A stretch of 35,664 bases of DNA, from NCBI GenBank assembly GCA_029561105.1, contig JAKQJQ010000051.1, positions 1 through 35,664 of the forward strand, given 5' to 3'. Source of the DNA: Bacteroidota bacterium (GTDB lineage: Bacteria > Bacteroidota > Bacteroidia > Flavobacteriales > Flavobacteriaceae). This document shows positions 1-35,664 of the stretch, piece by piece (within the stretch, counting starts at the first letter, position 1; each line of letters starts with the position of its first letter). The notes below the pieces were generated by a model. The model saw nothing but the letters and a program-made list of their open reading frames with translations. It searched no databases and had not been told where the DNA came from. Made by a program: the position numbers and the translations under genes.

Positions 1-1829
1 ATACGATTTCAAGCCTCGTAAAAGTCCCGCCCGAAAAGCGAGATGCTTTTGTGGAGGGCATCAGCAAAACGCCAAACCTTTCGATAATCGACCGCCAGCA
101 AACCAATGAGACGTTTCTGGGTTCGCTCAAGGAAAATTTCGAGAAACTCGTTGATTATTCGTTCATCGCAGTGTTTTTTATTTTACTGTTTGCGTTCAGG
201 CGCATTGAAATGGTGATGGTGACAATCATCCCAATCCTGGTGAGTTGGGTGCTTACCGCAGGACTCATGGGCATGTTCGGGTTGCAGTTCAACATCATCA
301 ACATCATTGTGTGCACTTTGATTTTTGGGATTGGCGTGGATTACAGCATCTTTATGACCGCCGGAATGCAAAAAGACCACACCTTTGGCACCAAGGAATT
401 GTCTACCTACAAAGTCTCGATTTTACTGTCGGTTGCGACGACGATTTTGGGAATTGGAGTACTAATAATTGCCAAACATCCGGCATTGCACTCGATTGCG
501 CTGATTGCCATAATTGGGATTTTCTCGGCGCTCGTCAATACGTTTGTGTTGCAGCCGCTCGCCTTTAGGTTTTTTGTGACCGGGCGCACCGAGAACGGAA
601 AGCCGCCCTTTCAGATTTTAACGTTGTTGCACAGCATCGCCTCTTTTATGTATTTTGGATTTGGCGGGCTTTTCTTTTCGCTGATGAGCCTTACTTTCCT
701 GAAAATATTGCCGTTCCCGCACAAGACCAAGCTCAGGTGGTTCAGGTACCATATGTCGAAGCTCATGAAATCGGTGTTGTACACGAATTATTTTGTCAGA
801 AAAAAAGTAGTCAACAAACCGGGCGAGAAATTTGACAAACCGGCGGTAATCATCGCCAACCACACTTCATTCCTCGATATTCTCGCCGTTGGGATGCTGA
901 GCCCCAAAACCATTTACCTGGTCAGCGATTGGGTTTACAATTCGCCTGTTTTTGGCAAAGCGGTCAGGGCGGCGGGTTTTTATCCGGTATCCGAAGGTAT
1001 AGAAGGCGGTGTTGAGCATTTGCGTGCCAAAGTAGAGGAGGGCTATTCATTGATAGTATTCCCAGAAGGGACGCGCTCTAAAAGCAACCACATCCAACGG
1101 TTCCATAAAGGCGCTTTTTATTTGGCCGAATATTTTAACCTCGACATTATTCCGGTGGTCATCCACGGCAATTCCGAAGCGCTTCCAAAAGGTGATTTCA
1201 TCATTTACGACGGCTCGATTACCGTGAATATCCTGGAAAGGATCACGCCAGACAACAAGGCTTTTGGTGAGAATTACACCGAGCGCACCAAGAAAGTGAG
1301 CGCTTATTTTAAAAACCAATTCAACCAAATGCGCGAGGCACTCGAAGATGTCGATTACTTCCGCAAGACGCTCGTCAACAGTTTTGATTACAAAGAACCC
1401 GAAGTGGTTGCAGCGGTCAAAAAAGACATCGCCGAGAAAATGTCATGCTATTATGAACTCAACAAGCACATCCCAGGAAAGGCAAGTATACTGCGCCTTG
1501 CCGACGACTACGGACAATGGGATGCTTTGCTCGCCTTACAGCAACCACAGCGCAAAATATCGGGCTTTATCGCCGACGGGAAAAAGCGTGCGGTGGCCAA
1601 AATGAACTATATAGCACGCAAACGCCACATCGAATACCTCGACGAAATCAGCTCGGGTGCGAAATACGACATCTTACTGATAACAGGTGCCGATAATATT
1701 CCCGATATTGCCGACGTTTCTGAATGCATCATCCTTTTGGATGTGCCGCAGCACGAGAAAGGGCTATTGGCATCGGGTTTTGAAATTGAACACCAGGCCG
1801 AGAAGTTTGTTGTCTTGAAAAGAAAATGA
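1..1829 (+). CDS. MMPL/RND-type exporter fused to a PlsC-like acyltransferase (5' partial)
   Basis: The reading frame (codons from base 3) is open at the window edge, so the gene starts upstream. The visible part has three regions. The first is the end of an MMPL/RND exporter, with about six hydrophobic helices and the GVDYSIFM segment near bases 333-356. The second is a lysophospholipid-type acyltransferase with the HX4D motif NHTSFLD near base 858 and FPEGTRS at 1059-1079. The third is a tail of about 125 residues (from about base 1449) whose layout resembles a SAM methyltransferase but lacks the glycine-rich motif I (LRLADDYG where DLGCGYG is usual). MMPL-acyltransferase fusions are known to me from flexirubin/aryl-polyene clusters of Bacteroidetes, where they are thought to move or acylate the lipid pigment at the membrane. 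The stop codon overlaps the next start (ATGA), so the genes are translationally coupled. The domain calls are secure; the pigment role is inferred from context. Confidence 0.85.
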   Translation, partial: TISSLVKVPPEKRDAFVEGISKTPNLSIIDRQQTNETFLGSLKENFEKLVDYSFIAVFFILLFAFRRIEMVMVTIIPILVSWVLTAGLMGMFGLQFNIINIIVCTLIFGIGVDYSIFMTAGMQKDHTFGTKELSTYKVSILLSVATTILGIGVLIIAKHPALHSIALIAIIGIFSALVNTFVLQPLAFRFFVTGRTENGKPPFQILTLLHSIASFMYFGFGGLFFSLMSLTFLKILPFPHKTKLRWFRYHMSKLMKSVLYTNYFVRKKVVNKPGEKFDKPAVIIANHTSFLDILAVGMLSPKTIYLVSDWVYNSPVFGKAVRAAGFYPVSEGIEGGVEHLRAKVEEGYSLIVFPEGTRSKSNHIQRFHKGAFYLAEYFNLDIIPVVIHGNSEALPKGDFIIYDGSITVNILERITPDNKAFGENYTERTKKVSAYFKNQFNQMREALEDVDYFRKTLVNSFDYKEPEVVAAVKKDIAEKMSCYYELNKHIPGKASILRLADDYGQWDALLALQQPQRKISGFIADGKKRAVAKMNYIARKRHIEYLDEISSGAKYDILLITGADNIPDIADVSECIILLDVPQHEKGLLASGFEIEHQAEKFVVLKRK

Positions 1830-3364
1830 AAATGAAAACACACTATGATGTTGTCATAACCGGAAGCGGTTTGGGCGGGCTCGTCGCCTCGATCATCCTT
1901 GCCCGCGAAGGGTACAGCGTCTGTGTGCTCGAAAAAAACAACCAATACGGAGGAAACCTGCAGACTTTCGTACGGGACAAAACCATCTTTGACACCGGAA
2001 TCCATTACATTGGCGGGCTAGACAAAGGTCAGAACCTCTATAAATATTTCCAGTACATCGGTATCATGGATGCGCTCAAGCTCCACAAAATGGACGAGGA
2101 CGGTTTTGACATCATTTCGTTCGAAGACACCCAGGAAGAGTTTCCGCATGCCCAGGGTTACCAGAATTTTGTAGACCAACTGGCCGGTTATTTCCCTGAA
2201 GAGCGCAAATCGATTGAGCAATATTGCACCGCAATCAATGCCATCTGCGATACGTTCCCGTTGTACAACCTCAAAGCCGAAGGCAAGTATGACAGCGACA
2301 TCCTGCAACTCAATGCCAAGGCGTTCATAGACGAGTCTACACCCAATGAGAAATTGCGGGCGGTATTGGCCGGCTCAAACTTTCTGTACGCAGGTATCGC
2401 CGACAAATCACCTTTGTACGTACACGCGCTTTCGGTGAACTCGTACATGCAAAGTTCATGGCGCTGTGTCAATGGTGGTAGCCAGATTACCAAGCAACTC
2501 ATCAAGCAACTGCGCAGGTATGGCGGCGACATCTTCAAATATAAAGAAGTCGTGCATTTTGAATCAGAGGACAACAAAGTCACTTCGGTGGTGATGAAAG
2601 ACGGTTCTAAAGTGTCGGGCAATCTGTTCATTTCTAACATCGACCCCAAAGCCACGCTGCGGATGGTGGGCGAAGACAAATTCCGCAAGTCGTTCTTCAA
2701 TAGAATCGACAGCCTTGAAGGCGGCATTTCTGCTTTTAGCCTCTACATCGTTTTCAAGCCGCAGACCTTTAAGTATCTCAATCACAATTACTATCATTTC
2801 AAAGACAGCAAGGCCGTTTGGGAGGCACATGATTATGACGAGCAAAGCTGGCCGAAAGCCTATATGGCCTCGATGAATACGTCTGGGAAATCGACGGTCT
2901 GGGCCGATGGCATGACGTTTATCACCTACATGAAATACGAGGATACCAAGCCTTGGGAGAACACTTTCAATACCACCGCCGAGCAATCCGACCGCGGCGA
3001 ATCGTATGAGGAATTTAAGGCGCGCAAGCAAGAGCGGTTCTTGCAGGAGATTGAGATTAAATTTCCCGGAATCCGCGACTGCATCCAGTCTGTTTATACT
3101 TCAACGCCGTTGTCATACCGTGATTATATTGGCGGACACAACGGCAATATGTACGGTTATGTCAAAGATTCCGACAACCCGATGAAAACCTTTATCGCCA
3201 CCAAAACCAAGCTCGACAACTTTTACCTGACCGGCCAATGCATCAACATGCACGGGGTTTTGGGCGTCACCATTGGCGCGGTACTTACCTGTACCGAGAT
3301 TTTGGGCAAAGAATACCTGATTGATAAAATCAACCATTTTGTAGACCATGAGCTGGGCCATTAA
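1826..3364 (+). CDS. FAD-dependent oxidoreductase of the phytoene desaturase/CrtISO type
   Basis: A 512-residue protein that opens with a dinucleotide-binding fold: GSGLGG at residues 13-18, then an acidic strand end (VLEKN) and YGGNLQTF, as in CrtI, carotenoid isomerase and retinol saturase enzymes. The C-terminal FAD-contacting segment reads NFYLTGQCINMHGVLGVTIGA and ends with a short helix. Family members desaturate, saturate or isomerise polyene chains using FAD. The gene overlaps its upstream neighbour by four bases and the downstream lipoprotein gene by 17, so it belongs to a single transcription unit. In this setting a role in setting the double-bond state of an aryl polyene or a related lipid is plausible, but the substrate cannot be read from sequence. 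Confidence 0.87.
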   Translation: MKMKTHYDVVITGSGLGGLVASIILAREGYSVCVLEKNNQYGGNLQTFVRDKTIFDTGIHYIGGLDKGQNLYKYFQYIGIMDALKLHKMDEDGFDIISFEDTQEEFPHAQGYQNFVDQLAGYFPEERKSIEQYCTAINAICDTFPLYNLKAEGKYDSDILQLNAKAFIDESTPNEKLRAVLAGSNFLYAGIADKSPLYVHALSVNSYMQSSWRCVNGGSQITKQLIKQLRRYGGDIFKYKEVVHFESEDNKVTSVVMKDGSKVSGNLFISNIDPKATLRMVGEDKFRKSFFNRIDSLEGGISAFSLYIVFKPQTFKYLNHNYYHFKDSKAVWEAHDYDEQSWPKAYMASMNTSGKSTVWADGMTFITYMKYEDTKPWENTFNTTAEQSDRGESYEEFKARKQERFLQEIEIKFPGIRDCIQSVYTSTPLSYRDYIGGHNGNMYGYVKDSDNPMKTFIATKTKLDNFYLTGQCINMHGVLGVTIGAVLTCTEILGKEYLIDKINHFVDHELGH

Positions 3365-5018
3365 ATGCTTGGTGCTGTCGTTGGGTTGGCTGCTTTTTTC
3401 ATGCGGCGTCTCCAAGTCATTGCACCACACGCCACAATTGGACGGTTATGACGCGACCGCGCCAATGGTTACAAAAGTTTCGGGCAAGCTATTTTCTTCT
3501 CGGGAAAACTTCCTGCTGAAAAATAAACAAGGGCTTTGGGAACTTTATGTTTCGGGCGATCCGCTGCAGGTTGGGTTGCAAACCGGCAGCCTGACCGATT
3601 CGCTGCTCAAAAAGCAAGAGCGTGTTTTTTTTTCAAAGATCGAGGAAATCGTCCCGTCTAAAAGCAAGCAAAAATTATTGCGCAACATCCTTAAATTCTA
3701 CAACCGCAAGCTGTATCTCAATGTTCCTGAGGAATACCAGACTGAGATTTACGGGCTTTCGCAGTACACTTCGCACGAGTTCGACAACATTGCGCCGCGG
3801 TATTTGCGATCGTTGTATTTGCATGGCGCTCACGACATCGGGCATGCATTGCAGGATTTGGCGCTCGTGGGCTGTTCATCTTTCGCAGCTTGGGGATCAA
3901 AGTCGGATGATGGCAAATTGATCCTTGGTCGCAACTTTGATTTTTACGCCGGTGACGATTTTGCCAAGGACAAAATGGTGGCGTTTATCAGGCCCAACAA
4001 AGGCATCCCGTTTATGATGGTGACCTGGCCGGGCATGATTGGTGCGGTTTCTGGCATGAACAACGAGGGTTTGACCGTGACCATTAACGCAGCCAAATCT
4101 AAAATTCCGCTGGTCGCTAAAACACCCATTTCTATCCTGACACGCGAGATTCTGCAGTACGCATCGACCACCGATGAGGCGATTGCGATTGCCAGAAAAA
4201 GAAAGGTGTTTGTTTCCGAATCGATTATGGTGGGTAGTGCCAAGGACAAGAAGGCCATTCTGATCGAAGTGTCGCCAAACAGTTTTGGTGTATTCGAAGT
4301 GCCAAACAGCAACAACCAATTGTTGTGCACCAACCATTACCAAAGCGACGTGCTCAAAGACAACAAGCGCAATGTTTACCAAATAGAAAACAGCCATTCC
4401 CAATACCGTTATGAGAAATTGCAGGAAGATTTCAATGAAAGCCCTAAAATCAGCCCACAGATTGCAGCTGGGATTTTACGCGACCGAGAAGGCTTGAATG
4501 GCAAAGCAATTGGTTATGGCAACGAGCGCGCGCTCAACCAACTCCTGGCGCACCACGGCGTAGTTTTCAAACCAGAGCAGAAACTGGTTTGGGTTTCGGC
4601 CAATCCGTATCAGCTCGGCGAGTTTGTTTGCTATGATTTGAATGAAGTCTTTGACAAGCGTCGTGAAAATGGTCCGATTGTGTCCTTGCAAAGTGAAAAT
4701 CTGAACATCGCCAAAGATCCTTTTTTGGATTCGGAAAGCTATAAGAACTATGAGTTATTCCGTATCGAAGACCGGAAAATGGATGTATTCCTTGAAAATA
4801 AAAAGGGGATGAGCGCCGAATTTCTGCAGAATTACCAACATTTGAATCCGAATTATTATAAGGTTTACTACAAACCGGCCCTGTATTTTTACAAAAGAAA
4901 AGAGTATGCGTTGGCAAGACCTGAATTCGAAGATGCACTTTCCAAGGAAATCACCACCTTGCCAGAACGGCGGGCGATTGAAAAATACCTCAAAAAAATC
5001 AAAAGAAAATTACAATGA
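3348..5018 (+). CDS. C45-family (acyl-CoA:6-APA acyltransferase-like) Ntn-hydrolase lipoprotein
   Basis: The 556-residue product has a short hydrophobic signal ending in the lipobox LLFSC (Cys19), so it should be a membrane-anchored lipoprotein. An N-terminal-nucleophile hydrolase domain follows. Its likely nucleophile is Cys176 in VGCSSFAAWG, then LILGRNFDF and WPGMIGAVSGMNNEGL, the spacing typical of C45 acyltransferases and choloylglycine-hydrolase relatives that are activated by autoproteolysis before the Cys. The last 60 or so residues look like a single TPR-like helical hairpin. Such enzymes make or break amide or ester bonds with acyl groups. Because it lies between a polyene-type oxidoreductase and an adenylate-forming ligase, it is a candidate for an acyl transfer step in pigment assembly. 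It overlaps the genes on both sides. The family call is firm, the reaction is unknown. Confidence 0.83.
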   Translation: MSWAIKCLVLSLGWLLFSCGVSKSLHHTPQLDGYDATAPMVTKVSGKLFSSRENFLLKNKQGLWELYVSGDPLQVGLQTGSLTDSLLKKQERVFFSKIEEIVPSKSKQKLLRNILKFYNRKLYLNVPEEYQTEIYGLSQYTSHEFDNIAPRYLRSLYLHGAHDIGHALQDLALVGCSSFAAWGSKSDDGKLILGRNFDFYAGDDFAKDKMVAFIRPNKGIPFMMVTWPGMIGAVSGMNNEGLTVTINAAKSKIPLVAKTPISILTREILQYASTTDEAIAIARKRKVFVSESIMVGSAKDKKAILIEVSPNSFGVFEVPNSNNQLLCTNHYQSDVLKDNKRNVYQIENSHSQYRYEKLQEDFNESPKISPQIAAGILRDREGLNGKAIGYGNERALNQLLAHHGVVFKPEQKLVWVSANPYQLGEFVCYDLNEVFDKRRENGPIVSLQSENLNIAKDPFLDSESYKNYELFRIEDRKMDVFLENKKGMSAEFLQNYQHLNPNYYKVYYKPALYFYKRKEYALARPEFEDALSKEITTLPERRAIEKYLKKIKRKLQ

Positions 5019-6310
5019 TCCCAAAAATTGAGCTCGCAACCATTGCCGAAATCAAAGCTTTACAGGAGCAAAAACTCCAAGAGGCTTTGGCTTATGTAAA
5101 TGCGCATTCGCCCTATTATCAAAGACTTTTTGCAGAAAGGGACATTGACATTTCACAAATTAGAACCCTCGAGGATTTGGTGCTGTTGCCGGTGACCACC
5201 AAGGAAGATTTGCAAAAAAGCAACGATGATTTCATGTGCGTTCCGATGCAAAAAATTGTCGATTTTGCCACGACTTCGGGAACTTTAGGCGAACCCGTAA
5301 CTTTTGGCATGACCGATGCCGACCTGGAGAGACTCGCGTACAATGAAGCTATTTCGTTCGATTGCGCCGGAATCCGAGAAGGCGATATCGTACAACTCAT
5401 GACCACCATTGACCGCCGGTTCATGGCCGGACTCGCCTATTTTCTCGGACTCAGGAAGATGAAAGTAGGCGTAATCCGTGTAGGCGCAGGGATTCCCGAA
5501 CTGCAATGGGATTCGATTAAAAAGTACAAGCCCACTTATTTGATTACGGTGCCGTCGTTTTTATTGAAACTGATGGAGTATGCCGAAACGCATAATATCG
5601 ACTACAACAATTCGGGGATCAAAGGCGCCATTTGCATTGGCGAGCCGTTGCGCAATCCCGACTTTACACCCAATGTGCTCGCCAAAAAAATTACAGAAAA
5701 ATGGAGCATCCAATTGTATTCTACTTACGCCTCCACCGAAATGAGTACTGCCTTTACCGAATGTGAACATTTCAACGGCGGACACCACCATCCCGAACTC
5801 ATCATCGTTGAAGTGTTGGATGACAACAACCAGCCGGTCAAAAATGGCGAATCGGGCGAACTTACTTTCACGACTTTGGGTATCGAAGCCATGCCGCTCG
5901 TGCGATTTAAAACCGGAGACATTGTACAATTGCATGATTCGCCTTGTGCTTGTGGTAGGAATACTTTGCGCGTTGGCCCTGTAATTGGCAGGAAACAACA
6001 GATGATCAAATACAAAGGTACGACCTTGTATCCGCCGGCGATGAACGATGTGCTTAACGATTTTGACAATATCGAGAACCACATCATCGAGATATACACC
6101 AATGATCTGGGAACCGATGAAATTGTGATCAAGCTCGCCGTAAAAAAAGAGTCAGAAACATTCCTCAACGAAATCAAGGACCACTTTCGTGCAAAATTGC
6201 GCGTCACACCCAAGATTATTTTTACCACAACGGCGATTTTGAACCAGCTCATTTTTAACCCGATGAGCCGCAAGCCGATACATTTCTTTGATCATAGGAA
6301 AAGCAATTAG
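5015..6310 (+). CDS. Phenylacetate-CoA ligase-like (PaaK family) adenylate-forming enzyme
   Basis: The 431-residue protein has the ANL-superfamily phosphate loop TTSGTLGEP at residues 86-94, the substrate/adenine motif YASTEM near 238-243, and the A8-type segment MPLVRFKTGDIVQL followed by CACGR (about 311-315), which in PaaK relatives is part of a Cys-rich loop. PaaK enzymes activate aryl carboxylic acids as adenylates and then thioesters. The start codon overlaps the stop of the lipoprotein gene (ATGA), and the gene is the last of this coupled group. In the context of a flexirubin-type cluster, activation of an aryl or aryl-polyene acid is the obvious suggestion. The gene is followed directly by a repeat block, which marks the end of the unit. 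The specific substrate is inference. Confidence 0.85.
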   Translation: MIPKIELATIAEIKALQEQKLQEALAYVNAHSPYYQRLFAERDIDISQIRTLEDLVLLPVTTKEDLQKSNDDFMCVPMQKIVDFATTSGTLGEPVTFGMTDADLERLAYNEAISFDCAGIREGDIVQLMTTIDRRFMAGLAYFLGLRKMKVGVIRVGAGIPELQWDSIKKYKPTYLITVPSFLLKLMEYAETHNIDYNNSGIKGAICIGEPLRNPDFTPNVLAKKITEKWSIQLYSTYASTEMSTAFTECEHFNGGHHHPELIIVEVLDDNNQPVKNGESGELTFTTLGIEAMPLVRFKTGDIVQLHDSPCACGRNTLRVGPVIGRKQQMIKYKGTTLYPPAMNDVLNDFDNIENHIIEIYTNDLGTDEIVIKLAVKKESETFLNEIKDHFRAKLRVTPKIIFTTTAILNQLIFNPMSRKPIHFFDHRKSN

Positions 6311-6496
6311 TGGAAAGAGGAAAGAGGAAAGAGGAAAGATGAAAGAAGAAAGAAGAAAGAAGAAAGAGGAAAGATAGAAGAATTTGGCGATTAACTTTCG
6401 GCCTGCCTCGCAAGTTTTCTGCTTTTGACTTTCGACTTTCGATTTCAGGCTTTCCACTTTCGACTTCAAACTTTTGACTTTCCACTTTCGACTTAA
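6311..6496. repeat. Polypurine tract followed by CTTTCGACTTTC-word repeats
   Basis: The first part (about 6312-6380) is almost pure A/G, built from GGAAAGA and AGAAAGA words. The second (about 6394-6495) is the pyrimidine-rich counterpart, built from TTTTGACTTTC, CTTTCGACTTTCGA and CTTTCCACTTTCGACTT words. The two halves are roughly complementary, so the block can fold back over about 180 bases or form triplex-type DNA. It separates the pigment-type cluster from dusB. No credible gene lies in it. The same word family reappears inverted at 7508-7533, on the other side of dusB. Confidence 0.8.
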
Positions 6497-6502
6497 TTTA
6501 TG

Positions 6503-6510
6503 TAATTTTG
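6503..6510 (+). promoter_or_regulatory. -7 box TAATTTTG directly before the dusB start
   Basis: TAATTTTG matches the Bacteroidetes -7 consensus TAnnTTTG exactly and is followed by CCCC and then the dusB ATG at 6515. Transcription would begin at or within a base or two of the start codon, giving a leaderless mRNA. A TTG at 6474-6476 lies 26 bases upstream, longer than the usual spacing for a -33 box, so that half of the promoter is uncertain. Confidence 0.55.
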
Positions 6511-6514
6511 CCCC

Positions 6515-7507
6515 ATGATTAAAATCGGCAACATAGAACTCCCGGACTTCCCTTTATTGCTTGCGCCCATGGAGGATGTAAGCGACCCGCCATTCCGCAG
6601 GTTGTGCAAAACGCATGGTGCCGATTTGATGTTCTCTGAATTCATTTCCTCAGAAGGGCTTATCCGCGATGCAATCAAAAGCCGCATGAAACTCGATATT
6701 TTCGACTACGAACGCCCTGTGGGCATCCAGATTTTTGGTGGAGATGAGGAAGCGATGGCAATGTCATCGAAGATCGTTTCTGCGGTAAATCCTGATTTGA
6801 TTGATATCAATTTTGGCTGTCCGGTCAAGAAAGTGGTGTGCAAAGGCGCCGGAGCGGCAGTTTTGAAAGATGTCGATTTGATGGTGCGTTTGACCAAAGC
6901 CGTAATCAAAGGGACCGATTTGCCCGTTACGGTAAAGACGCGTTTGGGTTGGGATGACAACTCGATTAATATTGATGAGGTCGCTGAAAGATTACAAGAC
7001 ATTGGCGTACAAGCCTTGTCTATTCACGGACGTACGCGCGCACAACTCTACAAAGGGGAAGCCGATTGGTCGCACATTGCCCGCGTGAAAAATAACCCGC
7101 GCATCACCATGCCGATTTTTGGGAATGGTGATATTGATTCGGTGGAAAAGGCGATTGAGTACAAGGAAAGATATGGCGTGGACGGCATTATGATTGGCCG
7201 CGCTGCGATCGGGTATCCGTGGATTTTTAACGAGATCAAGCACTACGCAAAAACCGGCGAGAAATTCCCCGTGCCCACGATGCACGACCGTATCGACGCC
7301 GCCCGAAACCACTTGACCTGGGCCATGGAATGGAAAGGCGAGTGGACCGGAATTGCCGAAACGCGCCGCCATTACACCAACTACTTCAAAGGGATTTCAC
7401 ACTTTAAGGAATACCGCCAGAAATTGGTCACGCTTGACAATGCGGCAGATTTGATGAAGGCTTTTGATGAGATCAGTACTGCATTTGCAGATTACTCGTT
7501 TGTCTGA
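6515..7507 (+). CDS. dusB: tRNA-dihydrouridine synthase (DusB type)
   Basis: A 330-residue flavoenzyme that reduces uridines in the D-loop of tRNA with FMN and NADPH. The N-terminus carries LLLAPMEDVSDPPFRRLC, the family FMN-barrel opening. The catalytic cysteine is Cys102 in DINFGCPVKKV, then GAGAAVLKD and TVKTRLGWDD, SIHGRTRAQ, GNGDI and GIMIGRAAIG, the ordered motifs of Dus enzymes. The C-terminal helical domain has the ETRRHYTNYFKG region that contacts tRNA. Length is normal. The ATG start follows a promoter box by four bases. Repeat words of the same family flank the gene on both sides in opposite orientation. The call is firm; assignment to the B subfamily rests on overall similarity. 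Confidence 0.95.
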   Translation: MIKIGNIELPDFPLLLAPMEDVSDPPFRRLCKTHGADLMFSEFISSEGLIRDAIKSRMKLDIFDYERPVGIQIFGGDEEAMAMSSKIVSAVNPDLIDINFGCPVKKVVCKGAGAAVLKDVDLMVRLTKAVIKGTDLPVTVKTRLGWDDNSINIDEVAERLQDIGVQALSIHGRTRAQLYKGEADWSHIARVKNNPRITMPIFGNGDIDSVEKAIEYKERYGVDGIMIGRAAIGYPWIFNEIKHYAKTGEKFPVPTMHDRIDAARNHLTWAMEWKGEWTGIAETRRHYTNYFKGISHFKEYRQKLVTLDNAADLMKAFDEISTAFADYSFV

Positions 7508-7533
7508 GTTGAAAGTCGAAAGTTGAAAGTGGA
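7508..7533. repeat. GAAAGT-word repeat, inverted relative to 6394-6495
   Basis: The stretch just after the dusB stop reads GTTGAAAGTCGAAAGTTGAAAGTGG, three iterations of a GAAAGT(C/T) word. Its reverse complement is made of the CTTTCGACTTTC words seen upstream of dusB, so the gene is bracketed by an inverted pair of the same short-word family. It can pair with the upstream block in single-stranded nucleic acid. Confidence 0.75.
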
Positions 7534-7534
7534 A

Positions 7535-7623
7535 CGGTTGCCTGCGTTAGCGATTGCAGCGGTATCCTTTTGCTGAAGCATGAAGCAAAAGATAGGAGCG
7601 GAAAGCGCGGGCCGACGGCAACG
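7535..7623. repeat. Imperfect palindromic element between convergent genes
   Basis: An 89-base element with short terminal inverted repeats, GTTGCC (7537-7542) and GGCAAC (7617-7622), and a strong central hairpin: TATCCTTTTGCT (7563-7574) pairs with AGCAAAAGATA (7584-7594) with one bulged C and a 9-base loop. The intervening arms are partly complementary (GCCTGCG against CGCGGGC). It has no ORF. It lies between the convergent dusB and permease genes, where it could end transcription from both sides. From general familiarity with Flavobacterium genomes it resembles a dispersed intergenic repeat, but that cannot be confirmed here. Confidence 0.6.
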
Positions 7624-7638
7624 CCAAAAAACAAAGAA

Positions 7639-8838
7639 TTATTCCAATAACTTTTTCGTCACGCGACTCGACGCAATCCACGACGCGACAAATCCAAGCA
7701 AAGTGATCGTGAAGAAAACAACCACTACATTTTGGATTGAGAAAACGACCGGATAAGGCAGCGTAGGCGTAATCATCACGAGGTTGAATTGTTGCTGCAA
7801 AAACACGATGGCCGAACCGATGGCCAAACCAAAAAGCCCACCCAAGACACAAACCAAAGTACCCTGCAAAAGGAAAATGCGGCGCAGGTCTTTGACTTCT
7901 GAACCCAGGTTGTACAAGGTTTTGAGATTGGATTGCTTGTCTATAATGACCATAAAGATCGAGCCCGAAAACGCAAATAGAATGAGGATGATGACGAGTG
8001 TGAAGATGAGGTAAATCGCGACATTCTCGGTATTGAGCATCTTGTACAGGCTGTCGTTGAGTTGCGCGCGGTTCTTTACAGTGACTTTGTTGTTGAAGAT
8101 GCTTTGGAGTTGCGAAACCACAGCAGCTTCATCGGCGCCGGGTTTGAGCTTGCATTCAATTCCTGAAATTTGGTTAAGTTTGAATTCGAGCAATGCTTGA
8201 GTGAGAACAAGGTCGGCGAAAACGTATTTGGAATCGAGTTCTTCGCTTACCGCGTAAATCCCAACGGGTGCGATCTTGAATTTGTTGAAGGCTTCTTCGG
8301 GCGTCTCTATAGTGCCTTTTCCGGGACGCGGCACGAAAACCTCGAACGGATTGTTCATGTCAAACAAGCCTAGTGATAAATGCTGTGCGATGCCGTAACC
8401 TACAACCACTTGCGTAGTATGCGGTTCCAGCCATTGGCCGTTGAAAATGATTTTGTTGACATCGTTGACGCGGCCAAAAAGCGAGTCGACACCTTTGAGG
8501 TAAGTGACCTCTTCCTTACCGTTGAATAAAAAAAGCACGCGCTCTTCGATGATTTTGCTCGAGGCCGCCAAGCCATCTATTTTTTTGAGTTGTGCATCCT
8601 GCTCTGGCGTGACGAAAAATGATTTGCCGAGTGTGGCTGTGATTTTAAGGTCTGGGTCGAAGTTGTTGCTAAACGACAAACTAAACTCGCGTAGACCGCT
8701 GAATACCGATAACACCACAAACAAAGCCATCGCGCCCACGGTAATCCCAATCGTAGCGATGCGGTTGATGATGTTGATTGCGCTGTTTTTGCTCGCGCTG
8801 CGCAGGTAACGTTTGGCTATGTAAAGCGGGAAATTCAC
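7639..8838 (-). CDS. FtsX-like ABC transporter permease (LolC/LolE-like)
   Basis: The 399-residue protein has the FtsX/MacB permease plan: an N-terminal cytoplasmic helix (NFPLYIAKRYLRS), a first membrane span at about residues 25-47, a large periplasmic domain of some 220 residues, then three spans in the C-terminal third and a final basic tail (SSRVTKKLLE). This is the layout of LolC/LolE, which with the LolD ATPase release outer-membrane lipoproteins from the inner membrane. No ATPase gene is present nearby. The start is GTG, placed directly after the rbfA stop codon (TAA-GTG), and the protein begins the way the family usually does, so the GTG is preferred to later ATGs. It shares a transcript with rbfA. 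The lipoprotein-export role is inferred from the family. Confidence 0.85.
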   Translation of the reverse strand: MNFPLYIAKRYLRSASKNSAINIINRIATIGITVGAMALFVVLSVFSGLREFSLSFSNNFDPDLKITATLGKSFFVTPEQDAQLKKIDGLAASSKIIEERVLFLFNGKEEVTYLKGVDSLFGRVNDVNKIIFNGQWLEPHTTQVVVGYGIAQHLSLGLFDMNNPFEVFVPRPGKGTIETPEEAFNKFKIAPVGIYAVSEELDSKYVFADLVLTQALLEFKLNQISGIECKLKPGADEAAVVSQLQSIFNNKVTVKNRAQLNDSLYKMLNTENVAIYLIFTLVIILILFAFSGSIFMVIIDKQSNLKTLYNLGSEVKDLRRIFLLQGTLVCVLGGLFGLAIGSAIVFLQQQFNLVMITPTLPYPVVFSIQNVVVVFFTITLLGFVASWIASSRVTKKLLE

Positions 8839-9231
8839 TTACGATTTTCTGCGTTTTTCGAGGAGTTCGCGGTTGACAATAGGGTTTTCCTTTCCGGCAA
8901 GTGCCTTGTCTATTTTTTCAATGTAGTCTAGAGAATCGTCGATGAAGAAAACCAAATTGGGCACTTTTCGCAATTGCAGCTTGACGCGTTGCGCGAGATC
9001 GTGTTTGATTAAAGGTGTATTGGTTTTAATGGCGGCTAAAGTTTCGGCAGCTTTTTCTTGTGGGAAGATGCTTAAGTGTACGGTAGCGATCGATAAATCG
9101 GAGGTTACCACGACTTTCGAAACTGAAATCACGAGGTTTGAAATACCGTTTTTGCGGACTTCGCCTTGCAGGATATCCACAAGATCTTTTTGGATTACAC
9201 CGCCTATTTTTTTCTGTCTGTTCGTTTCCAT
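8839..9231 (-). CDS. rbfA: 30S ribosome-binding factor RbfA
   Basis: A 130-residue protein, normal for RbfA, a KH-type factor that binds the 30S subunit and helps mature the 5' end of 16S rRNA, needed for growth in the cold. It starts METNRQKKIGGVIQKDL and contains ISVSKVVVTSDLSIATVHLSIFP and the C-terminal strand PNLVFFIDDSLDYIEKID, which are family hallmarks. The frame stays open upstream to about 9594, but that extension runs through repeat DNA and antisense to the epimerase gene, so the ATG at 9231 is chosen. A TATCTTTG promoter box ends four bases before this ATG. The gene abuts the permease gene with no spacer. Confidence 0.93.
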   Translation of the reverse strand: METNRQKKIGGVIQKDLVDILQGEVRKNGISNLVISVSKVVVTSDLSIATVHLSIFPQEKAAETLAAIKTNTPLIKHDLAQRVKLQLRKVPNLVFFIDDSLDYIEKIDKALAGKENPIVNRELLEKRRKS

Positions 9232-9235
9232 GGGG

Positions 9236-9243
9236 CAAAGATA
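9236..9243 (-). promoter_or_regulatory. -7 box TATCTTTG directly before the rbfA start
   Basis: On the - strand TATCTTTG, a full match to TAnnTTTG, is followed by CCCC and the rbfA ATG. The arrangement TTTG-CCCC-ATG is identical to that in front of dusB and implies a leaderless transcript. A TTG lies 26 bases further upstream, again the same spacing as at dusB. Confidence 0.55.
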
Positions 9244-9250
9244 GGGAAAA

Positions 9251-9357
9251 AGGTTCAGGGTACAGGCGGCAAGGTTCAGGGTTTTGCGACAGAAATTCAG
9301 AATCAATATTGCAAGTTTGGTTTTTCCCCTGTACCTTGTACCCTGAACCCTGCACCC
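9251..9357. repeat. GGTTCAGGGTACA inverted-repeat block between rbfA and mce
   Basis: GGTTCAGGGTACA at 9252-9264 is exactly the reverse complement of TGTACCCTGAACC at 9337-9349. Partial extra copies (AAGGTTCAGGG at 9271-9281, CCTGTACC at 9329-9336, CCCTGCACCC after 9349) widen both arms. The block fills the space between two divergent genes and can form a hairpin with a loop of about 70 bases. It holds no gene. The words differ from those around dusB. Confidence 0.8.
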
Positions 9358-9363
9358 AAAAGC

Positions 9364-9765
9364 ATGAGAAAAATAGAACACATCGGCATTGCCGTAAACA
9401 ATCTGCAAGAGTCTAACGCGCTCTTTGAAAAACTGTTTGGCGCGCCCGCTTATAAAGAAGAAGAAGTGGCCAGCGAAGGCGTGAAAACGTCGTTTTTTAA
9501 GAATGGCCCGAATAAAATCGAGCTGCTCGAAGCGACAAATCCCGATAGTCCGATCGCAAAATTTCTCGAGAAAAAGGGCGAAGGGATACATCACATTGCT
9601 TTTGATGTGGAAGATATCGTAGCCGAGATCGCCCGATTGAAAGCAGAAGGGTTTATTGTGCTCAACGAGACTCCTAAAAAAGGCGCCGATAATAAACTCG
9701 TGGCTTTTTTACATCCCAAAACTACAAATGGCGTTTTGATTGAACTTTGCCAGGAGATTTCGTAA
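9364..9765 (+). CDS. mce: Methylmalonyl-CoA epimerase
   Basis: A 133-residue vicinal-oxygen-chelate protein that interconverts (2S)- and (2R)-methylmalonyl-CoA, linking propionyl-CoA and succinyl-CoA metabolism. It starts MRKIEHIGIAVNNL, giving the first metal ligand His6; GIHHIAFDVED supplies the second His and VLIELCQ the C-terminal Glu, the expected metal and catalytic set. Length is typical. The frame is open further upstream through the repeat block, but the ATG at 9364 fits the family start. No mutase gene is in the window. No clear -7 box was seen in front; the repeat block occupies the promoter position. Confidence 0.92.
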   Translation: MRKIEHIGIAVNNLQESNALFEKLFGAPAYKEEEVASEGVKTSFFKNGPNKIELLEATNPDSPIAKFLEKKGEGIHHIAFDVEDIVAEIARLKAEGFIVLNETPKKGADNKLVAFLHPKTTNGVLIELCQEIS

Positions 9766-9843
9766 GTGTCTAAACCGTACTGTTTTTGGAATTTGGCAAT
9801 CGACAATCAAAAGTATTTCATGGGCTAAAAATCCCATAAACAT

Positions 9844-9874
9844 TTGGAACCAAGCAAAAATAGTAGTAATATTG
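9844..9874 (+). promoter_or_regulatory. Probable promoter of the CAU tRNA gene
   Basis: TTG at 9844-9846 and TAATATTG at 9867-9874 (one mismatch to TAnnTTTG) are separated by 20 bases. A start about six bases downstream would place the transcript start a few bases before the tRNA, as expected for a tRNA promoter. Confidence 0.5.
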
Positions 9875-9887
9875 CAGGCTTGTAAAA

Positions 9888-9961
9888 GGTCCTATAGCTC
9901 ATTCGGTTAGAGCAACTGACTCATAATCAGTAGGTGCTTGGTTCGATTCCAAGTGGGACCA
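9888..9961 (+). tRNA. tRNA with CAU anticodon (elongator Met, or Ile2)
   Basis: The sequence folds as a complete cloverleaf: acceptor GGTCCTA against TGGGACC with one G-T pair, D arm with AGCTC and GAGC, anticodon stem ACTGA/TCAGT with loop CTCATAA, and T arm CTTGG-TTCGATT-CCAAG. The discriminator is A and no CCA is encoded. The anticodon CAU and the normal G1-C72 pair exclude initiator tRNA. CAU also occurs in the isoleucine tRNA that TilS modifies to lysidine, and Met and Ile2 cannot be separated with confidence by eye. Met is the default call. Confidence 0.93.
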
Positions 9962-9966
9962 CGAGG

Positions 9967-9999
9967 AAGACTTTCTTGTCCCAATGAAAGTCTTTTTTT
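9967..9999 (+). terminator. Rho-independent terminator after the tRNA
   Basis: AAGACTTTC (9967-9975) and GAAAGTCTT (9986-9994) form a perfect 9-bp stem with a 10-base loop, followed by a run of T to 9999. It lies five bases after the tRNA 3' end. Confidence 0.85.
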
Positions 10000-10095
10000 A
10001 AAGGGAAATCAGCAAACGTCGCCTTGTTGTTTCTTTGGAATAAAACTAAAGTGCTATATTTTACGTTAATATAATGCACGACCGTTTTTTTTTTG

Positions 10096-10115
10096 AATAC
10101 AAATTGTATTTTTGC
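10096..10115 (+). promoter_or_regulatory. Promoter box overlapping a palindrome, upstream of the PID-CTERM-like gene
   Basis: AATACAA-A-TTGTATT (10096-10110) is a perfect palindrome around a central A. Its right half overlaps TATTTTTGC (10107-10115), an exact TAnnTTTG -7 box with the frequent following C. The overlap suggests an operator where a dimeric repressor would block RNA polymerase. No TTG lies at proper spacing. A second weaker promoter candidate is upstream (TTG 10035-10037, TATATTTT 10055-10062, spacing 17). Either would leave a leader of 70 to 130 bases before the ATG at 10194. Confidence 0.4.
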
Positions 10116-10193
10116 GTTCGTTTGGAAGAAAAATTATAATTATAAAAACAAAAAAACTTTGCCAAGAAGATTTTTTAATTATTTTTACACCCT

Positions 10194-10409
10194 ATGAAAA
10201 TTGTCCCGAATAAAATTTTAATCCTGTTAGCCGTTTTGGGCACTAGCTTTTCGGCTTTTGCGGGACCGGGCAATGGACCGCCACAACCAGGGCTTCCGCC
10301 TCCGGGGCTTCCAATAGACAACGGTATTATCGCCTTAATGATGGTCGCTGTGATTTTCGGAATCTACAAGATATACCAATTCAAACTCCATAAAAAAACT
10401 CCGGCTTAA
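10194..10409 (+). CDS. Small exported protein with PID-CTERM-like sorting tail
   Basis: A 71-residue protein with a cleavable signal peptide (basic start, hydrophobic core, cleavage about after SAFA), a Gly/Pro-rich linker PGNGPPQPGLPPPGLPID, a hydrophobic span of about 18 residues and a short basic end (KLHKKTPA). The order of Pro-Ile-Asp, membrane span and basic tail resembles the PID-CTERM sorting signal described for Bacteroidetes, here almost without mature protein. By analogy with PEP-CTERM proteins, a dedicated sortase-like enzyme would recognise it, but none is in the window. It stands alone between a tRNA and a convergent ribE, with its own promoter region and terminator. The existence of the gene is well supported, the function is not known. 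Confidence 0.75.
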   Translation: MKIVPNKILILLAVLGTSFSAFAGPGNGPPQPGLPPPGLPIDNGIIALMMVAVIFGIYKIYQFKLHKKTPA

Positions 10410-10425
10410 TACCGGAGTTTTTCTT
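10394..10425. terminator. Bidirectional terminator between the PID-CTERM-like gene and ribE
   Basis: AAAAACTCCGG (10394-10404) pairs with CCGGAGTTTTT (10412-10422) around a 7-base loop that contains the TAA stop of the upstream gene. T runs flank it on each strand, so it can serve both convergent genes. Confidence 0.88.
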
Positions 10426-10441
10426 TTCTGGCCTTTTTCTA

Positions 10442-11032
10442 TTAGCCTTTTAGCGCGTACAATCGGCTCACGTATTTGCCGATGACGTCGAATTCCAGGT
10501 TGATTTTGCTGCCCGCTTTAAAGGTGTTGAAGTTGGTATGCTCAAAAGTATAAGGGATAATCGCTACGCTGAATTCGTCTTTTTTTGAGTCGACTACTGT
10601 TAAGCTCACTCCATTTACGGTAATAGAGCCTTTCTCTATAGTCATATTGTTTAAGCCAGAATCGTAGCCGAAGGTGAAATACCAACTGCCGTTGGCTTCT
10701 GAAACAGCTTTGCAAATCCCCGTTTGGTCTACATGGCCTTGTACAATATGGCCGTCCAATCGGTCGCCGAGCTTCATGGCGCGTTCCAGGTTCACAATGT
10801 CGCCGGTTTCCCAATCACCAATGTTTGTTTTTGCTACGGTTTCACCGATGGCGGTGACGGTGTATGTGTCGCCATCGATGGCAACAACAGTGAGGCAAAT
10901 GCCATTGTGCGAAACGCTTTGGTCAATTTTGAGTTCATCGGTGAGCGATGACGCAACCGTAACCTGTAGATTGCCGGCCTCTTTTTTTATTTGGATGATC
11001 GTGCCAAGTGTTTCTATAATTCCTGTAAACAT
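10442..11032 (-). CDS. ribE: Riboflavin synthase, alpha subunit
   Basis: A 196-residue protein made of two lumazine-binding barrels, which dismutes two 6,7-dimethyl-8-ribityllumazine molecules into riboflavin. The start MFTGIIETLG is the invariant beginning of the family and fixes the ATG at 11032 although the frame is open further upstream. NGICLTVV in the first barrel and NGVSLTVVD in the second, together with GHIVQGHVDQTG, show the internal duplication. The gene diverges from pdxA over a 58-base gap that holds facing -7 boxes. No FMN riboswitch could fit in or is visible in that gap. The call is secure. Confidence 0.95.
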   Translation of the reverse strand: MFTGIIETLGTIIQIKKEAGNLQVTVASSLTDELKIDQSVSHNGICLTVVAIDGDTYTVTAIGETVAKTNIGDWETGDIVNLERAMKLGDRLDGHIVQGHVDQTGICKAVSEANGSWYFTFGYDSGLNNMTIEKGSITVNGVSLTVVDSKKDEFSVAIIPYTFEHTNFNTFKAGSKINLEFDVIGKYVSRLYALKG

Positions 11033-11046
11033 TGTGTTTATTTTAC

Positions 11047-11054
11047 TAAATTTG
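11047..11054 (+). promoter_or_regulatory. -7 box TAAATTTG for pdxA
   Basis: An exact TAnnTTTG match, followed by C, 36 bases before the pdxA ATG. No well spaced TTG is present upstream. It lies only five bases from the oppositely oriented box of ribE. Confidence 0.5.
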
Positions 11055-11059
11055 CCCGT

Positions 11060-11067
11060 CAAAATTA
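11060..11067 (-). promoter_or_regulatory. -7 box TAATTTTG for ribE
   Basis: Read on the - strand this is TAATTTTG, an exact match to TAnnTTTG, 27 bases before the ribE ATG at 11032. The expected start site falls inside the pdxA box, so polymerases on the two strands would exclude each other. Confidence 0.5.
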
Positions 11068-11090
11068 GCAATAAATAACCAGTAGTCAGG

Positions 11091-12149
11091 ATGAAAAGAG
11101 CAGAAAATATTATCGTTGGGATATCTATCGGAGATTTGAACGGTATTGGAAGCGAAGTGGTACTCAAGACCTTTGAGGACTCGCGAATGCTTGAATTGTG
11201 TACGCCGGTTATTTTTGCCAATGTGAAGATTTTGTCTTTTGTAAAGAAGACTTTTGAATCGACCTCGATGCTGCACGGCATTGATCATCTGGACCAGATT
11301 GTGCCGGGAAAATTAAATGTATACAATGTCTGGAAGGACAGCGTCGACATTAATTTTGGTGTCAACGATGATACTGTCGGAGCCTACGCAATTAAATCTT
11401 TCGCAGCAGCAACAGCGGCTTTAAAGGACGGGATTGTGGATGTGTTGGTGACGGCGCCTATTAATAAGTACAACATCCAGTCTGACGAGTTTAAATTTCC
11501 CGGGCATACCGATTATCTCGACCAGGAACTAGAAGGCGATGCGCTGATGCTTATGGTTCAGGACAATTTGCGTGTGGGATTATTGACAGACCATATTCCC
11601 GTGAACGATGTTGCGAAACATTTGACGACTGCCCTTATTAATAAGAAAATCGAAACCATAAGAAAGACTTTGGTGCAGGATTTTGGCATCAACAAACCCA
11701 AGATAGCGGTTTTAGGACTTAATCCGCATAGTGGAGACAACGGCGTGATTGGGAAAGAGGAGCAGGAAATTATCAAACCGGCGATCAAAACCCTTTTTGA
11801 TAAAGGCACTTTGGTTTTTGGGCCGTTCTCTGCCGACGGATTTTTTGGCAGCAACCAGTACGAGAAGTACGATGCCATCGTGGCTACGTATCACGACCAG
11901 GGATTGATTCCGTTTAAGACATTGTCTTTTGGAAAGGGGGTAAATTATACGGCCGGACTCAGTAAAATCAGAACGTCTCCAGACCATGGTACCGCTTATG
12001 ATATTGCTGGAAAAGGTATGGCCGACTATCATTCTTTCAAGGAAGCGGTTTACCTCGCTATTGACATATTCCACTCTCGCCACCAGCATCAGGAAATTAG
12101 CAGCAACCCCATGAGAATCAGGGAAAAACAAGAAGAGAAAAAATATTAA
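11091..12149 (+). CDS. pdxA: 4-hydroxythreonine-4-phosphate dehydrogenase
   Basis: A 352-residue metal-dependent dehydrogenase of the DXP-dependent vitamin B6 pathway, which oxidises 4-phosphohydroxy-threonine ahead of ring closure by PdxJ. It opens with ISIGDLNGIGSE, the family nucleotide and substrate loop. The three metal-binding histidines are visible at His168 (LLTDHIPV), His213 (GLNPHSGDNG) and His268 (ATYHDQGLIPFK), and the FPGHTDYL motif carries the substrate-binding His and Thr. It ends in a charged tail (REKQEEKKY). It heads a + strand series with the DUF177 gene, rpmF, fabH and accBC, although a good promoter separates it from them. Confidence 0.95.
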   Translation: MKRAENIIVGISIGDLNGIGSEVVLKTFEDSRMLELCTPVIFANVKILSFVKKTFESTSMLHGIDHLDQIVPGKLNVYNVWKDSVDINFGVNDDTVGAYAIKSFAAATAALKDGIVDVLVTAPINKYNIQSDEFKFPGHTDYLDQELEGDALMLMVQDNLRVGLLTDHIPVNDVAKHLTTALINKKIETIRKTLVQDFGINKPKIAVLGLNPHSGDNGVIGKEEQEIIKPAIKTLFDKGTLVFGPFSADGFFGSNQYEKYDAIVATYHDQGLIPFKTLSFGKGVNYTAGLSKIRTSPDHGTAYDIAGKGMADYHSFKEAVYLAIDIFHSRHQHQEISSNPMRIREKQEEKKY

Positions 12150-12171
12150 ATAAAAAATACAACCAAGGCTT

Positions 12172-12199
12172 TTGATTGTATAATAAATTTATATCTTTG
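12172..12199 (+). promoter_or_regulatory. Promoter of the DUF177-rpmF unit
   Basis: TTG (12172-12174) and TATCTTTG (12192-12199) have 17 bases between them, and the -7 box matches TAnnTTTG exactly and is followed by C. This is the best complete promoter seen in the window. The leader to the ATG at 12220 is about 15 bases. An inverted pair ATACAA (12157-12162) and TTGTAT (12176-12181) lies across the -33 region. Confidence 0.7.
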
Positions 12200-12219
12200 C
12201 ACGCTCAAATTGTTGTGGC

Positions 12220-12759
12220 ATGAAAGTAACGAATGAGTTTTTAATTCCTTTCATAGGGTTAAAATTGGGGAAGCATCAGTTTGAATACCAAATCAACGAA
12301 ACGTTCTTTGATGCATTTGATTTTGAGGATTTCGACAAAGCAGACATTAAAGTCAATGTCACTTTAGAGAAGAAAAGCACCATGCTGGAATTGGCTTTCA
12401 AACATGCGGGAACCGTAAATGTTCCTTGTGATTTGACCGGTGAAATGTTTGACCTCCCTGTAAAAGGCAAGATTAAACTTGTAGTTCAATTTGGAGAAGC
12501 GTTCAACAATGACAACGAAGAATTGCTGATTTTGCAGCATGGCGAACATCAAATCGATATCCAACAGTATGTGTATGAAATGATTGTGCTTTCGGTGCCA
12601 CTCAAGAAAACACATCCTGGAATCAAAGACGGCACGTTGCAGTCTGCGGCTCTTGAAAAACTCAAGCAACTTGAGGTCAAAGAGCACAAAGAAGTAAAAA
12701 AAGAAGAAGATACGGACCCGCGTTGGGACCAATTAAAGAAACTATTAACGGATAAATAA
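12220..12759 (+). CDS. DUF177/YceD-family protein
   Basis: A 179-residue protein of the DUF177 (YceD) family, which almost always precedes rpmF and is implicated in 23S rRNA accumulation or 50S assembly. The core has VPCDLTGE, in the place where relatives keep conserved cysteines, then a strand-rich region with many acidic residues and the family helix region around VYEMIVLSVPLKKTHPG. The C-terminus is a charged Lys/Glu helix ending DPRWDQLKKLL, the usual ending in this family. It is 9 bases upstream of rpmF and is clearly cotranscribed with it. The family and context are firm, the biochemical role is not established. Confidence 0.88.
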   Translation: MKVTNEFLIPFIGLKLGKHQFEYQINETFFDAFDFEDFDKADIKVNVTLEKKSTMLELAFKHAGTVNVPCDLTGEMFDLPVKGKIKLVVQFGEAFNNDNEELLILQHGEHQIDIQQYVYEMIVLSVPLKKTHPGIKDGTLQSAALEKLKQLEVKEHKEVKKEEDTDPRWDQLKKLLTDK

Positions 12760-12768
12760 TATAGTAAA

Positions 12769-12966
12769 ATGGCACATCCTAAGAGAAAAGTCTCCAAAAC
12801 GAGAAGAGATAAGAGAAGAACGCACTACAAAGCGACAGTAGCAACTATCGCTACCTGTCCTGTAACTGGAGAAGCGCATTTGTACCACAGGGCTTACTGG
12901 CATGAGGGTAAAATGTATTACAGAGGACAAGTGGTTATTGACAAATCACCAGTAGCTCTTGCTTAA
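12769..12966 (+). CDS. rpmF: 50S ribosomal protein L32
   Basis: A 65-residue basic protein of the large subunit. It begins [19 protein letters not shown], the normal L32 opening, and continues with [15 protein letters not shown]. Only one cysteine is kept where many L32 proteins have a four-Cys zinc ribbon (CxxC...CxxC), so this is a zinc-free version, which is common in bacteria. It follows the DUF177 gene closely and is followed by a terminator, so much of the transcription may stop before fabH. Confidence 0.96.
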
Positions 12967-12988
12967 TACTTTACGATAAACAAAATTG

Positions 12989-13016
12989 AAACTCTCACCC
13001 TAGTGGGAGTTTTTTG
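12989..13016 (+). terminator. Terminator after rpmF
   Basis: AAACTCTCAC (12989-12998) pairs with GTGGGAGTTT (13003-13012) with a single wobble pair and a 4-base loop, followed by a T run. It lies 22 bases after the rpmF stop, and separates the ribosomal gene from fabH. Confidence 0.82.
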
Positions 13017-13132
13017 TTATTGGTATTTTTTGAGTCAAATAAGGCAATCTAAACAAATTTGGTTTAGAATTTTTTTGTAATTTCCACCTCTTTAATCAAA
13101 CCTTCGCGGTTGATCTAGAAAAATAGAAACCT

Positions 13133-14131
13133 ATGAACACAATCACGGCCGCAATCACCGCTGTTGGCGCTTATGTACCAGATTTCGTACTCTCCAATAA
13201 GATTTTGGAAACGATGGTAGATACCAACGACGAGTGGATCACCTCACGCACCGGAATCAGTGAAAGAAGAATACTCAAAGGCGACAAACTCGGAACTTCG
13301 TTTTTAGCCATCAAAGCCGCAGAGAACCTCATTGAAAAAAGCGGCATCAATCCAGCAGATATAGATTTGGTCATTGTGGCCACCACTACTGCAGACATGC
13401 CGGTTGCAGCAACGTCGGTTTACGTTGCCACGCAAATTGGGGCGGTGAATGCTTTCGCTTATGACTTACAGGCCGCCTGTTCGGGATTTTTGTACGGTAT
13501 GTCAACGGCAGCGGCGTACATCCAATCTGGGCGATACAAAAAGGTGTTGCTCATCGGAGCCGATAAAATGTCGTCGATCATCGATTATACAGACCGTGCG
13601 ACCTGCATTATCTTTGGGGATGGTGCAGGCGCTGTGCTTTTTGAGCCTAACCATGAAGGCCTCGGTTTACAGGATGAGTTCTTGAGAAGCGACGGGATTG
13701 GGCGCGAATATCTCAAGATTGACGCGGGCGGATCCATTCTTCCTGCCTCTAGAGAGACCGTCGAAAACCGTCAGCATTATGTATTTCAGGACGGTAAAAC
13801 CGTTTTCAAATACGCCGTAACCGGAATGGCAGATGTGAGTGAGAAAATCATGGAGCGCAACAACCTCACTAAAGACAGTGTAGATTGGCTGCTTGCACAT
13901 CAAGCCAATAAAAGGATTATTGATGCTACGGCGCACAGGATGGGTCTTGACGAGGACAAAGTTTTGGTCAACATCCACCGATACGGCAACACTACTTCTG
14001 GGACGTTGCCATTGCTGCTTAGCGACTTTGAAGACAAACTCAAAAAAGGTGACAATCTTATATTCGCTGCCTTCGGCGGAGGATTTACCTGGGGAGCCAT
14101 TTACCTCAAATGGGCCTACGACAAACAATAA
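13133..14131 (+). CDS. fabH: 3-oxoacyl-ACP synthase III
   Basis: A 332-residue thiolase-fold enzyme that starts fatty acid chains by condensing a short acyl-CoA with malonyl-ACP. The catalytic triad is complete: Cys116 in LQAACSGFLYG, His256 in LLAHQANKRI and Asn286 in YGNTTSGTLP. TNDEWITSRTGI near the N-terminus is another family mark. The gene lies between rpmF and accB; plsX, which sits between rpmF and fabH in many bacteria, is missing here. A gap of 166 bases precedes it and includes the rpmF terminator, but no clear TAnnTTTG box was found there. With accB and accC it forms a fatty acid initiation unit. Confidence 0.95.
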   Translation: MNTITAAITAVGAYVPDFVLSNKILETMVDTNDEWITSRTGISERRILKGDKLGTSFLAIKAAENLIEKSGINPADIDLVIVATTTADMPVAATSVYVATQIGAVNAFAYDLQAACSGFLYGMSTAAAYIQSGRYKKVLLIGADKMSSIIDYTDRATCIIFGDGAGAVLFEPNHEGLGLQDEFLRSDGIGREYLKIDAGGSILPASRETVENRQHYVFQDGKTVFKYAVTGMADVSEKIMERNNLTKDSVDWLLAHQANKRIIDATAHRMGLDEDKVLVNIHRYGNTTSGTLPLLLSDFEDKLKKGDNLIFAAFGGGFTWGAIYLKWAYDKQ

Positions 14132-14155
14132 ACTAAACTAAAAACGATAACTATT

Positions 14156-14638
14156 ATGGATTTAAAAGAAATTCAAAACCTAATCAAGTTTGTAGCCAAC
14201 TCCGGTGTTGCCGAGGTGAAGCTAGAAACGGGCGATGTGAAAATTACCATCAAAACCACGCTCGAGGGTAGTTCGCCAGAGGTTACTTACGTACAGCAAA
14301 TGCCTGCTCAAGCGGCGTTGCCACAAGCTGCTGCTCCACAAGTTGCTGCTGCAACTGCTGCAACACCAGCTGCTCCAGTTTCAGACGACAACTCAAAATA
14401 CATCACTATAAAATCGCCAATTATCGGGACTTTCTACCGCAAACCGGCGCCAGACAAGCCAGTGTTTGTTGAAGTAGGCGGATCGGTTTCAAAAGGCGAT
14501 GTACTTTGTGTGATCGAAGCGATGAAACTTTTCAACGAAATCGAGTCAGAAGTTTCGGGGAAAATCGTGAAGATTTTGGTAGACGATATGTCTCCGGTTG
14601 AATTCGACCAACCCTTATTTTTAGTAGACCCTTCATAA
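14156..14638 (+). CDS. accB: Biotin carboxyl carrier protein of acetyl-CoA carboxylase
   Basis: A 160-residue carrier that holds biotin for acetyl-CoA carboxylase. The N-terminal 45 residues are the typical binding segment ([12 protein letters not shown]), then an Ala/Pro/Gln-rich flexible linker at about 47-76, then the biotinyl domain with the target lysine Lys124 in [12 protein letters not shown] and the thumb region YRKPAPDKP. It starts 24 bases after fabH. An AT-rich repeat block of about 90 bases separates it from accC. Confidence 0.96.
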
Positions 14639-14729
14639 ATTTTAAATTATGAATTATAAATTATAAATGACCGATAGGGACGTTTGTAATAATTTAAAAT
14701 TTAAAATTCAACATTTAAAATTACAAAGG
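14639..14729. repeat. TTTAAAATT-word repeats between accB and accC
   Basis: Nearly pure A/T words on both sides of a short GC-containing core: ATTTTAAATTATGAATTATAAATTATAA before about 14670, and AATTTAAAATTTAAAATTCAACATTTAAAATT after about 14690. The two flanks are roughly inverted copies. The frame of accC is open through the block, but nothing about it looks coding. This is the third unrelated word family in the window, lying inside an operon. Confidence 0.7.
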
Positions 14730-16076
14730 ATGTTTAAAAAAATACTGATTGCAAACAGAGGGGAAATTGCACTTCGTGTGATCCGTACCTGTAGGGAAAT
14801 GGGAATCAAGACCGTGGCGGTTTATTCTACCGCTGATGCAGAAAGCCTCCATGTGAAATTTGCCGATGAAGCGGTTTGTATCGGACCTCCGCCTAGCAAC
14901 TTGTCGTACCTGAAAATGGCAAACATTATTGCAGCCGCCGAGATCACTAACGCCGATGCCATCCATCCCGGTTACGGTTTCCTCTCAGAGAATGCCAAAT
15001 TCTCCAAAATCTGCCAGGAGCACGGCATCAAATTTATCGGTGCGGCTCCCGAAATGATAGACAAAATGGGAGACAAAGCCACTGCCAAAGCCACTATGAA
15101 AGCAGCAGGCGTCCCTTGTGTTCCGGGTTCAGAGGGTATCCTTGAATCTTTTGACCAGGCCGCCAAAATCGCCAAAGATATGGGCTATCCCGTGATGCTT
15201 AAGGCAACAGCCGGCGGTGGAGGAAAAGGGATGCGTGCGGTATGGAAAGCAGAAGACCTGCTCAAAGCCTGGGAAAGCGCCCGTATGGAAGCTGGTGCAG
15301 CCTTTGGTAACGACGGCATGTACATGGAAAAACTCATCGAAGAGCCACGTCACATCGAAATTCAGGTGGTTGGAGATTCTTACGGAAAAGCCTGTCACCT
15401 TTCAGAAAGGGATTGTTCGGTACAACGCCGCCACCAGAAACTCACCGAAGAAACGCCATCGCCATTCATGACCGACGAATTGCGCAACAATATGGGACTC
15501 GCCGCCGTAAAAGCCGCCGAGTATATCAAATACGAAGGCGCCGGAACCGTCGAATTCCTTGTCGACAAACACCGCAACTTCTACTTCATGGAAATGAACA
15601 CGCGTATCCAGGTAGAACACCCCATTACAGAACAAGTGATTGACTACGATTTGATTCGCGAACAAATATTGGTCGCTGCCGGTGTGCCGATTTCAGGAAA
15701 AAACTACTTGCCACAATTGCACGCCATAGAATGTCGTATCAATGCCGAGGATCCGTATAATGATTTCCGCCCGTCACCAGGGAAGATCACCACGCTCCAC
15801 GCTCCAGGCGGACACGGTGTTCGTCTCGACACCCACGTTTACGCAGGGTACACGATTCCGCCAAATTACGATTCGATGATTGCCAAACTCATTACAACGG
15901 CGCAAACCCGCGAGGAAGCCATCAGCAAGATGAAACGTGCGTTGGATGAATTCGTAATCGAAGGGGTCAAAACCACGATCCCATTCCACAGGCAACTCAT
16001 GGACGATCCGCGCTACGTAGCCGGAGACTACACCACCGCCTTTATGGATACCTTCAAAATGAACGATCCCGAATAA
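14730..16076 (+). CDS. accC: Biotin carboxylase subunit of acetyl-CoA carboxylase
   Basis: A 448-residue ATP-grasp enzyme that carboxylates biotin on AccB using bicarbonate and ATP. The start [20 protein letters not shown] is the standard family opening and fixes the ATG at 14730; an earlier ATG in frame at 14667 would add residues encoded by repeat DNA. The glycine-rich loop [12 protein letters not shown] lies near residues 158-169, and [16 protein letters not shown] carries the catalytic Arg and metal-binding Glu region. Length is normal. A terminator follows directly after the stop. Confidence 0.96.
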
Positions 16077-16106
16077 AAAAAGCCTCATGAAAATGAGGCT
16101 TTTTTG
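16077..16106. terminator. Bidirectional terminator between accC and the S9 peptidase
   Basis: AAAAAAGCCTCAT and ATGAGGCTTTTTT pair around a GAAA loop (stem about 16077-16088 with 16093-16104), with A and T runs outside, so it can act on both convergent genes. Confidence 0.88.
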
Positions 16107-16130
16107 TTTTATCTAATTGCGTTTTCTGAT

Positions 16131-18035
16131 TTATAAGGTTTCTTTGAGCCATTTGAAGAACTCGCCTTGCCAGATCTGCGCATTTTGCGGTTTGAGTACC
16201 CAGTGGTTTTCATCAGGAAAATACACCAAACGGCTTTTGATGCCGCGTAATTGCGCCGCCTGGAAGGCTTCCTGCGCTTGGCCGATGGGTACCCTGAAAT
16301 CATTGCCGCCCTGGATAATCAAAATGGGTGCATTCCATTTGTCTACATTGTTGATCGGGTTGAATTCATTGTAGGCCTTTTGCGCCGCCACATTGCCTTT
16401 ATCCCAGTAAGGTCCGCCGTGATCCCAGTTGTTGAAGAATACTTCCTCGGTGGTTCCATACATACTTTGTAGGTTAAATACGCCATCATGCGAGATAAAG
16501 GTCTTGAAGCGATTGTTGTGGATGCCGGCGAGGTAATAAACAGAATAGCCGCCAAAACTTGGCCCCACACAACCCAAGCGCGACTTGTCCACATAACTTT
16601 CTTTAGATACCTCGTCGATTGCTGAGAGGTAATCGCGCATTACTTGTCCGCCCCAATCTTTGCTGATATCTTCATTCCACTTCACTCCGTGTCCCGCCAT
16701 TCCGCGTCGGTTGGGCGCTACGACAATGTAGCCTTGAGCAGCCATCAATTGAAAATTCCATCTGAAAGAATACATCTGTGTGAGTGGCGATTGTGGCCCG
16801 CCTTGGCAATACAACAGGGTTGGATACTTTTTCGAAGGGTCGAAATTGGGCGGCAAAATCACCCAAACGAGCATTTTCTTACCATCAGTGGTGGTCACGT
16901 AACGGCGTTCGGTTTTGCTCAATGCCAGTGAATTATAGGTGTCGCTGTTGATATTGGTGATTTGTTTGAAAGTGTTTTTCTTCAAATCGTAAGTGTAGAT
17001 TTCAGGCGCGCGGTTCATATCGTTACGCGTGACAATGGCGTTATCGCCAGAAAATCCAAAGATATCGGTCACGTCAAATTCGCCTTTGGTGACCTGACGT
17101 ACTGTAATGGCAATTTTGGTCAGTCCCGGAAAATTAACTTCAAAAAGTTGTTTGGTCCCGTCGACTGCGGCGGTGAAGAAAACCTTTTTACCGTCGGGGC
17201 TCCATTTGAAATGCTCTACGGTTCCGTCCCAGTTGGCGGTAAGGTTCATTTTCATGCCTTTAAAATCCACGATGATGTCATTCTTGTCGGCTTCATAACC
17301 ATCGCGTTTCATCTGCAACCAGCTTAGGTTTCCGGTAGGGGAAAACTGCGGTGACATGTCGTAGCCCGCATTGCCTTCGGTGCGATTGCGGGTTTGTTTG
17401 GTTTCGAGGTTGTACTCGTAGATATTGGTATCGGTAGAAATCGCATAAGCGGTTCCCGATTTTTTCTTGCAGACATACAAGATGCTTTGGCTGTCGGGAG
17501 ACCAGATGTAATCCTCGTCGCCGCCAAACGGTTTCTGCGGACTGTCGAATGGTTCGTCTTTCATGAGGTCGATTCCCTTCGCGCCGGCGGTGTTTTCCTT
17601 GTAAAAAACATGGTTGTATTTGCCCTCGTTCCATTTGTCCCAATGGCGATAGTCAAGTGCGTTGTAGATTTGCACAGTCGATTTATCGAGATTTGGGTAG
17701 TAATCCTTGCCCAAAACCTTTTCGAGTTTGACTTCCTCGTGGTAAACGGTATATTTCCCGTTGGGCGATACATTCTTGTCGGCGACGATTGCTTTGCTAT
17801 CCTTGACTTCGGTTGCATTGCCTCCGTTTACCGGAATGGTATAATATTTTGAATTGGTTTTGTTTTCTTCAATAGAAGGTGTCGCCACTTTGTAGACGAT
17901 GTTTTTTCCGTCTTTTGAGATTGCCAAGACGGTGACTCTTCCGAGTTTCCACAACAGTTCGGGCGACATGAGATTTTGTGCCATAGCATTCACGCTGATC
18001 AGGATTAAGATTGCAAACAGGTTTTTTTTATTCAT
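16131..18035 (-). CDS. Exported S9-family peptidase (prolyl oligopeptidase type)
   Basis: A 634-residue serine peptidase with a signal peptide (MNKKNLFAILILISVNAMA, cleavage before QN). The first 370 residues form a beta-propeller with repeated WSPDSQ/WSPDGKK-like blades, the last 260 an alpha/beta hydrolase. The triad is Ser493 in GPSFGGYS, Asp579 in GGNDFRVP and His611 in ENHWVL. Members release dipeptides or acylated residues from short peptides in the periplasm. An ATG six bases earlier is also possible; the one at 18035 gives the cleaner signal peptide. TACTTTTA at 18080-18087 on the - strand is one mismatch from the -7 consensus and may be the promoter. The gene stands alone between terminators. 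Confidence 0.93.
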   Translation of the reverse strand: MNKKNLFAILILISVNAMAQNLMSPELLWKLGRVTVLAISKDGKNIVYKVATPSIEENKTNSKYYTIPVNGGNATEVKDSKAIVADKNVSPNGKYTVYHEEVKLEKVLGKDYYPNLDKSTVQIYNALDYRHWDKWNEGKYNHVFYKENTAGAKGIDLMKDEPFDSPQKPFGGDEDYIWSPDSQSILYVCKKKSGTAYAISTDTNIYEYNLETKQTRNRTEGNAGYDMSPQFSPTGNLSWLQMKRDGYEADKNDIIVDFKGMKMNLTANWDGTVEHFKWSPDGKKVFFTAAVDGTKQLFEVNFPGLTKIAITVRQVTKGEFDVTDIFGFSGDNAIVTRNDMNRAPEIYTYDLKKNTFKQITNINSDTYNSLALSKTERRYVTTTDGKKMLVWVILPPNFDPSKKYPTLLYCQGGPQSPLTQMYSFRWNFQLMAAQGYIVVAPNRRGMAGHGVKWNEDISKDWGGQVMRDYLSAIDEVSKESYVDKSRLGCVGPSFGGYSVYYLAGIHNNRFKTFISHDGVFNLQSMYGTTEEVFFNNWDHGGPYWDKGNVAAQKAYNEFNPINNVDKWNAPILIIQGGNDFRVPIGQAQEAFQAAQLRGIKSRLVYFPDENHWVLKPQNAQIWQGEFFKWLKETL

Positions 18036-18102
18036 GGTCATTGATTTTAACAGGGATTCGAATGGTTTTCAAGGAGGCCTAAAAGTAAACATTTTTTCAA
18101 AA

Positions 18103-18133
18103 AAAAAGCTACCCCGATTAGAGGTAGCTTTTT
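18103..18133 (-). terminator. Terminator after the T9SS metalloprotease gene
   Basis: AAAAAGCTACC (18103-18113) and GGTAGCTTTTT (18123-18133) form a perfect 11-bp stem with a 9-base loop; on the - strand it is followed by a long T run. It lies 18 bases after the metalloprotease stop. Confidence 0.88.
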
Positions 18134-18150
18134 ACAGTTTGTTACAAAAT

Positions 18151-21100
18151 TTACTGTTTGATGAAATGCTTCACAACCGTTTGGCCTTTAGAAGTAAGTT
18201 CAATCAGGTAAGTGCCGGCTTGGATTTGCGAAACCGGAATCATTCCATTGTCTACTTTTCCTTGTGCCATTTGCTGACCCAAGATGCTGTAAATCTTATA
18301 GGTTGCCTCGTCGGTGCCAGAAACGTTCAACATTGCTCCATTAACCGGATTCGGGTAAAGGCTGATGTCTAAAGATGCCATTTCATTTTCTGTTTCTCTG
18401 GCCGTTGACACAATGTTTACGGTGTAATCTTCAACTTGTCCGTAAGAGAATGCCTCACAAGCGGTTGGCACTGCGTTGTATTTCATTGAAACGCGCATTC
18501 TGGTTGCACCCAATGACGCGGTTGCCGGAATGGTAATGCTACCGGTAACTGGAGTAGTTTTAGAGGCTGTTTTGGTCCAAACCGTTTCTCCTGCATCGGC
18601 AAAGTCGCCATCTTGGTTGTAGTCAATGAATACGGCGTAACCTTCGTTGTAAGTAGTGGCTGTCCAGGATGGCGTGATGGTAATCGTGTAAGCCGAACCA
18701 CGCGTGGCACTAGTGGACAAGGCCGTAAAATTCTCGTATCCGGCGGTTCCCGTAGTAGTGTTGTTGATGGTTCCAAAAACCACCTTTCCTATTTTCTCAT
18801 CAGCAGTGCTGTTGCCTTGCGAAGTACAATAAGTGACAGTTGCAGAAGTCGTGGTAACGTTTACGGTGTTGCTTGCAGCAGATGCGTTTGCAGCAGCATC
18901 TTTTGCAATGACATAAAACGAATATGCGGTAGCAGCAGTAAGTCCGGTAACGGCATAAGTAGTACTTGCGGTATTTGCCCTGAAAACACCATTTTGGTAT
19001 ACGTCATAACCGGTAACACCCACGTTATCAGTCGAAGCGGTCCAGGATAGATTGGTTGTAGACGAGGTGGTTCCCGAGGCTGCCAAACTCGTTGGAGCAG
19101 TAGGCGCGGTTGTATCCGGAGTGCCGGCTACAATATTTACAGTATAATCTTCTACTTGTCCGTAAGAAAAAGTCTCACAAGCAGTAGGAATCGCATTGTA
19201 TTTCATAGAGACACGCATTCTTGTTGCACCCAAAGTGGCAGTGGCAGGAACCGTGAATGATCCGGTAGCCGGAGTAGTGGTAGCTGCAGTTTTGGTCCAA
19301 ACGGTTTCGCCTGCATCAGCAAAATCCCCATCCTGGTTGTAGTCGATGAATACGGCGTAACCTTCTGCATAGGTGGTTGCAGTCCAAGACGGAGTAACCG
19401 TTATGGTGGCCGAGGCACTTCTGGTTAGATTGGTTGACTGTGCAGTGAAATCCTCGTAACCAGCCGTTCCGGTAGAAGTGTTGTTGATGGTTCCCAAAAC
19501 CACTTTGCCGATTTTTTCATCGGCAGTACTGTTTCCTTGCGACGCGCAATAAGAAATAGTTACTGCTGTTGTCGTCACGTTTACGGTATTGCTGGCAGTC
19601 GAAGCATTTCCTGCCGAGTCTTTCGCAATGACATAAAAGGTGTAAGCGGTAGAAGCAGTCAAACCGGTCACGGCGTAAGTTGTAGCGGCGGTATTGGCTT
19701 TGAATACACCATTTTGGTATACGTCATAACCGGTAACGCCCACATTGTCTGTTGAAGCTGTCCACGATAAATTGGTAGTGGTCGCGGTAGTTCCCGAAGC
19801 GGCAAGAGCAGTAGGTGCAGAAGGCGCAGTTGTGTCAACAACTGGTGCCAATGTAGTAACGTTTATCGTGTTACTTGCAGCCGAAGAGTTTCCTGCAGCA
19901 TCTCTTGCGATTACGTAAAAAGTGTAAGCAGTAGAAGCGGCCAGCCCGGTCACTGCATAGGTAGTCGAGGCCGTGTTGGCTTTGAACACGCCATTTTGGT
20001 ATACATCATATCCGGTTACGCCCACATTGTCGGTAGACGCGGTCCAGGATAAGTTGGTAGCAGTTTGTGTAGTTCCTGCAGCAGCCAGCGCTGTTGGGGC
20101 AGATGGCGCAACGGTATCGGTGCTTCCGGCAGTAATCGTAAAATTGGTGTTAGAAACGTCAAAGAAAATATGGTTGGTTCCTTTAACCATGATGCGGTTG
20201 GTGGTTCCCGGAGTATTGGGGATCGTTACGGCTTGCGTTCCGTCGTTTGGAGTAGCCGCCAACAAAGTAGACCAAGTTGTTCCGCCGTTGGTAGAAATTA
20301 GAATGTCTACGTTGGCGCAGTTTACGTTGTTTGCTGTGGTTCCGGCCACGTTCCAGGTGATGGTCTGAGAAGAACCGCCTGCATATGAAACTGCAGTATT
20401 GGGTACAGTTACTGCAAAAGGTCCCGCTGTAGCGTTTACCGTTACAATCATATCGTCGCTGTTGTTTCCTGAGCCGCCGGCGCGGTTGTCGCGAACGGTA
20501 AATCTAAAGTTCATGCTGCGCGCGACAGACGGTAAAGCCTCAACAGTTACTTCTGATCCTGCCGTTGTTGTGGCGCCGGTCAAAACCGAAGCCATTCTGG
20601 GGAAATACCTGGTAGGCGTTGTCACCGGAGTATAAGACCTGAAGTTTACACCGCTCGTTTTAGTGGCATTCGGAGCAGTCGCATTAGACTGTGAATCCAT
20701 TTGTTCCCAGTTGTAGGTTAGCGCGTCACCATTGGCGTCGGTGGCTGTTCCGGTAAGCATGAAAGGAGTGCTTTTTGGGATGGTGTAATCCAAACCTGCG
20801 GCAGCCGTCGGGATAGAATTGCCTGTTGCGGTATTTACCGAGCAGGTTTTTGCCTTGATATTGTTGGTGATTTGTTGGATGCTGACTGCATGGAAATACG
20901 CGTCAGAATGCGGCTGTACATCCACAGAAGTAATACCTGCATACCCCATAATGGTAGATCCGCTTCCAGGTTCCATCTGAACACCGGTACCTTCGTTGCT
21001 GTGTGTAAAAGTGTGGTTTCCGCCAAACTGATGGCCCATTTCGTGCGCCACATAATCGATATCGAAATTGTCTCCTGAAGGAATATTATCACCAGGCGAC

Positions 21101-22086
21101 GTAAATCCGCTTCCTTTCCCCAACGGAACCGAAGCCGTTGGATTGGTACAGATACAACCAATGCAACCCGCGTTTCCGCCGCCACCCGAAGCGCCAAATA
21201 AATGCCCGATGTCGTAGTTCGCGTTACCAATATTGTTGGTCAGTGTCGTTTGTAATTCCTGGTTCCAGGCGCCGCCCGATCCGGTTGCTGCGGCAGAATA
21301 CGGGTCGGTAGAAGCGCTGGTGTAGATTACGGTGTCGGTATTGGCAATCAAAACCATGCGCGCCGAGAAATCTTTTTCAAAAACACCATTGACACGCGTC
21401 ATCGTATTGTTGATCGCAGCCAAAGCCAAAGCCTTAGTTCCGCCAAAATAAGCGGTGTATTCACCCGTTACCGACATCGCAAGACGGAAAGTACGTAACA
21501 ACGCATCATCAGCATTCGGGCGTGCAGCAGAAACGCCAGATTCTTCTTGTGCCTGGTCAATCACACGGCATTCAAAACGGTTCATTGTGGCCATTTTATC
21601 CGATTTACGGTACACGGCGTAAGAACTCCTGTCGGTGGTGTAAGGCTCAATAAACACAGCCGATTGGTCTGACTTGATCACCATACTCTGGAAACCAAGC
21701 GGCGATATGCTGAAATAGATCGTAGAAGCCTGATTGTCAATCCCTTGACCCATGTAAGATTTGATGTCTGGATACCTTGCTGCTAGTTCGGGCGCCATAT
21801 TGGAGGATTCCTTCACGCGGAAGCTTTCAAGCTGGCCGTTCTCGTTGGGAAAAGTAACCACGATTCCGCTGCGGTTTGATGCAAAACGGCTGGGTGCCGT
21901 TCTCAAATTTTGTTTGAGTTGGTTCACGTCAAGCGAAAATAAACGCGGATTGAGAATGTTTTCTTTGTTGGCAACCGTTACCGCTTCTGGGTTTTTCACG
22001 GTCGACTTCCATAGTGTTCTTCCTGTTTGGGCAAAGGAAAAACTAGTGATTGCAAGCAGTGCAATCGAAAGTAATTTGTTTTTCAT
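18151..22086 (-). CDS. Secreted reprolysin-like metalloprotease with FN3, GEVED and T9SS sorting domains
   Basis: A 1311-residue secreted zinc protease. In order it has a signal peptide (1-19), a propeptide region to about 190, a metzincin catalytic domain with HEMGHQFGGNH (about 348-358) and Met-turn STIMGY (Met380), a region to about 655 with PKD-like and other beta domains, an FN3 domain (from 660), a second FN3 (754), a GEVED domain (845-985), a third FN3 (994), a second GEVED (1085-1227) and a type A T9SS sorting domain from about 1238 (YPNPVNG ... AGTYLIELTSKGQTVVKHFIKQ). The FN3+GEVED pair is a 240-residue tandem duplication. The start at 22086 gives a clean signal peptide, though an in-frame ATG lies 39 bases earlier. 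The type IX system should carry it across the outer membrane, with cleavage of the C-terminal domain, to digest proteins outside the cell. Confidence 0.94.
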   Translation of the reverse strand: MKNKLLSIALLAITSFSFAQTGRTLWKSTVKNPEAVTVANKENILNPRLFSLDVNQLKQNLRTAPSRFASNRSGIVVTFPNENGQLESFRVKESSNMAPELAARYPDIKSYMGQGIDNQASTIYFSISPLGFQSMVIKSDQSAVFIEPYTTDRSSYAVYRKSDKMATMNRFECRVIDQAQEESGVSAARPNADDALLRTFRLAMSVTGEYTAYFGGTKALALAAINNTMTRVNGVFEKDFSARMVLIANTDTVIYTSASTDPYSAAATGSGGAWNQELQTTLTNNIGNANYDIGHLFGASGGGGNAGCIGCICTNPTASVPLGKGSGFTSPGDNIPSGDNFDIDYVAHEMGHQFGGNHTFTHSNEGTGVQMEPGSGSTIMGYAGITSVDVQPHSDAYFHAVSIQQITNNIKAKTCSVNTATGNSIPTAAAGLDYTIPKSTPFMLTGTATDANGDALTYNWEQMDSQSNATAPNATKTSGVNFRSYTPVTTPTRYFPRMASVLTGATTTAGSEVTVEALPSVARSMNFRFTVRDNRAGGSGNNSDDMIVTVNATAGPFAVTVPNTAVSYAGGSSQTITWNVAGTTANNVNCANVDILISTNGGTTWSTLLAATPNDGTQAVTIPNTPGTTNRIMVKGTNHIFFDVSNTNFTITAGSTDTVAPSAPTALAAAGTTQTATNLSWTASTDNVGVTGYDVYQNGVFKANTASTTYAVTGLAASTAYTFYVIARDAAGNSSAASNTINVTTLAPVVDTTAPSAPTALAASGTTATTTNLSWTASTDNVGVTGYDVYQNGVFKANTAATTYAVTGLTASTAYTFYVIAKDSAGNASTASNTVNVTTTAVTISYCASQGNSTADEKIGKVVLGTINNTSTGTAGYEDFTAQSTNLTRSASATITVTPSWTATTYAEGYAVFIDYNQDGDFADAGETVWTKTAATTTPATGSFTVPATATLGATRMRVSMKYNAIPTACETFSYGQVEDYTVNIVAGTPDTTAPTAPTSLAASGTTSSTTNLSWTASTDNVGVTGYDVYQNGVFRANTASTTYAVTGLTAATAYSFYVIAKDAAANASAASNTVNVTTTSATVTYCTSQGNSTADEKIGKVVFGTINNTTTGTAGYENFTALSTSATRGSAYTITITPSWTATTYNEGYAVFIDYNQDGDFADAGETVWTKTASKTTPVTGSITIPATASLGATRMRVSMKYNAVPTACEAFSYGQVEDYTVNIVSTARETENEMASLDISLYPNPVNGAMLNVSGTDEATYKIYSILGQQMAQGKVDNGMIPVSQIQAGTYLIELTSKGQTVVKHFIKQ
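18388..19827 (-). repeat. 720-base tandem duplication (FN3+GEVED unit) inside the metalloprotease gene
   Basis: Bases 18388-19107 and 19108-19827 align with a constant offset of 720 bases and no indels seen by eye. For example the segment at 18410 (ACAATGTTTACGGTGTAATC) and that at 19130 are near identical, as are 18991-19020 and 19711-19740. The copies have drifted mainly at third positions. A third FN3 copy alone lies about 282 bases further along (around 19830-20110). Confidence 0.88.
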
Positions 22087-22316
22087 GATTTGGTGTAAAT
22101 GGGTTAGGTTAAAATTAGCGGTCAAACATAAAATTAATTTTAACCGTTAATCAACAGTTTCCATAAATTAATTAACAAATCGACAAACTACATCGATTAA
22201 ATTTGAAAGATGCGCAAGTATAAACTAAAAATAGTAAGATTATCTTATTTAAATAAAATGACTTTTCTTACGTTTTACCTACTCCAAAAAAAGTTATTTT
22301 TATCAAAAATTTTCGG

Positions 22317-23429
22317 ATGAATCTAAGTTACTGGGAACTTAACAGTTGGTTTTCAAAAGTCGACTATACGATTGTAGGCAGCGGTATTGTTGGGCTACAC
22401 GCGGCTTTACGCTTGCGCGAACGGTTTCCTGACAGCAAAATTCTTGTGATTGAAAAAGGCATGTTGCCGCAAGGCGCGAGTACAAAAAACGCTGGTTTTG
22501 CGTGCTTTGGGAGTCTTTCGGAAATTGTCGATGACCTTAAAATCCATTCGGAGGAAGAGGTGCTCGCGCTGATTCAAAAACGCTGGCGCGGATTGCAATT
22601 GCTGCGCAAAAGGCTTGGTGATGCCACGATTGATTTTCGCCCGTATGGCGGCTATGAGCTCTTTCTTAACGAGGATTCCAGCAGCTATAACGAATGCACG
22701 GCCAAATTGCCTTTCATCAACGAAATCCTCAGGCCGCTTTTCAAAGCCGATGTTTTTGCCAAAGAAGTCGACCGTTTTGGGTTCAAAGGCATCCATGACT
22801 ATGTCGTCTTCAATCCGTTTGAGGCGCAGATCGACACCGGTTTGATGATGCAAGCCTTGCTCAAAGAAGCCGTTGTTCAAAACATTCTGATTCTCAACCA
22901 GCAAACAGTTAGCGCGTTTGCTGAAAATACCGACGGGGTTTCTGTTGCGCTCGATGATTTCAGTTTCAAGACCAAAAAGCTCTTATTTGCTACCAACGGT
23001 TTTGCGTCCGAATTGACAAATGGGTCGGTGAAACCAGCACGCGCCCAAGTTTTAATAACAGCGCCCATACCCAATCTCGACATCAAAGGAACCTTTCATC
23101 TCGATCAAGGGTATTACTATTTTAGGAATATTGACAACCGAATCCTGCTTGGCGGAGGCCGCAACCTTGATTTTGAAGCGGAAACCACGACGCAATTCGG
23201 CCAGACCGAAATCATCCAGAAAAGGCTCGAAGATTTACTGAAAACAGTAATTTTACCCGATACCGAATACACCATTGCGCACCGTTGGAGCGGCATCATG
23301 GGAATCGGTTCTAGCAAAACGCCGATCGTGTCGCAATTGTCCGAGCATGTGTTTTGCGGTGTAAGGCTCGGCGGCATGGGCGTTGCAATAGGGAGTTTAA
23401 TAGGAACCGAACTGGCAGAACTGATATGA
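22317..23429 (+). CDS. FAD-dependent oxidoreductase of the DAO (glycine/D-amino-acid oxidase) family
   Basis: A 370-residue protein with an FAD-binding fold near the N-terminus (VGSGIVGLHAALRL, GxGxxG at about 21-26; then VIEKGMLPQGASTKNAGFACFG, the STxNAG motif of DAO-family enzymes). The C-terminal part has HRWSGIMGIGSSKTPIV and LGGMGVAIG, the second FAD-contact region. Family members oxidise secondary or primary amines; the substrate here is unknown. Its stop overlaps the start of mtgA (ATGA), so the two are cotranslated, a pairing with no clear functional link. TAAATTTG at 22198-22205 is the only good -7 match in the 230-base upstream gap and would leave a leader of about 105 bases. Confidence 0.86.
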   Translation: MNLSYWELNSWFSKVDYTIVGSGIVGLHAALRLRERFPDSKILVIEKGMLPQGASTKNAGFACFGSLSEIVDDLKIHSEEEVLALIQKRWRGLQLLRKRLGDATIDFRPYGGYELFLNEDSSSYNECTAKLPFINEILRPLFKADVFAKEVDRFGFKGIHDYVVFNPFEAQIDTGLMMQALLKEAVVQNILILNQQTVSAFAENTDGVSVALDDFSFKTKKLLFATNGFASELTNGSVKPARAQVLITAPIPNLDIKGTFHLDQGYYYFRNIDNRILLGGGRNLDFEAETTTQFGQTEIIQKRLEDLLKTVILPDTEYTIAHRWSGIMGIGSSKTPIVSQLSEHVFCGVRLGGMGVAIGSLIGTELAELI

Positions 23430-24112
23430 AAAAAAGAATACAAAAAATATGGCGCTGGATTAAGAAGGCGATGCTTTGGTTTTTAGCAGTGTCTGTTGTA
23501 TTGGTGATCTTCTTCAAATGGGTGCCAATCCCCTGGACACCGCTCATGGCGACCCGTGCGGTTGAAAATGCCATAGATGGCAACGACATGGTATGCAGCC
23601 ACGACTGGGTTCCGCTCGAGGAAATTTCACCCAACTTGCAGAAAGCGGTGATAGCCAGCGAAGACGCCAATTTCCTAACGCACTACGGCTTCGATTTCGA
23701 TGCCATCCAAAAAGCGATGAAGAGCAATGAGAAAGGCCGCAAATTGCGCGGCGGCAGCACCATTTCGCAGCAAACCGCCAAGAACGTATTCCTGTGGCAG
23801 GGCAGAAGTTACCTCCGTAAAGGACTCGAGGCGTATTTTACGGTGCTCATTGAACTCATCTGGGGCAAGGAGCGCATTATGGAAGTCTATCTCAATAGTA
23901 TTGAAATGGGCGATGGCGTTTATGGCGCACAAGAAGCGTCGCGTTATTGGTACCGTAAGGACGCCGTGAATCTTACCAAAATGGAGGCGGCCGGGATTGC
24001 AGCCATCTTGCCCAATCCAAGGAAGTTTACGGCAACCAACTCTTCGGCAAAAATCAATCGCAAGAAAAGCCGCATCATTCACGGAATACAGGCGGTTAAG
24101 CTCGACTACTGA
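23426..24112 (+). CDS. mtgA: Monofunctional biosynthetic peptidoglycan transglycosylase
   Basis: A 228-residue GT51 enzyme that polymerises lipid II into glycan strands at the outer face of the inner membrane. One membrane anchor lies at about residues 14-31. The catalytic Glu79 is in AVIASEDANFLTHYGFD, and GGSTISQQTAKNVFL with KERIMEVYLNSIEMGDGVYG completes the GT51 motif set. No transpeptidase domain follows, which makes it monofunctional. The ATG at 23426 overlaps the previous stop; the frame is open upstream, but there it runs antisense-like in another frame of the oxidoreductase gene. A terminator follows the stop. Confidence 0.95.
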   Translation: MKKRIQKIWRWIKKAMLWFLAVSVVLVIFFKWVPIPWTPLMATRAVENAIDGNDMVCSHDWVPLEEISPNLQKAVIASEDANFLTHYGFDFDAIQKAMKSNEKGRKLRGGSTISQQTAKNVFLWQGRSYLRKGLEAYFTVLIELIWGKERIMEVYLNSIEMGDGVYGAQEASRYWYRKDAVNLTKMEAAGIAAILPNPRKFTATNSSAKINRKKSRIIHGIQAVKLDY

Positions 24113-24116
24113 AAAC

Positions 24117-24146
24117 AAAAAAGCCTTCAATCAGGAGGCTTTTTTT
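24117..24146. terminator. Terminator between mtgA and the DoxX-like gene
   Basis: AAAAAAGCCT (24117-24126) pairs with AGGCTTTTTT (24136-24145) with a 9-base loop and flanking A/T runs, between convergent genes. Confidence 0.85.
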
Positions 24147-24159
24147 GGGACTAAAACCA

Positions 24160-24534
24160 TCAATGAAACAACGGAGTGTACTGTTTCCAGTGCTTATAAA
24201 TTAGAATTATATTAAAAAGTAACACCACTACGGCGATGCCCATGCCCGGAATGGCCAGGAACATATGAAACAAAAAGATATTGATTGAAATCGGCGCAAG
24301 CAAAATCAAGGCAAAAGCTACCCATTTTTTGAGCAGCAGCATAACGCCGATAACCACTTCGAGCAGTCCTACAAACGGGAAAATGTAGCCCGTCGCACCC
24401 AGTGAATCCATAAAATCAGCCGCCGAACCCGTTGGAGGCGGAAGCGGAATGAAGTGCAAAAACTTGTTGCTTCCAAACACAACAAGCGTGATTCCTAAGA
24501 TGATTCTGATAAGCATTGTAAATTGTGAATTCAT
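24160..24534 (-). CDS. DoxX-like four-helix membrane protein
   Basis: A 124-residue integral membrane protein with four hydrophobic helices, opening LIRIILGITLVVFGSNKF with the family pattern of a Gly and a following polar FxK. VGLLEVVIGVMLLLKKW forms the second and third helix region. DoxX-family proteins are small quinone or redox-linked membrane proteins, but for this branch no reaction is established. The start at 24534 is chosen; Met7 is an alternative. No exact -7 box was seen in the 179-base gap that separates it from the divergent AIM24-family gene. Confidence 0.78.
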   Translation of the reverse strand: MNSQFTMLIRIILGITLVVFGSNKFLHFIPLPPPTGSAADFMDSLGATGYIFPFVGLLEVVIGVMLLLKKWVAFALILLAPISINIFLFHMFLAIPGMGIAVVVLLFNIILIYKHWKQYTPLFH

Positions 24535-24713
24535 ACCGTTTGTTTTATCGTTTATAGAATACTTTAAAGATGTTCCTAAATTAATAAATTAAAGCAGATA
24601 AAAAATATAAAATACTAAACATTATGCCGTCGGATTGTGAAAAGATTCTTTCGTATTGCGTGCTATTTTTTTTTAAAATAATTTTACGAATCAATCAATA
24701 AAACGTACCAATC

Positions 24714-25514
24714 ATGCAAGCACACGAAATAGATTACCACATTTACGGCGAAGAAATGCAATATGTCGAAATTGAGCTCGACCCACAGGAAGTCGTCATC
24801 GCCGAAGCGGGCAGTTTCATGATGATGGACAACGGCATCCAAATGCAAACCATCTTTGGCGACGGAACAGGCCAGGAAACCGGCATTTTCGGAAAAATTC
24901 TCTCCGCTGGCAAACGCGTCCTTACCGGAGAAAGCCTTTTCATGACGGCTTATTCCAACCAGAATTCGGGCAAAAGTAAAGTTTGTTTCGCCTCGCCGTA
25001 TCCTGGAAAGATTTTACCGATAGACCTCACCCAATTTGGCGGCAAGTTCATCTGCCAGAAAGACGCGTTTTTATGTGCGGCCAAAGGCGTTTCGGTAGGT
25101 ATCGAATTCTCTAAAAAGCTTGGCCGCGGATTGTTCGGAGGTGAAGGGTTCATCATGCAAAAAGTAGAAGGCGATGGTATGGCGTTCGTACATTCGGGAG
25201 GCACCTTGGCCAAAAAGGAACTTGCTGCCGGTGAAATCCTAAAGGTCGATACGGGTTGCATTGTAGGCTTTACCCAAAATGTTGACTACGACATTGAATT
25301 CATCGGAGGCATCCGCAACTCCATATTTGGTGGTGAAGGATTGTTCTTTGCTACGCTCCGCGGACCGGGAACAGTTTACGTACAGTCGCTACCATTTAGC
25401 CGTTTGGCCGACCGGATCATCGCCTCGGCACCCAAAAACGGCGGAAGCAGCCGTGAGGAAGGTAGCCTCCTTGGTGGATTGGGAAACTTACTCGACGGAG
25501 ACAATCGTTTCTAA
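24714..25514 (+). CDS. AIM24/TIGR00266-family protein
   Basis: A 266-residue protein of the TIGR00266/AIM24 family, a beta-rich fold made of repeated Gly-rich strands, with VIAEAGSFMMMDNGI near the N-terminus, GGEGFIMQKVEGDGMAFVHSGG in the middle, and SIFGGEGLFFATLRGPGTVYVQSLPF near the C-terminus. The family occurs in bacteria and archaea and in mitochondria, where AIM24 supports the inner membrane, but its bacterial function is not known. It has no signal peptide, so it is likely cytoplasmic. It stands alone, and a terminator follows. The upstream region is AT-rich with no convincing promoter. Confidence 0.88.
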   Translation: MQAHEIDYHIYGEEMQYVEIELDPQEVVIAEAGSFMMMDNGIQMQTIFGDGTGQETGIFGKILSAGKRVLTGESLFMTAYSNQNSGKSKVCFASPYPGKILPIDLTQFGGKFICQKDAFLCAAKGVSVGIEFSKKLGRGLFGGEGFIMQKVEGDGMAFVHSGGTLAKKELAAGEILKVDTGCIVGFTQNVDYDIEFIGGIRNSIFGGEGLFFATLRGPGTVYVQSLPFSRLADRIIASAPKNGGSSREEGSLLGGLGNLLDGDNRF

Positions 25515-25518
25515 ACAG

Positions 25519-25547
25519 AAAAGCCCGGCAGATTGCCGGGCTTTTTT
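25519..25547. terminator. Terminator after the AIM24-family gene
   Basis: AAAAGCCCGGCA (25519-25530) pairs perfectly with TGCCGGGCTTTT (25534-25545) around a 3-base loop and a T run follows. It also sits just after the stop of the convergent lipoprotein gene and could serve both. Confidence 0.92.
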
Positions 25548-25557
25548 AATCATTTTT

Positions 25558-26139
25558 TTAATCAGCGATTATAATTGGATAAATGACTTGCGCATCGGTA
25601 GAACCAGCGGCATTGGTTATGTCTCCGTCAGAAACGCCTGCGCCATTTTTATTTGGTTCGTGAATCAAGGTAATTATTAAATCTCCCGAGACGTTGTCAG
25701 TACCAGTAGTAAAAGTGAAATTCAGCCCCAAGGGTTTACCATTGACATCGGTGTCGGTATAGGCGAATGATCCAAATGTCGCAGGTGCCTGGTAAAAAAT
25801 CTGGTGTTCGTCACTTTCTTCCTCTATTTCTGCGGTAATATTGTCTGTCGGTGTGGCCAACTCATTGAGGAACGTAACGGCGCCTGTATAGACCGTGTTT
25901 TTCTTTAGCGGTCCCGAGACGGTGACCACAGGTGCATCGGGGCCGTCACCATCCAAATCGCGCGAAGTGAGCGTCACCACGTCTGAGCCATTGGTTAGGG
26001 TAGTGGTTACTGTAGTGATGACTTCTTCTTCATTTACCGGTATATATACCGCAGGATTGTCGTCATTGCTACAAGCAGAGAAAAAAGTGAGTGCCAACAA
26101 GGCAAGTGATGAGGTTTGGATATTTTTCATAATCTTCAT
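25558..26139 (-). CDS. Lipoprotein encoded with a TonB-dependent receptor
   Basis: A 193-residue lipoprotein: signal peptide ending FFSAC (Cys23), then SNDDN, an acidic sequence after the lipidated Cys that in Bacteroidetes favours surface export. The mature part is beta-rich and acidic (TTVTTTLTNGSDVVTLTSRDLDGDG, EIEEESDEHQIFYQ) with DTDVNGKPLGLNFTFTTG. I do not know a characterised homologue; similar proteins are usually found next to TonB receptors in flavobacteria. It begins three bases after the receptor stop, so it is the last gene of the operon. Met4 (26130) is an alternative start. A role as a surface partner that hands ligand to the receptor is inferred from position, as with SusD-type lipoproteins, though it is not SusD-like in size or sequence. 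Confidence 0.75.
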   Translation of the reverse strand: MKIMKNIQTSSLALLALTFFSACSNDDNPAVYIPVNEEEVITTVTTTLTNGSDVVTLTSRDLDGDGPDAPVVTVSGPLKKNTVYTGAVTFLNELATPTDNITAEIEEESDEHQIFYQAPATFGSFAYTDTDVNGKPLGLNFTFTTGTDNVSGDLIITLIHEPNKNGAGVSDGDITNAAGSTDAQVIYPIIIAD

Positions 26140-26142
26140 GTT

Positions 26143-28527
26143 TTAATAATTAATTTTTAATTGAATTTGGAAGTTCCTGCCGCTTTCATCCGCAAAAAAG
26201 CGTTGACGGTTCAGGTAGTCCCGGTAACTGGTGTTTAGGATATTTTGAACAGAAAAGGCAATGACTGCGCTGGTCTTGCCCACGACTTTTACCTTTACTT
26301 CAGAGTAAAAATGCAACAAATGGTAGGCAGGCGGCGGTGTGCTGATATCGACAACTACGGGTACCTGCAGTCCATCTACTATAATATTGGTTTCAAAGTT
26401 ATTCATAGGGTACTGGTTTTGCCTGCAAACCCACTCACTCTTCAACTCTAAAACCAACGCGTGCCAGTCTTTTCGAGCGTATTGAATCTTGTTGACCAGA
26501 TTGGTTGGCGGCATGTCAATAAGGTCTTCGTTTTCACTCAGGTCTCGTCCGGCAACAAAAGCGGCAGTAAAATCATGGGTCCAACGCGGTGAAAGTTGCA
26601 ACCTGGAATGGAGGTCAAGTCCAGCCAGTCGGGCATTGGTCTGGCGGTATTCCCAAACCGGGAAAGCCCCGCGGATGGTGGTTTCAAAACCAACGGGCTG
26701 CAAGAACATATAGTCCTGGATTAGGTTGAGGTAAGGATTGATATCGATCGAGAACAAATTCCATTTTTTTTGTACCGTAGTCGACAGTTTGAAGGCTTTC
26801 TCCTGATTGAGCCGCAATTCGCCCAACTCGATGATTCCGGTAGCGTGGTGCAAGCCGTCGCTAAACAATTCTGACGGATTTGGGTTTCTCGACGCCAGGC
26901 TTGCGTTGGCATACCAGTCCCAATCGTGGTGAAATTGCTTGCGAAAACCAACACTTGCAGAGAGGTTATGAAATGTAAAAGAAGGCTTTGTCAACCATTG
27001 GCTGCTCTGTTCTCCAAAAATAAAACGCGAGAATTCGGTGTCGTAACCGCGTTCGGCCCAGCGTGACTTCTGGTAAAATTTAATGGCGTCAATCTTTGAA
27101 AAATCGTAACGGATGCCCGATTCAACGATAAAGGAATCCGAAAAGTCATAATTAAAGATGCCATATAACCCAGTGTCAAACTTTTCGTGGGTTGGGATCA
27201 AAGGGCGTACTTTGGTATCGGGGTTGGCGAAATTGTGTTGGTAACTACCGCTAATCCCCGCTTTGAAAGCCCAATTTTGCGATTTCCTTTTGTAATCGAT
27301 CTGGCCGGTATGTGTTAGAAGTTCCAGATCAAGGGCGGCCAGATTGCTATAGTCGCCGCGCCTTACATCGAATTCCCTGCGCTTGTTAAATTGATACGCA
27401 TACTGGAAAGTGAGTGATCCTGTGTCGTCCCAATAACGAGTCAACGCGGCTTTAACCAATTGATGGTTAACCTGTTGTTTTGGGTTGCCAATGGTGTACG
27501 TGAAATCATTCACCACGGCAGGGACATGGTTATTGATGGAATTGTACAAATCGGTCACGTTTCCCGTATGCGACGCGCCCAGAATACCGATTTCGGCATT
27601 GTAGAAACTGTAGAAAATAGAGGCATCATATGTTTTACGGGCAAATTTCACATCGCCCGTAAAATTGGCCTCACGGTTTCCGGTATTAGACAAAACATAG
27701 TCGGGCGCCTGGCGATCGCCCATGTATTTGAAAGTACCTAAGGCATTCCAGCTCCAACCATACTGATTGCCTTTGTGGAGACTGGAACTAATACTTCCGC
27801 CCCTTCCGTTCGAAGACAGGGTTGCAATCGATTTCCCAAACAACGTATCACGAACAGAAGCCAACGGCTCGAGAATGACCAGTCCGCCAACGGCATCGCC
27901 TCCATACTGCAAGCCTGAGGCACCCTTGATAACGGTGATTTTTCCCGCTGCGTTGACATCAAAATTCGGTGCGTGTTCTGTTCCCCATTGCTGGTCTTCG
28001 AGCTTCACATTGTTGCTGATGACAGCAACCCGACTGCCATACAAACCATTAATGATTGGCTTTACCACCGTGCTTCCGGTTTTGAGGCTGGAAATTCCAG
28101 GTACTTCCTTTAGCGCGTCGCCTAGCGTCTGGCTACTGTATTTCTCTATGGTCTCTTGTCTAATGCGTTGTTCGCGCATCGATGCGTTGTGCGTATTATT
28201 GGTGCGTACGACACCTACCTCGTTTAGGCTGGTGATGTTCTCTTTGAGTTTGAAATCAAAGTTCAGGTCATCATTTATCACAACCAGTGTATCTATGGAT
28301 TTGTAACCCAGGTAGGACACATAGATACGCGCTTTTCCGGCCGGGATGTCAGGTGCCAGATAATTCCCGGTATCGTCGGATGAAACCGTTTTAGGCCCAA
28401 TGTGGATGTGGCTGCCAGCCAGCGGAATGTCTTTGTCGGTGGTCACACGACCATTGACACGGAATTGAGCGAATCCAACACCGCAGTAAAACAGTACGCA
28501 ATACAGGAATACTTTTTTTTGCTGCAT
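26143..28527 (-). CDS. TonB-dependent outer-membrane receptor, probably for a metal
   Basis: A 794-residue receptor. After the signal peptide (MQQKKVFLYCVLFYCGVGFA) comes a carboxypeptidase-regulatory-like domain (about 21-95: VNGRVTTDKDIPLAGSHIHIG), then the plug with LGDALKEVPGISS, INGLYGSRVAVISNNVKLED and VIKGASGLQYGGDAVGG, and a beta-barrel that ends in an aromatic residue (KINY). TonB and ExbBD energise such channels to import metals, siderophores or glycans. QQWGTEHAPNFD in the plug and the His/Cys-rich protein encoded upstream point to a zinc or copper-type ligand. The ATG at 28527 is chosen because it gives the signal peptide; the frame extends 54 bases further. The ligand is inference. 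Confidence 0.88.
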   Translation of the reverse strand: MQQKKVFLYCVLFYCGVGFAQFRVNGRVTTDKDIPLAGSHIHIGPKTVSSDDTGNYLAPDIPAGKARIYVSYLGYKSIDTLVVINDDLNFDFKLKENITSLNEVGVVRTNNTHNASMREQRIRQETIEKYSSQTLGDALKEVPGISSLKTGSTVVKPIINGLYGSRVAVISNNVKLEDQQWGTEHAPNFDVNAAGKITVIKGASGLQYGGDAVGGLVILEPLASVRDTLFGKSIATLSSNGRGGSISSSLHKGNQYGWSWNALGTFKYMGDRQAPDYVLSNTGNREANFTGDVKFARKTYDASIFYSFYNAEIGILGASHTGNVTDLYNSINNHVPAVVNDFTYTIGNPKQQVNHQLVKAALTRYWDDTGSLTFQYAYQFNKRREFDVRRGDYSNLAALDLELLTHTGQIDYKRKSQNWAFKAGISGSYQHNFANPDTKVRPLIPTHEKFDTGLYGIFNYDFSDSFIVESGIRYDFSKIDAIKFYQKSRWAERGYDTEFSRFIFGEQSSQWLTKPSFTFHNLSASVGFRKQFHHDWDWYANASLASRNPNPSELFSDGLHHATGIIELGELRLNQEKAFKLSTTVQKKWNLFSIDINPYLNLIQDYMFLQPVGFETTIRGAFPVWEYRQTNARLAGLDLHSRLQLSPRWTHDFTAAFVAGRDLSENEDLIDMPPTNLVNKIQYARKDWHALVLELKSEWVCRQNQYPMNNFETNIIVDGLQVPVVVDISTPPPAYHLLHFYSEVKVKVVGKTSAVIAFSVQNILNTSYRDYLNRQRFFADESGRNFQIQLKINY

Positions 28528-28597
28528 TTTCTGTTCAAAAATAAATAAACGAATAACCCATTCCCGTTGAGGAATGAGCACAAGTGTGTATTAATTT

Positions 28598-28942
28598 TTA
28601 AGCAGTGGGTGGGCCTCGCAGCGAATAGGAAATGCCCGAAAAAGAACAGGGCGTTTCAGGAATGGTAAAAAAGTAGGGGATTTTTTGGTGTGTAGAAAAA
28701 AATGAAATACCCGCAATTTCGGGAGCGACAAAATTACCCAGACTAAATTCGCAGAGATAACAATGATCCAAGTGACTGTGTTCATGGGTAAATTGCGGTT
28801 TTCCCTTTTCTACCTTATGGATGCATTGGTTGGTAGAGTATGTAGCAATGATGTGCTCAAAGGCATGCGTTGCCGGAAAGACTATCGATGAGAGCACCGA
28901 CAGCAGCAGCGAAATATTGAGTATAGCTACATATTTTTTCAT
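28598..28942 (-). CDS. Small His/Cys-rich exported protein heading the TonB-receptor operon
   Basis: A 114-residue protein with a hydrophobic N-terminus (MKKYVAILNISLLLSVLSS), so it is exported or membrane-anchored. The region at about 26-64 has seven histidines, at 26, 30, 42, 53, 55, 57 and 60 (FTHEHSHLDHCYLCEF), and CxxC at 61-64, which is a likely metal-binding patch. The C-terminus is YSLRGPP, a tail I associate with this group in flavobacteria. It precedes the TonB receptor by 70 bases in the same direction. A metal sensor or chaperone role is inferred. The ATG lies five bases after a -7 box, suggesting a leaderless mRNA. Confidence 0.75.
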   Translation of the reverse strand: MKKYVAILNISLLLSVLSSIVFPATHAFEHIIATYSTNQCIHKVEKGKPQFTHEHSHLDHCYLCEFSLGNFVAPEIAGISFFSTHQKIPYFFTIPETPCSFSGISYSLRGPPTA

Positions 28943-28947
28943 TGGCC

Positions 28948-28955
28948 CAAATATA
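28948..28955 (-). promoter_or_regulatory. -7 box TATATTTG of the metal-uptake operon
   Basis: On the - strand TATATTTG, a full TAnnTTTG match, is followed by GGCCA and the ATG of the His-rich protein. Transcription would start at about the start codon. No TTG was found at the usual spacing. No clear Zur-like palindrome was recognised. Confidence 0.5.
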
Positions 28956-29098
28956 GCAAGCCTATGGCTTAGAATAACTGCTTTAACAAAAATTAAGGAA
29001 GAATTTAGTGGGCGCCGACGAAAAAGGCTTTGTAGTAGAAAAAATTGCCTTACAGTAAAGTTAAACTTTGTTTGCAGCCTAATCGACTAAAACAAGTC

Positions 29099-29513
29099 AT
29101 GAAATAATTACTATTGTCGGCCTTGCCAATACTCATACTCCCGTGTAGTTCAAACGACGACAACTCCAATTCCTGTGATACCCACGCCTGCTGCCGGTGT
29201 CGCTTATTTTAGAGGGAAGGTGAATGGTGTCCCAACCAATTACCTTACTGAGGCGCAAGATGATTCTCACCTCAAAGGTGTTGAAGTCAATTACGAAAAG
29301 AACGGAAACCAATACAATTCAGCGTACGGAAGCCAGACAGGGAGTACTTTTACCGTTACCAGTGCTACACAAGGCATCGAAGCCGGAGGAAGCGCAAAAA
29401 TCAAAACCATCGTTGGTACTCTGAATTGCAAACTTTATAATGTGGACGACATTTCGGGCGTCATCAACATTACCAACGCAAACTATAAAGTAATCCTTAG
29501 GGAAGAATTATAA
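29099..29513 (+). pseudogene. Broken lipoprotein gene (nonsense plus frameshift)
   Basis: From the ATG at 29099 the frame reads MK-stop-LLLLSALPILILPCSSNDDNS, a lipoprotein signal (lipobox ILPC) interrupted at codon 3 (TAA where AAA for lysine would be expected). A shift of frame is then needed within about 29150-29175 to enter the open 112-codon stretch that runs to 29513. That stretch continues VAYFRGKVNGVPTNYL, AYGSQTGSTFTV and ends INITNANYKVILREEL, which looks like a beta-rich small lipoprotein. Two lesions together argue for a decayed gene, unless the sequence has errors. The open part alone could start at GTG 29175 but would lack any signal sequence. The family is not identified. Confidence 0.7.
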
Positions 29514-29530
29514 TAACAGGAAATAAAGAT

Positions 29531-29558
29531 AAAAAGAGCGCCCTAAAGCGCTCTTTTT
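29531..29558. terminator. Terminator between the broken lipoprotein gene and asd
   Basis: AAAAAGAGCGC (29531-29541) pairs perfectly with GCGCTCTTTTT (29548-29558) around a 6-base loop with A and T runs on either side. The asd stop codon TAA (on the - strand) overlaps the end of the stem, so it serves both directions. Confidence 0.88.
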
Positions 29559-30547
29559 TATACCAGCTTGTTGGCCACCAGGTATTCGGCAATCTGCACG
29601 GTGTTGGTGGCAGCACCTTTCCTGAGGTTGTCGGCTACAATCCACATATTGATGGTATTGGGTTGGCTCTCGTCGCGACGGATGCGGCCCACGAATACCT
29701 CGTCTTTGCCGTGCGCGTACATCGGCATCGGATAAGTATACGTGTCGGTATTGTCCTGGAGGACCACGCCTGGTGTATGGTGCAAAATATTTCGCACTTC
29801 GCCCAGGTCAAAATCATGAGTAAATTCAACATTCACCGCTTCGCTATGGCCGCCTACCACCGGAATCCTCACGGCAGTAGCAGTCACGGCGATGGTTTTG
29901 TCGCCGATGATTTTCTGTGTTTCACGCACCAGTTTCATCTCTTCCTTGGTGTAGCCGTTCTCTTCAAAAACGTCGCATTGCGGAATGGCGTTGCGGTGGA
30001 TGGGATATTTGTAGGCCATCTCGCCATTGATTCCTGCATATTCATTCTCTAACTGCTGCACGGCTTTTACTCCGGTTCCCGTAATCGATTGGTAGGTCGA
30101 GACCACTACACGTTTGATGTTATATTTTTGGTGTAACGGTGCTAATACCATCACCATTTGTATCGTTGAGCAATTGGGATTGGCGATGATTTTGTCGGCT
30201 TTTGTCAATTCCGAAGCGTTGATTTCAGGGACGACGAGTTTTTTTGTAGGATCCATCCGCCACGCAGACGAATTGTCAATGACCGTAGTCCCTGCCGCGG
30301 CAAATTTTGGCGCCCATTCGAGCGAGGTATTTCCTCCGGCCGAAAACAGTGCGATGTCTGCCTTCATATCCACTGCGGTTTGCATGCCTACGACCTTGTA
30401 ATTTTTTCCCTTGAAAGCAATTTCTTTTCCTACCGATTTTTCGGATGCCACGGGAATGAGTTCGGTCACCGGAAAATTCCTTTCGGCCAAAACCTGGAGC
30501 ATTACTTCGCCTACCATTCCGGTAGCGCCAACTACAGCAACTTTCAT
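29558..30547 (-). CDS. asd: Aspartate-semialdehyde dehydrogenase
   Basis: A 329-residue NADP-dependent enzyme that makes aspartate semialdehyde from aspartyl phosphate, feeding threonine, methionine and lysine/diaminopimelate. The N-terminal VVGATGMVGEVMLQVL is the nucleotide loop. The catalytic Cys126 lies in NPNCSTIQ and the base His234 in VGGHSEAVNVEF. Length is normal. The gene is monocistronic, with a promoter box about 36 bases upstream and a terminator overlapping its stop. The diaminopimelate branch is a functional neighbour of MurF-Alr located downstream on the + axis. Confidence 0.95.
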   Translation of the reverse strand: MKVAVVGATGMVGEVMLQVLAERNFPVTELIPVASEKSVGKEIAFKGKNYKVVGMQTAVDMKADIALFSAGGNTSLEWAPKFAAAGTTVIDNSSAWRMDPTKKLVVPEINASELTKADKIIANPNCSTIQMVMVLAPLHQKYNIKRVVVSTYQSITGTGVKAVQQLENEYAGINGEMAYKYPIHRNAIPQCDVFEENGYTKEEMKLVRETQKIIGDKTIAVTATAVRIPVVGGHSEAVNVEFTHDFDLGEVRNILHHTPGVVLQDNTDTYTYPMPMYAHGKDEVFVGRIRRDESQPNTINMWIVADNLRKGAATNTVQIAEYLVANKLV

Positions 30548-30582
30548 ATATTTTTATTTAGGAGTTAGAGATTTTTGAAGTA

Positions 30583-30590
30583 CAAAAGTA
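30583..30590 (-). promoter_or_regulatory. -7 box TACTTTTG of asd
   Basis: On the - strand TACTTTTG matches TAnnTTTG exactly and lies 35 bases before the asd ATG. No properly spaced TTG is visible. It lies just inside the end of the mscL terminator region. Confidence 0.5.
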
Positions 30591-30628
30591 ACCAGAAAAG
30601 TAATTCCCTGCAGCCTTTGCAAAAAGAA

Positions 30629-30654
30629 AAACCGTCCAAGGGTGCGGACGGTTT
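30629..30654 (-). terminator. Terminator after mscL
   Basis: AAACCGTCC (30629-30637) pairs with GGACGGTTT (30646-30654); on the - strand the stem is followed by TTTTTCTTTTT. It isolates asd from mscL transcription. Confidence 0.82.
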
Positions 30655-30687
30655 AAGTGAGACAATGAATATATAATGTAGCGGAAC

Positions 30688-31071
30688 TTATCTGTTTTTA
30701 AGCGCATCGCGGATTTCCATGAGCAACTTTTCTTCGTTGGTTGGAGCAGGAGGAGCGGCAGGAGCGGCTTCTTCTTTCTTGCGCATTCCGTTTACGCCTT
30801 TAACCAATAAAAAGATTACAAACGCGATAACGATGAATCCGATTGTGGCAGCCAGGAACTTCCCGTATAAAATGCCACCGTCGGTTTTGAGCTGTTCGAT
30901 GTTTTCGAGTTGCGCAGCCTTGAGCGCTGGCGTGAGTAAAGCCGGTGTAATAACATCTTCAACCAAAGAAGACACGATTTTCCCGAATGCGGCACCAATA
31001 ATCACTCCGACAGCCAAATCCATTACGTTTCCTTTGGCTATAAAATCCTTGAATTCTGACATCATTCCCAT
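30688..31071 (-). CDS. mscL: Large-conductance mechanosensitive channel
   Basis: A 127-residue inner-membrane channel that opens under membrane tension to release osmolytes. The N-terminal helix SEFKDFIAKGNVMDLAVGVIIG and the pore-lining GAAFGKIV follow the family pattern, as does the second span (FLAATIGFIVIAFVIFLLV). The C-terminal cytoplasmic helix is NEEKLLMEIRDALKN after an Ala/Pro linker. Three methionine starts (1, 3, 4) are possible. CGAATTTA at 31112-31119 is a one-mismatch - strand -7 box. The 91 bases between it and the end of murF-alr hold no clear terminator. Confidence 0.95.
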   Translation of the reverse strand: MGMMSEFKDFIAKGNVMDLAVGVIIGAAFGKIVSSLVEDVITPALLTPALKAAQLENIEQLKTDGGILYGKFLAATIGFIVIAFVIFLLVKGVNGMRKKEEAAPAAPPAPTNEEKLLMEIRDALKNR

Positions 31072-31162
31072 AAATTGTTTGTTTTAGGTTAAAATTGAGT
31101 TTATCTGGTAACGAATTTAGCTAAAAAAAGAGAATAACTGCAGCCTTTTTCTTAAATTTTAT

Positions 31163-33604
31163 CTACTCTCTGTAGAAAATTCGTTTGACACGTTGCGAAA
31201 TTCCGGTAAGTATCTCATAAGGGATGGTATCGAGTTTTTTCGCCATCTCAACCACAGTCGGGCTTTCGCCAAAAATCACGACCTGGTCGCCTTCTTTACA
31301 AGGAATGTCCGAAATATCCACCATGAGCATATCCATGCAAACGCTTCCAACAATCGGTGCTTTTTGTTGGTGGATGGTGAGATAACCTACTCCATTACCC
31401 CAATGCCGCGAAATGCCATCGGCATAACCAATCGGAATGGTAGCAATTTTAGTGGTTTTGCTAGCCATGAATCGACGGCCATAACCCACGCTTTCACCGC
31501 TTTCAATCGTACGGATTTGTGAAATGATTGATTTGAGTGTCCCCACATTTTCAAGCATCGGCTGTTCATCCGGATCGTTCGAAATCCCGTAAAGCCCGAT
31601 TCCCAAACGCACCATATCATACTGCGCTTTCGGGAAATTGCTGATCCCCGACGTATTTAAGATGTGACGGATGGGTTTGATCTGCAATTCGGCCATGATT
31701 TGCGACGACAAACGCTCAAACAAATCAATCTGCGACAAGGCAAACTCGTGGTGCTGCAAATCGTCGCTTGTGGCCATATGCGAGAGGATGCTTTTCACAA
31801 GTACCGATTTATTTTGCTTTAAAATCGATATGAGTTCGTCCATTTGTTCTTCCTCAAAACCCAAACGGTGCATGCCCGTATCGATTTTAAGGTGAATCGG
31901 GAAATGCTTTAGTTTTTTTTGTTCGGCGATTTTAAGGAACGCGCGCAATCCTTTAAGGCTGTAGATCTCGGGTTCAAGGTTGTGCTGAATGATAGACGCA
32001 AAGCTCGTCGTCTCCGGATTCAACACCATTATCGGCAACTGGATGCCGTCATTTTTGAGCGAAATCCCTTCATCGGCAAAAGCCACACCCAGGTAATCCA
32101 CTTTGTGGTGTTCGAGCAATTTGGCGATCTCGAAACCGCCGTTGCCGTAACCGAAAGCCTTGACCATGACCATCATCTTGGTTTTCTTCTTGAGTTTCGA
32201 TTTGAAGAAGTTGAGGTTGTGGCTAATGGCATTGAGGTTGATCTCGAGCACTGTTTCATGTGTTTTTTCCTCGAGCGCAGCAACGATTTTCTCAAAGTTG
32301 AACGTGCGCGCGCCCTTGATCAATATGGTTTCAGACCCGAATGGCAAGCTGTCTAACGCGTCCAGGAAGTCGTCGGTTTTTTTAAACATTACCGCATTGA
32401 GGAACTTGTTCTTGAATTTAGAAATCGTCTCGCCAATACCAATCACGCGGGCAATTTTGTTAGAAATCACGAGCTGCGACACGTTAGAATACAGCTCCTC
32501 ATCCGACAAGCCACTCTGGAAAATATCCGACAGGATCAGCGTTTTCTTCTTGTACTGTTTTTGACTTTCAAGGAAATCGAGCGCAATCTTGAGCGACTGG
32601 AAATCCGAGCTGTAGCTGTCGTCGATCAATGTTGTATTATTGATTCCGTTTTTGACCTTGAGCCGCATTTCAACGGGGAACAGCAATTCCATCCGGTTTT
32701 CAATCGTCTTGTGGTCGTAACCCAAATGCAGTAAAACCATCATGCACTGTATCGCATTTTCTACCGAAGCATCGTCCTGGAAAGGGATCTTGATGTCAAA
32801 AAGGTCAGCGTCATGGCGGATTTTTAAAAGCGTCTTGTCGAGTACCGATTTCTTCGAGATGAAGACATTCGCGCTTTCGTCTTTGCAACTCCACGAAAAG
32901 CGCGTCACCTTTGGATTCAGGAATGCCTCGACCGTTTTGTTTTTATTGTAGATCAGCACTTTTGCGTGTTGAAAAAGCTGTACTTTCTGTTTGATTTTTT
33001 CGCCGATGTTGGCAAAACCTTCATCATGCGCCGAACCGATATTGGTTAAGATTCCAATCGTGGGGCGGATGATGGTCTCGAGTTTCTCCATTTCATTGAC
33101 CGTAGAGATTCCAGCTTCAAAAATCCCCAGATTGTGCTGCTCGTTGATGGCAATAACCGACAGCGGAACGCCCACCTGCGAGTTGTAACTCTTTGGGCTT
33201 CGGATGATATTGTAGTCGGGACTCAGCAGGAAATTGAGCCATTCCTTGACAATGGTCTTGCCGTTGCTGCCAGTAATCCCAATTACCGGAAAATCGAACA
33301 AGCTTCTATGCGAGGCTGCAAAATGTTGTAGGCTCTCCAGCGTATCTTTGACCACCAGGAAATTCGCTTGCTCCTCAAATTCGGCAATCGGGTGTGTCAC
33401 GACAAAATTGCGTACGCCTTTGGCTACCAATTCGGCCACATAAGTGTGCGCGTCATTGTTGGGCCCAACGATGGCAAAAAACAACGTCTGCGGCCCGTTT
33501 TGCAACGATCGGCTGTCTATGGAGATGTTTTCAATGAAGATGTTGGGTTGGTTTCCCACCCAATTGGCGTGGAGGATCTTGGCGATATTTTTTAGAGACA
33601 ACAT
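31163..33604 (-). CDS. Fused MurF and alanine racemase
   Basis: An 813-residue fusion of two steps of the D-Ala branch of wall synthesis. Residues 1-435 are MurF, which adds D-Ala-D-Ala to UDP-MurNAc-tripeptide: ITGSNGKT at about 110-117 is the ATP loop and TNIGSAHDEGF the second Mur-ligase motif. Residues 450-813 are a PLP-dependent alanine racemase with the PLP-lysine Lys482 in MVKAFGYGNG and the catalytic Tyr727 in GYADGISRHW. The racemase lysine motif is AFGYG where VKADAYG is more usual. A GTG codon at 33607 is directly before the ATG; I prefer the ATG. The ATG starts four bases after the tdk stop. This fusion is common in Bacteroidetes. Confidence 0.95.
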   Translation of the reverse strand: MLSLKNIAKILHANWVGNQPNIFIENISIDSRSLQNGPQTLFFAIVGPNNDAHTYVAELVAKGVRNFVVTHPIAEFEEQANFLVVKDTLESLQHFAASHRSLFDFPVIGITGSNGKTIVKEWLNFLLSPDYNIIRSPKSYNSQVGVPLSVIAINEQHNLGIFEAGISTVNEMEKLETIIRPTIGILTNIGSAHDEGFANIGEKIKQKVQLFQHAKVLIYNKNKTVEAFLNPKVTRFSWSCKDESANVFISKKSVLDKTLLKIRHDADLFDIKIPFQDDASVENAIQCMMVLLHLGYDHKTIENRMELLFPVEMRLKVKNGINNTTLIDDSYSSDFQSLKIALDFLESQKQYKKKTLILSDIFQSGLSDEELYSNVSQLVISNKIARVIGIGETISKFKNKFLNAVMFKKTDDFLDALDSLPFGSETILIKGARTFNFEKIVAALEEKTHETVLEINLNAISHNLNFFKSKLKKKTKMMVMVKAFGYGNGGFEIAKLLEHHKVDYLGVAFADEGISLKNDGIQLPIMVLNPETTSFASIIQHNLEPEIYSLKGLRAFLKIAEQKKLKHFPIHLKIDTGMHRLGFEEEQMDELISILKQNKSVLVKSILSHMATSDDLQHHEFALSQIDLFERLSSQIMAELQIKPIRHILNTSGISNFPKAQYDMVRLGIGLYGISNDPDEQPMLENVGTLKSIISQIRTIESGESVGYGRRFMASKTTKIATIPIGYADGISRHWGNGVGYLTIHQQKAPIVGSVCMDMLMVDISDIPCKEGDQVVIFGESPTVVEMAKKLDTIPYEILTGISQRVKRIFYRE

Positions 33605-33608
33605 CACC

Positions 33609-34232
33609 TCACTGCTCTTTTTGGTCTTTGGCTACTTCAATGTCTTGTGCCGATTGCGTCCACATGGCGTTGAAATACGCGGCGCGGCTCAACGGTTCGT
33701 ATTCTTCGGTTTCGCCAAGCAAAACGAGGTTTTCGTTGTCGGTTTTCCTGAAACTGTAATTGGCGAGGTTTCCTGTCCGGGTACAAACCGCGTGTACTTT
33801 GGTCACGTACTCTGCAGTGGCCATCAGCGCCGGCATGGGCCCAAACGGATTGCCTTTGAAATCCATATCCAGTCCGGCGACAATCACGCGAATTCCTGAA
33901 TTAGCCAGATCATTGCAGATTTTTACGATTTCATCGTCAAAGAACTGCGCCTCGTCAATCCCAACCACATCGCAGCCTTGCGCGAGGATGGCTATGTTGG
34001 CCGCGGCTGGAACCGGCGTCGAGCGGATTTCATTGCTGTCATGCGATACCACCATCTCATCATGGTAACGCGTATCTATGGCCGGTTTGAAAATTTCTAC
34101 TTTCTGCTTGGCGAATTGGGCGCGTTTGAGCCGTCGGATGAGTTCTTCGGTCTTGCCCGAAAACATCGAACCGCAAATGACTTCAATCCATCCAAATTGT
34201 TCTTTATGATTTACTGTATTTTCGAGAAACAT
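33609..34232 (-). CDS. tdk: Thymidine kinase (TK1 type)
   Basis: A 207-residue thymidine salvage kinase. P-loop GSMFSGKT (21-28) binds ATP, and DEAQFF (93-98, Glu94 as catalytic base) is the Walker B-like motif. The structural zinc site of TK1 enzymes usually has four Cys/His ligands; here only Cys150 ([11 protein letters not shown]) remains, the second Cys is Thr, and the C-terminal pair is replaced (EPLSRAAYF). The catalytic centre is intact, so the protein should be active without zinc. It is immediately followed by murF-alr, which shares the transcript. Upstream a - strand TACTTTTG box at 34322-34329 is the best promoter candidate. Confidence 0.94.
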
Positions 34233-34321
34233 TTCGTAATTTTCAGCCTTGAAAAGGATTAGGTTTTTTTATTTTGCCTTGCAACAAAACGGCATAAAAA
34301 TTTTTACATTTACGCCGTTGT

Positions 34322-34329
34322 CAAAAGTA
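34322..34329 (-). promoter_or_regulatory. Candidate -7 box TACTTTTG of tdk
   Basis: An exact TAnnTTTG match on the - strand, about 90 bases before the tdk ATG, the only good one in the 195-base gap between tdk and the divergent gene. The long leader makes it tentative. Confidence 0.35.
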
Positions 34330-34339
34330 GAAAAATTTA

Positions 34340-34379
34340 TCAGGATAGACGTTCGGGCAAGGAAATAAAATCCTGAACG
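34340..34379 (+). other. Two mutually exclusive hairpins upstream of the acidic protein gene
   Basis: TCAGGAT (34340-34346) pairs with ATCCTGA (34370-34376), and CGTTCGGG (34350-34357) pairs with CCTGAACG (34372-34379) with one G-T pair. The two 3' arms overlap, so only one hairpin can form at a time. The block lies 49-88 bases before the ATG at 34428, in the region a leader would occupy. No known riboswitch class was recognised. Confidence 0.35.
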
Positions 34380-34427
34380 AGAATTATTTTTAAACCAACC
34401 GCCTCACCCACTGTAATTTTAAAAGTT

Positions 34428-35435
34428 ATGAAAAAGAAGCTCGAAGCCGAACTCATCAGCATTGCGCACCGCATCCTCAAGCTCAAGAATAAATCCGATA
34501 TCAATCTCCTTTACAGCGAAACCCAGAAACTCTATGAAAAACTGGCGGTCCTTAAATTTGTTGAGGAACATTTGGGCGACGTCAAGCCCACCATCGGCCA
34601 GACCGAGATCGAGGAAAAAATCACCGCGGCCTTCGAGTCTGTAAACGAAGATTTGAAAGAAGATTTGAAAGCCAAAGAAATCGCGCAAGCCGAGCCAGCG
34701 CAGCAAATAGAACCGGTTGCCGCCGAAACTGAAATGCCTGCCGCCGAAGAAGAAACAATCCCGCAAGACCAACCCATACACGAAGAACCTGCTGCCCAAG
34801 TGGCCCAGGAATCATCAGAAGAAGAATCCCAAAATGAACTTGACGAGCCAACATCCGAAGTAGCCGAAATGCCCGAAGACCCTGTCGCCGAACCGGTGAA
34901 AACCGAAGATTCATTCTTCAAACCCGCCTTTGAACTGTCGTTCGATGCCAAAGATGAAACTACAGAAGCAGTAAAAGAAGACGCCAAAGACGAGTTTAAG
35001 GATGTCAATGCGCAAATTACCTTTGAGGACATTTTGGGGTCGAGCTATGTAGATCCGGTATTCGTCACGCCAGAAGATTTGGCAAAAGAAAATGAAATCA
35101 AGAAAACAGACAATGTCATTCCGATTGGGAGAAGTTTGTCTGATTCGCCTGTGATTTCTATCCATAAAACCGAGGACAGATCTTATACCATCAACGATCG
35201 CATTTCCAAAGGCATCACCATTGGGCTTAACGACCGCGTGGCTTTCATGAAGCATTTGTTCAACAATTCGAGTGAGGATTACAACCGCGTGTTGTCGCAA
35301 CTCCTGACTTTTGATACTTTCGACGAAGCCAAATCATTCATAGACAACATGGTCAAGCCCGATTATCACAATTGGGACGGCAAGGAGGAATACGCCGAGC
35401 GTTTCATGGAAATCGTGGAGAAGAAATTTTCTTAA
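34428..35435 (+). CDS. Acidic coiled-coil conserved hypothetical protein
   Basis: A 335-residue protein with no signal peptide. Residues 1-70 form a basic amphipathic helix pair (ELISIAHRILKLKNKSDINLLYSETQKLYEKLAVLKFVEEHLG), 75-170 an extended low-complexity stretch rich in Glu, Ala and Pro (AEPAQQIEPVAAETEMP, EEESQNELDEP), and the last 100 residues a globular helical part (ISKGITIGLNDRVAFMKHLFNNSSEDYNRVLSQL, then YHNWDGKEEYAERFMEIVEKKF). I know it only as a conserved flavobacterial hypothetical that lies upstream of rsmI. It diverges from tdk. The acidic linker and helical ends suggest a scaffold or an assembly factor, but nothing in the sequence names a function. Confidence 0.83.
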   Translation: MKKKLEAELISIAHRILKLKNKSDINLLYSETQKLYEKLAVLKFVEEHLGDVKPTIGQTEIEEKITAAFESVNEDLKEDLKAKEIAQAEPAQQIEPVAAETEMPAAEEETIPQDQPIHEEPAAQVAQESSEEESQNELDEPTSEVAEMPEDPVAEPVKTEDSFFKPAFELSFDAKDETTEAVKEDAKDEFKDVNAQITFEDILGSSYVDPVFVTPEDLAKENEIKKTDNVIPIGRSLSDSPVISIHKTEDRSYTINDRISKGITIGLNDRVAFMKHLFNNSSEDYNRVLSQLLTFDTFDEAKSFIDNMVKPDYHNWDGKEEYAERFMEIVEKKFS

Positions 35436-35445
35436 AAAACAATAA

Positions 35446-35545
35446 ACACAGATTGCTTCGCCAGTTCGGCTAAAGCCTCGGGTCCACAGATTCCACAGAT
35501 TCACACAGAGAAAAAAATCTGTGAAATTTGTGGAATCTGTGTTTT
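35446..35545. repeat. CACAGATTCCACA inverted-repeat block before rsmI
   Basis: CACAGATTCCACA (35485-35497) is exactly complementary to TGTGGAATCTGTG (35529-35541), with further copies of the CACAGATT word at 35448 and 35495 and TTCACACAGA next to it. The hairpin has a loop of about 31 bases and TTTT after it, so it may terminate the transcript of the acidic-protein gene. No gene lies in the block. It is the fourth repeat word family in the window. Confidence 0.75.
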
Positions 35546-35557
35546 AATTGAAATGCT

Positions 35558-35664
35558 ATGTCAAAACTCTACATCGTCCCAACGCCCATCGGAAACCTCG
35601 AAGACATGACCTTTCGCGCCATCCGCATCCTCAAGGAAGTCGATTTGATTTTGGCCGAAGACAC
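35558..35664 (+). CDS. rsmI: 16S rRNA (cytidine-1402-2'-O)-methyltransferase (3' partial)
   Basis: The frame from the ATG at 35558 stays open to the window end. The 35 visible residues open [21 protein letters not shown] and end DLILAEDT, the exact N-terminal signature of RsmI, a SAM-dependent enzyme that methylates the ribose of C1402 in the 30S decoding centre together with RsmH. Only this first eighth of the gene is present, so the SAM site and the C-terminal domain cannot be judged. Confidence 0.9.

Follow-up and report, generated by a model that had tools for sequence, protein, structure and literature searches.

What does a small His- and Cys-rich gene do in front of a TonB-dependent receptor gene, and which ion does the receptor carry? 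The question is raised by the window, a stretch of 35,664 nucleotides from a member of the Flavobacteriaceae (assembly GCA_029561105.1, contig JAKQJQ010000051.1), in which three genes follow each other on the minus strand in the order small leader open reading frame (ORF), receptor, lipoprotein. An earlier note, made from the sequence alone, had read them as a metal-uptake operon in which the small protein works on the periplasmic side. We find that, as judged from sequence comparison, the three genes are a real and widely conserved metal-uptake operon, that its likeliest metal is zinc, and that the small gene looks like a metal-sensing leader that would regulate the receptor and the lipoprotein by stalling the ribosome.

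The three genes form a conserved operon

We looked for the receptor and the lipoprotein in 149 genomes of the family and found the receptor in 63 (E up to 1e-60) and the lipoprotein in 62 (E up to 1e-5). Both were present in 61 genomes and only one of the two in 3 more (Fisher test, with P values that ignore relatedness and shared ancestry). The two genes adjoin in 80 named loci, with the receptor upstream across a short gap in 78 and downstream of the lipoprotein in 2 (L126 and L145), where the leader is still the first gene. A small same-strand ORF, picked by its position and His plus Cys content, directly precedes the receptor in 76 of the 80 loci; at L109 the automatic pick was the wrong ORF, which we replaced by hand for the motif count, and this locus was excluded from the hairpin and -7 element counts. 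By gene order, the leader is the first gene, ahead of the TonB transporter; marine loci have a DUF6787-type gene in front of it. Co-occurrence and conserved order bear out the three-gene operon of the earlier note, and the sequence likewise supports its compact outer-membrane metal-import system with a surface-type lipoprotein.

The lipoprotein (25558 to 26139, minus strand, 193 aa) is acidic, has a predicted beta-sandwich fold and belongs to no described family. Its lipobox Cys23 and the SNDDN that follows it (together 26056 to 26073, minus strand), with a polar residue and an acidic run, resemble the lipoprotein export signal (LES; consensus SDDFE/SDDDD in PMC5080379). At least two acidic residues occur at positions +2 to +6 in 61 of 66 cases, so the acidic, surface-export-like signal noticed earlier holds. 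No Pfam or NCBIfam family reached its cut-off, a search of PDB sequences was empty, and Foldseek found nothing with an E below 0.001; VIA-align returned middling Z scores, at best 9.4, for beta-sandwich domains of the Ig-like and other kinds, which name no relative. Within these libraries, the family is as uncharacterized as had been supposed. BtuB-BtuG and XusA-XusB of Bacteroides also pair a TonB receptor with a surface lipoprotein, and both are among the structural matches; their ligands differ, and the pairing at the window locus is read from gene order and co-occurrence.

The small gene resembles metal-sensing arrest leaders

The first gene (28598 to 28942, minus strand) encodes 114 aa, with an N-terminus that reads as hydrophobic, a His/Cys cluster and a C-terminal RGPP-TA-stop. 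The earlier note had described a small exported protein with seven His and a CxxC; the CxxC is there (residues 61 to 64), whereas the protein has 8 His and 4 Cys in total. The sequence HEHSHLDH-CYLC (residues 53 to 64; 28751 to 28786, minus strand) is a putative metal site, and its C61 is invariant in 38 aligned leaders. The RGPP arrest-type motif (residues 109 to 112; 28607 to 28618, minus strand) lies 44 residues after the CxxC and 2 before the C-terminus. No Pfam or NCBIfam family reached its cut-off with the small protein, and a Pfam profile search found no DUF2946 (PF11162) match in it, which counts against a CruR-like leader. The DUF2946 profile matched 4 of 38 leader relatives at E up to 1 (best E, 1.5e-4), and ten leaders scanned singly gave one match (L202, 21.2 bits, below the 23.7 cut-off).

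We then compared the upstream ORFs across loci. R-G/A-P-P or, more broadly, [RK]xPP stands near the end of 92 of 97, compared with 6 of 376 other small ORFs, and five of these six turned out to be leaders, overlooked by the neighbor rule, of the same operons. A CxxC is present in 57 of the 92 leaders, including C61-C64 of the window leader, and in 53 of the 57 it is separated from the R by 43 to 45 residues. The other 35 have no CxxC at the expected place; of these, 34 retain a Cys 45 to 48 residues ahead of the R, and HxH or HH is retained in 32. The pattern C-x46-48-[RK]xPP-x1-7-end matched 89 of 1,615 ORFs, all 89 being leaders (85 chosen and 4 overlooked). Mean identity in the leader alignment is 19%, with C61, P111 and P112 invariant, and what is conserved comes down to one Cys (usually within CxxC), one His and the C-terminal R-G/A-P-P at a fixed spacing.

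Since this C-terminal end and the fixed CxxC spacing are hallmarks of CruR, we read the leader as a probable arrest peptide. CruR, an experimentally established precedent, is a copper-sensing arrest peptide that heads a TonB-transporter operon in Bordetella pertussis (PMC9426467; PMC12914433). Its arrest was demonstrated in vitro, and RGPP is reported to give the most stable arrest and to be the arrest motif most avoided in many bacterial phyla (PMC12992588). The CruR-BfrG(CrtA)-BP2921 operon likewise has three genes, of which the first encodes a small exported leader of the CxxC...RAPP kind and the next a TonB transporter, and the spacing from CxxC to the motif is 45 in CruR and 44 in the window leader. 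The window leader differs from CruR in having RGPP instead of RAPP, a His cluster and no DUF2946 match; the third gene encodes a PepSY_TM inner-membrane protein in Bordetella and a surface-type lipoprotein in the window; and the metal is copper in Bordetella, whereas zinc is suggested here (PMC9426467; PMC12914433). CutF of Rhodobacter is a second precedent (PMC9973294): it is a small exported ORF that, like the window leader, has a metal motif and a C-terminal PP motif and lies directly before the regulated gene, which in its case, unlike ours, encodes a multicopper oxidase. Copper promotes a stall-like process in CutF, whereas the CruR-type model invokes relief by the metal. The survey in the same paper reports many CutF-like leaders in Bacteroidota, with TonB proteins among their frequent neighbors.

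The earlier note had instead placed the small protein on the periplasmic side, which would make it a stable periplasmic metal carrier that works with the receptor. Such a role would suit an exported-looking, His/Cys-rich protein whose gene adjoins that of the receptor, in the same orientation, in 76 of 80 loci, but apart from one His, one or two Cys and R-x-P-P little is conserved, and fixed spacing and a C-terminal position are traits of arrest leaders. Moreover, secreted CutF is rapidly degraded (PMC9973294), and CruR was undetected by proteomics (PMC9426467; PMC12914433). On the conservation pattern and the [RK]xPP ends, we rejected the carrier as the main reading and consider it improbable; the conserved positions are those of the CruR/CutF leader architecture.

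Promoter element and intergenic hairpin

The sequence TATATTTG (28948 to 28955, minus strand) ends 5 nt before the leader ATG, and we take it to be a promoter -7 element of the Bacteroidota type (consensus TAnnTTTG). In 30 of 76 loci, 2 to 7 nt separate the element from an in-frame start, and in 44 of 76 it lies within 35 nt, compared with 42 of 1,520 random windows. Its position suggests that the leader mRNA is leaderless or nearly so. A Zur or CsoR-type site had been expected near 28948; that position belongs to the -7 element, and a search for an exact TGCAAC palindrome or Zur-type box found none anywhere on the contig.

A hairpin is predicted between leader and receptor (28556 to 28579, minus strand; z of -3.51 against 200 dinucleotide shuffles). 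Hairpins with z below -2 occur in 23 of 76 loci and in 1 of 76 control stretches, and many of the short intergenic stretches in marine loci have a weak hairpin or none. The hairpin alignment was kept out of covariation analysis, as registers differ between subgroups. An intergenic stem-loop is a feature that the window locus has in common with CutF systems (PMC9973294).

The receptor is ZnuD-like at its predicted ligands

The receptor gene (26143 to 28527, minus strand) was taken to start at ATG 28527 (the ORF caller chose GTG 28581) and stops at 26143. It encodes a ZnuD/OprC-like TonB-dependent receptor of 794 aa with an N-terminal carboxypeptidase-regulatory-like domain and Pfam matches to Plug (E 1e-14) and barrel (E 4e-14). 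ZnuD (4rdr) topped the profile search (E 3e-47) and ranked best in Foldseek, above haem receptors in both. The curated ZnuD cut-off (NF038289) was not reached (91.6 versus 950 bits), nor was that of the OprC/TIGR01778 copper receptor (74.9 versus 472 bits). Among NCBIfam profiles, TIGR01785, a subfamily of haem receptors, scored best with 109 bits, and a His clamp of similar geometry is common to the haem receptor HasR and ZnuD, so that the receptor might import haem or another chelate while the leader senses a different signal. We regard this as highly improbable, given a score far below the cut-off of 317 bits and the higher rank of ZnuD.

The ZnuD zinc ligands D99, H100 and H499 align with E184, H185 and H560 of the receptor, and a single numbering offset (14) fits both H100 and H499. 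The plug pair E184-H185 (27973 to 27978, minus strand) is nearly fixed, with H185 in 42 of 42 receptors and E184 in 41 (one Asp), and so is H560-H561 (26845 to 26850, minus strand; 42/42 and 38/42). The fourth ligand of ZnuD, E340, falls in a region outside the alignment. Compared with ZnuD of Neisseria meningitidis as described in PMC4557270, the receptor has the same fold and, by alignment, three of four zinc ligands (with Glu for Asp) at 16 to 19% identity. It has no His-rich extracellular loop 3 of the ZnuD type (at most two His per 12 residues from residue 101 on) and, unlike ZnuD, has the N-terminal regulatory-like domain, a partner lipoprotein and a leader. Papers on zinc in Riemerella name several TonB receptors, none of which we linked to this family.

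Zinc is the best-supported metal

Zinc, one of the candidates of the earlier note, is the best supported because of these ZnuD-like ligands and a Zur-like regulon context in relatives. The box GCAAC-N4-TTGCA stands before the leader in 11 of 77 loci, all from Flavobacterium (3 of the 80 loci were excluded for lack of a usable receptor start or for reversed order). In the 1 kb ahead of the receptor start, exact GCAAC-N3-5-TTGCA gave 15 sites in 11 of the 77 loci, compared with 16 sites in the other 1,103 kb; 66 loci had no exact box within this distance, and the pattern search revealed no box common to all loci. In ten genomes, the pattern had 45 matches and the reversed pattern 6; three unboxed genomes of this set also had 2 to 6 matches, with 6 in the window's own genome. 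In six of these ten genomes (G487 to G491 and G493), boxes also precede a Fur-family gene; the protein at L118 scored 21.8 bits against a Pfam cut-off of 23.1, the others being judged by eye. Genes near boxes include MerC, FolE (E 1e-75) and a ZigA-like GTPase (E 6e-169, yet below its cut-off at 562 versus 600 bits). Finally, a COG0523-type GTPase follows the lipoprotein in two distant genomes, L212 (by eye) and L216 (by Pfam, with one opposite-strand ORF in between).

Evidence against comes from the window's genome, where a search run with no positive control found no match to the boxed Fur-family regulator; the lone Fur-family match, which neighbors a purA-like frame and differs by eye from the boxed protein, was rejected as this regulator. 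Matches to the cobW family were weak (best E, 3e-7), and a palindrome at C93 was dropped because it lies inside a methylase-like frame.

The same arrest-leader design could serve copper, in which case the locus would be a CruR-receptor-lipoprotein system by which Bacteroidota import copper ions. The characterized relatives CruR (through a CxxC) and CutF sense copper, CutF-like relatives mostly head copper operons, which counts against zinc, and at L184 the operon sits in an apparent copper island next to a heavy-metal ATPase. In the structural comparison by VIA-align, OprC and ZnuD are also equally close to the receptor (Z of 40.3 and 39.1, respectively), and OprC came first in the single-sequence search. 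However, the fold in common with OprC (PMC8610252) does not extend to its copper ligands, as C143 and M147 are replaced by Q180 and E184, and beyond residue 110 of the receptors no column reaches 50% Cys and a single one, M672 (24/42), reaches 50% Met. The 35 leaders that lack CxxC while mostly keeping a single Cys and HxH or HH also argue against copper, as does the Zur-like context. In addition, PMC12992588 describes RAPP/RGPP upstream ORFs of the copper class as absent from groups such as Bacteroidota, and those of the TonB class as universal in Gram-negative bacteria. We therefore consider copper rather unlikely and retain zinc.

A nascent-chain sensor for metal starvation

We propose that the locus is probably an operon for metal starvation, with zinc as the likeliest metal and a nascent-chain sensor as its first product. 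The order of the genes, their motifs and spacing, the conserved ligands, the fold and, in some relatives, Zur-like boxes come from sequence or prediction; from these we infer an arrest and the direction in which it acts, which metal is involved, exposure at the surface and a receptor-lipoprotein complex. When the metal is short, the ribosome translating the leader would pause at RGPP, with two codons left to the stop, and the genes for receptor and lipoprotein would be expressed. When present, the metal would bind the His/Cys cluster as it emerges from the exit tunnel and release the arrest, and the downstream genes would be shut off, perhaps via the intergenic hairpin or Rho. The lipoprotein would sit at the surface, either on the receptor or next to it, and may help to capture the ion, which the TonB-driven, ZnuD-like receptor would carry into the periplasm through its Glu/His site.

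A broader proposal, for and against which we see the balance as even, is that zinc-sensing arrest peptides occur phylum-wide: a CruR-like chain whose His/Cys site reads zinc would gate a ZnuD-like barrel and a new beta-sandwich lipoprotein, with HxH and a single Cys in one clade and Zur added at the promoter in some species. We know of no earlier translational zinc sensor of the CruR-like arrest-peptide type, and searches of listings and passages from open-licence papers brought up nothing that we recognized as this receptor-lipoprotein-leader operon or a zinc-sensing arrest peptide. If true, this would be the first translational zinc sensor of the arrest-peptide type that we know of. The operon has named parts that can be tested, namely the receptor and its predicted ligands, a surface lipoprotein from outside any described family and an RGPP leader, and the leaders with and without the second Cys are a natural set for asking how arrest peptides choose their metal.

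Conservation of the three-gene operon

Three consecutive open reading frames (ORFs) on the minus strand of the window encode a His/Cys-rich small protein of 114 aa (28942-28598; here the leader), a TonB-dependent receptor of 794 aa (28527-26143) and a lipoprotein of 193 aa (26139-25558). The three-gene arrangement that the earlier note described is confirmed, and its order is conserved in relatives. We compared the best 80 of at least 537 candidate loci encoding a lipoprotein relative (near loci), whose hosts include many Flavobacterium, the remainder being mostly other flavobacteria, several of them marine. The receptor preceded the lipoprotein in 78 of these 80 loci, and the order was reversed in L126 and L145 only. 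Among 40 distant loci, 33 had a receptor of >650 aa immediately upstream of the lipoprotein or one ORF before it, as did L193, whose lipoprotein frame escaped the ORF caller; exceptions include a Bernardetia plasmid (L149), which has no receptor adjoining the lipoprotein; three loci (L184, L186, and L211) with short frames or a contig end; and L212, whose receptor lies farther away. Across 149 family genomes, the receptor (E up to 1e-60) was present in 63, the lipoprotein (E up to 1e-5) in 62, and both together in 61. A phylum-wide lipoprotein profile search was positive in 78/345 genomes. The window's own assembly comprises 416 contigs.

Genome G462 carries a tandem pair of lipoprotein copies (C1:1067652-1068941). 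In L149 (6307-8426), the gene just ahead of the lipoprotein encodes another lipoprotein-like product, of 401 aa and with no Pfam family, and a distant relative, L185, encodes a DUF4198 protein downstream of the operon (8574-9299). L193 has a second receptor-like frame directly 3' of the operon (6716-9175; across 613 aa it shares 27.6% identity with the receptor of the window), followed by a cation-efflux-like His-rich protein, as judged by eye. In marine loci such as L141 (4831-5133), a gene for a DUF6787 membrane protein (Pfam, L141 only) lies directly before or overlaps the leader, and these loci likely form four-gene operons.

The small gene as a probable regulatory leader

We then analyzed the leaders, which were picked from the ORFs preceding the receptor for their position and their His plus Cys content, with no use of any motif (n = 97: 76 of the best 80 of at least 537 loci, 20/41 distant loci counting L149, and the window). 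A C-terminal [RK]xPP followed by 2 to 7 residues was found in 92/97 (RGPP in 60, RAPP in 29, KAPP in 2, and KPPP in 1). A properly placed CxxC was present in 57 leaders, with a gap of 43 to 45 residues to the R in 53 of them; of the 35 motif-bearing leaders without it, 34 had a Cys 45 to 48 residues before the R and 32 retained HxH or HH. The five ORFs lacking [RK]xPP came from L188, L189, L215, L216, and L219; those of L215 and L216 resemble MerC proteins by eye, and in L219 an RGPP ORF was found one gene farther upstream. In a reverse search, C-x(46-48)-[RK]xPP-x(1-7)-end matched 89 of 1,615 ORFs, 85 of which were leaders already chosen; the other four (L126, L145, L193, and L212) were same-operon leaders overlooked by the neighbor rule. 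The leader remains the first gene even when receptor and lipoprotein have changed places (L126 and L145).

This architecture is that of CruR, a protein of 145 residues with CXXC at 90-93 and RAPP at 139-142, encoded first ahead of a TonB transporter gene; copper is described as relieving the RAPP arrest, after which Rho terminates transcription (PMC9426467). CutF is reported to act in a related manner, with an intergenic stem-loop (PMC9973294). The CruR arrest was demonstrated in vitro in a study that also ranks RGPP first for the stability of the arrest it causes and, in many phyla, first for exclusion among four-residue words (PMC12992588). Ribosome structures explain the RAPP arrest (PMC10951233). 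From these sequence features, the leader would work like CruR, but we leave it outside DUF2946 because its similarity to this family is weak (matches in 4/38 leader relatives, best E of 1.5e-4, and none for the window leader). The earlier note had placed the small protein on the periplasmic side of an import system; the CruR-type architecture points to an arrest leader, so that a regulatory role is most likely and a periplasmic carrier role is disfavored.

Catalogues of such leaders ahead of TonB genes are already in print. The CutF survey lists many CutF-like proteins in Bacteroidota, with TonB proteins among the frequent neighbors (PMC9973294), and leaders before TonB genes are therefore already known in bulk. 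TonB-class RAPP/RGPP upstream ORFs are reported throughout Gram-negatives, copper-class ones being described there as missing from groups such as Bacteroidota (PMC12992588). Among the papers listed in our literature search, we recognized no zinc-sensing arrest peptide, Zur link of the operon, or description of the lipoprotein.

Promoter, RNA, and upstream region

TAnnTTTG is a promoter consensus that lies at a known distance from the transcript start. Such an element ends 2 to 7 nt ahead of an in-frame leader start in 30/76 loci (among the best 80 of at least 537) and 5 nt ahead of it in the window, a closeness that suggests a leaderless transcript. The 75 nt past the leader stop fold with z < -2 relative to shuffles in 23/76 loci (from the best 80 of at least 537), compared with 1/76 controls; the window has a hairpin 3' of the leader (z of -3.5).

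Between the leader and asd (29558-30547, minus strand) lies a plus-strand ORF of 112 aa (29175-29513) with no clear start or signal and no match in a Pfam scan. Since an asd-type gene is often next upstream in relatives, this ORF may be what is left of a lipoprotein-type gene that had been inserted. About 3.4 kb 3' of the operon, the minus strand encodes a reprolysin-like metallopeptidase (18151-22125), which combines fn3 and GEVED domains with a type IX secretion tail.

Receptor and lipoprotein

The receptor resembles both ZnuD and OprC. A single-sequence search with the window receptor ranked OprC first, and a profile built from 42 receptors ranked ZnuD first (E of 3e-47). With the predicted model (mean pLDDT of 85.8), Foldseek gave ZnuD as the best match and VIA-align a tie (Z of 40.3 for OprC and 39.1 for ZnuD). 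Of the ZnuD zinc ligands Asp99, His100, Glu340, and His499 (PMC4557270), three correspond to E184, H185, and H560, respectively, in the 42-receptor profile alignment, in which the Glu340 position is unaligned; we consider the mapping checked because the same shift of 14 from chain to paper numbering accounts for His100 as well as His499. H185 and H560 are present in 42/42 receptors and E184 in 41/42. C143 and M147 of OprC (PMC8610252) align with Q180 and E184 of the window receptor. CrtA, the copper receptor of the CruR operon, is reported to form a sequence cluster apart from OprC (PMC12914433). In many relatives' receptors (L098, L110, L135, and others), the carboxypeptidase-regulatory-like N-terminal domain has Cys and His positions that are absent from the window receptor.

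The lipoprotein core is a predicted beta-sandwich (pLDDT mostly 93 to 98), and structure comparison of the model found no close solved relative. H112, H160, E37, E39, D61, D63, E104, and D182 are conserved in 66/66 aligned lipoproteins, and 61/66 have an acidic stretch past the lipobox that resembles the export signal SDDFE/SDDDD (PMC5080379).

Zinc context

Zur-like palindromes (exact GCAAC-N3-5-TTGCA) were found in the 1 kb preceding the start of the receptor in 11/77 loci (among the best 80 of at least 537), all from Flavobacterium; the other 66 had no exact box there, and none was found in the window. These 1-kb stretches contained 15 sites, versus 16 in the remaining 1,103 kb of the loci. 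A scan of ten genomes, including seven with a box at the operon, gave 45 matches to TGCAACNNNNTTGCA, versus 6 to the reversed control. Reading 18 stretches and four loci, we found a box ahead of a Fur-family gene in 6/10 genomes; the L118 protein, the sole one scanned with Pfam, fell below the cut-off. Genes for MerC, FolE, a pterin synthase, and a ZigA-like GTPase lie near boxes; several further matches fall within unrelated genes. COG0523 GTPases have been tied to zinc and Zur (PMC2770081), and in Caulobacter a DUF2946 gene is reported as the first of a zinc-efflux operon activated by Zur (PMC4176598). Counting against this zinc context are the missing boxes noted above; in addition, the window's genome gave no strong COG0523 match, and a search run without a positive control found no boxed Fur-family regulator in it.

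We infer, in agreement with the earlier note, that the operon functions in metal uptake; among the metals suggested there, zinc is more likely than copper.
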